The translations under genes were made by a program, and so were the position numbers. A DNA stretch of 64,000 nucleotides from Halanaerobium salsuginis (lineage in GTDB: Bacteria; Bacillota; Halanaerobiia; Halanaerobiales; Halanaerobiaceae): positions 1 through 64,000 of the forward strand of contig NZ_FOTI01000006.1 of NCBI RefSeq assembly GCF_900114545.1. The letters run 5' to 3'. Below, one piece after another: positions 1-64,000 of the stretch (positions are counted from its first letter, which is position 1; each line of letters begins with the position of its first letter). Under the pieces are notes generated by a model. The model saw only the letters and a list, made by a program, of their open reading frames with translations, was not told where the DNA came from and made no database searches.

Positions 1-178
1 AGCTAAGTGTGGAAAAGATAAGCGCTGAAAGCATCTAAGCGCGAAACAGACTTCAAGATAAGGTATCCCACTCTGTTAAGGAGTTAAGATCCCTTAAAGA
101 TGATAAGGTAGATAGGCCGGAGGTGTAAGTATAGTAATATATTGAGCTGACCGGTACTAATAGATCGAGGGCTTAATC
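1..178 (+). rRNA. rrl: 23S ribosomal RNA, 3' end (partial)
   Basis: This is the 3' terminal part of a large-subunit rRNA that begins before the window. It carries the highly conserved closing segment (GGTACTAATAGATCGAGGGC, near 153-172), which in bacteria ends a few bases after GGGCTTAA. The 3' boundary is estimated from that conserved end. The 5S gene follows after about 35 bases, the standard 23S-5S order of an rRNA operon. Confidence 0.95.
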
Positions 179-213
179 ATTTATTTCCTATATGTATCTT
201 TGATTGTATAGCT

Positions 214-332
214 TTCCGGTGGTAATAGCGGAGGGGCAACACTTGTTCCCATTTCGAACACAAAAGTTAAGTCCTCCAGCGCCTATGGTACTGCACTGGT
301 AACGGTGTGGGAGAGTAGGTCACTGCCGGACC
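214..332 (+). rRNA. rrf: 5S ribosomal RNA
   Basis: The stretch has 5S hallmarks: a 5' strand TCCGGTGGT that pairs with the 3' strand of the terminal helix (CACTGCCGGA), the CCCATTTCGAACAC loop-B/C core, and GAGAGTAGGTC near the end. Its length is near the usual 117-120 nt. A run of T follows directly at 332-339, which with the terminal helix may end the rRNA transcript. No tRNA gene follows before the glycerol genes. Confidence 0.95.
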
Positions 333-369
333 TTTTTTTGATTTAATATATCAAAATTTTTAAAAATAT

Positions 370-398
370 TTGACAATTGTTTTTGACTGTGTTAAAGT
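370..398 (+). promoter_or_regulatory. Probable sigma-A promoter of glpFK operon
   Basis: A perfect -35 box TTGACA (370-375) is followed after 17 bases by TAAAGT (393-398), four of six matches to TATAAT. A second TTGACT (383-388) lies just downstream with TATAGC (404-409) at 15 bases, a poorer pair. The start of transcription would be near 405, so the mRNA would carry the hairpin leader at 421-495. The -10 assignment is tentative. Confidence 0.5.
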
Positions 399-420
399 TT
401 TATTATAGCAAAATAATTAA

Positions 421-495
421 TTAAGGTTGAGCCGAAGAGAAAACCTTATTGTGATTTAATGGGATAACTATGCCCAAATTACAATAAGGTTTTTT
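421..495 (+). promoter_or_regulatory. glpF leader: intrinsic terminator with competing hairpin, probable GlpP target
   Basis: The arm at 441-457 (AAACCTTATTGTGATTT) pairs with 476-492 (AAATTACAATAAGGTTT) over 17 positions with one G-U pair. An inner GGG/CCC (461-463 with 473-475) closes the loop, and a T run lies at 490-495: a strong intrinsic terminator between promoter and first gene. An upstream segment TAAGGTT (422-428) can pair with AACCTTA (442-448), the same bases used by the terminator, giving a mutually exclusive fold. In Bacillus the glpFK and glpD leaders hold such terminators, which GlpP with glycerol-3-phosphate overrides; a glpP gene lies at 8421. The link to GlpP is inferred. 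Confidence 0.75.
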
Positions 496-572
496 CTTTT
501 GCCTAATTTATTTAGAAAGGAGGAATAAATAGTTTAACTATTATTATTAAAAAATTAAATGGGGGTAGTGAA

Positions 573-2908
<2,336 letters not shown>

Positions 2909-2931
2909 ATAAACGGAAGGGGCGCAGTTAA

Positions 2932-4407
2932 TTGGCTAATAAATATGATGTAATTATAATTGGGGGTGGGATTTCTGGCTGTGCAGTAGCCTGGAAATTA
3001 GCCCATTATAATTTAAAAATCTTACTAGTTGAAAAAGAAGCAGATGTAGCAACTGGAACTACAAAGGCAAATACAGCGATTATTCATGCTGGTTATAATG
3101 CTGATCCGGATAAATTAAAAGGTAGACTGAATGTTAAGGGTAATGAACAAATTAAAGAAATCAGTAAAAAACTAAATGTCCCTTTTCGTGAAATAGGTTC
3201 ATTAGTAGTAGGACTGCAAAATGATAATTTAAAAGTTATTGATCAATTATATGCTAAAGGCAAAGAAAATAAAGTAAAAAATATGAAAATAGTAGATCGT
3301 AAGTGGTTGAGAGAAAATGAACCAAATATTTCTCCAAAGGCAGTTAAGGCGCTCTGGGCGCCTACTGCCGGCATAATTACTCCCTGGGAATTTGCGCTTG
3401 CAATGGCCCAAAATGCTGTTGCTAATGGGGCGGAAGTTAAGTTAGAAACTGCTGTTTTAGATATAATTACTGATTCTGATCAGGTAAAAGGTGTGAAAAC
3501 AAATCAAGGTGATTTTTATGCTGATTATGTAGTTAATGCTGCTGGACTTTATGCTGATGAAATTGCTCAATTGGTAGGAATTGAAAAAATAAAAATCACT
3601 CCTCGTAAAGGAGAATACTATATCTATGATCAGGCAAAAGATTTTGCAGTAAATCATGTTATTTTCCCAGTTCCAACCCCAATTAGTAAAGGGATAGTAG
3701 TAACTCCAACAGTTGAGAATAATTTATTGATTGGTCCTACTTCAGAAAAAGTAGCTAGTAAGCAAGATCTTGCAACAACTCGTTCAGGATTACTAGAAGT
3801 TATTTCCGGTGCTAAAAAATTGTATCCAGATTTAGATTTAAAAGATACAATTCGAGTCTTTGCTGGGTTGCGAGCAGCAGATGAAACAGAGGATTTTGTG
3901 ATTGAAGCTGCTCCACATTTAAAAGGATTTATTAATGTAGCTGGAATTCAATCACCAGGACTCTCGTCTGCAACTGCTATTGCAGATTTTACTGTAGAGA
4001 TTATGGAAGCTCAGGGACTAAAATTGAGTGAGAAAAAAGAAGTAATTGAAACAAGACCTGAACCAGTTAGATTTTACGAAATGACAAATCAGGCTAGAGC
4101 AAGTTTAATCAGTAAAAATAAAGATTATGGTCAGATAATCTGTCGCTGTGAAACAGTTTCTTATCAGGAAATTATTGATGCTATTCATGGCCCAGTAGGA
4201 GCTAGAACTGTTAATGCAGTTAAAAGAAGGACTCGCGCTGGTGCTGGTAGATGTCAGGGTGGTTTTTGTGGTCCCCGAGTGGTAGAAATAATAGCTCATG
4301 AATTAGGGATTGATCCAACTGAAGTTAAGCAGGAAGAAGCTAATTCTAATATCTTAGAATATAAGATTAAAGAACTGTTGGGAAAAAAGGTGATTGAAAA
4401 TGCATAA
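2932..4407 (+). CDS. glpA: FAD-dependent glycerol-3-phosphate dehydrogenase, GlpA-like with BFD-type Fe-S domain
   Basis: A 491-residue flavoprotein with an N-terminal Rossmann motif IIGGGISG (9-16) and a DAO-type oxidase fold. The C-terminal BFD-like [2Fe-2S] domain has cysteines at 404, 406, 441 and 446 (CRC ... GRCQGGFC). It probably oxidises glycerol-3-phosphate to dihydroxyacetone phosphate. The TTG start is chosen because GGAAGGGGCG lies about 10 bases upstream and the Rossmann motif follows at once. It overlaps the following GlpB-like gene by 8 bases, implying translational coupling. No membrane-anchor GlpC is encoded nearby, so its electron acceptor is unclear. The wider family also contains other hydroxyacid oxidases; operon context favours G3P. 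Confidence 0.85.
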   Translation: MANKYDVIIIGGGISGCAVAWKLAHYNLKILLVEKEADVATGTTKANTAIIHAGYNADPDKLKGRLNVKGNEQIKEISKKLNVPFREIGSLVVGLQNDNLKVIDQLYAKGKENKVKNMKIVDRKWLRENEPNISPKAVKALWAPTAGIITPWEFALAMAQNAVANGAEVKLETAVLDIITDSDQVKGVKTNQGDFYADYVVNAAGLYADEIAQLVGIEKIKITPRKGEYYIYDQAKDFAVNHVIFPVPTPISKGIVVTPTVENNLLIGPTSEKVASKQDLATTRSGLLEVISGAKKLYPDLDLKDTIRVFAGLRAADETEDFVIEAAPHLKGFINVAGIQSPGLSSATAIADFTVEIMEAQGLKLSEKKEVIETRPEPVRFYEMTNQARASLISKNKDYGQIICRCETVSYQEIIDAIHGPVGARTVNAVKRRTRAGAGRCQGGFCGPRVVEIIAHELGIDPTEVKQEEANSNILEYKIKELLGKKVIENA

Positions 4408-5680
4408 ACTGGAGAAGAAATTAGTTATAATCGGTGGAGGTCCTGCTGGATTAGCAGCTGCTAAAACTGCATTTGATAAAGGAATTACAGATATATTAAT
4501 TTTAGAACGAGATTTTGAATTAGGTGGTATTTTACCCCAATGTATTCATAATGGTTTTGGTCTGCATCATTTTAAAGAAGAATTAACTGGACCAGAATAT
4601 GCACAACGCTTTATTAATGATGTTGCTGAGCGAGCAATTGAGATTAAATTAAATACTATGGTATTAGATGTCAAAGAGAATAAAAAAGTTTATGCAGTAA
4701 ATAAAACGGAAGGTTTTTTTGAAATTCAGGCAGCAGCAGTTATTCTGGCAATGGGTTGTAGAGAAAGAACTGCTGGTGCAATTGGAATTCCTGGTACTAG
4801 ACCAGCTGGGGTTATTACAGCTGGAACAGCTCAACGTTATACGAATATTGAGGGGTACTTACCCGGTAAAGAAGTAGTTATACTTGGTTCAGGTGATATT
4901 GGGTTAATTATGGCCCGTCGTCTGAAATTAGAAGGAGCTAATGTTAAGGCAGTCTGTGAATTATTACCTTATACAGGTGGTTTAACAAGAAATGTAGTTC
5001 AGTGCCTAGAAGATTATGATATTCCATTATTACTTAATCATACTGTAACAGGAATTAAAGGAAATGGTAGGCTAAAAGCAGTAGAAATTTCTGAAGTAGA
5101 TAAAAACTTAAAACCAATTCCAGATACAGCTAAAATTATTAAAGCTGATACTTTACTTTTATCAGTTGGTTTAATTCCTGAAAATGAACTTTCTAAAAAA
5201 GCCAATGTTGTTCTTGATCAAAGAACTGGTGGTCCCATTGTAAATGAAGGTAGAGAAACTAATATTCCAGGAATTTTTGCCTGTGGAAATGTGCTTCATG
5301 TACATGATCTGGTTGACTGGGTAACTGAGGAAGCTGAAATAGCAGCTAGTTGGGCAGTAAAATATATTAAAAAAGATTTCTTAAAAGAGACAGCAGCAAT
5401 TAAAGTCAAAGCTGGCCAAAATGTTAGCTATGTAATTCCACAAAAAATAGAATTACAGGCAGACGATCGTAAAAAGATACCACTTTATATGAGAGTAAGT
5501 CAACCTTTAACAGCAGTTAATATTAATTTATTTGCAGATGGAGAAAAACTATATTCTTTTTCAGAACCATTTGCTAAGCCTGGTGAAATGATTAGTATTC
5601 CACTTGCTCAAAAAACTCTGGCCCAACATGAAAACTTGCAAGAAATAAGTGTTGAGATAGTTGAAAAGGAGGGAGAATAG
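4400..5680 (+). CDS. FAD/NAD-dependent oxidoreductase, GlpB-like partner of the G3P dehydrogenase
   Basis: A pyridine-nucleotide-disulfide-type flavoprotein of 426 residues. It has an FAD motif VIIGGGPAG near the N-terminus and a second Rossmann motif VILGSGDIG in the middle for NAD(P)H, ending with an IFACGN segment typical of this family. ATG 4400 is preferred over an in-frame TTG at 4394 because the ribosome site AAGGTG (4387-4392) is seven bases from the ATG but only one from the TTG. The set GlpA-like / this protein / DUF1667 recurs in anaerobic bacteria. It could pass electrons from G3P oxidation to NAD or another carrier; the direction is not shown by the sequence. Confidence 0.82.
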   Translation: MHKLEKKLVIIGGGPAGLAAAKTAFDKGITDILILERDFELGGILPQCIHNGFGLHHFKEELTGPEYAQRFINDVAERAIEIKLNTMVLDVKENKKVYAVNKTEGFFEIQAAAVILAMGCRERTAGAIGIPGTRPAGVITAGTAQRYTNIEGYLPGKEVVILGSGDIGLIMARRLKLEGANVKAVCELLPYTGGLTRNVVQCLEDYDIPLLLNHTVTGIKGNGRLKAVEISEVDKNLKPIPDTAKIIKADTLLLSVGLIPENELSKKANVVLDQRTGGPIVNEGRETNIPGIFACGNVLHVHDLVDWVTEEAEIAASWAVKYIKKDFLKETAAIKVKAGQNVSYVIPQKIELQADDRKKIPLYMRVSQPLTAVNINLFADGEKLYSFSEPFAKPGEMISIPLAQKTLAQHENLQEISVEIVEKEGE

Positions 5681-6055
5681 ATGATTGAAACTAAAACCTT
5701 AACCTGTGTTGCCTGTCCAAAAGGTTGTGAAGTTACTATAGAATATGAAGGTAATGAAATAATTGAGATTAAAGGCAATACCTGTCCTCAGGGTTCTGCA
5801 TATGCCAGGGAAGAAATAGTTGCTCCGACTAGAATTCTCCCGACAACGGTAATAGTTAAAGCTGGTGCTTTACCACTAGTTCCTGTTAAAACAAGTAAAG
5901 CAATTCCGCTAGAAATAATTCCTGATGCTATGGAAATTATTGCTAAACTAGAAATTGAGGCGCCAGTAAAGATGGGTGATGTAATTTTAAAAAACATTTT
6001 AGAAACAGGAGCAGATGTAGTAGCAACTAGAAATTTGCCAGTGCTTAAAGCTTAA
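5681..6055 (+). CDS. DUF1667 cysteine-rich protein, third component of the GlpAB-like set
   Basis: Small 124-residue protein that starts immediately after the stop of the preceding flavoprotein gene. Its N-terminus has four cysteines (C9, C12, C16 and C35, in TCVACPKGC and GNTCPQG), a pattern suited to an iron-sulfur cluster. DUF1667 proteins nearly always sit next to GlpA/GlpB-like flavoproteins in anaerobes, so it is probably an electron-transfer or assembly subunit of that complex. The biochemical role is not established. Ribosome site GGAGGGAG overlaps the end of the preceding gene. Confidence 0.8.
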   Translation: MIETKTLTCVACPKGCEVTIEYEGNEIIEIKGNTCPQGSAYAREEIVAPTRILPTTVIVKAGALPLVPVKTSKAIPLEIIPDAMEIIAKLEIEAPVKMGDVILKNILETGADVVATRNLPVLKA

Positions 6056-6098
6056 TTTGTTTTAAAAAATAATTATTGTAAGTAAATTTTAACTCTTT

Positions 6099-6138
6099 TA
6101 TATACCCGGCCAGAAAATATTTTCTGGCCGGGTATATA
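6099..6138. terminator. Perfect 40-bp palindrome after the glp operon, likely bidirectional terminator
   Basis: The half-site TATATACCCGGCCAGAAAAT (6099-6118) is followed directly by its exact reverse complement (6119-6138) with no spacer. Folded RNA would give a long GC-containing stem (CCCGGCCAG/CTGGCCGGG). It lies 43 bases after the DUF1667 stop and before the chemoreceptor gene. No clean T run follows, so it may be a terminator, an mRNA-stabilising hairpin or a symmetric protein site. Confidence 0.7.
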
Positions 6139-6307
6139 ACAATAAATATTAATTTCTATTTTTTTGGACTAAAATTATTGAATTATTAAAAAAATAAGAA
6201 GGAATTTTACCCTTTAAACTAAAATATAATATGTAGGGGTAAAAAGTATTAGTAAATGAATTATATTTCAAAAGTAAAAGCAGACAAAAAAATAGGAGAT
6301 GATATTA

Positions 6308-8353
6308 TTGTTTAAAAACATGGATTTAAAGTGGAAAATTAGTATTATTTTAACTTTAATTGTAATAATTGTTATGGCAGCAGTTGCCTTTTTTACTTAT
6401 GATTATACACAAGAAGTTATGTCTAATCAGATTGATCAAAGAATTAATTTGATCAGGGAAAATCAACGTCAGGAAATTTTGAGCCAGCTAACTAGACTTC
6501 AGAATAGAACAGAATATTTTGCTAGCTTTGAAGATGTTTATAATCTAGTTAATATGAGTACATATTATATAGAAGATGGCCAAATTATTGATCTTGCTGG
6601 AGGAGGCTGGATGAGTACTTTTACTAATAGAGCTAATCTATTAAAGGAAAATAATAGGATGTTTGCAGAAACACAATTTTCCTATGTTACTACTGCTGAC
6701 GGTATGGTATTAGTTGATTCTAGAATTGAAAATGAAGATAATATATATGATTATTCAGGAGTAAAATTACCAGAAGATCAGTATAAAAATGTTTCAAGTG
6801 AGACAGTTCATATTATTGATGATAAACCCTTAGTCTTATTTTCAGCTCCAATTAATAAAGAAACAGAAACTGGTGAAGAAACTATTGGCTATTATGTAAT
6901 GGCTACCAACCTTGATGTTTTCTATAGTGACACTCTTGAATCAATGGAAAATGTAGCTAACTTTAGATTAATAAATGGTGATGGTTTTATTTTAAGCAGT
7001 ATTACTAAAAATGAAATGGGAACAAAGATTGAAGATAAATGGACCTTAGATAAAGTAAATCAACAGGTTAAATCTGATTCAATTGTAATTGACGATCAAA
7101 CCGAATATTTTGATAGAATAAGTGATCGTTATAATATTTATATGGCAATTGATGTGCCACTTGCAGTTATAAATGGTCCAGTAAATAATATCAGAAATAT
7201 TATTCTAGTTATTGCTTTAATTGGTGTAGTAATTCTTTTTCTGGCAAACTATATATTATTAAATTGGCAGTTAAAACCGCTTAATAAATTAATTGACTCT
7301 TTTGAGCAGCTAGCTGCTGGTAAATTAGGTGAAAACATTCTAATTACTAAGACTGTAGATAAAGATGATGAAATAGGTAAATTGAGTAAATCATTTAATA
7401 ATATGGTTGGTCAATTTAAAGATGTAATTCAAAATATTAATCTTGCTTCTGATGAAGTGGAGGAGTCTTCTGGTCATTTAAAAGTGGTTTCAACTGAAGT
7501 AGGTAATGTTTCAACACAGGTCGCTCAATCTATTAACGAAGTTGCCTCTGGTGCTGATAATCAGGCAGCTAGTGTAGAAAATATTAATCATAGAATTCAA
7601 TCTCTGGCAAAAGATATTGAAAAACTGAAAGATTCTAACCAGGAAGTTGAAACACTGGCAGATCAAATGGAAGATGCTGCTGCTGGTGGTAAAATTGAAA
7701 TGGATAAAGTTAGTAAACAAATGCAAAAAATTAGAAATGCTATTCAGGAAGTTGCAGCTGGAATTTCTAATCTAGAATCAATATCTGATGAAATTGATGA
7801 AATATTAAATATCATTAATAATATTGCAGAACAGACTAATCTACTTGCTTTAAATGCTGCTATTGAAGCCGCTCGAGCTGGAGAAGCTGGCCGTGGTTTT
7901 AGTGTTGTGGCAGATGAGATTAGAGAGTTAGCTGAAGAATCAGTGAGTTCAGCGGGAGAAATTAGAAAGTTAGTTGAAGATGTTAAATCTGAAACTAAAA
8001 CAGCAAGTGTCCGGATGACAGAAGGGATTAATGAAATTCAAAATGGAGAGGAAGTTGTTGGTAGTGCAGAAAATTCTTTTGCTGATATTGAGCAGAAAAT
8101 TAAAAATGCTGCAGCAGGAATTGACTCTTCAATTAAAATTGTAGCAGATGTAGATCGTTATAGTGAAGAAATTGTGGGTGAGGTTAGTGAGATAGCCAGT
8201 ATTTCTGAGCAGACTTCTGCTAATACTGAAGAAGTTGCTGCAGCCAGTGAAGAACAGAATGCTTCTATTGAAGAAATAATTTCTCTAGCTGACTCTCTCG
8301 CAGAAATGTCTGCTAACTTAAATTCTCTTGTTAATAAATTTGACTTAAATTAG
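6308..8353 (+). CDS. Methyl-accepting chemotaxis protein with dCache-like sensor
   Basis: Membrane chemoreceptor. Numbered from the upstream ATG at 6299, a first membrane span lies at 13-33, an extracellular sensor of about 265 residues (double Cache-like) at 34-298, a second span at 299-320, HAMP at 322-375, and a long cytoplasmic coiled coil with the conserved hairpin tip [19 protein letters not shown] 6308 is preferred as start because AGGAG (6294-6298) is nine bases from it and abuts the ATG at 6299. It sits between the glycerol-3-phosphate dehydrogenase set and glpP, so a glycerol-related ligand is a reasonable guess only. It is flanked by hairpins on both sides and is probably transcribed alone. 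Confidence 0.9.
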
Positions 8354-8368
8354 ATATTTACAATATTA

Positions 8369-8402
8369 ACTCCTGGTTTCTATATTTATAGCAGCCAGGA
8401 GT
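8369..8402 (+). terminator. Hairpin terminator after the chemoreceptor gene
   Basis: ACTCCTGG (8369-8376) pairs with CCAGGAGT (8395-8402), and an inner CTATA/TATAG stem fills the loop. The T tract after it is short (TTTATT). It lies 16 bases past the chemoreceptor stop and its right arm is only a few bases before the glpP ribosome site AAGGAGG, so it could also influence glpP expression. Confidence 0.6.
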
Positions 8403-8420
8403 TTATTAAGGAGGAGTTTA

Positions 8421-8993
8421 TTGAGATATTTATTTCCTTATTTTAAAAAGTATCCTATTATTCCAGCTGTAAGAAAAATTAGTGATTTAGAAAAAGCAAT
8501 GCAGATTGAAAAAGCTGTGCTAGTTTTTTTATTAGCTGGCTCAATTTTTGATCTTGAATTAGCCATGAATTTAGCTCATCAAAATGATAAGATTTTATTT
8601 GTAAATATTGATTTAGTAGATGGGATAGCTACTGATGAAAAAGGAATTGAGTATTTGGCAGAAAATGATCTTTGTGATGGAATTATTTCTACTAAAAGTC
8701 ATTTGATAAAAATAGCAGATCGGACAGGATTAATGACGATTCAAAGAATTTTTTTGCTTGATTCTGATTCGCTTAAAAGTGCTCAAAAAATGTTAGGTAG
8801 TAAGTATATAGATGCGGTTGAAATTTTACCAGGAATAGCAGCACCATATTTTATTGAGATGCAAAAAAACTTAAAGATTGATTATCCAGTCATTGCTGGT
8901 GGTTTAATTAAGGAGCTTCAGGAAATAGAAAAACTTGTTAAAACAGGTGCTTTTGCAGTTTCGACAAGTAAGCAGGAACTCTGGAACTATTAA
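8421..8993 (+). CDS. glpP: Glycerol-3-phosphate-responsive antiterminator GlpP
   Basis: A 190-residue cytosolic protein of the GlpP family, usual length, with a TIM-barrel-like run of alternating strands and helices (ILFVNIDLVDGIA, AVEILPGIAAPY, PVIAGGLI). In Bacillus subtilis GlpP binds leader mRNA in the presence of glycerol-3-phosphate and prevents termination ahead of glpFK and glpD. The strong leader terminator at 441-495 ahead of glpF is the obvious target here. TTG start, preceded by AAGGAGG at good distance; the protein starts MRYLFPYFKKYPIIPAVR as expected for the family. dhaK begins 17 bases after its stop, so glpP may be cotranscribed with dhaKL. Confidence 0.9.
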   Translation: MRYLFPYFKKYPIIPAVRKISDLEKAMQIEKAVLVFLLAGSIFDLELAMNLAHQNDKILFVNIDLVDGIATDEKGIEYLAENDLCDGIISTKSHLIKIADRTGLMTIQRIFLLDSDSLKSAQKMLGSKYIDAVEILPGIAAPYFIEMQKNLKIDYPVIAGGLIKELQEIEKLVKTGAFAVSTSKQELWNY

Positions 8994-9010
8994 AAATGGA
9001 GGTATTCTAA

Positions 9011-10003
9011 ATGAATAAAAAACTGATTAATAATCCTGACGATGTTGTAAGTGAATTAATTGAAGGATTAGTCCTGGCCAAAAGTGATAAGTTAGATAAG
9101 CTTGCTGATTATAATGTAGTGGTTAGAAAAGATGCTCCGGTTGAGAAAGTTGCACTTGTTAGTGGTGGAGGCAGTGGCCATGAACCAGCTCACGCTGGTT
9201 ATGTTGGACCGGGTATGCTTGATGCTGCTGTAGCAGGTGATGTATTTACTTCTCCTACTCCGGATGCAATTTTTGAGGCAATTAAAGCTGTTGATAGTGG
9301 TAAAGGAGTATTATTAGTAATCAAAAATTATACTGGTGATGTAATGAATTTTGAAATGGCAGCAGAATTGGCTGAAGCAGAAGGAATAGAAGTTGAACAA
9401 GTAATCGTAAATGATGATGTTGCTGTTGAAGATAGTCTTTATACTACTGGTAGGCGAGGAGTTGCAGGTACAGTTTTTGTTCATAAAATTGCTGGAGCTA
9501 AAGCAGCTGCCGGAGCTGATCTAAAAGAAGTTAAAAGAACTGCAGAAAAAGTAATTGCTAATGTGAGGTCAAAAGGTGTAGCTATCAATCCTTGCCGGTT
9601 ACCATCTGCTAAAGAAAGCACATTTAAATTAGCTGAAGATGAAATTGAAATGGGAATTGGGATTCATGGAGAACCCGGAACAGAAAGAACAAAAATTAAA
9701 TCAGTTGATCAAATAGTAAGTGAACTTTTATCTGATATTATTGCTGATTTACCTTTTACTAAAGATGATAAAGTTGCTTTAATGGTTAATGGCATGGGAG
9801 GAACTCCACTGATGGAGCTTTATATTGCTACCAGAAAAGCAATTAATTTTTTAACTGAACAAGAAATAGATGTTGCTAAGACTTATACAGGAGAGTTTAT
9901 GACTTCACTTGAAATGGAAGGGCTTTCGCTAACTTTACTAAAATTGGATAATGACTTAACTGAATTACTCAATGCTGAAACAGAAATAAACTTATTCAAA
10001 TAA
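9011..10003 (+). CDS. dhaK: Dihydroxyacetone kinase substrate-binding subunit DhaK
   Basis: PTS-type dihydroxyacetone kinase subunit of 330 residues. It binds dihydroxyacetone covalently through a histidine, here His219 in GIGIHGEPG. GGGSGHEPAHAG (residues 52-63) and NYTGD (Asp110) form the rest of the substrate site. It acts with DhaL, which carries ADP, and DhaM, which supplies phosphate from the PTS. dhaL follows after 23 bases. The full set dhaK-dhaL-dhaM is present, so dihydroxyacetone can be phosphorylated with PEP as the ultimate donor. Confidence 0.95.
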   Translation: MNKKLINNPDDVVSELIEGLVLAKSDKLDKLADYNVVVRKDAPVEKVALVSGGGSGHEPAHAGYVGPGMLDAAVAGDVFTSPTPDAIFEAIKAVDSGKGVLLVIKNYTGDVMNFEMAAELAEAEGIEVEQVIVNDDVAVEDSLYTTGRRGVAGTVFVHKIAGAKAAAGADLKEVKRTAEKVIANVRSKGVAINPCRLPSAKESTFKLAEDEIEMGIGIHGEPGTERTKIKSVDQIVSELLSDIIADLPFTKDDKVALMVNGMGGTPLMELYIATRKAINFLTEQEIDVAKTYTGEFMTSLEMEGLSLTLLKLDNDLTELLNAETEINLFK

Positions 10004-10026
10004 TTTTTAACGAAGGTGAGGATAGC

Positions 10027-10644
10027 ATGACTAATAAGTTAAAAAATGCATTTTTAAAAACTGCTGATGTACTAGTTGAAAACAAAGATTATTTAACAGA
10101 ACTTGATTCTGCAATTGGTGACGGTGATCATGGTATTAATATGGCAAGAGGTTTTACAAAATTAGCAGAAAAATTATCAAATAATAGTTATAATAGCAAT
10201 TCAGAATTATTTAAAACAGTTGCGATGACTTTAATTTCAAGTGTAGGAGGGGCTTCTGGTCCGCTCTATGGAACTGCTTTTTTAAATATTAGTAAAGTTA
10301 TTACTGATCAAAAAGCTGAATTAGATAATTTGATAGCAATTGGGGAGGAAGCAGTTGCAGGTGTTCAAAAAAGAGGTAGAGCAGAAGCTGGCGAGAAAAC
10401 TATGCTTGATACCCTTATACCAGCGGTTGATTCATTAAAAGAAAGTCATCAGCAAGGACTTGATATGCAGACTGCTTTAGTAAATTGTCAAGCAGCTGCA
10501 AAATTAGGTATGAAGAATACAATTGAAATGCAGGCAACTAAAGGTAGAGCAAGTTATTTAGGGGAAAGAAGTATTGGGCATCAAGATCCCGGAGCTACCT
10601 CAAGCTATTTGATTATTAAAACATTTATTGACCAGTTTGCCTAA
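10027..10644 (+). CDS. dhaL: Dihydroxyacetone kinase ADP-binding subunit DhaL
   Basis: A 205-residue all-helical subunit that keeps ADP as a cofactor and is rephosphorylated by DhaM. The Mg-ADP site appears as D27, D32 and D34 in LDSAIGDGDHG, and the conserved GGASGPLYGTAF segment follows near residue 78. Start ATG is preceded by GAAGGTGAGG. About 100 bases separate it from dhaM, with no hairpin seen there, so the operon probably continues. Confidence 0.95.
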   Translation: MTNKLKNAFLKTADVLVENKDYLTELDSAIGDGDHGINMARGFTKLAEKLSNNSYNSNSELFKTVAMTLISSVGGASGPLYGTAFLNISKVITDQKAELDNLIAIGEEAVAGVQKRGRAEAGEKTMLDTLIPAVDSLKESHQQGLDMQTALVNCQAAAKLGMKNTIEMQATKGRASYLGERSIGHQDPGATSSYLIIKTFIDQFA

Positions 10645-10744
10645 ATATTTAAATTAATTAGATTAGATTCTTAGTTAAACTTAGAACAAAATTGTACTAT
10701 ATTTTTAATAAAAAAATTAATAATTTTAATTGAGGTGATCTATA

Positions 10745-11143
10745 ATGGTAAGTATTTTAATCATTTCACATAGTGAAAAAATTGCTTTAGGAACCAAAGA
10801 ACTAGCTGAGCAGATGAAACAGGCCGAACTTGATATCAAGGCAGTTGGCGGGACTAGTGATGGTAGTCTTGGTACTGATACAGAAGAAATAGAAGCTGCT
10901 CTCCAACAGATAGATAAAAGTGAGGGAGTGATAGTTTTAGCTGATCTGGGCAGTGCAGTTATGAGCTTTGAAATGATTTATGAATCTTTAGAGCCGGATA
11001 TACAAGCTAAGATTAAATTAGCTAACGCTCCTTTGGTAGAAGGAGCTATTTTAGCTACAGTTGAATCAAGTTTAGGTAAAAATATGACAGAAATTCTTGC
11101 TACAATTGAGAAAAAATCAATAATTGAAAAAAATAATTTATAA
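10745..11143 (+). CDS. dhaM: PTS-dependent dihydroxyacetone kinase phosphotransferase subunit DhaM (EIIA-Man-like)
   Basis: Single-domain DhaM of 132 residues related to EIIA of the mannose PTS family. His9 in ILIISHSEKIALG is the phosphorylated residue. DLGSAVMSFEM is the conserved core loop. In Escherichia coli DhaM continues into HPr-like and EI-like domains; here the protein stops after the EIIA-like domain and the next two genes encode HPr and EI as separate proteins, in the same order. Start ATG follows TGAGGTGAT. Confidence 0.93.
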   Translation: MVSILIISHSEKIALGTKELAEQMKQAELDIKAVGGTSDGSLGTDTEEIEAALQQIDKSEGVIVLADLGSAVMSFEMIYESLEPDIQAKIKLANAPLVEGAILATVESSLGKNMTEILATIEKKSIIEKNNL

Positions 11144-11225
11144 AAAAAGATGAAATTATCGTAACATTTATGTTAAAATATATAAATGAGTGATATTTTA
11201 AAAAATAATTGAAAGGATGATCAGA

Positions 11226-11504
11226 TTGGTAGAAGAGAAAAAGGTTGTAATCACAAATAAGACCGGTCTGCATGCCCGGCCTGCAGCTCAGTTTGTTCAG
11301 AAGGCAGGAAAATTTGATTCAAAAATAGAAATTATTTTTGAAGAAAAAGAAGTTAATGCAAAGAGTATTATGGGTGTAATGAGTCTTGGTGTTGGTAAAG
11401 GTAATGAAATTACTGTTAGAGCTGATGGAGAAGATGCTCAAGAGGCAATAAAAGAATTAGTAGAGTTTATTGAAGTTGAAATGGCCAAGGAGGATGAAGA
11501 GTAG
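11226..11504 (+). CDS. ptsH: Phosphocarrier protein HPr
   Basis: General PTS phosphocarrier of 92 residues when started at TTG 11226. AAAGG (11212-11216) is nine bases from that TTG but abuts an in-frame ATG at 11217, so the TTG is preferred. His16 in TGLHARPA takes phosphate from EI. Ser47 in NAKSIMGVMSL matches the regulatory Ser46 of Gram-positive HPr, target of HPr kinase/phosphorylase. The C-terminus is slightly longer than the usual 88 residues. Stop overlaps the GTG start of ptsI by one base. Probable clients are DhaM next door and GlpK upstream. Confidence 0.93.
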   Translation: MVEEKKVVITNKTGLHARPAAQFVQKAGKFDSKIEIIFEEKEVNAKSIMGVMSLGVGKGNEITVRADGEDAQEAIKELVEFIEVEMAKEDEE

Positions 11505-13222
11505 TGATTTTAATTGAAGGAATCGCTGCTTCACCAGGGATTGCAATTGGAAAAACTTTACTAAAAAAAGAAGAAAATATAGAGATAAATAAAGAAAATA
11601 TAACTGAAAATGAAATAGAGAATGAACTAGAGAAACTTCATTCTGCGTTAGATGATGCAAAAGAATCCTTAGAGGAATTAAGGCAAGATACTGCAGAAAA
11701 ATTGGGTGATGAGAAGGCAGAAATTTTTGCTGCTCACTTAATGATTTTAGATGATCCAGAAGTTATACCAGCCTTTGAAAATAAGATCAAAGATGATAAG
11801 TTGAATGCTGCTGCTGCTGTTAAATCTGTAGTAGATCAATATGCAGCAATGTTTGCTGCTATGGATGATGAGTATCTGCGGGAAAGAGGATCTGATATTA
11901 AAGATGTTGGCATGAGAGTAATTAAAAATTTACTTGGTGTTAATACTATTTCAGATCAAATAGAAGATAATGTAGTAATTATTGCAGAAGATTTAACTCC
12001 TTCTGATACAGCTCAACTAGATACTGATAAAGTTCTGGCTTTTTTAACTAAAGAAGGTTCAAGAACTTCTCATTCTGCTATTATGGCCCGTTCACTTGGT
12101 ATTCCAGCTGTTGTTGGTTTGGGAACAGAATTGCTTGAAAAAGCAGAGAATGGGATTGAAATAATAGTAGATGGTAATAGTGGCAAAATTTATTTTGAGC
12201 CTGATCAAACTACTTTAGATGATTATAAGGTTAAGCTTGCTGATTATGAAGCAGAACTTGAACGGTTATTGAGTTATAAAGATCAAAAAGCAGCCAGTAA
12301 AGATGGCTATGAAGTTGAAGTAGTTGGTAACATGGGTAATTTGGCTGATGTAGATCCCATTCTGGAAAATGGTGGTGAAGGTGTTGGTCTTTTCAGAAGT
12401 GAATTTCTTTATATGGATCGTGATCAGTTACCAACTGAAGAAGAACAATTTGAAGTTTATAAAGAAGTAGCAGAAAAAATGGGTGAAAGGCCTGTTGTTA
12501 TTAGAACACTTGATGTTGGGGGAGATAAGGATATTCCTTACCTTGATTTTCCAGCTGAGATGAATCCCTTTTTGGGTTATCGTGCTATTCGAGTTTGTCT
12601 GGAAAGAGATGATATATTCAAACCACAATTACGGGCCTTACTTAGGGCAAGTAATTATGGTAATCTAAAAATCATGTTTCCGATGATTTCTTCAGTCAGA
12701 GAGCTTTTAGCTGCTAAGTCTAAACTTGCTGAAGTTAAAACTGAACTTGAAAAAGAAGGTCATAAATTCAATCAGAATATAGAAGTTGGTATGATGATTG
12801 AAATTCCAGCTGCTGTAATGATAGCAGATCATTTAGCAAAAGAAGTTGATTTCTTTAGCATTGGAACTAATGATTTGATTCAGTACACTGTAGCTGTTGA
12901 TAGAACAAATGAAAAAATTGCTAAAATGCATACTCCTTATCATCCTGCTGTATTACGATTAATTAAACAGACAATTTCAGCTGCTCATGAAGCTGGTATC
13001 TGGGTAGGAATGTGTGGAGAAGCTGCTGGGGATGAACTACTATTGCCATTTTTACTTGGGGCTGGTCTTGATGAGTTTAGTATGAGTGCCGTTTCAATTT
13101 TAAAGATCAAAGAAATTCTTTCTCAGTGGGAAAAATCTGAAGCTGAATCTGAAGTTGCAGAAATTTTAGCTTTAAGTACAGTGGCAGAGGTTAAGGATTA
13201 TTTAACTAAATTAAAAAAGTAA
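11504..13222 (+). CDS. ptsI: Phosphoenolpyruvate-protein phosphotransferase (PTS enzyme I)
   Basis: Full-length EI of 572 residues that moves phosphate from PEP to HPr. The phosphohistidine is His190 in EGSRTSHSAIMARSLGIP. The C-terminal PEP-binding barrel has GVGLFRSEFLYMDR and the metal and active-site segment SIGTNDLIQYTVAVDR, with MCGEAAGD near the end. GTG start overlaps the ptsH stop; AAGGAGG at 11488-11494 lies nine bases upstream. Being complete, it can drive DhaM without another EI. A hairpin terminator follows. Confidence 0.96.
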   Translation: MILIEGIAASPGIAIGKTLLKKEENIEINKENITENEIENELEKLHSALDDAKESLEELRQDTAEKLGDEKAEIFAAHLMILDDPEVIPAFENKIKDDKLNAAAAVKSVVDQYAAMFAAMDDEYLRERGSDIKDVGMRVIKNLLGVNTISDQIEDNVVIIAEDLTPSDTAQLDTDKVLAFLTKEGSRTSHSAIMARSLGIPAVVGLGTELLEKAENGIEIIVDGNSGKIYFEPDQTTLDDYKVKLADYEAELERLLSYKDQKAASKDGYEVEVVGNMGNLADVDPILENGGEGVGLFRSEFLYMDRDQLPTEEEQFEVYKEVAEKMGERPVVIRTLDVGGDKDIPYLDFPAEMNPFLGYRAIRVCLERDDIFKPQLRALLRASNYGNLKIMFPMISSVRELLAAKSKLAEVKTELEKEGHKFNQNIEVGMMIEIPAAVMIADHLAKEVDFFSIGTNDLIQYTVAVDRTNEKIAKMHTPYHPAVLRLIKQTISAAHEAGIWVGMCGEAAGDELLLPFLLGAGLDEFSMSAVSILKIKEILSQWEKSEAESEVAEILALSTVAEVKDYLTKLKK

Positions 13223-13290
13223 GCATAATCAAATAACAGTATGATGATTACTTTAAATTACTAAATAAATTTAAAGTTAATATTTTTATT

Positions 13291-13322
13291 AATCCGGATA
13301 GTCGGAAACTGCTATCCGGATT
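13291..13322 (+). terminator. Terminator after ptsI
   Basis: AATCCGGATAG (13291-13301) pairs perfectly with CTATCCGGATT (13312-13322) around a ten-base loop, followed by a short T-rich tail. It lies about 70 bases after ptsI and before the fusion gene, and closes the glycerol/DHA region. Confidence 0.8.
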
Positions 13323-13352
13323 TTATCAATCTAAAGTTGATGAGGTGCTTTT

Positions 13353-14159
13353 ATGTCAGAGAAAAAAGAAAAGTTTAATCAGTTTAGACAGAAGATGAAT
13401 CAAGTTATTTTAAAGCAAGGTGATTTAAATACTAAACGATTTTTTAATCTTGATCAGCGAGTTTATGAAGATGGTAAGTTAAGTAAATCAACTAAGGAAT
13501 TACTTGGTCTGACCGCTTCTTTAGTTTTACGCTGTGATGATTGCATTAGCTATCATATTCTTGAAGCCTGGGAGTCAGGTTGGTCTAAGGAGGAGCTTTA
13601 TGAAGCAATGAATATTGCTTTAATAGTAGGGGGATCAATTGTAATACCTCACTTAAGAAGAGCAGCTGAATTACTTGAAGAATTAGATCAACAAGTTGAA
13701 TCTAATACTGATTTACAGAGCTTTAAAAAATTTAAAGTTTATACAGACGGATCCTGTCTTGGTAATCCTGGACCCGGTGGCTATGCTGCTTATATAATTT
13801 TTAATAATGGAGAACAAGAAAAAGTAGTGAGTGGGGCTTTGAAAGATACAACCAATAATCAGATGGAGTTAAAAGCTGTGATAGAAGCACTTAAAGTACT
13901 GCCAGTTGATTCTGAAATTGAGTTGTACAGTGATTCTGCTTATGTTTTAAATGGTTTATCAAAATGGTTAAATAGCTGGAAAAATAATAATTGGCTGACA
14001 GCTGCTAAAAAAGAAGTTGCTAATAAAGAATTATGGCAGGAGTTAGATCACCTTGCTGGCAGTTTTAAGCTTAGCTACCAGAAGGTTAAAGGCCATAGTG
14101 GTGATCACTATAATGAAAAAGCAGATAAATTGGCTCAAAAAAAAGCAGCAGAAATTTAA
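13353..14159 (+). CDS. Fusion: AhpD/CMD-like thiol domain + ribonuclease HI
   Basis: A 268-residue two-domain protein. Residues about 20-112 form a carboxymuconolactone decarboxylase/AhpD-like domain with Glu49, Cys61, Cys64 and His68, spaced E-x11-C-x2-C-x3-H as in the peroxidase AhpD. Residues about 127-268 are an RNase HI domain with the catalytic acids D132 (YTDGS), E172 (MELKAV), D194 (SDSAYV) and D258, plus His248. It would degrade RNA in RNA-DNA hybrids; the thiol domain may reduce peroxides or act as a redox sensor. ATG start with TGAGGTGC upstream. It converges with perR, the two stops overlapping by four bases. No frameshift is needed to join the domains. Confidence 0.88.
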   Translation: MSEKKEKFNQFRQKMNQVILKQGDLNTKRFFNLDQRVYEDGKLSKSTKELLGLTASLVLRCDDCISYHILEAWESGWSKEELYEAMNIALIVGGSIVIPHLRRAAELLEELDQQVESNTDLQSFKKFKVYTDGSCLGNPGPGGYAAYIIFNNGEQEKVVSGALKDTTNNQMELKAVIEALKVLPVDSEIELYSDSAYVLNGLSKWLNSWKNNNWLTAAKKEVANKELWQELDHLAGSFKLSYQKVKGHSGDHYNEKADKLAQKKAAEI

Positions 14160-14548
14160 TTTTTCTGCTGACATTCTGGACAAATTCCATGAAATTCAAG
14201 GCGATGTGAATTAGCAATGAATCCAGTTTCAGAATTTATCTTTTTATTTAAATTTAAACCAAAGTCAAGCTCAAGGTCATAAACTCGACCACATTTTTCA
14301 CAGCGAAAATGATAATGTTGTTCAGGATTGCCATCATAACGACTGTGGTTACTTCCATAATCAAGAACTTTGATTTTTCCACTTTCAGCTAATACATTTA
14401 AGTTTCGATAAACAGTACCCAGACTAATATTAGGTATTTCTGCTCTAACTTTTTCATAAATCCAGTCAGCTGTTGGATGAATTTTGGTATTTTTTAATAT
14501 TTTTAAGATTGCTTTGCGTTGTTTAGTCATGCGTGTTTTTTTTGCCAT
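14156..14548 (-). CDS. perR: Fur-family peroxide repressor PerR
   Basis: A 130-residue metal-dependent repressor: winged helix (residues 1-70, NISLGTVYRNLNVL recognition helix) then dimer domain. The structural zinc site is CEKC (83, 86) and CPEC near the C-terminus. The regulatory metal ligands match PerR rather than Fur: H24, D72, H78, H80 and D91 keep the spacing of Bacillus PerR H37, D85, H91, H93 and D104. It likely senses peroxide through iron-catalysed oxidation. It has AAGGAGG before the ATG, its own promoter and a Fur/PerR box in the leader. The neighbouring fusion gene carries an AhpD-like domain. Confidence 0.9.
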   Translation of the reverse strand: MAKKTRMTKQRKAILKILKNTKIHPTADWIYEKVRAEIPNISLGTVYRNLNVLAESGKIKVLDYGSNHSRYDGNPEQHYHFRCEKCGRVYDLELDFGLNLNKKINSETGFIANSHRLEFHGICPECQQKN

Positions 14549-14567
14549 AACGGCCTCCTTTTATTAT

Positions 14568-14582
14568 TGATAATCATTATTA
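14568..14582. promoter_or_regulatory. PerR/Fur operator (7-1-7 box)
   Basis: TGATAATCATTATTA at 14568-14582 matches the 7-1-7 consensus TGATAATnATTATCA at all but one base. It lies between the perR promoter and the perR ribosome site on the minus strand, just past the expected transcription start, the place for autorepression. Confidence 0.85.
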
Positions 14583-14595
14583 GTCTTATAAATTA

Positions 14596-14624
14596 ATATT
14601 AGCAGAAATTGCTGCTGAATTCAA
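14596..14624 (-). promoter_or_regulatory. Sigma-A promoter of perR
   Basis: On the minus strand, -35 TTGAAT (14624-14619) and -10 TAATAT (14601-14596) are 17 bases apart. Transcription would begin near 14589, just before the PerR/Fur box. Five of six matches in the -35 box and four of six in the -10. Confidence 0.65.
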
Positions 14625-14706
14625 GTCTAATCTAATAATAACTAATAAAGTAACAATAGTTGTAGTTGAGTTGAGTATAGAAATTAGAAAATGAAGGGTG
14701 ATTATT

Positions 14707-15720
14707 TTGTCAACAGAGTCAAAAAATGAGCAAAAAAGAATTTTAACTGGAGATAGACCAACTGGTAAATTACATTTAGGTCATTATGTAGGTAGTCTTC
14801 AGAATAGAGTTGAGTTACAGGATAAATATGAAACATTTTTAATTATAGCTGATGTTCAGGCCCTGACAACCAATTTTGATCGTCCAGAACAGTTGAGTAA
14901 TGATGTGAGACAGGTTGCAAGGGATTATTTAGCAGCAGGAATTGATCCTGAGAAAACAACTATTTTTGTCCAATCAATGGTTCCAGAGATTGCTGAATTA
15001 ACTATCTTCTATTCAATGATTATTACAGTCAATCAGTTGCGACATAACCCGACTATTAAATCAGAAGCTGAACAGTATGGATATCGAGAAATGACATATG
15101 GATTTTTGGGTTATCCAGTTAGCCAGGCAGCAGATATTACTTTTTGCCGAGCTAATTTAGTACCGGTGGGAGAAGATCAGATCCCTCACATTGAACAAAC
15201 AAGAAAAATTGTACGTAAGTTTAATAATATGTATGGTGATATTTTTCCAGAGCCAGAAGCATTAATTAGTAAATTTCCGCGTTTAATGGGACTTGATGGG
15301 AAAAGTAAAATGAGTAAAAGTCTAAATAATGCTATTTTTCTTAGTGATTCGGCAGAAGAAGTAACAGAAAAAATAAGACAGGCTAAAACAGATCCAGCTA
15401 GAATTCATAAAGATGATCCCGGCCATCCAGAGGTATGCACTGTCTATCATTATCATCAGGCATTTAATCAGTCTGCTGCAGCAGAGATTGCCAGCCAATG
15501 TCGAGCAGGTAAAATTGGTTGTGTAGGCTGTAAAAAATTATTGGCTGAAAAATTGAACGAATTCTTAGCACCTATGCATAATAGAAGAGAAAAATATCTT
15601 GCTAAGCCAGAATTAGTTGATCAAATACTGCTAGCAGGTACTGAAAAAGCTCGACAGGAAGCAGCTAAAACAATGGCTAAAGTTAGGTCTGCTATGAAAA
15701 TAAACTATTTTACCAGTTGA
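14707..15720 (+). CDS. trpS: Tryptophanyl-tRNA synthetase
   Basis: Class I aminoacyl-tRNA synthetase of 337 residues that charges tRNA-Trp. The HIGH-type motif is HLGH (residues 23-26, in GKLHLGHYVGS) and the KMSKS loop is seen in GKSKMSKSLNNAI. GEDQIPHIEQTRKIVRKFN is the usual ATP-side segment. TTG 14707 is preferred over an in-frame GTG at 14698, which overlaps the ribosome site AAGGGTGA. No T-box is seen in the 150-base region upstream, unlike ileS in this window. Confidence 0.95.
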   Translation: MSTESKNEQKRILTGDRPTGKLHLGHYVGSLQNRVELQDKYETFLIIADVQALTTNFDRPEQLSNDVRQVARDYLAAGIDPEKTTIFVQSMVPEIAELTIFYSMIITVNQLRHNPTIKSEAEQYGYREMTYGFLGYPVSQAADITFCRANLVPVGEDQIPHIEQTRKIVRKFNNMYGDIFPEPEALISKFPRLMGLDGKSKMSKSLNNAIFLSDSAEEVTEKIRQAKTDPARIHKDDPGHPEVCTVYHYHQAFNQSAAAEIASQCRAGKIGCVGCKKLLAEKLNEFLAPMHNRREKYLAKPELVDQILLAGTEKARQEAAKTMAKVRSAMKINYFTS

Positions 15721-15783
15721 AAAATAAATTAATTAAATTTGTAAAGATTAGTTGAAAATTGGATCAAAGAGAGGTGAGTTTTG

Positions 15784-16833
15784 TTGGCTGCAAAAAAATT
15801 AAAGTTAGCTTTGCTTTTTGGTGGCCGTTCTGCTGAACATGAAGTTGCTATTTTGTCAGCACGTTCAATTATACAGGCTTTAGACAAAAACAAATATGAT
15901 ATTTATCCTCTAGCAATTTCAAGAACTGGTAAATTTTTATCACTCGCAGAATCAAAAAATATTTTACAAGGTAAGCAGAAAAATATTCCTGATTTATCTA
16001 GGAAAAGCATAATTACTGCTCAGCTTATTGAATTTTTAACAACTGAGATAGAGCTTGTTTTTCCTGTTTTACACGGTCCATATGGAGAAGATGGTAAAAT
16101 ACAGGGCTTTTTAGACACACTTAATCTTAATTATATTGGTTGTCAAGTAGAAGCCTCTGTGCTGGGAATGGATAAAGCTATAATGAAAAAAATTTTTGCT
16201 TATCATAAAATTCCACAGGCTAAATTCTCCATATTAGAAAAAAATTATTTTGATTCAGCTGATTTAGAAAAACTTTATCAAAAATATCAAATGAAATTAG
16301 GAATGCCTTGTTTTGTTAAACCAGCTAATATGGGATCCAGTATTGGTATTAATAAGATTAATGGTTTTGCTAGTTTTAAGTCTGCACTGAAAGACGCTTT
16401 TACTTATGATCAAAAAGTAATTCTGGAAAGTTATATTGAAGCAAGAGAAGTAGAATCAGCTGTTTTAGAAACAGCTGATCAGCTAGTTGTATCAGCTGCT
16501 GGAGAAATTATATCTGATCATGATTTTTATGATTATCAGGCAAAATATAAGTCTGGTAATAGTAAGCTGTTAATTCCTGCTCCTATTTCGGCTTCAGTTC
16601 AGTCTAAAATTAAACAGCTTTCCCGCCAGGCTTTTAAAGCAATTGGAGCGCGCGGTATTTCAAGGCTTGACTTTTTTATCACTGAAAAAAAAGAAGTACT
16701 AGTCAATGAAATTAACACAATGCCTGGTTTTACAGAATTTAGTATGTATCCCTTGCTTTTTAAAGAGGCTGGATTAGAGTATAGTCAGCTGCTTGATAAA
16801 TTAATTACTATGGCTATGGCAGCTGATAATTAA
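15784..16833 (+). CDS. ddl: D-alanine--D-alanine ligase
   Basis: ATP-grasp ligase of about 349 residues making the D-Ala-D-Ala dipeptide of peptidoglycan. The N-terminal GGRSAEHEV, the glycine-rich MGSSIGI loop, and the EINTMPGFTEFSMYP metal/substrate segment are present. FYDYQAKY keeps the tyrosine typical of D-Ala rather than D-lactate ligases, so a vancomycin-resistance type is unlikely. Two consecutive TTG codons (15781, 15784) can start it; the second has better spacing from AGAGGTGA. dinB begins directly after its stop. MurF in the window uses the product. Confidence 0.93.
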   Translation: MAAKKLKLALLFGGRSAEHEVAILSARSIIQALDKNKYDIYPLAISRTGKFLSLAESKNILQGKQKNIPDLSRKSIITAQLIEFLTTEIELVFPVLHGPYGEDGKIQGFLDTLNLNYIGCQVEASVLGMDKAIMKKIFAYHKIPQAKFSILEKNYFDSADLEKLYQKYQMKLGMPCFVKPANMGSSIGINKINGFASFKSALKDAFTYDQKVILESYIEAREVESAVLETADQLVVSAAGEIISDHDFYDYQAKYKSGNSKLLIPAPISASVQSKIKQLSRQAFKAIGARGISRLDFFITEKKEVLVNEINTMPGFTEFSMYPLLFKEAGLEYSQLLDKLITMAMAADN

Positions 16834-17994
16834 ATGAAAAACTTGCAGATTTTACATGCGGATATGGATGCTTTTTTTTCATCTGTTGAACAGCGAGAAA
16901 ATCCTGAGTTAAAGGGTAAGCCGGTTATTGTAGGTGGAGTAAGCAGGCGGGGAGTAGTTGCAACTGCTTCCTATGAAGCTAGAAAATTCGGGGTGCATTC
17001 TGCTATGCCAGTTGCTCAAGCTAGAAAATTATGCCCCCAGGGAATATATTTGCCTAGCCGTCACCAACTTTATCAGCAAGTTTCAAGAGAAATATTTAGT
17101 ATTCTAGATAAATATACTCCTTTAGTTGAAAAACTATCAATTGATGAAGCCTTTTTAGATATAAAAGGCTGTGAAAGATTATATGGAAATCCAGTTAAGA
17201 TTGCTAAGTTAATTAAAGCAGATGTAAAGCAACAAACTGAGCTAACAATTTCAATTGGGCTTTCAATTAATAAATTTCTGGCTAAACTTGCCTCTGATTA
17301 TGATAAGCCGGATGGTTTAACTATTGTTAATGCTAATAGTGTAAAATCGTTTCTGGCCGATTTAGATATTAAAAAGATCTGGGGAGTTGGAGATGCTTTT
17401 GCTGCACAGCTGGCTCAACTTAATATTTTTAAAGTAAGAGATGTTTGGCCTTATTCTCAGGAAGAACTGCGAAATCGTTTTGGTAAAGCAGGAAGTAAGC
17501 TGTTTTTGCTATGCAGGGGGATTGATCAGCGGCAAGTTAGTCCTGGAAGTGAAATTAAATCTGTTAGTCATGAGGAAACATTTGCTGAAAATTTATTAGA
17601 TAAGGATAAACTGCTGGCTTATCTATTTAAAATGAGTGAAAAAGTTTCCTTTCGTCTGCATAGTAATTCTTTAAAAGGAAAAACAGTCTTTATTAAGATT
17701 CGTTATGCAGATTTTTCTACCCTTAACAGACAAATTTCACCGGCTGATCCAGTTGCCAGCGCTGAAAAAATTTATTATTTAGCAAAAGAATTGTTGGAAA
17801 GTAATGAGCTTTTTTCTCATCCGGTTCGTTTATTGGGAGTTGGTGTAGCTAATCTAACTGCGCAAAAACAGCAGCAGCTTAATTTATTTACTAAACCTGA
17901 CCAGAATAATAAGTTAGATGAAACTATTGATGAATTGAAGCGGAAATATGGATTCGAAAAAATTTCTAGAGCTAGAAAACTTTATCTTGACTAA
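16834..17994 (+). CDS. dinB: DNA polymerase IV (Y family)
   Basis: Translesion polymerase of 386 residues. The catalytic carboxylates appear in HADMDAFFSSVEQ near the N-terminus and in LSIDEAFLD near residue 105. A helix-hairpin-helix region (KIWGVGDAFAAQL) and the little-finger domain follow. The sequence QLNLF at 348-352 is a sliding-clamp-binding motif. The ATG is directly after the ddl stop with no gap, so translation is probably coupled. No LexA-type SOS box was recognised upstream. Confidence 0.94.
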   Translation: MKNLQILHADMDAFFSSVEQRENPELKGKPVIVGGVSRRGVVATASYEARKFGVHSAMPVAQARKLCPQGIYLPSRHQLYQQVSREIFSILDKYTPLVEKLSIDEAFLDIKGCERLYGNPVKIAKLIKADVKQQTELTISIGLSINKFLAKLASDYDKPDGLTIVNANSVKSFLADLDIKKIWGVGDAFAAQLAQLNIFKVRDVWPYSQEELRNRFGKAGSKLFLLCRGIDQRQVSPGSEIKSVSHEETFAENLLDKDKLLAYLFKMSEKVSFRLHSNSLKGKTVFIKIRYADFSTLNRQISPADPVASAEKIYYLAKELLESNELFSHPVRLLGVGVANLTAQKQQQLNLFTKPDQNNKLDETIDELKRKYGFEKISRARKLYLD

Positions 17995-18076
17995 TGATTA
18001 TTTGATTTTTAAAGTTTAATTTAAGCACAGGATATTAAAAAAATAAAATTAAACTAAATAAAGTTTATTAAATTGG

Positions 18077-18101
18077 CCACCTTTTTAGGTGGTTTTATTT
18101 T
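18077..18101 (+). terminator. Terminator after dinB
   Basis: CCACCT (18077-18082) pairs with AGGTGG (18087-18092) around a short T loop, and is followed by TTTTATTTTTTT. It separates the ddl-dinB transcript from the division and wall cluster. Confidence 0.85.
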
Positions 18102-18162
18102 TTTATTAAATTTTTATTAAATAAAGAGGATTTTTCCTTAAGATGTAGAATAGTGTTATTAA

Positions 18163-18202
18163 GTGGTACAAAGTGGAGTAAAAGGGTAGAAAGTGGGAAG
18201 TG
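18163..18202 (+). promoter_or_regulatory. MraZ operator: four 10-bp direct repeats
   Basis: Four units in exact ten-base phase start at 18163 (GTGGTACAAA), 18173 (GTGGAGTAAA), 18183 (AGGGTAGAAA) and 18193 (GTGGGAAGTG). GTGG boxes at ten-base spacing upstream of mraZ are the known binding site of the MraZ repressor, which controls the dcw operon including itself. The third box is the weakest. The last one overlaps the mraZ ribosome site. Confidence 0.88.
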
Positions 18203-18207
18203 ATATT

Positions 18208-18639
18208 ATGTTTATGGGTGAATACACACATAATATGGATAAAAAAGGACGCTTAATTATTCCTGCTAAGATAAGAGATGAGTTAGAGGAAAAATTTGTT
18301 ATCACCCGTGGCCTGGATAATTGCCTTTTTCTCTATCCAATGCCGGAATGGAAAAAATTAGAAGAAAAATTAACTTCACTACCTATGACAAGTAAAAATG
18401 CCAGAAACTTTGTTAGATTTTTCTTTTCTGGAGCTAACGAATGTGAGTTAGATAAGCAGGGGAGGGTATCACTGCCTTTGAATTTGAGAGACTTTGCTCA
18501 ATTTGAAAGAGAAATTGTAATTGTTGGTCTGGCGAATAGACTAGAACTCTGGGCCAAAGAAAAATGGGACAGCTATCTTGGTGAAGTAGAAGGATCATAT
18601 GAAGATATTGCTGATGCCATGGAAGAATTAGGAATCTAG
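18208..18639 (+). CDS. mraZ: Transcriptional regulator MraZ
   Basis: AbrB-like regulator of 143 residues, the same length as in Bacillus subtilis. It has two tandem swapped-hairpin domains: [23 protein letters not shown] at the start and a second [15 protein letters not shown] half. It binds the GTGG repeats directly upstream and represses the division and wall operon. The start is set at ATG 18208 because family members begin MFMGEY; an in-frame GTG at 18193 falls inside the operator. rsmH follows after 11 bases. Confidence 0.95.
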
Positions 18640-18650
18640 AAAGGATAACT

Positions 18651-19592
18651 ATGAGTTTGGAAAATGAATTTGAACATCAAGCAGTTTTATTGGAGGAAGC
18701 AATAAACTATTTAAATATACAAGCAGACGGGATTTATTTGGATGGAACACTGGGAAGAGCAGGACATAGCTCAGCGATTTTAAAGCAACTCAATTTATCT
18801 GGTAAATTAATTGCTCTAGATAGAGACTTAGCAGCAATAGAAGCAGTTAAAAAGAAAATAAAAAATAAATCTTTAATTCTAGAACATGCTAATTTTAAAA
18901 ATTTTGATCGTGTACTTAATAATTTAGAAATTTCAGCAGTTGACGGTATGTTATTTGATTTAGGGGTTTCTTCACCGCAACTCGATAATTCAGCAAGAGG
19001 ATTTAGCTATCAAAATGATGGCCCGCTAGATATGAGGATGAATCAAAATCAAAACTTAACTGCGGCTGATATTGTTAATAGTTATTCGCAAACTGATCTT
19101 GAGAAGATAATTAGTGATTATGGAGAAGAAAATTGGGCTGCTCGAATAGCTGAATTTATTGTTAAAATGAGACAAGAAAGCAAAATTACTAGAACAGGAG
19201 AGTTAGTAGAAGTAATTAAAGCAGCTATTCCAAAAGGTGCAAGGCGTCACGGTGGGCATCCAGCTCGACGTACTTTTCAAGCTTTAAGAATAGCTACCAA
19301 TGATGAATTAGAACAGTTAAAGCTGTTAATAAATAAAGCAATTAAATTTTTAAACCCAGGTGGACGGCTGGTTATTATTAGCTTCCATTCTTTAGAAGAT
19401 AGGATTGTTAAACATAGTTTTCGAGAATTGGCAAAAGATTGTGTTTGTCCTCCTGATTTTCCAATTTGTGTCTGTGATAAAAAAGCAGAAATTAAAATTT
19501 TAACTAAAAGTCCTGTCCAGGCTCAAAAAGAAGAATTAGATAACAATCCCCGGGCCAGAAGTGCCAAACTTAGAGTAGCTGAGAAGCTTTAA
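18651..19592 (+). CDS. rsmH: 16S rRNA (cytosine1402-N4)-methyltransferase
   Basis: SAM-dependent methyltransferase of 313 residues that modifies C1402 in the decoding centre of 16S rRNA. Motif I YLDGTLGRAGHS (about 29-40) binds SAM. MLFDLGVSSPQLD, GFSYQNDGPLDMRM and IISFHSLEDRIVK are family signatures. Second gene of the dcw cluster, as in nearly all bacteria. Confidence 0.96.
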   Translation: MSLENEFEHQAVLLEEAINYLNIQADGIYLDGTLGRAGHSSAILKQLNLSGKLIALDRDLAAIEAVKKKIKNKSLILEHANFKNFDRVLNNLEISAVDGMLFDLGVSSPQLDNSARGFSYQNDGPLDMRMNQNQNLTAADIVNSYSQTDLEKIISDYGEENWAARIAEFIVKMRQESKITRTGELVEVIKAAIPKGARRHGGHPARRTFQALRIATNDELEQLKLLINKAIKFLNPGGRLVIISFHSLEDRIVKHSFRELAKDCVCPPDFPICVCDKKAEIKILTKSPVQAQKEELDNNPRARSAKLRVAEKL

Positions 19593-19615
19593 ATTATTTT
19601 GAAGGAGGAAAGAAT

Positions 19616-20086
19616 ATGTATCGAAGCGGGAAAAATTATAACCAGTTAAATACAAGTGATAATTATCTGCATAATTTTAATTATCATGTTACCGATATTA
19701 AAAGGCAGGCTTTTACAATCTGCTTTGTTTTTATGCTCGCTCTTGTGACTATTTCTAGTTTATTTTATATTTCACAAATTTTAAAGATTAATCAAAGTAA
19801 TTATCAAATTCTACAGTTAGAAAAAAATTTAGAAAAGATTCAGTCTGAAAATGAGAAACTAGAAGTGCAATTAGCAGCTAAGACTTCTCTATCTAAAATA
19901 GAAAAAATAGCCAAAAATAAATTAAATATGGTAGAAGCAGCTGATAAAGAAATTTTAGTTTATAATAATAATTTTGATCAGCTAAATTATGTAGCAGATA
20001 TTCCAGAGCAAAAGTTTTTTTTAGCGCAAATTTATGATAAAATAGTAGCGAGAATTGCAACAGTACAGGCTGAATCCCTTGATTAG
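19616..20086 (+). CDS. ftsL: FtsL-like division protein
   Basis: A 156-residue bitopic protein: cytoplasmic N-terminus of about 32 residues, one membrane span at about 33-55, then a coiled coil (ILQLEKNLEKIQSENEKLEV) and an SKIEKIAKNKLNM segment typical of FtsL/DivIC. It would act with FtsQ and the FtsW-PBP pair at the septum. Identity rests on size, topology and position between rsmH and the PBP gene; sequence alone does not separate FtsL from FtsB. Ribosome site GAAGGAGG. Confidence 0.85.
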   Translation: MYRSGKNYNQLNTSDNYLHNFNYHVTDIKRQAFTICFVFMLALVTISSLFYISQILKINQSNYQILQLEKNLEKIQSENEKLEVQLAAKTSLSKIEKIAKNKLNMVEAADKEILVYNNNFDQLNYVADIPEQKFFLAQIYDKIVARIATVQAESLD

Positions 20087-20097
20087 GAGGACAATAA

Positions 20098-22167
20098 TTG
20101 CATCAGTTTAAAGAAAGTACTAGAAATAGAATAATTTTCTATTTTGCTATTTTATTTATTTTGTTTATTATTTTATCGCTGAAACTGGTCTGGATTCAGG
20201 TTATTAATAGTGCGGAATATCAGCATCAGGCTCTTGACCAACGAGTAAGAGAGTTTATAGTTAATTCTGAAAGAGGAATAATTTATGACAATACCGGCAG
20301 AAAACTTGCAGTTAGTTTACCAGCTAAGACTGTAGTTGCACTGCCGGATAATATTATTGACCCTAAAAAAACAGCAGCTGAATTAGCTGACCTGCTTGAA
20401 CTTGACTATCAAACTATTTATCGCCGTCTGACTTCTGATGCATCAGCAATTTTTCTGCAGCGTAAAATAAATGATAAATTATATCAGCAAATAGCTGATC
20501 TCAATTTAAAAGGAATTACTTTTACTGAAGAAAATAAACGTTACTATCCAGAAGGAGAATTAGCATCTCATATTATTGGCTTTACTGGAATAGATAACAA
20601 TGGATTAAATGGACTTGAGCTTTCTTATAATAATTATTTGCAAGGTAAATCAGGTAAAATTGTTGTAGAAAGAGATGCTTCCGGTAAGACTATTCCTGAT
20701 GGTATTCGGGAAGCTGTTCCTGGTCGTGATGGTTATAATGTCTATTTAACAATTGATGAAGTAATTCAATTTATGGCAGAAAAAGAATTAGAAAAAGCGG
20801 CAGATGAGTTTGATATTTCAGGTGGATCAGTAATTGTAATGGATTCAGAGAATGGAGATATTCTTGCACTTGCCAATACACCTACTTATGATCCTAACAA
20901 ATTTTCCGATTTTACAGAAAAAAGTTGGCGAAATAGAGCTATTAGTGATCTTTTCGAACCAGGTTCTACTTTTAAAATTATCACAACAGCTTCTGCCCTG
21001 GAAGAAGGTGCAGTTACCGAAAATGATGTCTTTACAGATCCTGGTTATATTATAGTGGGAGATCAAAAAATTAACTGCTGGAAGCTCTGGGGACATGGTG
21101 TAGAAACATTTGCAGAGGTTGTAAAAAACTCCTGTAACCCTGGTTTTGTTGAAGTAGGATTAAAAATGGGCAAAGCAAGTTTCTATTCTTATATTAAAGC
21201 ATTTGGTTTTGGTGAGAAAACTGGAATTAGACTGCCGGCTGAAGCGGCAGGAATAATTCCAGCTTATAATAAAGTTTCTGATGTAGAATTGGCAACCTTT
21301 TCTTTTGGTCATGGCTTATCGGTTACTCCAATTCAGCTGGTAACAGCTGTTTCAGCAGTAGCCAATGGTGGTAAACTAATGCGACCTCGTCTAGTTAAAG
21401 AAGTAGAAACTGGAGCAGGTAAGAAAAATATAGTTAATAAATCGCAAGTTGTAAGGAGAGTTATTTCTGAGAAAACTGCTGCCAAGACTCAGCAATTATT
21501 AAAACAGGTAGTCGCCAGTGGTACAGGTACTAAAGCAGCTATTCCAGGTTATCAAATTGGTGGTAAAACAGGAACTGCTAAGCATTATAATGAAGATATT
21601 TATGATTCTTCTTTTATTGGTATTGTACCAGCTGATCAGCGCAAACTAGTAGTTTTAATTGTTCTTTATGATGTTGCTGGTCATACTTATTATGGTAGCC
21701 AAACTGCGGCACCATTATTTAAAGATTTAACAAAAAATATTTTAGGTTATTTAAATGTAAAACCAGATTATAAACATGAATTTACTTATCAAAGTAATCT
21801 AAGTTCTCAAATAATACCTGATTTAAAAGGGCTAAGCTTCCTGGATGCAGAGTCAAAGTTGAGAGCTGCAAATTTTAATGTTAAAATTATTGGTAATGGT
21901 AAAATAGTGACTGATCAATTACCAGTTTCTGGAACTGAAGCTGTTTATGATTCAACTGTCTGGTTATTTGATCAAGCTCATTCAGTCCAGAATATCTTAA
22001 TTGCAGTACCAGACTTTAGAAATAAATCTGCTTCAACGGCTAGAAATTTGGCAGCCCGGAAGGGATTACAGGTTAAAACTACTGGACAGGGAAAAGTTGT
22101 TGGGCAGTCTGTTTATCCTGGAAAAAGGGTTCCAGCTCAAACTATAATCAGATTAAAATTACGCTAA
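20098..22167 (+). CDS. ftsI: Division transpeptidase, class B PBP with two PASTA domains (FtsI/SpoVD type)
   Basis: Septal peptidoglycan cross-linking enzyme of 689 residues. A membrane anchor at about 11-33 is followed by a dimerisation region and the transpeptidase domain with S290-T-F-K293, S344-C-N346 and K489-T-G. Two PASTA domains occupy about 565-625 and 635-689. Length and PASTA pair resemble SpoVD/PBP2B of Firmicutes. TTG start with TTAGGAGG upstream. Partner of FtsW encoded nearby. Whether it serves vegetative division or sporulation cannot be told from sequence, but no second copy is in the window and sporulation genes are absent, so division is favoured. Confidence 0.93.
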   Translation: MHQFKESTRNRIIFYFAILFILFIILSLKLVWIQVINSAEYQHQALDQRVREFIVNSERGIIYDNTGRKLAVSLPAKTVVALPDNIIDPKKTAAELADLLELDYQTIYRRLTSDASAIFLQRKINDKLYQQIADLNLKGITFTEENKRYYPEGELASHIIGFTGIDNNGLNGLELSYNNYLQGKSGKIVVERDASGKTIPDGIREAVPGRDGYNVYLTIDEVIQFMAEKELEKAADEFDISGGSVIVMDSENGDILALANTPTYDPNKFSDFTEKSWRNRAISDLFEPGSTFKIITTASALEEGAVTENDVFTDPGYIIVGDQKINCWKLWGHGVETFAEVVKNSCNPGFVEVGLKMGKASFYSYIKAFGFGEKTGIRLPAEAAGIIPAYNKVSDVELATFSFGHGLSVTPIQLVTAVSAVANGGKLMRPRLVKEVETGAGKKNIVNKSQVVRRVISEKTAAKTQQLLKQVVASGTGTKAAIPGYQIGGKTGTAKHYNEDIYDSSFIGIVPADQRKLVVLIVLYDVAGHTYYGSQTAAPLFKDLTKNILGYLNVKPDYKHEFTYQSNLSSQIIPDLKGLSFLDAESKLRAANFNVKIIGNGKIVTDQLPVSGTEAVYDSTVWLFDQAHSVQNILIAVPDFRNKSASTARNLAARKGLQVKTTGQGKVVGQSVYPGKRVPAQTIIRLKLR

Positions 22168-22213
22168 AATAGCAATTTTAATTGATAAGGTTTTATTATG
22201 GAGGCAATTACAA

Positions 22214-23677
22214 ATGAAATTGAAAGATATTTTAACTGAAATTAATTTTAAACTTTTACAGGGAGACTTAGAGCAGGAAATTAAAGAACTTAGTTATGAT
22301 TCAAGAACAGTACGTAAAGAGTCTTTATTTATTGCAATAACTGGTTTTGAAACTGATGGTCATGCTTATATAGATCAAGCTGTAAAAGAGGGGGCATCAG
22401 CTGTTGTTGTAGAAAAATCACCGGCAAAGTTTGCACCTGGAATTACCTATCTTCAAGTTGAAAATTCTCGGCGTGATTTAGCTCTACTAGCCAAGAATTT
22501 TTATCACGATCCCCTTCAAAAAATAAAATTGATTGGTGTTACTGGAACTAATGGCAAAACAACAACTTCTTTTCTAATTCATCATATTTTAGAGTCTGCA
22601 GGTAAAAAAGCTGCTTTATTTGGAACTATTAAAAATTTGATTGGTAAAAAAGAGTTATCATCTTCTCGTACTACTCCTGAGTCATTAGATTTATATAAGT
22701 ATTTTTATTCTTTGCAAAAACAAGAGATAGAGTATGCAGTAATGGAAGTTTCTTCACATGCGCTTGCTTTATACCGAGTTTACGGGATGAAATTTTCTGC
22801 TGCCGTTTTCACTAATTTGACGTCTGAGCATCTTGATTATCATCGGACAATGCTTAACTATAAAAAAGCAAAAGCAAAATTATTTACTCAGCTTAAAAAA
22901 GATGGTTTTGCAGTATTTAATTTTGATGATCAAGCTGCTGATTTTATGATTCAAAGTTCAGCAGCACAAAATAATTTAACTTATAGTTTAGTTAATGAAA
23001 ATGCTGATTTAAGTACTGCTAATTATGAACTTCACAATCAGGATCTTCACTATCAGACTAAAGGTGTTTTTAAGGTAGATATTGCACTTAATACAGGGGG
23101 GGTATTTAATATTTATAATTCCCTTGCCGCTGCATTGACTGCTTATAAATTAGGTATTAATAAAGAATTAATTGTTCAGTCTTTTAAAAAATTCTCTGGA
23201 GTACCAGGACGATATGAGATCATTAATGCTGGACAGGATTTTCAGTTGGTAGTTGATTATGCACATACACCAGATGGTATGGAGAATGTGCTTCAGTCAG
23301 CTTTAGCTAATAAAAAAAATAATTTAATTGTTGTCTTTGGCTGTGGTGGAGATCGAGATCGCAGCAAGCGGTCTCTGATGGGTAATTTGGCTGAGCAATA
23401 TGCTGACTATACAATTGTGACCAATGATAATCCCAGAAGTGAAGATCCAGCTGATATTTTTACAGAAATTAAAACTGGTTTTTCAAAAGATTTTAAAGAC
23501 TATGAGGTTATTGCAGATCGTAAACAAGCTATTGCCCGGGCTATCGATATTGCTCAGAAAGATGATAGTGTATTTTTGCTGGGGAGAGGACACGAGAAAT
23601 ATCAGATTATAAAAGATCAAAAAATAAAACTTGATGACCGTAAGGTTGCTCTAGAACTATTAAAGACAAAGGTGTAA
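22214..23677 (+). CDS. murE: UDP-MurNAc-L-Ala-D-Glu--meso-diaminopimelate ligase
   Basis: Mur ligase of 487 residues adding the third peptide residue. ATP loop GTNGKTT at 111-117. The substrate-selecting motif DNPR is at 405-408, which marks meso-diaminopimelate-adding enzymes, so the wall is probably of the DAP type rather than lysine type. The central SSRTTPESLDL segment and HTPDGMENVL are usual. Followed by murF after three bases. Confidence 0.96.
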   Translation: MKLKDILTEINFKLLQGDLEQEIKELSYDSRTVRKESLFIAITGFETDGHAYIDQAVKEGASAVVVEKSPAKFAPGITYLQVENSRRDLALLAKNFYHDPLQKIKLIGVTGTNGKTTTSFLIHHILESAGKKAALFGTIKNLIGKKELSSSRTTPESLDLYKYFYSLQKQEIEYAVMEVSSHALALYRVYGMKFSAAVFTNLTSEHLDYHRTMLNYKKAKAKLFTQLKKDGFAVFNFDDQAADFMIQSSAAQNNLTYSLVNENADLSTANYELHNQDLHYQTKGVFKVDIALNTGGVFNIYNSLAAALTAYKLGINKELIVQSFKKFSGVPGRYEIINAGQDFQLVVDYAHTPDGMENVLQSALANKKNNLIVVFGCGGDRDRSKRSLMGNLAEQYADYTIVTNDNPRSEDPADIFTEIKTGFSKDFKDYEVIADRKQAIARAIDIAQKDDSVFLLGRGHEKYQIIKDQKIKLDDRKVALELLKTKV

Positions 23678-23680
23678 ATT

Positions 23681-25084
23681 ATGAAACCACTATCGATTAA
23701 AAAATTAACAGAATATAGTCAAGCAGAACTGATTCAGGGTGACCCTGAGCAAAAAATAACTAGAATTGTTCATGATAGTCGAGAAGTAAAAGCAGGTGAC
23801 TTATTTATTGCTTTAGTTGGTAAAAATGATGATGGTCATAAATATTTAGGAGATGTTATTGCTCAAAAAGCAGGAGCTGTCATTGTTGATTCTCGATTAA
23901 AGCTTAGCTTTCCAGCTGGATTAGCAGTTTTAAAGGTAGATAATACCACTGCTGCTTTACAGAAAATTGCCCACAACTATCGGCAACAATTTGCTAACTT
24001 AAAAGTAGTTGCTATTACAGGTAGTGCTGGTAAAACAACTACCAAAGATTTAACTGCAGCAGTTTTAGCAGAAAAATTTGAAGTTTTAAAAACAGCAGGT
24101 AATTATAATAATCAAATTGGTCTGCCACTTACTTTACTCCAACTGACGGGAAAAGAAGATTTTGCAGTTTTAGAGATGGGAATGAGTGGTTTAGGAGAAA
24201 TAGCTCTTCTAGCTGAAATTGCCTGTCCTGAAATAGGTGTAATAACAAATGTTGGAGCAGCTCATTTAGAACAATTAGGCAGTCTTGCTAATATTGCTAA
24301 AGCTAAAGCAGAATTGCTTGCTGCTTTGCCAGTTACTGGGACAGGTGTTTTAAATTATGATAATAAATATTGTCGTCAGCTGGGAGATGATTTTAAGCAT
24401 GAAATTGTCTCTTTTGGTTTTGAGACTGATTTAGGACTAGACATAGAAGCACTGGATTATAAACCTAATCAAGCTGGGACTGGAATTGAATTTAGTGTTA
24501 AATATCAAAACAAAATAGCTAAATTAACTTTAAATAAGCCGGGTAGGCATAATGTTTATAATGCTCTGGCAGCAGTTGCAGTTGGTCTGAAAGCTGGACT
24601 AAATCTAAGTCAGATTAGACAGGGTTTAAAAAAAGCTTCATTTTCTGAACTACGTTTAGAAATTTTAGAAACTTCTGGTCAGGTTAAGCTGATTAATGAT
24701 AGCTATAATGCTAACCCACTTTCTATGCAGGCTGCAATTAATGTTTTAAGTCAGTCATCAGCGGAGAGAAGAATAGCAGTGCTTGGATCAATGCTTGAAT
24801 TAGGAGAACAGAGTTCAGCTGCTCATTTTAAATTAGGCCAATATTTAGCTAAACAGCCACTTGCTTTTTTAGTTACTTTAGGTAAGAAAGCGGCTGTGAT
24901 TGGAGATGGCGCAGTTAAAGCTGGCTTTTCAGCAGAAAAAGTTTTAAACTTCTCTGTTCAGAAAGAACTGATAATTTATTTGAAAAAATATCTCAAAACA
25001 GGTGATTTAGTTTTGATTAAAGGCTCCCGGGAAAATAAAATGGAAAAAATAGCTGAAGCTCTGTTAGAAGGGCAAAAATTATGA
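23681..25084 (+). CDS. murF: UDP-MurNAc-tripeptide--D-Ala-D-Ala ligase
   Basis: Mur ligase of 467 residues adding the D-Ala-D-Ala made by Ddl. The ATP loop is in AITGSAGKTTTKDL near residue 112. The central MGMSGLGEIALLAEI and INDSYNANPLSMQAA motifs are specific to MurF. Its stop overlaps the mraY start by four bases (ATGA type), so the two are translationally coupled. Confidence 0.96.
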   Translation: MKPLSIKKLTEYSQAELIQGDPEQKITRIVHDSREVKAGDLFIALVGKNDDGHKYLGDVIAQKAGAVIVDSRLKLSFPAGLAVLKVDNTTAALQKIAHNYRQQFANLKVVAITGSAGKTTTKDLTAAVLAEKFEVLKTAGNYNNQIGLPLTLLQLTGKEDFAVLEMGMSGLGEIALLAEIACPEIGVITNVGAAHLEQLGSLANIAKAKAELLAALPVTGTGVLNYDNKYCRQLGDDFKHEIVSFGFETDLGLDIEALDYKPNQAGTGIEFSVKYQNKIAKLTLNKPGRHNVYNALAAVAVGLKAGLNLSQIRQGLKKASFSELRLEILETSGQVKLINDSYNANPLSMQAAINVLSQSSAERRIAVLGSMLELGEQSSAAHFKLGQYLAKQPLAFLVTLGKKAAVIGDGAVKAGFSAEKVLNFSVQKELIIYLKKYLKTGDLVLIKGSRENKMEKIAEALLEGQKL

Positions 25085-26028
25085 TATTTTTATTTGCTTA
25101 TTTAGTACCTTTGCTCTTAATAATTTTTAGTGGTGAATTTTTTATTCAATTTTTAAAAAAGCTTAACTTTGGTCAGCAAGTGAGAGAGTATGGCCCGGAC
25201 AGTCATCTTAAAAAGTCTGGTATTCCAACAATGGGTGGTCTTTTATTAATTGGGATTTTTCTTTTGACTTCACTATTTTTGGTAGAACTATCATTTGAAG
25301 TTATAATTATTTTGTTGGTTACTTTTATTTTAGCTCTAACTGGTTTTCTAGATGATTTTTTAAAAATAAAATTTAGCCGTTCATTAGGATTAAGAGCCTG
25401 GCAAAAATTAGCGTTACAATTTCTGGCAGCTCTGTTAACAGCTGTTGCATCTTTTAAATTAAATTCTGATCTAATTCTACTGCCTTTTTGGGGAACTATT
25501 TCTATAAATATAGGCCTAAAATTTTTGTTAGCTATTCTGGTTGTTTTAGGAGCTTCAAATGCAGTTAACCTAACTGATGGACTTGATGGTTTAGCTGCTG
25601 GTGTTACTGCAACAGTTTGTCTGGCTCTGGCAGTGATTTTTTATTTAATTAATCTTGAGGATTTTTCTCTGCTGATGCTGATTATGGCTGGTTCTTGTAC
25701 TGCTTTTTTATGGTATAATGCTAACCCAGCTGCTGTTTTTATGGGAGATGTTGGTTCATTAGCTTTAGGTGGTTTTCTCGCTACAGCAGCAGTTCTGTCT
25801 AATACAGAATTTTATCTACTGCTCATCGGGGGGATTTATGTTATAGAAACTATCTCGGTTATTATTCAAGTAGCTTATTTTAAATATAGTGGTGGTAAAA
25901 GGGTTTTTAAGATGACTCCTCTTCATCATCATTTTGAATTGAGTGGTCTAGCAGAGAATAAAATTGTTAATCGTTTTGTAATTATAACTATTATTTTAGC
26001 TCTGTTGGCAATTAGTTCATTTTTATAA
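25081..26028 (+). CDS. mraY: Phospho-MurNAc-pentapeptide transferase (lipid I synthase)
   Basis: Polytopic membrane enzyme of 315 residues with about ten spans, joining UDP-MurNAc-pentapeptide to undecaprenyl phosphate. Catalytic motifs are visible: DDFLKI, NLTDGLDGLAAG, FMGDVGSLALGG and the cytoplasmic TPLHHHFE histidine loop. PTMGGLL near the N-terminus is also characteristic. Coupled to murF by overlap. Confidence 0.96.
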   Translation: MIFLFAYLVPLLLIIFSGEFFIQFLKKLNFGQQVREYGPDSHLKKSGIPTMGGLLLIGIFLLTSLFLVELSFEVIIILLVTFILALTGFLDDFLKIKFSRSLGLRAWQKLALQFLAALLTAVASFKLNSDLILLPFWGTISINIGLKFLLAILVVLGASNAVNLTDGLDGLAAGVTATVCLALAVIFYLINLEDFSLLMLIMAGSCTAFLWYNANPAAVFMGDVGSLALGGFLATAAVLSNTEFYLLLIGGIYVIETISVIIQVAYFKYSGGKRVFKMTPLHHHFELSGLAENKIVNRFVIITIILALLAISSFL

Positions 26029-26064
26029 AAAATCATTAACAAAGTTAAAAGGAGATAGATTGTT

Positions 26065-27417
26065 TTGTATTTAAAAAATAAGACAGTTAGTGTTTTTGGA
26101 TTTAGCCCTAGAACTGGATTGGCTTTAGTAAACTACTTAAATAAGTTTGAGGTTGATTTGATCATTGCTGATGCAAAGACTCAGCATGAATTAGAAAGCT
26201 TATTGGCTCAAATAGATTTAAATCAGGTTAAACTGGCTTTAAATGCGGAATATGACTTAGTTTTAACAAGTGATTTAATAATTTTGAGTCCTGGAGTTCC
26301 TTATGATCTTTCTATTTTAAAATCTGCTCGCAGTCAAGGTATTGAAACTATTAGTGAAATAGAGTTTGCTTATCGCCAAAATAATAAAGCTAGTTTAATT
26401 GCTATAACAGGAACAAATGGTAAAACAACAACTACTGAATTAGTTTATAAAATGCTGCATAATTTACCGAATAGAAAGGTTAAATTGGCAGGGAATATTG
26501 GAATTCCTTATATTTCAATAATAGAGGATTTAACTGAAAATGATATTGTGGTTTTAGAGTTAAGTTCTTTCCAATTAGAAGCAGTTAAATATTTCAGACC
26601 AGAGCTAGCACTTTATTTAAATTATAGTCCTGATCATCTTGATCGTCATCATACTGAAACTAATTATAAACAGGCTAAGTTGAAAATATTTGCTAATCAA
26701 CAGGAAGATGATATCGCAATTATAGACTTTGATGATAGCTATCTCGCTAGTTTGGATAAAGAAATAACCGCTCGTCGGCTTACTATTTCTAATAATGCTG
26801 TTCAAAATGCTGATCTTATTTTGCAAGATCAACAAGCTTTGTATCCTGATAATCAAGTTTTACTTGACTATACCCAGATTAAATTACCTGGTTTACATAA
26901 TCAAAAAAATCTGGCCTTCGCAGCTTTAGCTGCCTATTTGATGGGACAGAGCAGAATAGTTATTCAACAGGTAGCTGCTAATTATAAGCTGCAGGCTCAT
27001 CGAATGGAGCAGATAGCCAATCCAAAAGATTATTTAATTATTGATGATTCTAAGGCAACCAATCCAGCTGCAGCAATTAAGGCTTTAACCAGTTTACCTG
27101 ATCAATTAGTTTTAATTGCAGGTGGGCAGGATCGTCAGGCTGATTTCACTCAGTTTGTTGAGGTAGTTTGTCAAAAAGCAAAGGCTGTTTTCCTAATTGG
27201 AGAAACTGCTGCTAAACTGGCTAAACTTTTAAAAGACAGACAGGTAGAGTGTAGTATTTATACAGAAATGGAAGCAGCAGTTAAAGCTGCTCTCAAACAA
27301 GTTGATTCAGCTAGTCCTTTGTTATTATCACCGGCCTGTCCTAGTTGGGATAGTTATCCGAGTTATAAAGCAAGAGGACTTGATTTTAAAAATAATGTTT
27401 TAAAATATCTTAGTTAA
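26065..27417 (+). CDS. murD: UDP-MurNAc-L-alanine--D-glutamate ligase
   Basis: Mur ligase of 450 residues adding D-glutamate. ATP loop GTNGKTTTTEL, middle motif NYSPDHLDRH and C-terminal DDSKATNPAA identify MurD. TTG start with AAAGGAGAT at about ten bases. The N-terminal Rossmann segment (VSVFGFSPRTGLALV) departs somewhat from the usual GxGxxG form. ftsW follows after ten bases. Confidence 0.95.
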   Translation: MYLKNKTVSVFGFSPRTGLALVNYLNKFEVDLIIADAKTQHELESLLAQIDLNQVKLALNAEYDLVLTSDLIILSPGVPYDLSILKSARSQGIETISEIEFAYRQNNKASLIAITGTNGKTTTTELVYKMLHNLPNRKVKLAGNIGIPYISIIEDLTENDIVVLELSSFQLEAVKYFRPELALYLNYSPDHLDRHHTETNYKQAKLKIFANQQEDDIAIIDFDDSYLASLDKEITARRLTISNNAVQNADLILQDQQALYPDNQVLLDYTQIKLPGLHNQKNLAFAALAAYLMGQSRIVIQQVAANYKLQAHRMEQIANPKDYLIIDDSKATNPAAAIKALTSLPDQLVLIAGGQDRQADFTQFVEVVCQKAKAVFLIGETAAKLAKLLKDRQVECSIYTEMEAAVKAALKQVDSASPLLLSPACPSWDSYPSYKARGLDFKNNVLKYLS

Positions 27418-27427
27418 GGGAGAAAGT

Positions 27428-28522
27428 ATGAAGAAAAAGCTGCCGGATTTAATTTTACTTTTTACAATTTTAGCTTTAATAGTCTGTGGTCTGATAATGA
27501 TTTTATCAGCTAGTTCAGTTAAAGCTGATAAGACATATGGAGATAGCTATTATTTTTTTAAAAAACAGCTTCAATATCTTATAGTTGCAATTGTAATTTC
27601 TGCTGTAATTTACAAACTCAAATATAAGAAATTGTTAGATTTAGCACCTTATTTACTTTTGCTTTCTTTTATAACTTTGCTTTTAGTTCTAATTCCTGGA
27701 GTTGGAAGAGTTGCAGGTGGGTCACGCCGCTGGCTGCCGCTGGGGCCAATTAACTTTCAGCCCTCTGAGTTGGCTAAATTGACAGTGATTATTTATTTAG
27801 CTGCTTACATTAATCGTAACCGGGATAAAATGAAAAGTTTTATTAATGGTATTCTGCCACCATTAGTAGTGGTTGGAGTGCTTTTCCTACTTATTTTAGC
27901 AGAGCCAGATCTGGGAACTGGAATTGCAATTGCAGCAGTTTCTGGAATAATGATTTTTGTAGGAGGAATTAATTTAGCTTTATTGAGCTTAATTAGCGTG
28001 TTTTCAGTTATAGTTTTTGTGATTTTTATTTATATTGAACCATATCGTCGGGCCAGGGTTAAAACTTTTCTGAATCCCTGGAATGATCCTCTAGATACTG
28101 GTTATCATATCATTCAGTCTTTATTGGCACTTGGTTCAGGCGGATTACTTGGAGTTGGTATTGGTAATAGTCATCAAAAATTTCTTTATCTTCCTGAACC
28201 AGGAACAGACTTTATTTTTGCTGTTCTAGGAGAAGAATTTGGTCTTTTAGGAACTTTATTTGTAGTTAGTCTTTACTTTTTATTGGCCTGGCGAGGATTA
28301 AGGATTGCTAGCAAAGTAGATGATACATTTGCTGCAATGCTGGCAGTAGGGATTACTTCAATGGTTATAATCCAGGCCATTATAAATATGGGAGTAGTTA
28401 GTTCATTATTACCAGTTACAGGGATTACCTTGCCTTTAATTAGTTATGGTGGATCTTCTCTGGTAGTTAATATAATGGCACTTGCATTATTACTTAATAT
28501 ATCACGTTATGTAGAGGAGTAA
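27428..28522 (+). CDS. ftsW: Septal peptidoglycan polymerase FtsW (SEDS family)
   Basis: SEDS glycosyltransferase of 364 residues with about ten membrane spans. Conserved segments: GGSRRWLPLGPINFQPSE, AEPDLGTG, and the C-terminal LPLISYGGSSL. The YHIIQSLLALGSGGLLGVGIG loop holds residues typical of the catalytic extracellular loop. It polymerises lipid II together with the class B PBP of the same cluster. The SpoVE name would apply if it were sporulation-specific, but no sporulation gene is near. Confidence 0.93.
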   Translation: MKKKLPDLILLFTILALIVCGLIMILSASSVKADKTYGDSYYFFKKQLQYLIVAIVISAVIYKLKYKKLLDLAPYLLLLSFITLLLVLIPGVGRVAGGSRRWLPLGPINFQPSELAKLTVIIYLAAYINRNRDKMKSFINGILPPLVVVGVLFLLILAEPDLGTGIAIAAVSGIMIFVGGINLALLSLISVFSVIVFVIFIYIEPYRRARVKTFLNPWNDPLDTGYHIIQSLLALGSGGLLGVGIGNSHQKFLYLPEPGTDFIFAVLGEEFGLLGTLFVVSLYFLLAWRGLRIASKVDDTFAAMLAVGITSMVIIQAIINMGVVSSLLPVTGITLPLISYGGSSLVVNIMALALLLNISRYVEE

Positions 28523-28527
28523 TTGAG

Positions 28528-29637
28528 ATGAAAGCTTTAATTACTGGTGGAGGTACAGGAGGCCATATTTATCCTGCCCTGGCAATAGCAGGTGAACTGA
28601 AAAAAAGAGGCTGGGATATTCTTTATCTTGGTTCTCAGGATAGAATGGAAGCTGAAATTGTACCTGAAGCTGGTTATCAGTACCGTGGTTTAACTCTAAA
28701 AGCTCTGCCCCGTAAATTATCTTTAAATCTAGTTAAATCACTTTTTTTGAATTTTTATGCCTTTTTAAAGGCGCTTAAGATAGTAGCTCAATCAAAAGCT
28801 GACATTGTAATTGGAACCGGCGGATTCGCAGCTGGTCCAGTTGTACTGGCTGGTGTTTTATTAAGAAAAAAAACAATAATTCATGAGCAAAATGCCTATC
28901 CTGGTTTAACAAATAAAATTTTAAGTATTTTGGTTGATAAAATTTGTCTTAATTTTACTGGAGCAGCTAAATATTTAAAGGTTTCAGCTGATAAAATAGT
29001 AGCAACTGGTAATCCAGTCCGACCAGAAATTACTAAAATAAGTTATCAAAAATCATGTCAGATTTTAAATTTAAATCCAGATTATAAAACTATTTTAGTA
29101 ACTGGTGGCAGTCTAGGAGCAGAAATAATTAACCAGAACTTAACTAAGCTTTACCAATATGTTTTAGCTGAGGATAAATTACAAATTATTCATCTAACAG
29201 GCAAAAAAAATTATCAAAAAGTTTTAGAATTTTTAATTGAACAGGATATTGAGCTTGATAGCGAAAAAATCCATGTCATTGCTTATTTAAAAGAAATGGG
29301 CGCTGCTTTAACTGCTGCTGACTTGATTATTTCTAGAGCTGGTGCAACTGCTTTAGCAGAAATAACTATTTCTGCTTTGCCAGCAATTTTGATTCCTTTT
29401 GCAGCAGCAGCTGAAAACCACCAGCTTTATAATGCAGCTGCTTTAGAAAAAGTGGGAGCTGCTTTAGTAATTGAAGAAGCAGATTTGACAGCAGAATTGT
29501 TGGCAGAACAGGCTAAAAAAATTTTAAATAGTCCTGAAAAAGCTGCCTTAATGTCAGAGGCATCAGCTGCTTTAGCTCAGCGAGATTCACTGGCTAAAAT
29601 TATTAAATTGATTGAAAAGGAAAGCGCAGGTGATTAA
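28528..29637 (+). CDS. murG: UDP-GlcNAc:lipid I GlcNAc transferase
   Basis: Peripheral membrane glycosyltransferase of 369 residues producing lipid II. The N-terminal GGGTGGHIYPALAIA loop and the C-terminal domain motifs TGGSLGAEIINQ and SRAGATALAEIT bind lipid I pyrophosphate and UDP-GlcNAc. AAENHQLYNA is a further signature. The gene's TAA is directly followed by the murC ATG. Confidence 0.96.
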   Translation: MKALITGGGTGGHIYPALAIAGELKKRGWDILYLGSQDRMEAEIVPEAGYQYRGLTLKALPRKLSLNLVKSLFLNFYAFLKALKIVAQSKADIVIGTGGFAAGPVVLAGVLLRKKTIIHEQNAYPGLTNKILSILVDKICLNFTGAAKYLKVSADKIVATGNPVRPEITKISYQKSCQILNLNPDYKTILVTGGSLGAEIINQNLTKLYQYVLAEDKLQIIHLTGKKNYQKVLEFLIEQDIELDSEKIHVIAYLKEMGAALTAADLIISRAGATALAEITISALPAILIPFAAAAENHQLYNAAALEKVGAALVIEEADLTAELLAEQAKKILNSPEKAALMSEASAALAQRDSLAKIIKLIEKESAGD

Positions 29638-30996
29638 ATGTTAGCACAAAATTCTCATATTCATTTAATTGGAATCGGAGGAGTTTCAATGAGTGGAATA
29701 GCTAAAATACTTGCCAGGAGAGGTTATCAGGTTAGTGGTTCAGATTTATCAGCTGGAAAGTACTTTAATTTACTTAAAAAAGAACAAATAGAATTATTTG
29801 TTGGTCACAAAGCTGAACAAATAGCAGGGGCCGATTTAATAGTTAAGACCAGTGCTGTTGCAGCTGATAACTCCGAATTACAGGCTGCTCAAAAAGCAGG
29901 TATTAAAGTTGTAAAAAGAGCTGAAATTTTGGCTGAGTTAATGAAAAACAAAAAAACTATTGCTGTAGCAGGAACTCATGGAAAAACAACTACTACAGCA
30001 ATGTTGGCCACTATTTTTAAAAAGGCTGGACTTGATCCAGCAATTATGGTAGGGGGTTATTTATCTGAAATAGCCGGTAATACCGTTGACGGTCAGGGGG
30101 AATATTTTATTACTGAAGCAGATGAAAGTGATGGCTCTTTTATTTATTTTGATCCAGATTTGCTATTGATAACAAATTTAGAATGGGATCATCCCGACTA
30201 TTATCATAGTTTAACTGAATTTAAACAAGTTTTTAAAGATTTTTCTGCAAAAAATGACAAAAAGGCAGTTATATTATATAATAGTGATGACTATAATTTA
30301 TTAGAGCTGTTTGCTCAAAGAAAAAAGGCAATTAGATTTTCTTTAAAACAGGGAGACTACCTAGCTAAGAATATTAGTTATCAAGCTCAAAAGAGTAGTT
30401 TTGACCTTTATTATAAACAAAAATATTTAGGACAGTTTAAATTAGCTGTTCCTGGTCAATATAATATTTATAATGCTCTAGCAGCTATTTCAGCAGCTGA
30501 TTATGCAGGGGTTAGTTTTGAAATTATGCAAGCTGCTCTGGCAAATTTCACTGGAGTAGGACGTAGATTTGAATTTAAAGGTACTTTATTAAATGGTCAG
30601 GTTGATTTAATAGATGATTATGCCCATCATCCAACGGAAATACGATCATTACTAAAAGCAGTAAAAGCAATGGATTATCAAAAAATAACAGTTGTATTTC
30701 AACCACATCGATATAGTAGAACCAGGCAATTCTTCACTGATTTTGCTGCTGCTTTTAAAGAAGCTGATCAGGTTTATTTGACTAATATTTTTTCAGCATC
30801 TGAGAAAAATAACCAGCGGGTATCTTTAAGAGAACTTGAGACTGCAATAGCTAAAAATTCTCAAGTTGAATGTTATTATCTGAGTGAATTTAGTAAAATT
30901 GCTGCTCAGATTAAAACTGATCTAGAACCAGGTCAGATAATTTTAACTGTTGGTGCAGGTGATATAACATCTTTATCAGATATTCTACTTAATTGA
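29638..30996 (+). CDS. murC: UDP-N-acetylmuramate--L-alanine ligase
   Basis: Mur ligase of 452 residues adding the first amino acid, L-alanine. N-terminal HLIGIGGVSMSGIA nucleotide fold, ATP loop AGTHGKTTTTAML, EADESDGSF, and C-terminal DDYAHHPTEI are all typical. It begins on the base after the murG stop. murB, which usually follows in Firmicutes, is not found between murC and ftsQ. Confidence 0.96.
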   Translation: MLAQNSHIHLIGIGGVSMSGIAKILARRGYQVSGSDLSAGKYFNLLKKEQIELFVGHKAEQIAGADLIVKTSAVAADNSELQAAQKAGIKVVKRAEILAELMKNKKTIAVAGTHGKTTTTAMLATIFKKAGLDPAIMVGGYLSEIAGNTVDGQGEYFITEADESDGSFIYFDPDLLLITNLEWDHPDYYHSLTEFKQVFKDFSAKNDKKAVILYNSDDYNLLELFAQRKKAIRFSLKQGDYLAKNISYQAQKSSFDLYYKQKYLGQFKLAVPGQYNIYNALAAISAADYAGVSFEIMQAALANFTGVGRRFEFKGTLLNGQVDLIDDYAHHPTEIRSLLKAVKAMDYQKITVVFQPHRYSRTRQFFTDFAAAFKEADQVYLTNIFSASEKNNQRVSLRELETAIAKNSQVECYYLSEFSKIAAQIKTDLEPGQIILTVGAGDITSLSDILLN

Positions 30997-31084
30997 GTTA
31001 AAAGTAGTTTTATTTTAAAATATTATTTTAATGATTTACTAGATTATTTTTAAATAAACAATTCAAAAGGAGAGAGGATTTTTA

Positions 31085-31789
31085 ATGGATAAACGTTATA
31101 CAGTTATCTTATTAATTATATTTTTTTTGTTATTAGTTTCTCTATCTTTTTCCTTCTCACCTTTTTTTAAAATTAGAGAATTTACTATCCATTCTCGTAA
31201 TAAAATTGACCAAAATTCTTTGCGAAGTTATTTAACTGAATTTTATGGGAAGAATATACTTTTTTTTAATACTGATAAATTAGAAGCAAAATTGCAACAG
31301 CACAATCTGATTTCTGCTGTTGAAGTGAAAAAATCATATCCTTCTGAAATTCATATAATTATTGAAGAAAGAAGGCCAACTGCCTGGATTAAGAATAATG
31401 GCCAGCAGTTGATTTTTTCTGCTGATGGGATTATTTTAAAAGAAGTTTCAGCTGATCAACGTCCAGCAATTCCTCAAATAACAGGATTTCCTTATCTGTT
31501 TTCAGGTCAAAAAATAAACTTTCCAGTTGAAATGAAAGCTTTGTTGGATATAATGAGCAAATTTAGTACTGGATTTTTGGCTCAAATTGCCAGGATAAAT
31601 AGACAGGAAGATGGCATCTATAAGCTTTATTTAACAACTGGAGGAGGGGTTAATTTAGGCAGTAGTGATCAGTTAGAAGAGAAATTTGCTTTTTTAAATT
31701 CTATTTTAAAAGATATAGCTAAAGATCAGGAAAAAGTTGATTATATTAACTTACAGGTTATTAAACACCCAGTAATTAAATTTAAATAA
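31085..31789 (+). CDS. ftsQ: Cell division protein FtsQ/DivIB
   Basis: Bitopic protein of 234 residues: short cytoplasmic tail, one membrane span at about 7-27, then a POTRA domain (FKIREFTIHSRNKIDQNSLRSYL) and the FtsQ domain (SYPSEIHIIIEERRPTAWI). It scaffolds the FtsL-FtsB-FtsQ complex. Placed between murC and ftsA as in other dcw clusters. Ribosome site AAAGGAGAG. Confidence 0.92.
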   Translation: MDKRYTVILLIIFFLLLVSLSFSFSPFFKIREFTIHSRNKIDQNSLRSYLTEFYGKNILFFNTDKLEAKLQQHNLISAVEVKKSYPSEIHIIIEERRPTAWIKNNGQQLIFSADGIILKEVSADQRPAIPQITGFPYLFSGQKINFPVEMKALLDIMSKFSTGFLAQIARINRQEDGIYKLYLTTGGGVNLGSSDQLEEKFAFLNSILKDIAKDQEKVDYINLQVIKHPVIKFK

Positions 31790-31882
31790 ACTGTTTGTGA
31801 TTATTTTATTCATAATACAGGAAATTTATGCTTTATATTGAATTATTACAGAGTAAGTATATTAATTTTATTTAATTTATTA

Positions 31883-31888
31883 TATAAT
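31883..31888 (+). promoter_or_regulatory. Possible -10 element upstream of ftsA
   Basis: A perfect TATAAT lies 34 bases before the ftsA start in a 130-base gap after ftsQ. No good -35 is seen at 17 bases, so this is only a candidate for a separate ftsAZ promoter. Such promoters are common in this cluster. Confidence 0.35.
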
Positions 31889-31921
31889 AAAAATGTTAGT
31901 CCAGAAAGGAGGTAGACTGTT

Positions 31922-33202
31922 GTGAAAAGAGGAAGAAGAATAGTTACAGGACTTGATATCGGTACTACCAAAATATGTGCCCTGATAGCAGAAATAAGTG
32001 GAGAAGATAATATAGAGATTGTCGGAATTGGTTTAGCTCCATCGAACGGCCTCCGCAAAGGTATTGTAGTTGATATAGATAAAACCAGTCATGCTATAAA
32101 AAGTGCTATTCAAAAGGCTGAGAGAATGGCCGGGCAGAAAGTTGATTCTGCTTATGTAGGTATTGCTGGCTCACATATTAAGTCAATCAACAGTCATGGA
32201 GTTGTTGCAGTTACAGGTGATGAAAAAGAAATAAAGGAAAGTGATATAAAAAGAGTTATTGATGCTGCCAGGATTATTCCTGTTTCAGCTGAAGAAGATA
32301 TATTACATGTTTTACCCCGGGAATTTATTGTTGATGGTAGTCCTGGTATTCAGGATCCTCTGGGAATGTCAGGTGTTAGATTAGAAGTTGAAACTCATAT
32401 TATAAAAGGAGCATCAACTTCAATTCAGAATTTAGTAAAGAGTGTACTGAGAGCAGGTCTTAGTGTAGATGAAGTTGTTTTAGAACCGCTTGCTTCCAGT
32501 CAGGCTGTATTATCAGATGATGAAAAAGATTTAGGAGCAGTACTGGTAGATATTGGTGGAGGAACAACTGATGTTATTGTCTTTCATGAAGGCAGCATTG
32601 CTCATACTGCTGTTTTACCAGTTGGTGGTAATCATGTTAGCAATGATATTGCTGTTGGTTTAAGAACTCCTGTTTCGGAGGCTGAGAAAATAAAGATTAT
32701 GCATGGTTCAGTTCTGCCAGAAGATATTTCGGAGGAAGAAAAAATTGAAGTTCTTGCAGCTAGTGGTAAAGAAAGAAAAAAATTGTCACGTAAGTTACTA
32801 TGTCAGGTAATTGAACCACGAATGAGTGAAGTTTTCTCGATGGTAAAAAAAGAATTGGTAACTGCTGGAACTACAGATCTTACTCCGGCTGGTTTAATTT
32901 TGACTGGAGGCGCATCCTTACTAGAAGGTTCGGAAGAACTTGCTTCTCGGATAACAGAATTACCAGTTAGAATTGGTGAACCTGATTATGTAAGTGGGCT
33001 TTCAAATGTAATTGATAATCCCGTATATATAAAAAAGGGTGATACAATCCCGCGAGCTATTTTTTCTACTGCAGTTGGTCTAGTAGAATATGGCATTGAA
33101 AATGGCGATTTGAAAAATAATACAGTAACTAAAAGTAATAGTAGTGAAGTTGTAAGTAACTTTTTTAGTAAATTGAAAAATTGGTTTAGTGAATTTTTCT
33201 AG
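31922..33202 (+). CDS. ftsA: Cell division protein FtsA
   Basis: Actin-like membrane tether for FtsZ, 426 residues. Phosphate-1 loop GLDIGTTKICALIAE at the start, ADIGGGTTD-type phosphate-2 loop (VDIGGGTTDVIVF) in the middle. The last 15 residues (FFSKLKNWFSEFF region) form the amphipathic membrane-targeting helix. GTG start, GAAAGGAGG upstream. With sepF missing from the ylm cluster, FtsA may be the only FtsZ anchor encoded here. Confidence 0.95.
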   Translation: MKRGRRIVTGLDIGTTKICALIAEISGEDNIEIVGIGLAPSNGLRKGIVVDIDKTSHAIKSAIQKAERMAGQKVDSAYVGIAGSHIKSINSHGVVAVTGDEKEIKESDIKRVIDAARIIPVSAEEDILHVLPREFIVDGSPGIQDPLGMSGVRLEVETHIIKGASTSIQNLVKSVLRAGLSVDEVVLEPLASSQAVLSDDEKDLGAVLVDIGGGTTDVIVFHEGSIAHTAVLPVGGNHVSNDIAVGLRTPVSEAEKIKIMHGSVLPEDISEEEKIEVLAASGKERKKLSRKLLCQVIEPRMSEVFSMVKKELVTAGTTDLTPAGLILTGGASLLEGSEELASRITELPVRIGEPDYVSGLSNVIDNPVYIKKGDTIPRAIFSTAVGLVEYGIENGDLKNNTVTKSNSSEVVSNFFSKLKNWFSEFF

Positions 33203-33259
33203 ACTATTTAAGAGGCTGCTTAACAGCTCCATATTATCCTTAACGGGGAGGGAAAATTA

Positions 33260-34345
33260 GTGTTTGATATTGGAACAGAAATTGAACAATTTGCAAATAT
33301 AAAGGTAGTTGGTGTTGGCGGTGGAGGTAATAATGCTGTCAATAGAATGATTGAAGAAGGATTAGATGGTGTAGAATTTGTTGCTGTTAATACAGATGCT
33401 CAGGCTTTAATGGCTTCAAATGCTGGTGTTACAATTCGAATTGGTGAAAAAATTACTAGAGGTTTGGGGGCTGGTTCTGACCCTCAAATTGGCTATGAAG
33501 CAGCTGAAGAAAACAAAGAAGAAATATCTCAGGCTATTCAGGGAGCTGACATGGTTTTTATTACTGCTGGTATGGGCGGAGGAACTGGAACTGGAGCAGC
33601 TCCTGTAGTTGCAGAAGCAGCTAAAAACCAGGGTGCTTTAACAGTTGGTGTTGTTACTAAGCCACTGACTGTTGAAGGTAAAAAAAGAATGAATAATGCA
33701 ATTTCAGGGATTGAAGAATTAAAAAATAAAGTTGATACCTTAATTGTAATTCCCAATGATAGATTATTAGAAGTTGCTGAAAAGCAGACGAGTCTGATGG
33801 ATGCTTTTAAAATTGCCGATAATGTTTTACGGCAGGGAGTCCAGGGAATCTCTGATTTAATAACTATTACAGGTATTATTAATCTTGATTTTGCTGATGT
33901 TAAAACTATTATGACTGATGCTGGTTCTGCTTTAATGGGAATTGGTACAGCAAGTGGAGATAATAGAGCAACCGAAGCAGCTAAACTTGCTATAGCGTCA
34001 CCATTATTAGAAGCGTCAATTGATGGTGCTAGAGGTGTACTGTTGAATATTACTGGTGGTATGGATCTTGGGATTCACGAAGCAAACGAAGCAGCGCGGG
34101 TGATTCAAGAAGTTGCTGATCCAGATGCTAACATAATTCTGGGGGCTGTAATTGATGAAGAATTAGAAAATGAAGTCAAAGTAACTGTAATTGCAACTGG
34201 TTTTGATACCGCTGCTCCTCAAAATAGAATAGCAGAACAGCAGGAAAATCAGGCTGATCAAATGCCAGAGGAAGATTTTGAAATGGAAAGTTTTGCTGGT
34301 GATGATTTAGATATACCTGCCTTTTTGCGGAACAAAAAAAGATAA
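33260..34345 (+). CDS. ftsZ: Cell division GTPase FtsZ
   Basis: Tubulin-like GTPase of 361 residues that forms the division ring. [11 protein letters not shown] near the N-terminus and the tubulin signature [11 protein letters not shown] are intact. Variable linker is acidic and short. The C-terminal peptide [11 protein letters not shown] is the contact for FtsA and other partners. GTG start with GGGGAGGG. A strong terminator follows immediately. Confidence 0.97.
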
Positions 34346-34350
34346 TTTTT

Positions 34351-34387
34351 AAATCCTGATGTTTTTTCATCAGGATTTAAGTTTTTT
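34351..34387 (+). terminator. Terminator after ftsZ
   Basis: AAATCCTGATG (34351-34361) pairs with CATCAGGATTT (34368-34378), loop of six T, then AAGTTTTTT. It closes the dcw transcript directly after ftsZ. Confidence 0.9.
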
Positions 34388-34414
34388 GCTCTGTAAATTC
34401 GGGGAGGATTGACG

Positions 34415-35320
34415 ATGAAAAAAAATAAGAGTAGACTTGGTTTCAAACCATTTGTAATAATTTTTATTTTATTAATTGGCTTGATTATTGCATTACAAAT
34501 ATTTGGTGCCAGCCGTTTTGAGACTATTTTAGCATCTGAAGGTGAAGTTATTGATGGCTTCTGGGCTAAATCTTTAATTATTAGAGATGAAAAGGTTGTT
34601 ACAGCTCCAGTAACTGGAACAGTTACTTTAGATTGTAGTGAGGGAGAAAGGATCCCGGCCGGAACAAAAGTTTGTGTTATTGAATCTGGTGAAATAGCAA
34701 AAAAAATGTATAATCGACAGGCTGGATTAATTAGTTATGCAGTGGATGGGCTAGAGAGTAGTTTAAACTCTAGTCAGCTTAATCAGATTGATTTAAAAAA
34801 ATTTGCTGATTATCAGGGGAATTATAAGCACCTTCTTTCTGGCAGGAAGATTGCAGCAGGCGAACCCCTTTACCGAATGATTAATAATTTTGATTTATAT
34901 CTGATTATTCCAGCCAGACCAGTTCAGGCAGAGAGATTTCGTAATAATGAGCTTATCTTTATTCAGGAAAATGACTCAACAGAAATGTTGAAAGCGAGAG
35001 TAATTAAAGTCGAAAATCAGCTTGAACAATCATATATTTTTGTTGAATTAGATAGTTTTATTCCACGCTGGCTTAATATTAGACGGGTTAATCTGAATAT
35101 AATTAAGAATATCTATCGAGGCATAAAGATTCCCCGTCAGGCTGTTTTTAATCAACCAGCTGGTCAGGGAGTTTTAAAGGTAACAGGTTATAATAAATAT
35201 GAATTTGAAAAAGTTGTAATTTTAGAAGGTAATGAAAAAGAAGTCATTGTTAAAGGAATTGGAATTGGGGAAGAGATTATAATTAACCCAGCTGATTTTA
35301 ATTATGGCAGGGAGGGATAA
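34415..35320 (+). CDS. HlyD/biotinyl-lipoyl-like membrane-anchored protein, function unknown
   Basis: About 301 residues with a basic N-terminus, one membrane span at about 9-27 and an exported remainder. A barrel-sandwich (lipoyl-like) hairpin is suggested by VTAPVTGTVTLDCSEGERIPAGTKVCVIE, as in HlyD-type adaptors. The central part lacks a long coiled coil. ATG 34415 is chosen because GGGGAGG (34401-34407) is seven bases away; an in-frame TTG at 34409 is too close. It stands alone without a transporter or outer-membrane partner, between ftsZ and ylmE, so a role in envelope or division is possible. The family assignment is moderate. Confidence 0.65.
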   Translation: MKKNKSRLGFKPFVIIFILLIGLIIALQIFGASRFETILASEGEVIDGFWAKSLIIRDEKVVTAPVTGTVTLDCSEGERIPAGTKVCVIESGEIAKKMYNRQAGLISYAVDGLESSLNSSQLNQIDLKKFADYQGNYKHLLSGRKIAAGEPLYRMINNFDLYLIIPARPVQAERFRNNELIFIQENDSTEMLKARVIKVENQLEQSYIFVELDSFIPRWLNIRRVNLNIIKNIYRGIKIPRQAVFNQPAGQGVLKVTGYNKYEFEKVVILEGNEKEVIVKGIGIGEEIIINPADFNYGREG

Positions 35321-35322
35321 TT

Positions 35323-36027
35323 TTGAATCAAGAAAATATTTTAGCAAATCTAACCCAAATTAAACAAAATATTAAAGCAGCTGCTGAAAAAGCAAACAGA
35401 AATCCTGAATCCATAAAACTACTACCGGTGACTAAAAATCATGGTTCAGATTCAGTTAAAATACTGACAGCAGCAGGTCTCAATACTTTTGCTGAGAGTA
35501 GAGTCCAGGAGTTAGAAGAAAAAGAAGTCAGCTTAAATTCAGCTAATTTAGACTTAAACTGGCATTTTATTGGACATCTACAGAGAAATAAAGTAAAATA
35601 CTTAATGAGAATGGAAAATTGTAAACTAATACATTCGCTTGATAGTTGGCGTCTGGCTAAAGAAATTAACAAAAGAGCAGCTAAAAATCAGCGAGTTATG
35701 CCAGTTTTAGTTGAAATTAATATTGCTGGTGATGAAAATAAATACGGTATTAAAGCAGAGCAGACTGAAAAATTTTTTAATAAAATAATCAAACTTGAAA
35801 ATCTTGAAGTAAAAGGAATGATGACAATTCTGCCTCACTTAGATGATCAAGCTAAGTTATTTGATTATTTTAAAGAAATGAAAGAGCTATATGATTATAT
35901 ATCAAATAATGTAAAAAAACTGGAAGAATTGTCAATGGGAATGAGTAATGATTATCAGCTAGCAGTTGCTGCTGGAGCAACTATTGTTAGAGTCGGAACT
36001 GCTCTCTTAGGAGCAAGAGAATACTAG
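35323..36027 (+). CDS. ylmE: PLP homeostasis protein YggS/YlmE
   Basis: PLP-binding TIM-barrel protein of 234 residues (PLPBP family), which keeps free pyridoxal phosphate and amino acid pools in balance rather than acting as a racemase. LPVTKNH near residue 33 holds the PLP lysine. NWHFIGHLQRNKVKYL, SMGMSNDYQLAVAAGATIVRVGTALLG are signatures. TTG start with CAGGGAGG upstream. First of the ylm genes. Confidence 0.93.
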   Translation: MNQENILANLTQIKQNIKAAAEKANRNPESIKLLPVTKNHGSDSVKILTAAGLNTFAESRVQELEEKEVSLNSANLDLNWHFIGHLQRNKVKYLMRMENCKLIHSLDSWRLAKEINKRAAKNQRVMPVLVEINIAGDENKYGIKAEQTEKFFNKIIKLENLEVKGMMTILPHLDDQAKLFDYFKEMKELYDYISNNVKKLEELSMGMSNDYQLAVAAGATIVRVGTALLGAREY

Positions 36028-36044
36028 AGTCGGGAGGAAACTAG

Positions 36045-36326
36045 ATGTATATTTTAGGACGAGTAATAAGTGCTCTTTTTGAAATAATAAATTTATTAAT
36101 TATTGCGCGGGTTATTATTTCCTGGATTCAACCTAATCCAGGCGATATGCGCTGGCGTAAAGTTATTATGACTATCTATAATTTAACTGAACCTATTTTA
36201 GGACCAATTAGAAGTTTGCTTCCTCAGGGTGGAATTTTGGGACTTGATTTTTCTCCTTTAATTGCTTTGTTTGCCCTTAATATTATCAGGAATTTTTTAA
36301 TTAGGATTATGTTTTTTGGATTTTAA
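36045..36326 (+). CDS. ylmG: YggT/YlmG family membrane protein
   Basis: Small integral membrane protein of 93 residues with two hydrophobic spans flanking the conserved ARVIISWIQPNPGD and LTEPILGPIRSLLP segments. Members are linked to division and envelope osmotic behaviour; biochemical role unknown. In Firmicutes sepF normally lies directly before it; here only 17 bases separate it from ylmE. Confidence 0.9.
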   Translation: MYILGRVISALFEIINLLIIARVIISWIQPNPGDMRWRKVIMTIYNLTEPILGPIRSLLPQGGILGLDFSPLIALFALNIIRNFLIRIMFFGF

Positions 36327-36340
36327 AGGTGGGGAATAAG

Positions 36341-37129
36341 ATGTTTGATCAAGAAAAATTATTAGCACATTTACATCGCCAAGAAGATAGACTTCTGCTT
36401 TCACATGTGCTTGATAAATGTGAACAGGTTTTGAAATATCATAAAACACAGGCAACTGATTTTTTAAATCCTTATCAAATTAAGATTTCTCTGCCAGTGA
36501 TTGAGCAGTTAGCAGAAATAAATTTTAAAAAAGAAGGAGGCTATTCAGCTGCTGAAAGAAAAAGATTAACTATTTTCCCAGAGTATCTTTTTCCCGATCT
36601 AGTTGAATCTCAGCTCAAAATTTATCAGTTGAATGGTAACTTTGCTTTTCAAAATCTAAGCCACCGTGATTTTCTAGGGGCTTTAATGGGGTTAGGATTA
36701 CAGAGGAAATTTATTGGTGATTTGATTATTCATGCTGATTTTGCTCAGATAATTGTGGCTGCAGAGATTAAGGATATTATTGAACTTAAACTAGATCAGG
36801 TTCATCAAGTACCAATTGAAGTGAAAGAAATAGCAGAGGCTGATTTAATTAAACCAGTTAGAAATGAAAAAGAAATTATGACCACAGTTGCTTCGATGCG
36901 GCTAGATTCAGTGGCCAGTTCTGGTTTTGGTGATTCTAGAAGTAAGATGGCTCGAGATATTGCAGCTGGAAAAGTTAAACTTAATTGGAAATTAGAAAGC
37001 AATCCTGCTGCAGAAGTTGAGATAGGCGATTTGATTTCAGTTAGGGGACGTGGTCGAGTTGAGGTTGCTGCTGAACGTGGTATTTCAAATAAAGATAGGA
37101 TTAAACTTACTTTAAAGCGGCTCACTTAA
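36341..37129 (+). CDS. ylmH: S4-domain RNA-binding protein YlmH
   Basis: About 262 residues with a C-terminal S4 RNA-binding domain (MRLDSVASSGFGDSRSKMARDIAAGKVKLN) after a YlmH-type N-terminal domain. Recent work in Bacillus places YlmH in ribosome-associated quality control, where it binds obstructed large subunits; rqcH is also in this window. ATG 36341 is preferred, with AAAGGTGGGG before it; a GTG at 36329 falls within that ribosome site. Confidence 0.9.
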   Translation: MFDQEKLLAHLHRQEDRLLLSHVLDKCEQVLKYHKTQATDFLNPYQIKISLPVIEQLAEINFKKEGGYSAAERKRLTIFPEYLFPDLVESQLKIYQLNGNFAFQNLSHRDFLGALMGLGLQRKFIGDLIIHADFAQIIVAAEIKDIIELKLDQVHQVPIEVKEIAEADLIKPVRNEKEIMTTVASMRLDSVASSGFGDSRSKMARDIAAGKVKLNWKLESNPAAEVEIGDLISVRGRGRVEVAAERGISNKDRIKLTLKRLT

Positions 37130-37205
37130 AAGGGTTAATTAAGCTTTTTAAATATATTAAATAAATAATAATTAAATTTTATTATCAACTGAAGGAGGGA
37201 ATTTT

Positions 37206-37694
37206 TTGAAGTTAAATCCATTGGATATTTATAATAAAGAATTTAAAAAGTCTACTTTTGGCTATAATACAACTCAGGTTGATGAGTTTATTGATGATAT
37301 AGGGGTCGCTTACGAAAGATTGCTAAAAGATTTAAATAATCTTCAAGAGGAAAATAAGAATTTGCAGGAAAAAATTAATAATTATGAAGAGATGGAATCA
37401 AGCCTAAAAACTACACTTGACTCAATGCAAAATACAGTTTCTGATCGAATAAATCAAGCTGAAAATGAAGCTCGAATGATTATTAAAGAAGCAAAAATTG
37501 AAGCAGAAAAAATTAAAGAAAAGGCTGAAGTTGAAGTTGCTTCTGAGAAAAGAAAATATGAGCAGCTGCGAGAACAGCGTAATTTCTTTAAAATTAGATT
37601 TCAAACTCTTTTAGAGAGTCATTTGGAAATGTTGCAAGATAAGAGTGAAGAAATAGAAGAAGTAAAGTCAGAAAAAAATTATCAGGAAAGCTAA
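37206..37694 (+). CDS. divIVA: Cell division/polarity protein DivIVA
   Basis: A 162-residue protein with the N-terminal lipid-binding head (LNPLDIYNKEFKKSTFGYNTTQVDEF, with the exposed aromatic in the loop) then a nearly continuous coiled coil from about residue 30. It marks curved membrane at poles and septa. TTG start after GAAGGAGG. It ends the ylm group just before the ileS promoter, the usual Firmicute order. Confidence 0.93.
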   Translation: MKLNPLDIYNKEFKKSTFGYNTTQVDEFIDDIGVAYERLLKDLNNLQEENKNLQEKINNYEEMESSLKTTLDSMQNTVSDRINQAENEARMIIKEAKIEAEKIKEKAEVEVASEKRKYEQLREQRNFFKIRFQTLLESHLEMLQDKSEEIEEVKSEKNYQES

Positions 37695-37726
37695 ATTATT
37701 CTTGCTGAATAAATTAGGGGATTGGC

Positions 37727-37755
37727 TTGACTTAAATTTTATTTTGGTTTATAAT
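37727..37755 (+). promoter_or_regulatory. Sigma-A promoter of ileS
   Basis: TTGACT (37727-37732) and a perfect TATAAT (37750-37755) are separated by 17 bases. Transcription would start near 37762, before the T-box leader. This is one of the clearest promoters in the window. Confidence 0.9.
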
Positions 37756-37799
37756 TGTAAAAAATGTTTTATTTACTTAAAAAACTTAATCTGAATAAA

Positions 37800-38030
37800 T
37801 CAGCTAAGAAAGGGAGAGTAGCAGTTTGAATAGTTGCTAGCGAACCGGAATTGGTGAAAGCCGGGAAACAACAAATTGTGAAGATCACCCTGGAGTTGGT
37901 ATTATGAAATTAATTGAGAAGAGTAGTATACCCGTATATCTGCGTTAAAGATACTTAAGATAAGGTTAATTGACCTTAATTAGGGTGGTACCACGGTCTC
38001 TCGTCCCTTGCTGGACAGAGATTTTTTTGT
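37800..38030 (+). promoter_or_regulatory. Isoleucine T-box leader of ileS
   Basis: The 396-base gap between divIVA and ileS holds a T-box riboswitch. The T-box core AGGGTGGTACCACGG is at 37982-37996; its terminator follows, CTCTCGTCC pairing with GGACAGAG (37998-38020) and a T run at 38022-38028. Stem I is in about 37810-37900, with GAAGATCACC placing a likely specifier codon ATC (Ile) at 37884-37886. Uncharged tRNA-Ile would stabilise the antiterminator and permit ileS expression. The remaining bases to the start hold only the ribosome site AGGAGG. Confidence 0.93.
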
Positions 38031-38090
38031 TTTTAGGTATTAAAATTTTTATTTAAATTTTATTATATTTATAGGAGGTTGTCGAATTAG

Positions 38091-40883
38091 ATGAGTTATA
38101 AAGAAACGATTAATTTACCAAAAACAGATTTCCCAATGCGGGCAAATCTAAGTGAAAGAGAAAATGAATTTCAACAATTATGGCAGAAAAAAAAGATTTA
38201 TGAAAAAGCAGTAGCTAATCGGGAAGGAAATGAGCCTTTCATTTTGCATGATGGTCCTCCATATGCAAATGGTGATATTCATATTGGTCATGCTTTAAAT
38301 AAAATTTTAAAAGATTTTATTACTCGCTTTGCTACTTTAAAAGGTTATTATTCTCCTTATGTTCCTGGCTGGGATACACATGGTTTGCCGATAGAACACC
38401 AGGTAACAAGTACTATGAGTGACGAAGCTAGAAAAGAAATGTCAGTAGCAGAATTAAGAGAGAAATGTACTAATTATGCGCTTAAATATGTTGATCGTCA
38501 AAAAGAACAATTTAAACGGCTTGGTATTTGGGGAGAATGGGACAATCCTTATTTAACCTTAAATAAAGAGTACGAAGTTAAGCAAATTGAAATTTTTGGT
38601 GAAATGGCAAAAAGAGATCTTTTTTATCGAGGTAAAAAGCCTGTTCACTGGTGCCCTAATTGTGAGACAGCGTTAGCAGAAGCTGAAGTAGAATATGGGG
38701 AAGATCGTGCACCATCAATTTATGTTAAATTTCCCCTTAAGGAGTCTCTGACTGTCGGAGAAGTAAATTTAGATCCAGCTGATAGCTATGTAGCAATCTG
38801 GACTACCACTCCCTGGACTCTACCTTCTAATTTAGCAATTACTTTCCATCCTGATTATTCGTATGTTGTTGTTAAGGTAGATGATGATAATTTAATTATG
38901 GCTGCTGACTTAGTTGATCAAGTAATGGCTAACTGTAAAATTGAAGATTATCAGATAATTAGTGAGAAGTTTAAAGCAGCTGAATTAGAAAATAAAAAAT
39001 GTCGGCATCCCTTTTTAGATCGAGATTCATTATTAATTCTTGGTGATCATGTAACTTTAGATCAAGGTACCGGTTGTGTTCATACTGCTCCTGGTCATGG
39101 TAATGATGATTTTGTAGTTGGTCAAAAATATGGGTTAGAACCATATGCTCCAATGGATAATAAAGGTTATTTTACCAAAGAAGCTGGGGAATTTTCTGGT
39201 AAGCATTATGATGAAGCCAACATTATGGTAACAGATAAACTGAAAGAAGCTGGGTTATTGATGAGCCTTAACTTTATTGATCACCAGTATCCTCACTGCT
39301 GGCGATGTAAGGGTAATTTGATTTTTAGAGCAACTGATCAATGGTTTGCTTCAATTGATGCTATTAAAGAAGAAACTTTACAGGCAATTGCAGATGTAGA
39401 TTGGTACCCTAGCTGGGGTGAAGGCAGAATGACTAATATGATTGCTGATCGCTCTGATTGGTGTATTTCTCGTCAGAAAAAATGGGGAGTTCCTATTCCT
39501 ATTTTTTATTGCGAAGAGTGTGGAACAGAAATTATTAATGACCAAACTTTAGATTCTGTTAAAGCAATTTTTGCTGAAGAAGGTTCTTCTGCCTGGTATG
39601 AACATTCAGCAGCTGAACTTTTGCCCGCTAATTATAAATGCCCAGAATGTGGAGCTGACCATTTTAGTAAAGAAGAAGATATTATGGATGTCTGGTTTGA
39701 TTCTGGTTCCAGTCATAAAGCTGTTTTGGAAAGAAGAGAAAACTTAAGTTGGCCAGCAGAAGTTTATCTTGAAGGAACTGATCAGTATCGTGGTTGGTTT
39801 AATTCTTCTTTATTAACCTCTGTTGCAACTACAGGAAGAGCTCCTTATAATCAAGTTATTACAAATGGTTTTACTGTTGATGATAAAGGTAATAAAATGT
39901 CAAAATCTCAGCGTAATGGAGTTTCACCACAAAAAGTAATTGAGCAGTATGGAGCTGATATTTTAAGATTATTTGTTGCATCATCAGATTTTACTAATGA
40001 CGTTAAAGTATCTGATAGAATGTTTAAACAAAACTCAGAAGTATATCGGAGAATTAGAAATACCTATCGCTTTATTCTGGGTAACATCAATGATTTTGAT
40101 TATAATAAAGATTATATTGAATATCAGGATCGTAAAGAGCTTGATCGCTGGTTGATGATTAGATTGCAAGATTTAATTAAAAAAGTTACTAAGGCATTTG
40201 AAACCTATGAATATCATAGAGTTTATCATGATGTGCATAATTTTTGTGCTCTGGAGATGAGTTCTCTCTATATGGATATTACTAAAGATAGGCTGTATAC
40301 TGATGGAACTGATTCGCTTAGTCGGAGAGCAGCTCAGAGTACTCTCTATGATATTTTAAAAACTCTGGTTGTTATTTTGGCACCAATTTTACCTCACACT
40401 TCAGAAGAAGTCTGGCAATTTTTACCTGCAGAAGATCGTGATACAGAAAGTGTCTTCTTAAAAGATTGGCCTGCAGTAAATGATAACTATTATGATGAAC
40501 AGCTGACAGCTAAGTGGGATAAATTATTAGCAGTTAGAAAAGATGTTTCTAAAGCATTAGAATTAGCTCGTTCTGATAAAAAAATTGGTAACTCACTTGA
40601 AGCAATGGTTGAACTCAAGACAGATTCAGCTGAGTGGCAAGAATTATTAGAGCAAGAGTTATTTCAATTAGCTGATTTATTTATCGTTTCTCAAGTAGAG
40701 TTAAGCAGCTCTTTAACCGAAGATACAGCACATCTTGGAGAAGAAACTTCGATTTTGGTAAAAGTTAAATCAGCTAAAGGAGATAAATGTGATCGCTGCT
40801 GGAAATATGATGAAACAGTAGGTGAAATAACAGAGCATCCTGATATTTGCCAGAGATGTGCAGATGTTATTGATTCAGAGTAA
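38091..40883 (+). CDS. ileS: Isoleucyl-tRNA synthetase
   Basis: Class Ia synthetase of 930 residues charging tRNA-Ile. HIGH is at 64-67 and KMSKS at 602-606. The editing domain includes [14 protein letters not shown] and [17 protein letters not shown]. The C-terminal zinc site is CDRCW ... CQRC near 900-925. Length and C-terminal zinc finger fit the common bacterial type 1 enzyme rather than the mupirocin-resistant type. Controlled by the T-box upstream; single-gene transcript ending in a strong terminator. Confidence 0.97.
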
Positions 40884-40896
40884 ATATACTTAAATT

Positions 40897-40925
40897 AAAG
40901 GCAGCCATTTGGCTGCCTTTTTTTT
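40897..40925 (+). terminator. Terminator after ileS
   Basis: AAAGGCAGCC (40897-40906) pairs perfectly with GGCTGCCTTT (40911-40920) around ATTT, followed by a run of T to 40925. Confidence 0.93.
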
Positions 40926-40987
40926 AATCATTTTTTAATTTTTGACTGCTATACTTTTTAAGTAGAAATTAAGAAAGGGTGTTTTTA

Positions 40988-41668
40988 ATGAGGATCCTGG
41001 TTGTAGAGGATGAGAAAGACTTGGCTAAAGTCATTAAAAAAAAATTAAATCGAGAAAATTTTACTGTTGATCTTGCCTATGATGGTGAGAAAGCAATTGA
41101 TTTAACAATTGTTAATGATTATGATTTGATTATCCTGGATATAATGATCCCCAAAAAAAGCGGTCTGGAAGTTTTAACTGAATTAAGAGATTGGAAAGAC
41201 TCTACGCCAGTATTAATTTTAACTGCTCGTGATAGTATTGAAGACAAAGTAAAGGGATTAAATTTAGGAGCAGATGATTATTTGACTAAACCTTTTGCTT
41301 TTGCAGAATTGTTAGCCAGAATTAAAACTATTTTCAGGCGAGGAATCAAAGAATACAGTAATATTTTAAAAAATGGCGATTTGACTCTCAATACAATTAA
41401 TTATACTGTACAGCGCAAGCAAGAAAAAATTGATCTAACCAGCAAAGAATATTCATTATTAGAATATTTAATGCGTAATCGAGGCCATGTTTTGAGTCGC
41501 GGTCAAATTGAAGAACATGTCTGGGGATATATGAGTGGTAATAGTTCTAATATAGTTGATGTTTATATTAGGTTTTTAAGGAAAAAAATTGATGAGGGGT
41601 TTTCAGAAAAGATAATTGAAACTGTCAGGGGTCGTGGCTATAGAATGAAGGTAATTAATGATGAATAG
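40988..41668 (+). CDS. OmpR-family response regulator
   Basis: Two-domain regulator of 226 residues. Receiver domain: acidic pair in VVEDEKD, phosphoacceptor Asp51 in LIILDIMIP, and YLTKPF lysine. Winged-helix DNA-binding domain at about 125-226, ending VRGRGYRM. ATG 40988 gives the usual start MRILVVEDE; an in-frame GTG at 40979 falls in the ribosome site AAAGGGTG. Its gene overlaps the kinase gene. Target genes are unknown; the V-ATPase operon directly downstream is a candidate. Confidence 0.92.
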   Translation: MRILVVEDEKDLAKVIKKKLNRENFTVDLAYDGEKAIDLTIVNDYDLIILDIMIPKKSGLEVLTELRDWKDSTPVLILTARDSIEDKVKGLNLGADDYLTKPFAFAELLARIKTIFRRGIKEYSNILKNGDLTLNTINYTVQRKQEKIDLTSKEYSLLEYLMRNRGHVLSRGQIEEHVWGYMSGNSSNIVDVYIRFLRKKIDEGFSEKIIETVRGRGYRMKVINDE

Positions 41669-43088
41669 CAACTTGAGTTATAAAAAATTTCCTCTGAAAA
41701 TTAATCTAACTATCTGGTATATGCTTATTTTATTAATAGTTTTACTTTTTTTTAGTGCTGTTATTTATTTTAATTTAAAGACTCAATTAGAAACGGAAGC
41801 TAGAAATATTTTGCAGCTTGAAGTTAATAATTTAAAAAATGAACTAGCTAATTTAACTCAAGCTGAATTTAATACTTATTCTAATCAGGCAGATCGTTAT
41901 TACAATGATCCAGATATTGAGGTTTTCTTTTATAATCAGGCCGGTAAGTTAGAATCTGATTTAGAAATAAATCCATTTATTCCAGAAAGAATAAATGGAA
42001 AGCCGCGTTATAATATTATTGAATATCAAGGGCAGAAGTGGTCCTTTATGATTGATTCTTATCAGCTAAAAGGTAATAATATTCAACCTAAAGCTGGATA
42101 TTTAATGGTTATTTATTCTTTAAAAAAAGAACAATTAATGCTGAAAAAGTTATTGCTAACTATGTTAATAATTATTCCGTTAACATTATTGCTGGCCAGT
42201 GGAGGAGGATATTTTCTTTCTAATCGGGCCTTAACAGCCATAGATATAATTTCAGCAACTGCTGAAAAGATAAGCCAGAGTAATCTCTCAAAAAGGATAG
42301 AAATAGCTCAACATCGGGAAGATGAAATTGGTAGATTGGTAAAAACTTTAAATAATCTACTGGCTCGACTGGAAAATTCTTTTTACAGGCAGAAACAGTT
42401 TAATGCTGATGTTTCGCATGAACTAAGAACTCCAATTTCAGTAATTAAGGCTCATGTAGATGATGCACTAGAATTAGATCAGCACTTAACTACTGAACAG
42501 AAAAATATTTTTTTGACTATAAAAAATCAAGTTGATCAAATGAATAGTATGATTTCACAAATGCTTATTTTAGCCAGAGCTGATGATAATAATGTTAAAC
42601 TTGATAAAGAAAAATTTGATTTAATAATAGTTATTGCAGCTGTAATTGAAGAAATGAATTTACAGGCTGCAGAAAAAGATATAAAAATAGAGAGTAATTT
42701 TAAACAGCAGAGTGAGTTTTTAGTAAAAGCAGATTTAAGTTTAATTACACAATTATTGTTAAATTTAGTTGATAATGCAATTAAATATACTAGATCTGGT
42801 GGTAAAATAAAAATTAGTTTAACTGATTTAAATAATTATTATAAAATTAGTGTAATTGATAATGGAATTGGTATTAAGGATACTGATCTTAATAATATTT
42901 TTAAACGATTTTATAGAGTTGATAAATCTCGGTCTCGTCAATATGGAGGAACAGGACTGGGTCTTTCTATTTGTAAATGGATAGTTGACATGCATGGTGG
43001 GGAAATAACTGTTAAAAGCAATTGGGGTTCTGGAACAGAATTCTCAGTTTTTCTGCTTAAAGAAAAAAGTTCTAGCGATTTTAACTAA
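41658..43088 (+). CDS. Sensor histidine kinase of the OmpR-type system
   Basis: Membrane kinase of 476 residues: span 1 at about 18-38, an extracytoplasmic sensor of about 120 residues with no recognised fold, span 2 at about 163-187, HAMP (188-240), HisKA with His254 in DVSHELRTPIS, and HATPase boxes LVDNAIKYT, DNGIGI and GGTGLGLSI. Two adjacent ATG codons (41658, 41661) overlap the regulator's end. The V-ATPase operon starts 26 bases after its stop with no hairpin between, so read-through is likely. The stimulus cannot be deduced. Confidence 0.92.
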   Translation: MMNSNLSYKKFPLKINLTIWYMLILLIVLLFFSAVIYFNLKTQLETEARNILQLEVNNLKNELANLTQAEFNTYSNQADRYYNDPDIEVFFYNQAGKLESDLEINPFIPERINGKPRYNIIEYQGQKWSFMIDSYQLKGNNIQPKAGYLMVIYSLKKEQLMLKKLLLTMLIIIPLTLLLASGGGYFLSNRALTAIDIISATAEKISQSNLSKRIEIAQHREDEIGRLVKTLNNLLARLENSFYRQKQFNADVSHELRTPISVIKAHVDDALELDQHLTTEQKNIFLTIKNQVDQMNSMISQMLILARADDNNVKLDKEKFDLIIVIAAVIEEMNLQAAEKDIKIESNFKQQSEFLVKADLSLITQLLLNLVDNAIKYTRSGGKIKISLTDLNNYYKISVIDNGIGIKDTDLNNIFKRFYRVDKSRSRQYGGTGLGLSICKWIVDMHGGEITVKSNWGSGTEFSVFLLKEKSSSDFN

Positions 43089-43114
43089 GTTTTAGTGGGA
43101 AGAGGTGAGCAAAA

Positions 43115-43435
43115 ATGCAGGAAGAATTAATTGAAGAAGTCATTAATATTGAAAAGCAAGCCAAAGAACTTAAAAATAGTACAGTTAAAGAAATTGAAGA
43201 ATTAGAAGAAAAATATCAGCAGAGAATGGATAAAGAAAAAAAATTAAAATTAGCTAAAGCAAAGCAAGATGGGCAAGAATTAGTAGAAAAAAAACAGGCT
43301 AATGCAGAAAAATTTGCAGATAACTTAACTGAGGAAAGCAAAAAAGAGATTAAAGCTATAGAATCAGATTATCAGAAGATTAAAGATGACTTATTAAATG
43401 ATTTTTTTAAAAGAATAATTAGTTCAGGAAGGTGA
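43115..43435 (+). CDS. V-type ATPase peripheral-stalk subunit (G/H type)
   Basis: A 106-residue, highly charged protein predicted to be almost wholly coiled coil (KELKNSTVKEIEELEEKYQQ). It has the size and place of the small stalk subunit that pairs with subunit E (called G, H or NtpF in different organisms). It opens the V-ATPase operon. Identification is by position and composition; coiled-coil stalk proteins share little sequence. ATG preceded by AAGAGGTGA. Confidence 0.75.
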   Translation: MQEELIEEVINIEKQAKELKNSTVKEIEELEEKYQQRMDKEKKLKLAKAKQDGQELVEKKQANAEKFADNLTEESKKEIKAIESDYQKIKDDLLNDFFKRIISSGR

Positions 43436-43440
43436 AAAAT

Positions 43441-44496
43441 ATGTCATTTGCTTTACAATATCCTGCTATTAATGCAAAAATTAAAGCGATTAGCAGTAAG
43501 ATGTTAGCTGATAGTGATTTTGAAAATCTGATTGAGCTAGATACAGTTCAAGCTGCTTTTAATTATCTTTATAATAACACTTATTATAAAGAAGATTTAG
43601 AAGAATTATCAGGCAAAGAAATTCATCGTCGTCAGTTAGAATTGAATCTTAAAAAAAGTATAATCTCAGCTGAAAATTTTTTAAAAAAATATCTGGGTTC
43701 TAATTCGAAAAAATTTATAGAACATTATTTTAAGAAATATGAGATTGAAGATTTAAAAATCATTTTGCGGACAATCTTAATTGAAAATGAAGAAAATTAT
43801 CTAGCAGATAATTTGGTTTATATTGAACGAAATCCAGAAATAGATTTTCAAAATCTTGTTCAGGCTTCTTCATTTAATGATTTGCAATCTGCTTTAGCTG
43901 GGGTCAGATATGTTAATATTTTAAATGAATATGAAGACCAGTACCATAAAACTAAAAATCTTTTTCCAATTGAAATGTCATTAGATTTTTATTATTTTTC
44001 TACTCTAGATAAACTATCAAATAGATTATCTAAAAATGACCGTAAATTCGCAAGGGAGATTGTGGGAACACAAATTGACTTATTAAACTTACAGTGGATT
44101 TATAGAATTAAACGTTATTATAATTTGTCTGCTGGAGAAATTTTAAATTATATTATTCCTTTTCATTTTAGAATTACTAAAGAAGAACTACATGATATGA
44201 GTCAGACTGATAAAGCAGCTGATTTAAATAAATTTATTAGTTATACTCCCTATAAAAATCTTTTAGAAACAGCTATTAGAGAGGAAAATATAGTTTTTGA
44301 AAGATTTTTTCTTAACTATATTTTAAATAGAGTAGAGAAAATAAAGACTAGTAGTTTTTTTAGTATAGCAAATGTAATTGCTTATTTATATATTAAAGAA
44401 TATGAAGTGAGAGATATAGTAACAATTATTGAGGGGGTAAGATACTCTTTAGCTAGAGAAGATATTAAAAAATATTTAATCCGGGAGGAGGTGTAA
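43441..44496 (+). CDS. ntpC: V-type ATPase subunit C (central-stalk d-type)
   Basis: A helical protein of about 351 residues of the V-ATPase C/AC39 family, the funnel that joins the central shaft to the membrane ring. The YEIEDLKIILRTILI pattern and the closing segment YLYIKEYEVRDIVTIIEGVRYSL are typical. ATG 43441 is used because GGAAGGTG is close upstream and the in-frame GTG at 43432 overlaps it. Its place before subunit I differs from the order in Thermus and Enterococcus. Confidence 0.9.
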   Translation: MSFALQYPAINAKIKAISSKMLADSDFENLIELDTVQAAFNYLYNNTYYKEDLEELSGKEIHRRQLELNLKKSIISAENFLKKYLGSNSKKFIEHYFKKYEIEDLKIILRTILIENEENYLADNLVYIERNPEIDFQNLVQASSFNDLQSALAGVRYVNILNEYEDQYHKTKNLFPIEMSLDFYYFSTLDKLSNRLSKNDRKFAREIVGTQIDLLNLQWIYRIKRYYNLSAGEILNYIIPFHFRITKEELHDMSQTDKAADLNKFISYTPYKNLLETAIREENIVFERFFLNYILNRVEKIKTSSFFSIANVIAYLYIKEYEVRDIVTIIEGVRYSLAREDIKKYLIREEV

Positions 44497-44499
44497 ATA

Positions 44500-46419
44500 A
44501 TGGGAGTGAAAAAAGTAAAAAAGTTTCAAATTCTTGGATTAAAAAAACAAGTTGATTTAATAACAAAAGCTATAATCAAAAATAAACAGATTGAACTATT
44601 AAAAAAAGAAAAGTATGAACAAGAGTTTAAGGAATATAAGACTGAAAATCCTTATAAAGATTATTTTTCTCAAATTAGTGATATTTTTTCTAAGTTAAAG
44701 CTGGAATCAAATCAAGCAGAACTTGATTTAATTGAAACAACTAAGCTTGATTTAAATCAGCTAGATAATTTTATTAATCCTATTCAGAATAAGTTAGACA
44801 AATTAGCGAGAATCAGTAAAAAGATTGATCAGGAAGAAAAACGGCTGCAGAACTTAAAAAAACATATTTATTTAATGAGAAATATGGATGTTCAGCTAGA
44901 AGACTTGAAAAATTTATCTTATATAACCCTGATTTTTGGTAGTTTGACTAAAGAGCGCTATAGCAGATTGATTGAAAATGTGACTAATTTACCTATTCTT
45001 GTGCTTGAAGTTAACAGCAATGAAGAAAGAGTCTGGTTTTTTACTTTTGCTAAAAAAGAATATGAAGAAAAAGCAATTGATATTCTTAAATCTGCCAATT
45101 TTGAACGGATTGAACTACCAGATCGAGTTACTGAACAGCCCCGTTCAATTCTTAAACAGGCAGACCATCGTCTGGAAAAAATAAAGATAATTAGAGAACA
45201 AATAAAGCTGGAATATGATAAATTAAAGCATCGCTATCAGGTAGAAATAAAAAATTATTATCAAAAATTACTCTTCTTAAATAAGATAAAAGAGATAGAT
45301 AATCATTATTATGATGAAAGCAATTATTTTTTCATGGTATCAGGTTGGATTAGTGAAGAAAACGAGGTTGAATTTAAACAGAAAATAGCTGACAAATATC
45401 CTGAGGTGATTTATACAAGCCAGAAAATTAATGATATTGATGCTGAAAATCCTCCTACTATAATTGAAAATCCAGGTTGGGTAAAAGGCTTTTCTGCTCT
45501 GGTCAAATTATATGGTTTACCTAAATATGGAGAACTTGATCCTTCTTTATTTTTTGCTGTAACTTATATCTTGCTATTTGGAATTATGTTTGGTGATTTA
45601 GGTCAGGGATTTATTTTTGCTTTGCTTGGCTATTTAATTATTAATCAGAAAATATCTTTTATTAAAGAAAAGTCTATTGGCCAGGTTCTAATGCTCCTAG
45701 GTGGTTCTTCGATGCTATTTGGTATTTTTTATGGTAGTGTTTTTAGTTTAGAATCAATAATTCCAGCTCTGGTTATTAAACCAATGGATAATATAATGAG
45801 CTGGCTTGGCTTTACTATTTTAATTGGTATTGTTCTGCTAATTATCGCTATGTTTTTTAATTTATTTAATTCTTTTAAAAATAAAGATTATCAGCAGGCT
45901 TTTTTTGCTGAAAGTGGTTTGAGTGGTTTGATTTTTTATTTATTTATTTTAGCTTCTTTAGCAGTTTATGCAATTAAAGGTAGTTTGCTTTTGCCATTAT
46001 CATTAACAATATTAATTTCTGTTATATTATTAGCTATTATTTTCCTTAAAGAGCCTTTAGGTAATTTAGTTGAAACAGGTAGTTTTAAGATTGAGCAAAG
46101 TCTGGGTAATTTCCTTTTAGAATCAGGTTTTGAAATTTTCGATATAGTGCTAAATTATTTTAGTAACACTCTTTCTTTTCTCAGGGTAGGAGCTTTTACT
46201 TTAAATCATTTTGGACTTTCAATGGCAGTTATTTTATTAATTAATATGGTAAGTAATCATGCTGGTAGTTTATTTATATTAGTACTTGGTAATTTAATAA
46301 TTATGGTTTTAGAAGGAGTTGTAGTTGGTATTCAAATTCTCAGATTAGAGTTTTTTGAGATATTCTCTAAGTTTTATAGTGGAACAGGACGGGAATTTAA
46401 TCCAATTAAGCTTAATTAA
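44500..46419 (+). CDS. ntpI: V-type ATPase membrane subunit I (a-type)
   Basis: A 639-residue stator. The N-terminal half (about 1-340) is cytoplasmic with two coiled-coil stretches; the C-terminal half has about seven membrane spans beginning near FFAVTYILLFGIMFGDLGQG. The ion-channel arginine probably lies in SNTLSFLRVGAFTLNHFG. Followed closely by the c-ring gene. Length fits the family. Confidence 0.93.
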   Translation: MGVKKVKKFQILGLKKQVDLITKAIIKNKQIELLKKEKYEQEFKEYKTENPYKDYFSQISDIFSKLKLESNQAELDLIETTKLDLNQLDNFINPIQNKLDKLARISKKIDQEEKRLQNLKKHIYLMRNMDVQLEDLKNLSYITLIFGSLTKERYSRLIENVTNLPILVLEVNSNEERVWFFTFAKKEYEEKAIDILKSANFERIELPDRVTEQPRSILKQADHRLEKIKIIREQIKLEYDKLKHRYQVEIKNYYQKLLFLNKIKEIDNHYYDESNYFFMVSGWISEENEVEFKQKIADKYPEVIYTSQKINDIDAENPPTIIENPGWVKGFSALVKLYGLPKYGELDPSLFFAVTYILLFGIMFGDLGQGFIFALLGYLIINQKISFIKEKSIGQVLMLLGGSSMLFGIFYGSVFSLESIIPALVIKPMDNIMSWLGFTILIGIVLLIIAMFFNLFNSFKNKDYQQAFFAESGLSGLIFYLFILASLAVYAIKGSLLLPLSLTILISVILLAIIFLKEPLGNLVETGSFKIEQSLGNFLLESGFEIFDIVLNYFSNTLSFLRVGAFTLNHFGLSMAVILLINMVSNHAGSLFILVLGNLIIMVLEGVVVGIQILRLEFFEIFSKFYSGTGREFNPIKLN

Positions 46420-46444
46420 GTTGAGATGTAAAGGAGAGAAAAAT

Positions 46445-46864
46445 ATGTTAGAAATTTTATTAACAGCAAGTTTATTTATTACATCATTTGTAGGAGGAAT
46501 TATCATGCTAAAGAAAACAAATAGAAATTGGGTAAAATATTCAGTAGCAGGAATTAATTTAATGTTATTAGTTGCACTTGTATTTTTTGGAATGAATTTT
46601 ACAATGCCAGCAACTGCATATGCTGCTGGAGAAACTGTTAATGCAGGTTCAAGTATGGGACTTGGTTATTTAGCAGCTGGTCTGGCTGTTGGTTTAGCTT
46701 CAGTTGGTGCCGGTATTGCTGTAGGAATAGCTGGTTCGGCAGCTATTGGTGCTATTAGTGAAAAACCAGAAATTTTAGGTAGAGCATTAATTATCATTGG
46801 TCTTGGTGAAGGTATTGCTATTTACGGTTTAATTATCTCTATTATTATCTTGGGAAGATTATAA
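46445..46864 (+). CDS. ntpK: V-type ATPase membrane rotor subunit K (c subunit)
   Basis: A 139-residue protein. Residues 73-139 form the c hairpin: a glycine-rich helix (LAVGLASVGAGIAVGIAG), the SEKPE loop and a second helix with ion-binding Glu122 (GLGEGIAIYG). The first 62 residues add two hydrophobic spans (3-21 and 33-53) and an ATAYAAG sequence like a signal-peptidase site. Start set at ATG 46445 with AAAGGAGAG upstream; an open frame continues back to 46355 inside subunit I but has no ribosome site. The hairpin lacks the glutamine that binds sodium in known sodium-type rings. Confidence 0.92.
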   Translation: MLEILLTASLFITSFVGGIIMLKKTNRNWVKYSVAGINLMLLVALVFFGMNFTMPATAYAAGETVNAGSSMGLGYLAAGLAVGLASVGAGIAVGIAGSAAIGAISEKPEILGRALIIIGLGEGIAIYGLIISIIILGRL

Positions 46865-46889
46865 ATAGTAGTTAGCAAAGGGTGATTCT

Positions 46890-47201
46890 ATGAAAATCTA
46901 TTGTATAAGTGATAATATTGATACTAATGTTGGACTCCGTTTAGTAGGAATCAATGGTAAGGTTATTCATAGTCGAGAAGAAGTAATAGCAGAAATTAAT
47001 CGGGTTAAAGATGACCCAGAAATTGGGATTTTGCTGATTACTAGAAAATTAGCAGAATTGGTACCAGAACTGGTGGATGAGTTAAAATTATCAGCTGGGC
47101 TACCATTAATTTTGGAAATCCCTGATCGTCATGTTGACCCTGATCAGGATCAAGAATATATAACTAATTATGTTCAGGAATCAATTGGGATTAAACTTTA
47201 G
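46890..47201 (+). CDS. ntpG: V-type ATPase central-shaft subunit F
   Basis: A 103-residue Rossmann-like protein; subunit F binds subunit D in the rotating shaft. DNIDTNVGLRLVGI at the N-terminus and GILLITRKLAELVPE in the middle are the family marks. Lies between K and E genes. Called NtpG in Enterococcus hirae. Confidence 0.9.
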   Translation: MKIYCISDNIDTNVGLRLVGINGKVIHSREEVIAEINRVKDDPEIGILLITRKLAELVPELVDELKLSAGLPLILEIPDRHVDPDQDQEYITNYVQESIGIKL

Positions 47202-47220
47202 TTAAAAGAGGTGAAAATTG

Positions 47221-47832
47221 ATGGATATAGCTGAAAAGATAATGGCTATAAAAACAGAAATAATTGATGAAGTTAAAGCTGATAATTCTAGTCAGATTGA
47301 AGCTAAACGCCAGGAACTAGAAAACAATTACGAAAACTTTCAACAGGATTTAAAAACACAGCAGGAAAGTATTTTAAAATCATATCAAAGTCAGGCTGAT
47401 CAGAAAAGAGAACAAATTATTTCACGGGCTATTTTAAATAAAAAAAATAAACGCCGTTCTAAATTGAATGAATGTCTGGCAAATTTTATAACTGAATTAG
47501 AACAAAGATTAGCTGATTTTACATCAGATCAGGATTATTATCTTTTTATTTTTAACTCAATTAAAAATTCTGCTTCTGCTCTGCCGGATAATAGATTTAA
47601 AATTTGGCTGCGCAAAGCAGATCAAAATTTACTTGATGATCTAAAAAATTTACTTGAATTAGAAATGAAAGATTATGAGTTTGAGCTGTCAGTTTCAGAT
47701 AGAGTAAAATCTGGAGGTTTTATTATTGAAACTTGTTCTAATCAGCAATTAATTGAAAATACTTTTGCTGCTTTAATTGATTCTTATAAAGAAGAAATTG
47801 CTATTGAATTAAAAAATCATATTTTAGAATAA
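47221..47832 (+). CDS. ntpE: V-type ATPase peripheral-stalk subunit E
   Basis: About 203 residues: N-terminal long helix/coiled coil (EAKRQELENNYENFQQDLK) followed by a C-terminal globular domain ending VKSGGFIIET, typical of subunit E, which binds the catalytic head and pairs with the small stalk subunit. ATG 47221 is preferred over TTG 47218 for spacing from AGAGGTGA. Confidence 0.88.
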   Translation: MDIAEKIMAIKTEIIDEVKADNSSQIEAKRQELENNYENFQQDLKTQQESILKSYQSQADQKREQIISRAILNKKNKRRSKLNECLANFITELEQRLADFTSDQDYYLFIFNSIKNSASALPDNRFKIWLRKADQNLLDDLKNLLELEMKDYEFELSVSDRVKSGGFIIETCSNQQLIENTFAALIDSYKEEIAIELKNHILE

Positions 47833-47862
47833 ATAATTGAGGTTCTTTAGGAGTTGGTAACA

Positions 47863-49632
47863 ATGGAAAAACAGGGTAAAGTAAAGTTTATTAATGGTCC
47901 TGTTGTTGAAGCAGAAGGTATGACAGGCTATATAATGAGAGAACTTGTTTATGTTGGTGAAATGAAATTGGTTGGTGAAATAATAGAGCTTGATGGTGAT
48001 ACAGCAACTATTCAGGTTTATGAAGAAACCGGAGGTATGAAGCCAGGTGAACCAGTTTTTTCTACAGGTTATCCATTATCAGTTCAGCTTGGCCCGGGAA
48101 TTATAGGTAATATTTTTGATGGAATTCAACGCCCTCTTCCTTTTTTAGAAGAAAAAAATGGTCCTTTTATAGCTCGGGGAGCTAAGGTAGATTCTTTAAA
48201 TCCAGAAAAAGAATGGGATCTGGAAATAAAGGTTGCTCAGGGTGATTATTTAAAGGCAGGACAGATAGTAGCTGAAGTAGAAGAAACTTCTGTTATTACT
48301 CATAAAATTATGGTTCCCCCTGGTAAAAAAGGGGAAGTAATAGAAGTAGTCCCTGATGGCCGCTATACAATTGATCAGGTAATTGTTAGATTAAAGGATG
48401 AAGAAAATGAATACGAAATAAAGCTGTATCAGGAATGGCCGATCAGAAGTCCCCGCCCTTATGCAGAAAGGCTTGCTTTAACAGAACCATTGCTAACAGG
48501 ACAGAGAGTTCTCGATACATTTTTTCCGATTGCTAAAGGTGGTACAGCTGCGATTCCAGGTGGGTTTGGTGCTGGCAAAACAATGACTCAGCATCAGTTA
48601 GCTAAATGGTCTGATGCTGATTTAATTATTTATATTGGCTGTGGTGAACGCGGTAATGAAATGACAGATGTACTGGAAGAATTTCCGGAACTAACAGATC
48701 CTGCTACTGGTAAATCAATGATGGAAAGAACAGTTTTAATTGCTAACACTTCAAATATGCCCGTGTCAGCTAGAGAAGCCAGTATTTATACGGGTATTAC
48801 TTTAGCTGAATATTATCGAGATATGGGCTACAATGTAGCAATTATGGCTGACTCTACTTCACGCTGGGCAGAAGCACTGCGTGAGATTTCCGGTCGGTTG
48901 GAAGAAATGCCAGCTGAAGAAGGTTTTCCTGCTTATTTACCAACTAGATTAGCTGAATTTTACGAAAGAGCTGGTCTGGTTAAAACTCTTGCTCAGGAGA
49001 GCGAAGGATCAATTTCACTAATTGGAGCAGTTTCTCCTCCTGGAGCGGACTTTTCTGAGCCAGTTACGCAAAATACTAAACGTTTTGTCCGCTGTTTCTG
49101 GGCATTAGACAAGTCATTAGCTGCTTCTCGTCATTTTCCAGCTGTTAATTGGTTGGATAGTTATAGTGAATATCTGGCTGAATTAGCTCCCTGGTTTAAA
49201 GAACAAGTTAATGAAGATTGGATTGAACTAAGAAGCAGAGCAATGGCGCTATTAAAAGAAGAATCAAGATTACAAGATATAGTAAAACTTGTTGGTGAAG
49301 ATGTCTTGCCAGATAATCAGCGCTTAATTTTGGAAATTGCTCGTTTAATAAAAATTGGTTTTCTACAGCAGAATGCGTTTGATGATATTGACAGATATTC
49401 AAATATTGAGAAGCAGTACTGGATTATGCATGTTATTTTCTATCTTTATGATCAGGCTTTACCTCTGGTTAAGAAGAATGTACCAATCAGCAAGGTGAAA
49501 AACAATGAATTATTTAGCAAATTAATGCGGTTGAAAAATACAGTTGCTAATGATGATATTGTTCAAATAAAAGATTTTAAAAATGAAATAGATAAATTTT
49601 ACCAGGAACTTGCTGATAACTATAAAAATTAG
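47863..49632 (+). CDS. ntpA: V-type ATPase catalytic subunit A
   Basis: Catalytic ATP-hydrolysing/synthesising subunit of 589 residues. P-loop GGFGAGKT at 233-240, the V-type non-homologous insert (about 115-185), and [23 protein letters not shown] with the Walker B region. ATG 47863 is chosen because TAGGAG is nine bases before it and abuts the in-frame TTG at 47854. Intein-free. Stop overlaps a GTG before subunit B. Confidence 0.97.
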
Positions 49633-49643
49633 TGGGTGATTTA

Positions 49644-51041
49644 ATGATGTTAAAAAAAGAATATACAGGACTGGCTAATATAAATGGTCCTTTAATAGTT
49701 GTGGAAGGTATAGAAAACGTTGGCTATGATGAAATGGTAGAAATAACTGCTCCTGATGGAGAAATACGGAAAGGGAGGGTATTGCAGGTTAGCTCCAATC
49801 GAGCTGTAGTTCAGGTATTTGAAGGAAGTACAGGCTTAAATATTAATCAGAGTCGGGTTAAATTTTTGCAGGAACCAATGAAAGTAGCTTTAACTAAAGA
49901 TATTTTAGGAAGAGTTTTTAACGGTGTTGGTGAAGCAATTGATGATGGTGGTGATATTTATTCTGAAAACAAATATAATATAAATGGTAATCCAATTAAT
50001 CCTTATTCACGTCAGTATCCTCGCGATTATATTCAAACAGGAATTTCTGCTATTGATGGTTTAATGACTTTAATTAGAGGTCAAAAATTACCGATATTTT
50101 CTGGTAATGGTCTGCCTCATAATGAATTAGCAGCTCAAATAACCAGACAGGCAAAAATTGGTGATGAAAACGAAAATTTTGCGGTAGTTTTTTGTGCAAT
50201 GGGAATTAAACATGATGAAGCGCGTTATTTTGTCAAAAGTTTTGAAGAAAGTGGAGTTTTACAAAATGTTGTTATGTATACTAATTTGGCCGATGATCCT
50301 TCAGTAGAAAGAATTATCGCTCCCCGGGTTGCTTTGACTGCAGCTGAATATCTAGCTTTTGAAGAAAATATGCATATTCTGGTCGTTATGACTGATATGA
50401 CAAGCTATTCGGAAGCATTACGTGAATTATCTTCCCGACGGGGAGAAGTTCCAAGTAGAAAAGGATATCCTGGTTATCTATATAGTGATCTAGCCAGTCT
50501 TTATGAACGGGCTGGAATGATTAAAGGAAGATCAGGTTCAATAACTCAAATTCCAATTTTAACCATGCCTAATGATGATATTACCCATCCAATTCCTGAT
50601 TTAACCGGATATATTACGGAGGGACAAATTGTATTGGAAAGAGATTTATCTCAGCGAAATGTATATCCACCAATTAATATCTTACCATCTTTGTCGCGGT
50701 TAATGAAAGATGGAATTGGAGCTGATTTTACTCGAGAAGATCATCCAGATGTTTCAAGTCAGCTTTATGCTGCTTATTCTCATGTTCAAGAGGTTAAATC
50801 ACTTGCTTCAGTTATTGGAGAAGATGAATTATCTGAACTTGATCAAGAATATCTTGCTTTTGGGGATGAATTTGAAAATAAATTTTTGAATCAGGATAAT
50901 CATACTAATCGAAGTATTGCAGAAAGTTTAGATTTAGCCTGGGAATTAATCTCTACTCTGCCGCGTCATGAACTGGACCGGATTGCAGAAGATCTGCTCC
51001 AGAAATATTACCGAGGAAACGATCAAGATGGCAAAGCTTAA
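49644..51041 (+). CDS. ntpB: V-type ATPase regulatory subunit B
   Basis: Non-catalytic nucleotide-binding-like subunit of 465 residues alternating with A in the head. The P-loop is replaced by [12 protein letters not shown], as expected for subunit [37 protein letters not shown] is highly conserved. ATG 49644 is favoured over a GTG at 49632 that overlaps the subunit A stop. Its end overlaps subunit D by 14 bases. Confidence 0.96.
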
Positions 51042-51654
51042 AGTATCACCTACCAAGAGTAATTTACTTGCAACTAAAAACTCACTTGAGCTGGCAGAGG
51101 AAGGGTATGAGTTACTCGATAAAAAAAGAAATGTCTTGATTAAAGAGATGATGGATAGAATTGATGCAGCAAAAGAAATCCAGTCTCAAATTAATAAATA
51201 TTTTTATAATGCGTATGAAGCTCTGCAGATTGTTGATATTACTCAGGGGATTCAGACAGTTGAGGAAATTGCAGGCGGGATTAATTTAATTGATAATGTA
51301 AAAATTAGATCTTATAGTGTAATGGGAGTGGAGATTCCTGAAGTTGAGGAACTAACAGCTGAAATAGCACCTCATTATAGCTTTTATAAGACTAATCTTG
51401 CTCTTGATAGAGCTTACGAAAATTTTCAGAAAGTAGTTCAATTGATCAGTCGTCTGGCAGAAATAGAAACTTCAGTTTATAGGCTGGCTACTTCTATCAA
51501 AAAAACTCAGAAGAGAGCTAATGCTCTGGAAAATATTATGATTCCTCGTTATAAAACTACAGTTAAATTTATTGAAGAAACTTTAGAAGAAAAAGAGAGA
51601 GAAGATTTCTTTAGAATTAAATTGTTAAAAAGTAAAAAGAAAAACAAGAAATAA
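51028..51654 (+). CDS. ntpD: V-type ATPase shaft subunit D
   Basis: Central-shaft subunit of 208 residues made of two long coiled-coil helices. The N-terminus [35 protein letters not shown] fits the family start; [29 protein letters not shown] is the conserved C-terminal helix. ATG 51028, with CCGAGGAAAC upstream, lies within the end of subunit B. Longer upstream frame to 50968 is a shadow of B. Last gene of the operon. Confidence 0.95.
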
Positions 51655-51682
51655 AAAAAGCTGCCTTACAAGGCAGCTTTTT
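51655..51682. terminator. Bidirectional terminator between V-ATPase operon and MATE gene
   Basis: AAAAAGCTGCCTT pairs with AAGGCAGCTTTTT (51655-51667 with 51670-51682), with A runs on one side and T runs on the other, so it can stop transcripts from both converging directions. Confidence 0.92.
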
Positions 51683-51709
51683 ATTTTCTCATTTTATTTT
51701 ATAGTCTGA

Positions 51710-53077
51710 TTAAGCCTGTTCATTAAAAAAATTAATCTCAGCCCATTTCATTTTAGTGAATCGTCTAATAACAATAAGTGAGATCAATAAAAATGAACTA
51801 ACTTCAGCTAGCCAGACTCCAGCAACCCCAAGATCTTTAATTACAATAAGATAATAAGAAAGAGGTACAAAAATTATCCAGAGTCTAAAAATTGTAATAT
51901 ACATAGCACCTTTAGTATCTCCAGCACCTCGTAAGCCTCCAATCATTATAGAAACAAATGCTAAAAAGCTCTGATTAAAGGCAACAATTTTTAAAACAGG
52001 TGCCGAATAATCAATAACCTGTTTTTCATTAGTAAAGATACGCAAAGCAAAATCAGGCAGTAAAAAATAGAACATAGCAATTGAAGTTCCAATAATGGTT
52101 CCTAAAATAGCTGCAGTTAAGCCACTTTTTAAGGATTCTTGAGGATTATTTTCTCCCAAATGTTTACCAACTATGGTAGTAGCAGCAATTGCTATACCTA
52201 TTGCTGGCATAAAAGAGATAGACTCAATGTTTAAAAGAATTCGGAAAGATGCTTCAGCAGTTGTATCTAATTTAGAAACAAAAATACCATTAACAAAAAA
52301 GGCCAACTGCATAAATAACTGTTCTATGCCAGCTGCATAACTTAAATTAATCAAAGGTTTAAAAATTGTTTTAGTTATCTTCATTTCTTTTAAATGTAAT
52401 CTCAACCGACTATTTTTACTTTTAAAAATTGATAAGTACATAGCAGCAGCAAAGAATCTTGCAAAAGCAGTAGAAATTGCTGCTCCAGCTATTCCTAATT
52501 CAGGAAAGATACCAAAACCAGTTATTAATAAATAATTACCAATAATATTTAAAATATTTGAAATACCAGTAATATACATCGGAGTTTTAGTATCACCAGC
52601 GCCTCTTAAGGAAGCAGCAGCTGCAAAAGAAATAAACATAAAAATCTGTCCAATAGCAATATAACGCAGATAAGTACTTCCATAATTGCTCACTTTTTCA
52701 GTAATATCATAAACATTTAAGATTTGTCTAGCAAAAAAGAAAGTAAAAACTGTTATAATTACTCCCAATAAAATATTAAGACTCAGGTTTTCGTTCATTA
52801 TTTTATTCATTCTTTGACGATTATTTTCCCCATAACTTCTTGAAATCATAGCAGTTGCTCCAGCGTTAAAAGCAGAGAAAACAAAAATTAATGTAAAAAT
52901 AATTTGATTTGCAAAACCAACAGCGGCTAGAGCTTCTTTACCGATAAAACGGCTAATCATAACTGTATCCGCCATGCCTACCAGAGTATTAAGTGACATT
53001 TCCATCATAGCTGGTAATGCTAAAAATAAAATTGACTTAACCCTTATCTTTTGTGTTTCTGTGAAAATTTTTTCCAT
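51710..53077 (-). CDS. MATE-family multidrug/sodium antiporter
   Basis: Polytopic exporter of 455 residues with 12 predicted membrane spans in two similar halves; the motif ASLRGAGDTKTPMYI in the first half and GGLRGAGDTKGAMYI in the second mark the repeat. NorM/DinF-like MATE proteins couple drug export to sodium or proton entry. Substrate unknown. Transcribed toward the V-ATPase operon and stopped by the shared terminator. ATG preceded by AAAGGAT. Confidence 0.92.
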   Translation of the reverse strand: MEKIFTETQKIRVKSILFLALPAMMEMSLNTLVGMADTVMISRFIGKEALAAVGFANQIIFTLIFVFSAFNAGATAMISRSYGENNRQRMNKIMNENLSLNILLGVIITVFTFFFARQILNVYDITEKVSNYGSTYLRYIAIGQIFMFISFAAAASLRGAGDTKTPMYITGISNILNIIGNYLLITGFGIFPELGIAGAAISTAFARFFAAAMYLSIFKSKNSRLRLHLKEMKITKTIFKPLINLSYAAGIEQLFMQLAFFVNGIFVSKLDTTAEASFRILLNIESISFMPAIGIAIAATTIVGKHLGENNPQESLKSGLTAAILGTIIGTSIAMFYFLLPDFALRIFTNEKQVIDYSAPVLKIVAFNQSFLAFVSIMIGGLRGAGDTKGAMYITIFRLWIIFVPLSYYLIVIKDLGVAGVWLAEVSSFLLISLIVIRRFTKMKWAEINFFNEQA

Positions 53078-53229
53078 TTTAATCTATCCTTTATTTACTT
53101 TTCGGATGTGAGAGGACGGGTAAATAATCATCCTTTTCTAATACTAACATATAACAGAATAATATAAAAGCCTAAATTTAATTGTTTAAATTAAAGCGAT
53201 ATGTTAAAATTATTATTGGAGTTGAGTTT

Positions 53230-53679
53230 ATGCAGATGATGGTCTTTACAATTTTATTATTGGGATTTGATCAGTTAATTAAATTCTGGATTAGAAATAA
53301 CTTAGCTGAGTTTGAGCATTTAAAATTTGGAGTAGATTTTGTCTATTTAACTTTTATTAAGAATAGAGGAGCTGCTTTTGGAATTTTGAGTGGTCAGCGT
53401 TATTTATTTATTTTTCTTAGTATTTTACTGTTGATATTACTTAGTTTTTTTTACTATAAAAATCTGCAAGCTGATTTAATAGGATCATTAGCACTAAGTT
53501 TTATCTTAGCTGGTGGATTATCCAATTTAATAGATCGATTTTGGCTGCATTATGTGGTTGATTTTTTAGCTTTTAATTTGTTCAGCTTTTCTAATCTTCC
53601 TGTTATTAATCTAGCTGATATACTTATTTGTATAGGTAGTTTATTACTAATTTATAGAGCTTTTCTGCTTGAAAATTGA
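53230..53679 (+). CDS. lspA: Lipoprotein signal peptidase (signal peptidase II)
   Basis: Aspartic protease of 149 residues with four membrane spans that cleaves prolipoprotein signal peptides after lipidation. Catalytic aspartates are D111 in YVVDFLAFN and D130 in INLADI; NRGAAFG and GGLSNLIDR are also conserved. ATG 53230 has GGAG nine bases upstream; a longer frame from 53182 lacks a ribosome site. A downstream Lnt homologue in the window is catalytically dead-looking. Confidence 0.95.
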   Translation: MQMMVFTILLLGFDQLIKFWIRNNLAEFEHLKFGVDFVYLTFIKNRGAAFGILSGQRYLFIFLSILLLILLSFFYYKNLQADLIGSLALSFILAGGLSNLIDRFWLHYVVDFLAFNLFSFSNLPVINLADILICIGSLLLIYRAFLLEN

Positions 53680-53688
53680 GGTGTTAGA

Positions 53689-54603
53689 ATGGAAAAAATT
53701 AATTTAAATATAACGGAATCAGGAGCAGGTCAGAGAATTGATAAATTTTTGGCGGCTCAGTTGGATGATTTTTCACGTTCATATATTCAAAATTTGATTG
53801 CAGCAGCTAAAATAACTGTTGCTGATGAAAAAGTTCAGAATAGTTATCAGCTTAAAATTGGGGATCAAGTTAAAATTTTAGTCGAAGCAAAGTCAAGTGA
53901 GATTGAAGCTGTAGCAATGCCTTTAGATATTGTTTATCAGGATACTGATATAATTGTTATTAATAAAAGAGCAGACCGAGTTGTTCACCCTGCCCCGGGC
54001 CACTATGATGATACAATTGTAAATGCTCTGCTGGCAGAAGTTGATAATCTTTCTACAATTAATGGAGTTAAAAGACCCGGGATTGTCCATCGACTGGATA
54101 AAGATACTTCTGGTATTTTAATTGTAGCTAAGAATGATAGAAGTCATAAATCACTGGCAGCTCAGTTTAAAGAGCGTAAAGTAGAAAAATATTATTATGC
54201 TCTTTTAGAAGGAGATTTGCCATATGAAAAAGGAAAAATTGATGCTCCAATTGGTAGAGATCCTGGACATCGCAAAAAAATGGCAGTGCGAAAAAGGAAC
54301 AGTAAAAAAGCAGTTAGTCGTTTTAAAGTGTTAGAAAAATTTGCTGGCTATACCTTAGTTGAAGTTAAGATTGAAACTGGCAGAACCCATCAGATTAGAG
54401 TTCACTTTTCTTACTTAGGTTATCCTGTTGTAGGTGATAGAAAATACGGCTCACAGAATAAGCTAGCAGTAACTAGACAGCTTCTTCATGCTAGACGTTT
54501 AATTATTGAACATCCAGGTACAGGTTATAGGATAGAGTTTGTTGCAGACTTGAAAGATGATTTTAGAGATATACTGACAAAGTTGAGAAAAAAAGTCGAG
54601 TAA
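53689..54603 (+). CDS. rluD: RluD-type pseudouridine synthase
   Basis: A 304-residue enzyme with an N-terminal S4 domain (GQRIDKFLAAQL) and a catalytic domain; Asp137 in GIVHRLDKDTSG is the nucleophile. ETGRTHQIRVH and GYPVVGDRKYG complete the signature. Probably modifies 23S rRNA helix 69 or related uridines. It follows lspA by nine bases, the lspA-rluD pairing common in Firmicutes (ylyB). Confidence 0.93.
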   Translation: MEKINLNITESGAGQRIDKFLAAQLDDFSRSYIQNLIAAAKITVADEKVQNSYQLKIGDQVKILVEAKSSEIEAVAMPLDIVYQDTDIIVINKRADRVVHPAPGHYDDTIVNALLAEVDNLSTINGVKRPGIVHRLDKDTSGILIVAKNDRSHKSLAAQFKERKVEKYYYALLEGDLPYEKGKIDAPIGRDPGHRKKMAVRKRNSKKAVSRFKVLEKFAGYTLVEVKIETGRTHQIRVHFSYLGYPVVGDRKYGSQNKLAVTRQLLHARRLIIEHPGTGYRIEFVADLKDDFRDILTKLRKKVE

Positions 54604-54664
54604 ATAAGCAGGAGAATTTTATTAAAAGAAGAATTTAAGATATAAATATAAGGAGGAGATTTAT

Positions 54665-55867
54665 TTGTATAATTCTATAAAATTAACAGACAAAGTTCAC
54701 TGGGTAGGAGTAAACGACAAAGAAACAGATCTTTTCGAATCCCTCTGGCCTTTACCAGAAGGTATTGCATATAATTCTTATATTATTAATGATGATAAGG
54801 TAGCTTTAATTGATACAGTGAAAATAAACTATACTGATACTTATTTAGAAAAAGTTAGAGATGTGATTGGAGATAAAAAAGTTGATTATTTAATTATTAA
54901 TCATATGGAACCTGATCATTCTGGTTCAATCAAATCTGTATTGGAAGCATATCCTGAAATGAAGATTATTGGTAATGCTAAAACAATGAATTTTCTGGAA
55001 GGCTTTTATGGAATTACTGAAGGAACTCAGGTAATTAAAGATGGTGATGAGCTTGATTTAGGATCTCGTAAGCTGAAATTCTTTATAACTCCAATGGTTC
55101 ACTGGCCAGAAACAATGATGACCTATGATCAAAAAGATAAAATCTTATTTGCTGGTGATGTTTTTGGGGGCTTTGGATCTTTGAATGGATTCTTATTTGA
55201 TGATGAAGTTAACATTGATCATTATGAGGATGAAATTAGGCGTTATTTCTCCAATATCATTGGTAAATATGGTCCTGTTGCTCATCGGACAATCAGCAGA
55301 CTTGGTAAAGAAATTGAGCCCGAAATGATTGCTTCAACTCATGGATTAGTCTGGCGAGAAGATCCTGCGCATATTATTCAAGAATATGATAAATGGAGTC
55401 AGCAGGAAACTGAAGAAGGAGTTGTAGTAGTTTATGGTTCAATGTATGGTAATACTAAAGTTATGGCAGAAGCTGTGGCCAGATCTCTATCTGAAAATGG
55501 AATAGAGCAAATTAGGCTATTTGATGTTTCAAGAAAGCATCCTTCTTTTATTATTAATGATATTTGGAAATATAATGGTATTGTTCTGGGAAGTTGTACT
55601 TATAATACTGAAATATTCCCTCCAATGGATTACCTGCTTAAAGCTCTAGAAAGTAGGAATATTAAAAATAGAGTACTCGGTATTTTTGGATCTTATAGTT
55701 GGAGTGGTGGTGCTCTAGACCGTCTCAAAGAATTTAAGGAAAATGTTAACTGCCAGTTAGTTGACCCTGTAATTGAATCACAGCATGCTCCTTCAAGCGA
55801 AATTCTTGAAAAATGCTATGAAATTGGCAAAAATGTAGCTTCAGCAGTTAAAGAAAATAATGAGTAA
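54665..55867 (+). CDS. fprA: Flavodiiron protein (FprA-type A flavoprotein)
   Basis: Cytosolic oxygen or nitric oxide reductase of 400 residues. Metallo-beta-lactamase-like domain (1-250) with diiron ligands H80, E82, D84, H85 (NHMEPDHSGS), H in MVHWPETM, D in FAGDVFGGFG and H in ASTHGLVW. Flavodoxin domain (about 255-400) with FMN loop YGSMYGNTK. No rubredoxin domain is attached. In anaerobes it removes oxygen. TTG start with AAGGAGGAG upstream. Ends with a hairpin terminator. Confidence 0.95.
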   Translation: MYNSIKLTDKVHWVGVNDKETDLFESLWPLPEGIAYNSYIINDDKVALIDTVKINYTDTYLEKVRDVIGDKKVDYLIINHMEPDHSGSIKSVLEAYPEMKIIGNAKTMNFLEGFYGITEGTQVIKDGDELDLGSRKLKFFITPMVHWPETMMTYDQKDKILFAGDVFGGFGSLNGFLFDDEVNIDHYEDEIRRYFSNIIGKYGPVAHRTISRLGKEIEPEMIASTHGLVWREDPAHIIQEYDKWSQQETEEGVVVVYGSMYGNTKVMAEAVARSLSENGIEQIRLFDVSRKHPSFIINDIWKYNGIVLGSCTYNTEIFPPMDYLLKALESRNIKNRVLGIFGSYSWSGGALDRLKEFKENVNCQLVDPVIESQHAPSSEILEKCYEIGKNVASAVKENNE

Positions 55868-55910
55868 TTCTGCTTAATAATAAAGATTATAAAATAATTT
55901 AGTAAATATT

Positions 55911-55963
55911 AAAACAGCAGTTGTTAACTGGGTCTTATTTAACGGTTTAGCTGCTGTTTTTTT
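55911..55963 (+). terminator. Terminator after flavodiiron gene
   Basis: AAAACAGCAG (55911-55920) pairs with CTGCTGTTTT (55951-55960), an inner GTTAA/TTAAC stem lies in the loop, and a T run follows to 55963. The rest of the 278-base gap to the next gene shows a TTGACT (56059-56064) but no convincing -10. Confidence 0.75.
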
Positions 55964-56145
55964 ATCTATTAAATATTCAAAAAATTAAAGGAATTTAAAT
56001 AACTTTTGTAGAAGTATTAATTTACAGAACAATTCTTCTGTCAGCTAATAAAATTTTATTGACTAGTTTACGTTAATGAAAATTATTGGGATTTTTACTG
56101 ACAGCCAGAGGATAAAAACAATAAAATGAAAGGTTGGTGGAAAAA

Positions 56146-58200
56146 ATGAGTGAAATTGCCAGTAAAGATATTAGGAATTTTTGCTTTGTATCACATGGAG
56201 GTGCGGGTAAATCAACATTAACTGAAATGCTGCTTTATAATGCTGGAGTAATTGAGCAGCCAGGTAGTGTTGATAAAGGAAGTTTGCAATCTGATTATCG
56301 ACCTGTTGAAAAAGAACATAAGCATTCAGTTCACAATAGTTATTTTAATTTTGAGTGGCATAATAAATTATTTCATTTTATTGATACACCTGGTTATGCT
56401 GATTTTAGAAGTGAGGTTGTTAGTGCTTTAAAAATGGTGGAAAGCGCAGTTTTGTTAATTGATGCTGCAGCTGGAATTGAAGTTAATACAGGCTTTGTCT
56501 GGAAATTGGCAGATCAAAATGATTTAGCAAAAGCTGTTTTTATTAATAAGATTGATAAAGAAGATGCAAATTTTGATCAAGTAGTAGAAGATCTCCGAAG
56601 TACTTATGATGATAGTTTTGCTATTGTAACTATTCCCTATTATGAAGCAGGAGAGTTTATTGGAATAATTGATTTGCTTGATGAAAAATTATATAAAAGT
56701 GAGTCAGGTAAGCAAAAATCATATCCTATTCCGGAATCTGAGCAAGAAAGAGTAGCTGATTATGTTTTAAAATTAACTGAAGAAATTGTTGAATTAAAAG
56801 AAGATTTAATGCTCAAATATCTGGAAGGTGAAGAAATAACAATTAAGGAATTAACTAGAGCTTTTGAAGAAGAAGTTGCAGGAGAAGAACTAGTTCCTGT
56901 TTTCGCTGGCTCAGCTACTGAAAACTGTGGAGTAGCTAAGTTTCTGGATGATTTAAGTAAAATACTGCCTTCAGCTGCTGAAGCTCAATTAACTGAATTA
57001 AGTGATTCAGATCAGGCACCACTTCCAAATGCAGATAGCTCTTTTAGTGCTCAGGTATGTAAAACAATTGTAGATCCTTATATAGGTAAATTATCTATTT
57101 TTAGGGTTTTTTCCGGAAATGTAGAACGAGATCAAGAAGTTGAAATAGCCAATTCAGGTCAAAAAATTAAAATCGGCAAACTTTATAAGCTGGCAGGTTC
57201 AAATCAGAATAATGTTGATCAATTGAGTGCTGGAGAGATTGGTGCTGTTGCTAAAATTGATGCTTTAGAAACTTCCTCCACTATGCGTGAACCAGAAACA
57301 AAAGTTATTTACCGGCCGCTTATTTTTCCAGCCCCAATGTATAGCCGGGCAGCTTATCCTGCTGCTGGAATAGATGAAGAAAAAATGGCTGCTGCTTTGC
57401 AGCGCTATAGTGATTCAGATCCAACCTTTAAAGTTGAATTTAATAAGATAACTAAAGAATTAACTTTAACTGGCATGGGGACAATACATTTTATTTTGAT
57501 TAAAGAGGAGTGTAAGCGTAAGTATGAAATAGATTTTGAATTAAGAGAACCTAAAGTAGCCTATCGTGAAACAATTCAGGGTAAGGCAAATGTAGAAGAA
57601 AAATATAAAAAACAGTCTGGTGGTCGGGGGCAGTATGGTCATGTTTTAATGAAAATGGAACCCCTTAGCCGCGGCAAAGGTTTTGAATTTGAAGAAGAAA
57701 TTTTTGGTGGAGCAATTCCAAATCAATATATACCAGCTGTAGAAAAAGGTATTGTTGAAGCTAAAGGAGAAGGTGTCCTGGCTGGCTATCCGGTTGTTGA
57801 TTTTAAAGTTATTCTTTATGATGGTTCTTATCATGATGTTGATTCATCAGAAATGGCCTTTAAAATTGCAGCTTCAAAGGCATTTCGTAAAGGACTTGAG
57901 TTAGCTCATCCAGTCTTATTAGAGCCCGTTATGAAAGTGAGAGTAACAGTTCCCCAGGAATTTATGGGAGATATTATGGGAGATTTTAATTCCCGGCGGG
58001 GCAGGATACAGGGCATGGATCCTCAAGATGGGGTTCAGATAATTAAGGCAGAAGTACCACAGGCAGAAATGTTTAATTATGCAGTTGAATTAAAATCAAT
58101 TACAGGTGGTTATGGATCTTTTACTATGAAGTTTTCTCATTATGATAAAGTACCAGCAGAAATTAGTGAGAAAATAATTAGTCTAGCTCAAGTTGTTTGA
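56146..58200 (+). CDS. Elongation factor G-like GTPase (EF-G2 type)
   Basis: A 684-residue translational GTPase with the five-domain plan of EF-G. G1 is SHGGAGKST instead of the AHIDAGKTT of canonical EF-G, G3 is DTPGYADF, G4 NKID. Domain IV contains GGRGQYGHV and domain V closes with ITGGYGSFTMKFSHY. The divergent P-loop and stand-alone position (not with rpsL-rpsG-tuf) fit the EF-G-like paralogue group; its role may be in recycling or under stress. ATG 56146 is chosen; GGTTGGTGG precedes it. Confidence 0.88.
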   Translation: MSEIASKDIRNFCFVSHGGAGKSTLTEMLLYNAGVIEQPGSVDKGSLQSDYRPVEKEHKHSVHNSYFNFEWHNKLFHFIDTPGYADFRSEVVSALKMVESAVLLIDAAAGIEVNTGFVWKLADQNDLAKAVFINKIDKEDANFDQVVEDLRSTYDDSFAIVTIPYYEAGEFIGIIDLLDEKLYKSESGKQKSYPIPESEQERVADYVLKLTEEIVELKEDLMLKYLEGEEITIKELTRAFEEEVAGEELVPVFAGSATENCGVAKFLDDLSKILPSAAEAQLTELSDSDQAPLPNADSSFSAQVCKTIVDPYIGKLSIFRVFSGNVERDQEVEIANSGQKIKIGKLYKLAGSNQNNVDQLSAGEIGAVAKIDALETSSTMREPETKVIYRPLIFPAPMYSRAAYPAAGIDEEKMAAALQRYSDSDPTFKVEFNKITKELTLTGMGTIHFILIKEECKRKYEIDFELREPKVAYRETIQGKANVEEKYKKQSGGRGQYGHVLMKMEPLSRGKGFEFEEEIFGGAIPNQYIPAVEKGIVEAKGEGVLAGYPVVDFKVILYDGSYHDVDSSEMAFKIAASKAFRKGLELAHPVLLEPVMKVRVTVPQEFMGDIMGDFNSRRGRIQGMDPQDGVQIIKAEVPQAEMFNYAVELKSITGGYGSFTMKFSHYDKVPAEISEKIISLAQVV

Positions 58201-58233
58201 TTTAACAGAGGTATTAATAAAAATAAATATTTT

Positions 58234-58262
58234 AAAAAGACCAGCACTATGCTGGTCTTTTT
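58234..58262 (+). terminator. Terminator after EF-G-like gene
   Basis: AAAAAGACCAGC (58234-58245) pairs perfectly with GCTGGTCTTTTT (58251-58262), loop ACTATG-like, then more T. Its position shows that the following gene starts downstream of it. Confidence 0.93.
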
Positions 58263-58299
58263 GCTTTTAGTATTGTATAATGGCGGTGGAGGAATGAAT

Positions 58300-59808
58300 A
58301 TGGAATTTATTTTGATTATTATAGCTTCATTATTATTAAGTTTACCTCTTTATTTGCCTGGTCTATTTTTTGCAAGTTGGTTTGCATTTTTGCCTATTTA
58401 TTTTTTAAGCAGGAGGCTTGACTTTAGACATGGGTTAATTAGTATTTTTATAGTTGGTTTACTTAATGCTGCGCTTAGCTTTTATTGGTTGTATCAACCT
58501 CTTAAAAATCAACTTTCTATGCCTTTTTCCTTTAATTTTTTATTATTATTAATTTATTTTATTATTTCAGCTTTATTTATTAGCATCTGGTTTATAGTTA
58601 ATAAATTCTTACAGCCAAAAGCTTCTTATAGCCCTTTAATAGCTGCTTTAAGCTGGAGCTGTCTTGAATATTTACGTTTTAATTTTTTAGACTTAAATCC
58701 TTTTGCTTATCTTGGTTATACTCAAACTAATTTTACTTATTTAATGAAATTTGCTTCTTTTGGAGGAATGTTTTTAGTATCTTTTTTAACAGTTTTAATT
58801 GGTGGATATTTAGTAAAGATATTTATTAATCCTTCTTTTAAGAGAGCTGTACCTTTATTATTGATTTTATTTTTCATTTTTACATTTCCTCATTTTTATT
58901 ATGCAGCTGCTCCAGCTGCTAAAGCTGGTCCAGAAATTGATCTTTTAATAAATAATGATTCAGCAAATTTTATTAATAGACAAATTAATGATAGATTTAA
59001 TCTATTAGATGAGGAAATAACCACATTAGCTAAGTTAATTAATTCCAGTAATAGCAAATATTTATTTACAGCGGCTAATTCTCTGCATTTTGATCTACCC
59101 AGGAATGGATATTATAGAACGCAATTTTTAGATAAAATAACTAAATCACAACAGGATACTTATCTTCAATTAGGAGTTAATAGCTATAGAAAAGCTGGTT
59201 TTAAAGAACGGAATTCTTTTTCATTATTATTAGATCCAGATTTAGAAGTTAAATATAGGCTGCCAAAAAACAATAATATTTTAGCTGGATTACAAATTTT
59301 TGCTAAAAAACATCTGCAAAAAATATTAGCTAATCAGATTGACTTTAAAATAAATCCAGTCAGCAGTCAATTTATTGAATTACCAGATTTCAGTTATTTA
59401 AATTTAATCACAGATGAGATTTTTACGCCTCTAGCTGTTAGTAGAGTAAATCTAGATAAAAATTATAATTTGCTAATTTATACAGCTGACAACAGTGATT
59501 TTAGGGGGGTAGTTTACAATAACCTGAGCTGGTCTGCAGCAGTCATGAGAGCGGCTGAAAGCAGAATATCTGTTGTTGCAGCAGTTAGTTCTGGTTATAG
59601 TGGTTATATTAATTTTGGCGCTAAGTCAGTAAAGAAGGTAAGACTGGCCCGGGGATTAATTTCAGTTAAACCTGCTTTAATAAATTATCAGACCTATTAT
59701 GAAAAACAGCCTGATCGAGTTATTAATTTCTTATTAGTTATGCTGGCAGTAATATTTATTTTAAAATTATTATTTATTATAGCAGCAAAAAGAGACAGCA
59801 GAAATTAA
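58300..59808 (+). CDS. Degenerate apolipoprotein N-acyltransferase (Lnt) homologue
   Basis: About 502 residues: six or so N-terminal membrane spans (to about 200), an extracytoplasmic nitrilase-like domain (about 212-465), and a last span near 475-492, the layout of Lnt. AVMRAAESRISVVAAVSSGYSG matches the Lnt run before the C-terminal span. Catalytic residues are gone: the glutamate position reads A258 (FTAANS), the lysine loop KYRLPKNN lacks its pattern, and the cysteine position is T371 (NLITDEIF for LICYE-F). It may be a scaffold or have another role. Start ATG 58300 has GGTGGAGG seven bases before. Stops overlap with rqcH. Confidence 0.8.
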   Translation: MEFILIIIASLLLSLPLYLPGLFFASWFAFLPIYFLSRRLDFRHGLISIFIVGLLNAALSFYWLYQPLKNQLSMPFSFNFLLLLIYFIISALFISIWFIVNKFLQPKASYSPLIAALSWSCLEYLRFNFLDLNPFAYLGYTQTNFTYLMKFASFGGMFLVSFLTVLIGGYLVKIFINPSFKRAVPLLLILFFIFTFPHFYYAAAPAAKAGPEIDLLINNDSANFINRQINDRFNLLDEEITTLAKLINSSNSKYLFTAANSLHFDLPRNGYYRTQFLDKITKSQQDTYLQLGVNSYRKAGFKERNSFSLLLDPDLEVKYRLPKNNNILAGLQIFAKKHLQKILANQIDFKINPVSSQFIELPDFSYLNLITDEIFTPLAVSRVNLDKNYNLLIYTADNSDFRGVVYNNLSWSAAVMRAAESRISVVAAVSSGYSGYINFGAKSVKKVRLARGLISVKPALINYQTYYEKQPDRVINFLLVMLAVIFILKLLFIIAAKRDSRN

Positions 59809-59829
59809 TCTGCTGTCATTTTTTTTATT
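59794..59829. terminator. Shared bidirectional terminator inside two convergent stops
   Basis: GACAGCAGA (59794-59802) pairs with TCTGCTGTC (59809-59817); T runs lie at 59819-59826 on the plus side and a T-rich stretch on the minus side. The loop AATTAA contains both stop codons, TAA 59806-59808 (plus) and TTA 59805-59807 (minus). Confidence 0.88.
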
Positions 59830-61553
59830 ACTTCTAGATCTGGATCAATATAAATTGTCTGATAATTATCATAATAGACAAGACCAGGTTTTGCTCCTTT
59901 AGGTTTATTGACATTTTCTACCTGGGTATAATCTATTGGAACATTTTTTGATTGTCGTGCCTTACTGTAGTATGCAGCCAGAACAGCAGCTTCATTTATT
60001 GTTTGTTCAGGAACATCTTTAGCTGTATCACGCTTAATTATCACATGTGAGCCAGCTATTGTTTTGGTATGCAGCCAGAGATCACCTTGATTAGCAATTT
60101 TTTTAGTTAATTGATCATTTTGACGATTATTTCTACCAACTAAAATTTGGTAACCATCGCTAGAAATAAATTTGCGTGGTTTTAAACGAGCTGTTTGCTT
60201 TTTGCGATTTTTTTTCTGCTGTTTTTTAATATATCCTTCATCTTTCAGCTCATCTTTTATTTCATCAAGATCATTTAAAGTTTCAGCCTGTTCGATATTT
60301 AAACTAACCTGGTTTAAATATTTTTCTTCATGTCTTAATTTAGCAATTTCTCTTTTTAAATGTTTCACACTTTTTTTAAGCTTATTATATTTTTTGAAAT
60401 ATTTTTGAGCATTTTCAGAGGCAGTTAAATCTGGTCTTAGTTTGATTTTTAGTTTAGACTGGTCAGAAGAATAATAATCAGTAACTTCAACTTCATTACT
60501 ACCTTTTTTAATTTGATAAATATTAGCAGTAATTAATTCACCGTATTTTTTATATTTTTCAGCATTTTTACTGTCCGCTAATTGTTGCTTTAACTTTTCC
60601 TGTTTTTTAATGGTTTTTTGCAGATAATTATTAACTACTTTGTTTACTTCTCTAATTGAATGATTTAATTTTTTGTTTTTTAAGAAGTTCTTATAATAGT
60701 AGTCCATCATTTCATCAAAATCAGTAAATCTTTTGCTTTCGGTAACTTTCCTATAATTTAAAGGGAAAGCTGAAATATAATCTAATTTATGATCTGTTAA
60801 ACCAATTATAGCTTGATATTCTTGCTGTTTAATTAAAGTAGTTAAATTCAAGAAAGATTTAGCTAAACTTTCTTTATCCGCCCTAGATAAATCTTGATAA
60901 TTTAAGCCACTTTCTATACCAGCACGATGAACAATCTCTCGAGCTGAATAAGGACCGATACCTCTGAAATTAAACATTACAGCTCTAAATGATGCCTGAT
61001 TAAAGTCGGCTGGAATAGCTGTTAAGAAATCAAATTTATTTTGAGGAACTAAAGGATTTATTTTTTGCTGACCGGGAGGATAATGATAATTAACTCCAGG
61101 ATATAGTTCTCTTTCACTACTCTGTTTATTGGTAATTCTTTTCATAGCATCTAAAACTATTTCTTTATCATCAAGTAAAATAACATTACTATATTTACCC
61201 ATTAATTCTGCAATTAATTTATATTCTTTTCCTCTTTTTTCTATATTAATTTCAATTATTCTTTCAAATTCAGGTTGAATTATTTTTGTGATATAAGAAT
61301 TTTTAAGATATTTTCTTAACAGCATACAAAAGTCAGGGGGATAAGCAGGAAATTCGTAATCTAAATTAGTTAGATTGATTCTCGCCCCTTCTGCATCAGT
61401 AGAAATTAATAATTGCAGATTTTTATTTTGCTGTCTTAATCTGACAATCAACTGTTTTTGTTCAATTTGATACACTTTTTCTATTCTTGCTCCAATAATT
61501 TTTGCTTGTAGATTATCTTTAAGGGCAGATAGTAAGATCCCATCAAAAGCCAT
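59805..61553 (-). CDS. rqcH: Ribosome quality control protein RqcH (NEMF/NFACT family)
   Basis: A 582-residue protein that binds obstructed 50S subunits and recruits tRNA-Ala to add C-terminal alanine tails. NFACT-N domain (1-200; start MAFDGILLSALKDNL), helix-hairpin-helix region, long coiled coil (about 290-440), NFACT-R domain (about 455-565; SSDGYQILVGRNNRQND, DLWLHTKTIAGSHVII). ATG 61553 is used: TTGGAG is about nine bases upstream, while the GTG at 61562 overlaps it. Older annotations call it fibronectin-binding protein A. YlmH, a second RQC factor, is encoded in this window. Confidence 0.93.
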   Translation of the reverse strand: MAFDGILLSALKDNLQAKIIGARIEKVYQIEQKQLIVRLRQQNKNLQLLISTDAEGARINLTNLDYEFPAYPPDFCMLLRKYLKNSYITKIIQPEFERIIEINIEKRGKEYKLIAELMGKYSNVILLDDKEIVLDAMKRITNKQSSERELYPGVNYHYPPGQQKINPLVPQNKFDFLTAIPADFNQASFRAVMFNFRGIGPYSAREIVHRAGIESGLNYQDLSRADKESLAKSFLNLTTLIKQQEYQAIIGLTDHKLDYISAFPLNYRKVTESKRFTDFDEMMDYYYKNFLKNKKLNHSIREVNKVVNNYLQKTIKKQEKLKQQLADSKNAEKYKKYGELITANIYQIKKGSNEVEVTDYYSSDQSKLKIKLRPDLTASENAQKYFKKYNKLKKSVKHLKREIAKLRHEEKYLNQVSLNIEQAETLNDLDEIKDELKDEGYIKKQQKKNRKKQTARLKPRKFISSDGYQILVGRNNRQNDQLTKKIANQGDLWLHTKTIAGSHVIIKRDTAKDVPEQTINEAAVLAAYYSKARQSKNVPIDYTQVENVNKPKGAKPGLVYYDNYQTIYIDPDLEVIKKMTAD

Positions 61554-61658
61554 TTTTATCACTCCAATTTAGCTTTCTAAATATTATTTTAGTTTAACTT
61601 TAGTTTACTTTAGTATAAAAGAAAGTTTGCTGTGAGTCAATCATGATCTTTAATTCCC

Positions 61659-61687
61659 TTGTCAAAAAAGAACTGCTGTGGTATTAT
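61659..61687 (+). promoter_or_regulatory. Sigma-A promoter of remA-gmk-rpoZ
   Basis: TTGTCA (61659-61664) and TATTAT (61682-61687) are 17 bases apart, each with five of six consensus bases. Transcription would begin near 61694, 65 bases before remA. Confidence 0.8.
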
Positions 61688-61758
61688 TAATAAAAGATAA
61701 AAATCGAGTATTGAGTAGCTTTTTAAATATAAATAGAGATTTTAGGAGGTAATAAAAG

Positions 61759-62004
61759 ATGGATGTTAGTTTAATTAATATTGGATTTGGCAATATTATT
61801 GCAGCAAACAGAGTTATTGCGGTTGTAAGTCCAGAATCAGCACCAATCAAGAGAATTATTCAGGAAGCAAGAGAAAGAGGCATGTTGATTGATGCTACCT
61901 ATGGTCGTAGAACAAGAGCTGTTATTATTACTGATAGTGATCATGTAGTTTTATCTGCAATTCAGCCAGAAACTGTTTCCCACCGCCTGGAAGATGATAA
62001 ATAA
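61759..62004 (+). CDS. remA: Extracellular matrix regulator RemA (DUF370)
   Basis: An 81-residue DNA-binding protein nearly identical in plan to Bacillus Rem[30 protein letters not shown] and [20 protein letters not shown]. In Bacillus it activates biofilm matrix and osmoprotection genes; here its targets are unknown. Conserved gene order remA-gmk-rpoZ-coaBC. Start ATG follows TAGGAGG. Confidence 0.95.
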
Positions 62005-62020
62005 AGTGGAGGTTAGATAA

Positions 62021-62596
62021 ATGAACAGAGGAATCTTATTTGTATTATCTGGCCCGTCTGGAGTGGGAAAAAATACTGTACTAGATGAATTATTTGAAAA
62101 CTTTTCCGGTGTTTCTTATTCAGTTTCTGCTACTACTCGACAGGCTAGGAATGGAGAAATTGACGGAGAAGATTATTTTTTTATTTCTGAACAAAAATTT
62201 AAAGAGATTGAAGCAAACAATGGTTTTATTGAAAGTGCCAAGGTTCATGGGCACTGTTACGGAACCCCCAAAAAGTTTGTTGATGAGCGGTTAGCTAAAG
62301 GTGAAGATATAATTTTAGAAATAGACACTCAGGGTGCTAAGCAGGTAAGAAAGAAATATCCTGAAGCTGTTTATATTTTTTTGCTGCCGCCTTCTCTAAA
62401 AGAGCTCGAAAATAGACTTGATAAAAGAGGCTCTGAAGACGCAAAAACAAAGAATATTCGTCTTCATAATGCACGGCAAGAACTTAAAGAGGTACATAAT
62501 TATGATTATGAGGTTGTTAATGACAGCCTGGCTGAAGCAGTCAGGAAAATAAAAAAAATTATTGTTGCTGAACAAGAAAGGAGAGATCAGGAATGA
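62021..62596 (+). CDS. gmk: Guanylate kinase
   Basis: A 191-residue enzyme phosphorylating GMP. P-loop GPSGVGKNTV at the N-terminus; asparagine stands where most have serine or threonine. TTRQARNGEIDGEDYFF is the GMP-binding region and LEIDTQGAKQV follows. Overlaps rpoZ by four bases. Confidence 0.95.
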   Translation: MNRGILFVLSGPSGVGKNTVLDELFENFSGVSYSVSATTRQARNGEIDGEDYFFISEQKFKEIEANNGFIESAKVHGHCYGTPKKFVDERLAKGEDIILEIDTQGAKQVRKKYPEAVYIFLLPPSLKELENRLDKRGSEDAKTKNIRLHNARQELKEVHNYDYEVVNDSLAEAVRKIKKIIVAEQERRDQE

Positions 62597-62793
62597 TTAA
62601 TCAACCTTCTGCAGAAAAGCTGTCCACGAAAGCAGATAGTCTTTATACTATAATTATTATGGCAGCTAAAAGGGCCAGACAATTAAATGGTAATGAGAAC
62701 TATTTGTTAGAAAAATATCGCAGTCATAAAATTGTTTCGCGTAGTTTAGAAGAAATTGAAAAAGATAAAATAAACTATCGAAAACATGAATAA
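62593..62793 (+). CDS. rpoZ: RNA polymerase omega subunit
   Basis: A 66-residue protein with the omega N-terminus pattern (LYTIIIMAAKRARQL). It assists folding of the beta' subunit. ATG overlaps the gmk stop as ATGA, so translation is coupled. coaBC follows after 55 bases. Confidence 0.9.
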   Translation: MINQPSAEKLSTKADSLYTIIIMAAKRARQLNGNENYLLEKYRSHKIVSRSLEEIEKDKINYRKHE

Positions 62794-62848
62794 AAGTTTA
62801 TTTTTTAAGTAAAGTGATGGTGATTTTTCAATATTTAAGGAGGAGAAA

Positions 62849-64000
62849 ATGGCTGCTAATATTGTTTTAGGAGTAACAGGCGGCATAGCTGCTTATAAAA
62901 TGCTGCAGGTTGCCAGTAATCTAACTAAATTAAATCATAATGTTTATACGATTATGACGGAATCTGCTACTAAGTTTATTAATCCTCTGACTTTTCATTC
63001 ACTGACTCATCTCCCGGTTGAAACAGACTTGTTTTCAAGTACAAGTAATGAAGTTAAACATATTGAACTTGCTGATCAGGCAGATGTATTTTTAATAGCG
63101 CCTGCTTCAGCAAATTTTTTAGGTAAAGCTGCAGCTGGAATTGCTGATGATTTATTAACAACAGTAATTTTAGCCAGCCGGGCACCGATCATAGTTGCAC
63201 CATCAATGAATGTGCATATGTTTGAAAATCAGATTGTACAACAAAATATGACTGTTCTGGCTGAGCGTGGTTATCAGATAATATCCCCAGCTGCTGGTTA
63301 TTTAGCTTGTGGATATACTGGTAAAGGCAGGCTGCCAGAACCAGAATTACTTGTTGAAGCTGTTTTAAAAGAATTAAGCAAAAAAGATTTAACTGGTAAA
63401 AATATCTTAATTACAGCTGGACCAACTAGAGAAGCAATTGATCCAGTTAGATTTATCAGCAATAATTCTAGCGGTAAAATGGGATATGCCTTAGCTAAAG
63501 CTGCTGCTTATCGAGGGGCAGATGTTACTTTAATTTCTGGTCCGACTGCTTTAACTCCTCCAGTTGGAGTTAACTATATTGCTGTTAAAACTGCTGCTGA
63601 AATGAAAACAGAAGTAGATAATAATTTTTCTAAATCGGATATTACAATTATGGCTGCAGCTGTTGCTGATTATAGACCACTGCAGACAAACTCGGAAAAG
63701 TTAAAAAAGTCTACTGGGAATCTAAAAGTTGAGTTAACAAGAACTACTGATATTTTAGCCGAAATAGCTAAAAATAAAAGAAAAGATCAATTAGTAGTAG
63801 GTTTTGCTGCTGAAAGCCAGAATTTGTTAGCTAATGCTCAGAAAAAATTAGAAGAAAAAGCAGCAGATTTTATTATTGCAAATGATATTAGTTTACCGGA
63901 TCTCGGTTTTGGTAGTAATAATAATAAAATTACAATCTTAACTGGAGAGTCTAAAACTACTCTGCCGGTACAGAGCAAAGAAAAACTGGCCCATAAGATT
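62849..64000 (+). CDS. coaBC: Phosphopantothenoylcysteine decarboxylase/synthase CoaBC (3' end outside window)
   Basis: Bifunctional coenzyme A enzyme; 384 codons are present and the frame is open to the window end. N-terminal CoaC flavoprotein: GVTGGIAAYK, the SMNVHMFENQIV substrate motif, and the ACGYTGKGRLPEP catalytic-cysteine segment. CoaB domain from about residue 185: LITAGPTREAIDPVRFISNNSSGKMG, AAAVADYRP. ATG preceded by TAAGGAGG. The final residues of CoaB are beyond 64000. Confidence 0.95.
   Translation, partial: MAANIVLGVTGGIAAYKMLQVASNLTKLNHNVYTIMTESATKFINPLTFHSLTHLPVETDLFSSTSNEVKHIELADQADVFLIAPASANFLGKAAAGIADDLLTTVILASRAPIIVAPSMNVHMFENQIVQQNMTVLAERGYQIISPAAGYLACGYTGKGRLPEPELLVEAVLKELSKKDLTGKNILITAGPTREAIDPVRFISNNSSGKMGYALAKAAAYRGADVTLISGPTALTPPVGVNYIAVKTAAEMKTEVDNNFSKSDITIMAAAVADYRPLQTNSEKLKKSTGNLKVELTRTTDILAEIAKNKRKDQLVVGFAAESQNLLANAQKKLEEKAADFIIANDISLPDLGFGSNNNKITILTGESKTTLPVQSKEKLAHKI

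Follow-up and report, generated by a model that had tools for sequence, protein, structure and literature searches.

The site at which the glycerol-3-phosphate responsive antiterminator GlpP acts in Bacillus subtilis has reportedly been studied in Glatz 1996, Glatz 1998 and Darbon 2002, which PMC9604022 and PMC3997798 both cite. Structures of GlpP have been solved (3kts, 1vkf), and within the accessible part of the literature its RNA target is not spelled out. The loop consensus described here occurs in no title or abstract found by literature search, and prior publication is possible. In the portion of PMC9604022 that was accessible, B. subtilis GlpP together with glycerol-3-phosphate (G3P) is described as acting on the glpD, glpFK and glpT promoters by way of a GlpP site and a terminator that lie in the 5′ UTR. 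The leader of the glpF operon of Halanaerobium salsuginis resembles these B. subtilis leaders in its promoter, short leader and conditional intrinsic terminator, in the glycerol and G3P genes downstream and in the presence of a PF04309 protein in the genome. It is also reminiscent of the leaders controlled by SacY and LicT (BglG family), where a protein-stabilised hairpin shares bases with a terminator's left arm. GlpP belongs to a different protein family and, unlike the internal-loop hairpin of the SacY/LicT antiterminator RNA, the RNA described here has one stem, capped by a GAG...GAGA hairpin loop.

The window analysed is a stretch of 64,000 nucleotides, and the promoter, leader elements and protein-coding genes located in it below all lie on the forward (+) strand. 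It begins within the last part of a 23S gene, followed by a 5S rRNA gene (215–331) and then by the promoter of the glpF operon (370–398). This is an extended −10 promoter formed from TTGACA (370–375) and TAAAGT (393–398), joined by a 17-nt spacer with TG ahead of the −10 element (10 of 12); a like layout, TTGACA-N17-TATACT, is seen by eye in the leaders L003 and L004. Judged from this promoter, which lies upstream of the hairpin described below, the transcript is predicted to begin near 405, before 422 and not downstream of 457, a start point that the sequence-only reading had weighed against its own proposal. The operon continues with glpF (573–1388, glycerol facilitator of the MIP family), glpK (1412–2908, glycerol kinase, FGGY), a gene for an FAD-dependent glycerol-3-phosphate dehydrogenase-like protein (2932–4407, DAO and BFD [2Fe-2S]), one for an NAD/FAD oxidoreductase (4394–5680, Pyr_redox_2) and one for a DUF1667 protein (5681–6055). 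A long inverted repeat 3′ of the last gene (6100–6139, seen by eye in the sequence) likely marks the end of the operon. The glpP gene, correctly placed about 8 kb downstream by the sequence-only reading, is found at 8421–8993 (PF04309, E 3.5e-56). It is the sole PF04309 match in the genome, lies upstream of dihydroxyacetone kinase genes and, from its position beyond the inverted repeat, seems to form a transcription unit of its own. The glpF operon stands directly 3′ of the 5S rRNA gene, and 5S-like sequence is also present upstream of glpF in L004 and L005.

Between the promoter and glpF (573) lies a terminator of the intrinsic type. Its left arm (442–456) pairs with its right arm (477–491) through 15 computed pairs, with 4 apical pairs above them (460–463/473–476), and a T-run of six T follows (490–495); the stem of about 17 pairs before six T that had been noted from the letters was thus a fair description. 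The sequence-only reading also had the alternative pairing right. The 5′ arm TAAGGTT (422–428) pairs with AACCTTA (442–448) to form a 7-bp antiterminator hairpin that closes the loop GAGCCGAAGAGAA (429–441), a GAG-N5-GAGA(A) element that is the proposed GlpP-binding determinant. As the 3′ arm of this hairpin belongs to the left arm of the terminator, the two structures are mutually exclusive. This accords with folds computed stepwise as the RNA is extended from 405, in which the hairpin is present with 3′ ends from 446 to 486, being complete at 448, and is replaced by the terminator from base 488. The fold of 405–510, suggested beforehand as a check, gives −37 kcal/mol against −15.0 ± 3.1 for shuffled sequences (z −7.2). 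Folded alone, the hairpin (421–449) gives −5.7 (z −3.7, none of 200 shuffles being as good) and the terminator (442–492) −20.3 (z −6.1). No Rfam covariance model reaches the gathering score of its family at the leader, the Rfam matches in the window being confined to LSU rRNA, 5S rRNA and a T-box leader (37797–38011, 113.7 bits). A search across the window for the loop, with up to 2 mismatches, returns no second site.

A glpF match is present in 14 of 61 genomes, a set made up of the window's own genome and those of relatives. Ten glpF leaders (alignment A1) have a constant GAG-N5-GAGAA loop and differing arms, with a covariation score of 0.283 against 0.202 in shuffles (1/500); the GAG and AGA of the loop show little or no variation across alignments A1, A5 and A6. 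In A6, which holds 24 leaders of a single register, 80.4% of cells are paired against 66.4% when shuffled, double changes occur in 6 of the 7 pairs, 28 cells are changed on both sides against 8.2 shuffled, and the covariation score is 0.498 against 0.212 shuffled (0/500) and 0.014–0.211 for slid-partner controls, the covariation being inflated because members of A5 and A6 were picked partly by pairing or register. A stem that covaries around a constant loop is as expected for a protein-binding element. The sequence-only reading had staked its proposal beforehand on covariation of the 422–448 stem in relatives, and this is present, with the GAG...GAGA loop constant. Its suggestion that the whole stem–loop is the protein-binding element is refined by the same alignments, in that the loop is conserved and the stem varies in sequence and length.

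Permuting the arms of 61 sites, some of which were found by a pairing criterion, lowers the fit from 7.64 for the sites' own arms to 4.10 ± 0.29 (0/2000), and for the 51 sites with distinct arms from 7.63 to 3.86. A cleaner test is the structure-only scan, which makes no requirement of the loop sequence. Upstream of 69 glp genes it gives 32 matches, 16 of which contain a GAG..GAG loop by our own reading (glpA/O 14/18, glpK 1/11, glpF 1/3).

Covariance model R1, used for further searches, adds sites in the neighbourhood of GlpP loci and ahead of glpK and glpA/O genes, and a wide model (R2) holds too little information for whole-genome searching. Some R1 matches were set aside: those in L066 and L067, from genomes without GlpP over the cut-off, are two related, coding-like stretches and no leaders, and those in L080 and L082–L084 fall in coding-like or unrelated sequence. 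A GlpP scan of the species-genome collection led to 80 named loci. The hairpin with its overlapping terminator precedes glp genes in Halonatronum, Orenia, Natroniella, Anaeromonas, Schnuerera, Caldanaerobacter, Caloranaerobacter, Clostridium akagii, a Thermosipho MAG and MAGs labelled Atribacteria, Aerophobetes and Deltaproteobacteria, the lineages with such leaders being Halanaerobiia, Bacilli, Clostridia, a Thermosipho and other MAGs. A motif-plus-terminator scan of the 80 loci gives 44 matches, some of them far from recognised glp genes, against 27 for the reversed-core control and 6, 7 and 10 for other control cores; purine-rich cores are common, and with 27 matches for the reversed core the count alone is weak evidence.

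The Bacillaceae and Paenibacillus relatives of B. subtilis share the loop, read there as GGAGANNNN(N)GGAGA, on stems that are short (mostly 3–7 pairs) and overlap the terminator in the same way. Since some Bacilli stems have just 3–4 pairs, the loop may outweigh the hairpin in these leaders. The halanaerobial leaders differ from those of B. subtilis in their often longer stems (7–8 pairs in the window and its close relatives) and in a fixed-position GG-N5-TATG-YC element. The window also differs from the Bacilli leaders in having no AAGTTAATA-like box 5′ of the hairpin, a box present in 13 of 22 Bacilli rows by our own count. This box stands shortly before the GGAGA hairpin in L124, L175, L178, L179, L191–L193, L206, L208 and L217; in some Bacilli it reads AAGTTCATA or AAGTTAAAA, and its position is near the expected transcript start.

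GlpP is over the cut-off in 38 of the 59 genomes of the class Halanaerobiia, and these genomes have lower best R1 E-values than the 21 others (p 0.0013). The difference persists once the seed genomes of the model are left out (29 with GlpP against 20 without, p 0.0099), where a match with E<0.01 occurs in 10/29 and 0/20, respectively, leaving 19 of the 29 GlpP-containing genomes with no R1 match under 0.01. Genome G038 has the site, and no GlpP in it passes the cut-off; the contig with the site begins 683 bases before glpF, and the missing region is where GlpP sits in G050. In Clostridia, where the glpK loci of only 30 genomes were covered at low sensitivity, the full motif lies near glpK in 4 of 19 loci from genomes with GlpP and in 0 of 11 from genomes without it. 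Across these leaders the genes behind the site include glpF, glpK, glpD/glpA, MFS transporters, ABC solute-binding proteins and glpP; that the site precedes glycerol and G3P genes fits the role of GlpP. GlpP-type sites with terminators before ABC solute-binding proteins (L105, L117, L137:19164, L145:11594, L161) suggest GlpP control of G3P or glycerophosphodiester import. One site, in an Aneurinibacillus MAG (L147:1892), lies 101 nt before glpP and may be autoregulatory. Three genomes (G007, G011 and G013) each have three GlpP paralogues over the cut-off, and loop variants such as GAGTCGAAAAGA (L077, L078) might distinguish the targets of such paralogues.

The recurrence of the same hairpin–terminator before glp genes in many lineages, and its tracking of GlpP, point to a GlpP-type antitermination leader, and the glpF leader is very probably a conditional terminator under GlpP control. 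The claim that a GlpP antitermination target precedes glpF is accordingly supported by covariation and co-occurrence; the binding of GlpP itself we infer from the conservation of the site, its co-occurrence with GlpP and what GlpP is known to do in B. subtilis. RNA polymerase would start near 405, and the nascent RNA is computed to form the hairpin (422–448) by base 448. Without bound protein, the right arm (477–491) is predicted to displace the hairpin at about base 488, so that stem 442–491 would be completed and transcription would stop in the T-run before glpF. With G3P present, GlpP would bind the GAG...GAGA loop and keep 442–448 from 485–491, and the polymerase would read on into glpFK and the G3P-oxidising genes.

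Much of this switch would look the same if the hairpin were stabilised by another RNA-binding factor or by a small molecule, as in a glycerol or G3P riboswitch, with GlpP a bystander. A hairpin with a conserved loop would fit another ligand too, and GlpP enters the scheme above at an inferred step. We nevertheless regard this as improbable, as the strength of the site follows GlpP, including its absence at E<0.01 from all non-seed genomes of the class without GlpP, the genes behind it match the role of GlpP, and one stem with a 13-nt loop would make a small aptamer by riboswitch standards. Another possibility is that stem 442–491 is an ordinary terminator shielding glpF from the upstream rRNA operon and that the 422–448 pairing is a by-product of the TAAGGTT repeat. 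The 5S rRNA gene does end at 331, and a repeat of any terminator arm yields an alternative hairpin. The promoter, however, sits between the 5S gene and the stem, and the alternative arm shows covariation around a conserved loop in leaders that elsewhere include those of glpD and glpA; a shielding terminator is therefore very improbable indeed.

A second conserved element, GGGATAACTATGCC (461–474; consensus GG-N5-TATG-YC at 462–474), occupies the apical loop of the terminator and is a candidate pause site. It is a lineage-specific addition to the GlpP-type leader in halanaerobes and is new here. Between the terminator arms, TATG[CT]C occurs in 19 of 33 leaders of the class against 0.9 when shuffled (highest 4 in 300 rounds) and GG-N5-TATG in 14 of 33 against 0.6 (highest 4), where L081 and L105 were dropped from the 35 leaders given because the script saw no terminator in them; the background in DNA of the class is 0.018 and 0.015 per 51 nt, respectively. 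Measured from the first G of GAG, the G of TATG lies at 40–50 nt in 22 of 35 leaders and at 40–46 nt in 21 of them. Over 20 leaders, leaving out the near-duplicates L078 and L079 and leaders lacking the element, this distance averages 43.3 (sd 2.1), and mean identity in this set is 37% for the intervening stretch (offset 18–29) and 63% for the element. The leaders L009, L011 and L012 contain two copies 18 nt apart. In several clostridial leaders CCTATGG is found at 31, and the clostridial leaders L111, L118, L154, L182, L186 and L187 have in common a different apical hairpin, CCTATGGANNGATAGG, always 31 nt from GAG.

As described in the accessible parts of two papers, the elemental RNA-polymerase pause signal consists of G-10, Y-1 and G+1 (PMC12288461, PMC9291695). 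The window agrees with this consensus, with G462 at −10, the pyrimidine T471 at −1 as the RNA 3′ end of the candidate pause, and G472 as the next base (+1). Among 29 occurrences chosen only by T[AG]TG[CT], G stands at −10 and at −11 in 22. The generic consensus is found at offset 39–47 in 17 of 35 leaders of the class, against 1–7 in windows clear of offsets 36–50. In leaders outside the class the element is mostly absent from this position, T[AG]TG occurring at offset 39–47 in 7 of 43; the generic consensus is present there in 13 of 43, so that the latter is not rare by itself. Pauses ahead of a terminator/antiterminator decision are likewise described, in what was accessible of PMC12288461, for the NusG- or hairpin-stabilised pauses of B. 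subtilis. Unlike the NusG pauses, the window has no TTNTTT at −11 to −6 and resembles the plain elemental signal.

With the polymerase at T471 the end of the hairpin (448) is 23 nt back. The footprint of RNA polymerase is roughly 14 nt, and a pause at this position would leave the hairpin free for GlpP with the terminator yet unmade. In leaders of the class the fixed-position GG-N5-TATG-YC may slow the polymerase at T471, with the hairpin just clear of the enzyme, a weaker step than the others proposed; its match to the elemental signal suggests a pause that would give GlpP time to bind. We put forward only tentatively, as a reading more doubtful than not, that the halanaerobial GlpP switch has a built-in pause, set about 43 nt beyond the first GAG, at which the hairpin has just emerged from the exit channel. 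The element may instead have no pause function and be either the terminator's apical hairpin with a favoured loop or a relic of common ancestry, a reading to which we give slightly under an even chance. RNAfold closes 460–463/473–476 in the window, other lineages keep a different apical hairpin, and the leaders are related, so that conservation of the element is in part due to shared descent. Against an apical hairpin as the conserved feature, pairs −9/+2 to −13/+6 do not covary in 22 leaders (56.4% paired against 60.1% shuffled; covariation score 0.175 against 0.233), and both sequence and distance are kept over a poorly conserved intervening stretch. If the pause reading is correct, the decision to read through would hinge on pause time as well as on GlpP with G3P, and in halanaerobes one could test how a pause works when its distance from a protein-binding antiterminator is fixed.

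Taken with the covarying stems of many lineages, the loop consensus provides a minimal RNA for binding assays and co-crystals. It also lets GlpP targets be listed in any genome, and candidate glycerol transporters are already indicated. A literature search for DUF6905 found no papers. In some Halanaerobium genomes without a glpF match, tandem small membrane proteins of this family lie between a GlpP-type leader and glpK. Intact pairs occur in five genomes, at L079:648–1368 (G006), L076 (G008), L085 (G009), G053:C7 and G056:C4, with a glpF match in 0 of 5, and G058, which has glpF, contains broken DUF6905 copies only. That the pairs replace glpF behind the leader makes them candidate glycerol transporters. 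In G007, a 291-aa protein without a Pfam match (L092:1840–2715) occupies the DUF6905 position before glpK.

Follow-up and report, generated by a model that had tools for sequence, protein, structure and literature searches.

The N-acyltransferase Lnt of Escherichia coli (b0657; TIGR00546, PF20154 plus a nitrilase-like domain) is built from an eight-helix membrane domain and a nitrilase-like domain and carries an RAxE segment. Replacement of its C387 by alanine abolishes activity and replacement by serine leaves low activity (PMC10313180), and W237 and E343, which are essential, sit with W415 where the substrate cavity narrows (PMC6971011). Second Lnt homologues have been described in other bacteria. 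Mycobacterium bovis BCG_2279c carries a C387S substitution, cannot replace the working Lnt and gave no N-acylation of the lipoproteins tested, and Lnt2 of Streptomyces scabies, which has been contrasted with BCG_2279c as missing no essential residue, plays a subsidiary role (PMC3850990). Ppm2 of corynebacteria and mycobacteria is an Lnt-family membrane protein reported to bind Ppm1 (PMC3460810). In Halanaerobiales, the presence of Lnt homologues and LolA has been taken to indicate that lipoproteins follow a Lol-type route (PMC5007114).

The window analyzed here is a 64,000-nucleotide stretch of DNA from Halanaerobium salsuginis. Its forward strand carries, at 58300..59808, a gene for an apparently catalytically dead Lnt homologue of 502 amino acids counted from the ATG at 58300, hereafter the degenerate Lnt. 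The protein matches PF20154 (LNT_N; E 2.6e-19, Pfam) and scores 81.8 bits against the NCBIfam lnt equivalog TIGR00546, below its cut-off of 132.9; the Pfam CN_hydrolase model finds no match in it but does match the paralogue of the same genome. A profile of the degenerate proteins retrieved Lnt chains from the PDB at E values of about 1e-6, with every match below 0.01 being an Lnt, and profile-profile alignment with intact Lnts (hhalign) gave an E value of 1.5e-86 over 492 columns, so the homology is full-length and collinear. The RAAE segment, likened to Lnt in the original prediction, does correspond to R432, A433 and E435. As judged from these comparisons, 58300-59808 (+) is confirmed as encoding a genuine Lnt homologue that shares with the E. 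coli enzyme the eight-helix membrane domain, the nitrilase-like domain and the RAxE segment. A structure model built from seven sequences was discarded for its low mean pLDDT of 41.7, and a scan of the genome contigs with the single window protein as query gave no match.

The longest open reading frame spans 58249-59808 (519 amino acids). Translation likely starts at 58294 or 58300: a hairpin resembling a terminator at 58233..58263 (+), in the interval between an upstream EF-G-like gene and the degenerate lnt, runs into the longer reading, and the ATG at 58294 has an SD-like GGTGGAGG (58285..58292, +) in front of it. A start of the form ME(F/L) is common to the orthologues. A TATAAT at 58276-58281 was considered as a -10-like promoter element and dropped, being too near the start of the gene. 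At the other end, a bidirectional terminator-like hairpin (59794..59817, no strand assigned) occupies the interval shared with the convergent rqcH-like gene.

To map residues, the protein was aligned with 33 intact Lnts from its own order and compared, as a profile, with solved Lnt structures. The nucleophile position C387 is occupied by Thr388 of the 519-residue frame, which is Thr371 when counted from 58300 (codon 59410..59412, +), exactly as had been proposed. Catalytic E267 is replaced by alanine, also as proposed, but the residue is Ala259 counted from 58300 (Ala276 of the longer frame; codon 59074..59076, +) and the earlier number, 258, was off by one. The lysine loop was likewise correctly described as altered, but the K335 position itself is still a lysine (Lys340; codon 59266..59268, +), so the triad lysine has not been lost. 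Essential E343 has become Leu348 (codon 59290..59292, +), W237 has become Asp248 (58990..58992, +) and W415 has become Asp417 (59497..59499, +).

The degenerate form runs through the genus. Genus counts refer to ten Halanaerobium genomes with a completeness of 90% or more, with species including H. saccharolyticum, H. polyolivorans, H. kushneri, H. congolense and H. praevalens. At the C387 position the ten degenerate proteins carry alanine (five), serine (four) or threonine (one), and E343, W237 and W415 are each gone in all ten, so that relatives do share the loss of catalytic residues, a point that the original prediction had put forward for checking. Nor do an intact glutamate, lysine and cysteine lie elsewhere in the sequence: nine of the ten orthologues contain no cysteine at all, and the single cysteine of the window protein sits in a membrane helix. 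Taken together, the substitutions support a loss of N-acyltransferase catalysis in the degenerate Lnt. An enzyme that still acylates with another nucleophile or chemistry (serine or threonine for cysteine, or water) could be argued from the retention of E389 (9/10), E267 (7/10, otherwise glutamine or alanine, the latter in the window protein) and K335 (6/10, with lysine or glutamine across the clade), and from the low activity of E. coli C387S. We regard this as highly improbable, given alanine at the nucleophile position in half of the proteins, the complete loss of E343, W237 and W415, the near absence of cysteine and the lack of any invariant serine or threonine next to the old nucleophile site among the ten.

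Two LNT_N proteins are present in the window's genome. The second (contig C59, 480 amino acids, locus L035:7095-8537, minus strand) retains W237, E267, K335, E343, P346, C387, E389 and W415; because it has all the catalytic residues, H. salsuginis very likely N-acylates its lipoproteins by the ordinary route, and the different acylation route once suggested for this organism is not needed. The catalytic gene is unlinked to the degenerate one, and its surroundings vary between species. In four genomes (G011, G012, G017 and G020) it lies directly 3' of a giant gene of the LptF/G family together with an LptA-like gene, and the giant gene is also near it in G019. The same pair occurs in family f7, where an lspA-family gene and lgt separate it from lnt. 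The giant protein has about 1070 residues (L048:4080-7277 in G011; also L054, L055, L049, L063, L069 and L072), and its Pfam LptF_LptG match is confined to the first 360 of them, leaving about 700 residues beyond without assignment; in Halanaerobium genomes that carry this gene there is a further LptF-like match, to a protein of ordinary length.

Phylogenetic analysis placed the ten degenerate proteins in one clade (support 100/100), sister to the single intact Lnts of two other Halanaerobiaceae genera (G022, 100/100; G021, 97/95), and grouped the intact Halanaerobium Lnts with a different family of the order (100/99). AU tests rejected a duplication within the genus (p 4e-05) but not one within the family (p 0.18), so a horizontal gain of the catalytic copy stays unproven, and the catalytic Halanaerobium lnt is either a xenologue or an old paralogue. 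Genomic position identifies the native gene. Across the order, lnt is found in the arrangement EF-G-like, other genes, lnt, rqcH-like, remA-like and gmk-like, with lspA and lgt nearby. In the window, the EF-G-like GTPase gene (56134..58200, +) and the convergent RqcH/NEMF-like gene (59805..61562, -; named by inspection) are the conserved neighbors, lspA (signal peptidase II, family F6, named by sequence inspection; 53182..53679, +) lies upstream at a distance of 5 kb, and lgt is located some 8 kb downstream, outside the window (G000:C89:67779-68513). Since the degenerate lnt holds this order-wide site and the catalytic copy is located elsewhere in variable surroundings, it is the native gene that became the dead one. 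The lspA-lnt neighborhood also contains a gene for a flavodiiron-type protein (window 54665-55867, by inspection of the translation; family F8), found at this site in Halanaerobium as well as in the two sister genera examined.

The degenerate gene is full-length with an intact frame in all ten Halanaerobium genomes, and a catalytic paralogue accompanies it in nine. The sister genera have one intact Lnt each at the same site. As the degenerate form is common to all ten genomes and the site is occupied by intact Lnts in the sister genera, the catalytic loss is old and not a recent decay. The exception among the ten is H. praevalens (G014; locus L037), in which the degenerate protein is the only Lnt homologue: its genome consists of one contig of 2,309,262 bp, a closed chromosome (PMC3156398), and searches of the whole genome with LNT_N, with CN_hydrolase and directly with proteins found no catalytic Lnt. 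This species retains lgt and has an lspA-family gene in the neighborhood of its degenerate lnt. Lit (PF07314) was found nowhere in the genus, H. praevalens included. A Pfam search for LolA gave no match; LolA homologues have been reported in Halanaerobiales (PMC5007114). From its gene content, H. praevalens would need another acylation route or would make diacylated lipoproteins. With lgt present and neither a catalytic Lnt nor Lit, its lipoproteins may be diacylated only.

The combination of a dead and a working copy in 9 of the 10 genomes invites the reading that the degenerate Lnt is an auxiliary subunit or allosteric partner through which the catalytic Lnt N-acylates more efficiently. Such a role has been proposed for S. 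scabies Lnt2, whose loss leaves N-acylation at only a marginal level (PMC3850990). Lnt2 is similarly a second Lnt homologue but, unlike the degenerate Lnt, has its essential residues. The two Halanaerobium genes are unlinked, the neighborhood of the catalytic gene changes between species, and H. praevalens keeps the degenerate Lnt with no catalytic partner at all. That species shows that the degenerate Lnt does not need a catalytic enzyme and argues against a role solely as the partner of a working Lnt, and we consider the auxiliary role unlikely.

The degenerate Lnt is under purifying selection. Between near species its dN/dS is 0.13-0.22, compared with 0.10-0.21 for the catalytic copies, both being approximate values because most pairs have a dS close to 1 or higher. 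What differs is where the constraint falls. Identity among the degenerate proteins is 66% in the membrane domain versus 43% in the nitrilase domain, with the membrane domain higher in 45/45 pairs; among the catalytic copies of the same genomes the values are 51% versus 55%, with the membrane domain higher in only 5/36. The membrane domain is the more conserved in 2 of 28 pairs of family f3 and 2 of 15 of family f4, and family f7 Lnts show the direction of the degenerate proteins at smaller size (59% versus 52%); in all of these counts the pairs are not independent. Invariant columns follow the same pattern, numbering 65/201 in the membrane domain of the degenerate proteins versus 35/199 in that of the catalytic copies (p 0.0008) and 34/254 versus 64/248 in the nitrilase domain (p 0.0005). 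Constraint in the degenerate Lnt has shifted away from the catalytic domain and onto the membrane domain.

These data bear directly on whether the gene is simply a functionless, decaying remnant of a displaced native Lnt. Its catalytic positions do drift between species (A/S/T, E/Q/A and K/Q), and its nitrilase domain evolves faster than that of the catalytic copies. Intact frames in every genome and a membrane domain more conserved than that of the working enzyme are hard to reconcile with decay, which is rejected by the dN/dS values and which we hold to be very improbable. Repurposing and retention as a lipoprotein or membrane factor, as the original prediction suggested, is the best reading of a genus-wide loss of this kind.

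The cytoplasmic loops of the membrane domain are also more invariant in the degenerate proteins (11/29 columns versus 2/27 in the catalytic copies, p 0.01), a comparison based on few columns and on loop limits drawn post hoc from the topology of E. coli Lnt rather than computed. The motif NKFLQP, at the cytoplasmic end of TM4 (58600..58617, +), is invariant in all ten. It is partly present in the intact Lnts of the sister genera, as NNFMQS and HNFMQP, and is not wholly new; part of the inherited constraint predates the catalytic loss. Such loops could allow the degenerate Lnt to scaffold a cytosolic enzyme or a peripheral one, as Ppm2 scaffolds Ppm1 in mycobacteria, where the reported interaction (PMC3460810) supplies a precedent for scaffolding, Ppm2 itself being a working Lnt, unlike the degenerate protein. 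This account is improbable in our judgment: beyond the limits of the loop comparison and the partly older origin of the motif, no conserved neighboring gene points to a partner.

We lean towards the interpretation that the degenerate Lnt is the vertically inherited native Lnt of Halanaerobiaceae turned into a non-catalytic membrane protein that handles lipids or lipoproteins. N-acyltransferase chemistry would have been lost in the Halanaerobium ancestor, after or while a second catalytic lnt was present elsewhere, and the protein would have been retained since as a non-catalytic membrane protein. Its conserved eight-helix domain may still accept phospholipid or lipoprotein acyl chains and, in addition or alternatively, its conserved cytoplasmic loops may hold a partner. 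The protein would then serve as a scaffold that handles lipoproteins or lipids (an escort, selector or holdase before export to the outer membrane) rather than as an acyltransferase. That it binds rather than acylates is plausible. Binding at the old substrate site appears doubtful, because the substrate-contacting gate residues of the E. coli enzyme (W237, E343 and W415) have been lost. The membrane-biased conservation in family f7 and the presence of an NKFLQP-like loop before the catalytic loss count against the proposal. A broader possibility, which we put forward only tentatively, is that the Lnt fold acts as a non-enzymatic factor for handling lipoproteins or lipids, centered on the membrane domain and independent of N-acylation, so that H. 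praevalens, lacking an Lnt enzyme, would have kept the degenerate Lnt for sorting or export.

Compared with E. coli Lnt, the degenerate protein lacks the nucleophile cysteine, E343, W237 and W415, falls below the lnt cut-off, has no CN_hydrolase match and is under membrane-focused selection; with the intact Lnts of its own order it shares the native genomic site. It resembles BCG_2279c as a second homologue beside a working Lnt (H. praevalens, which has no intact Lnt, being the exception) in which the catalytic cysteine has been replaced. In BCG_2279c, however, C387 is the sole triad change, whereas the window protein also lacks E267, E343, W237 and W415; unlike the mycobacterial case, nine of the ten degenerate proteins have no cysteine and one species keeps the dead copy alone. 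Further Lnt-like proteins examined from the phylum (L076-L079, L081 and L083-L087) keep the glutamate, lysine and cysteine. Within this set, L083-L087, from other families of the phylum, form a divergent Lnt-like group with an ICYD motif and the glutamate and lysine kept; around E343 these proteins carry KDHPVAFAGE or a similar string, and at the W237 position they show no conservation. Viral contigs scanned for intact Lnts yielded none. No publication on the Halanaerobium protein was found in the open-access literature. A C387S paralogue was already known from mycobacteria; the Halanaerobium protein is a more extreme form and is new.

For H. praevalens, calling Lnt as present would on its own mislead, because the only Lnt gene there, which occupies the native site, encodes a dead enzyme. 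The salt-loving genus Halanaerobium offers a natural experiment on an outer-membrane bacterium with versus without N-acylation, and on the purpose of a retained Lnt scaffold.
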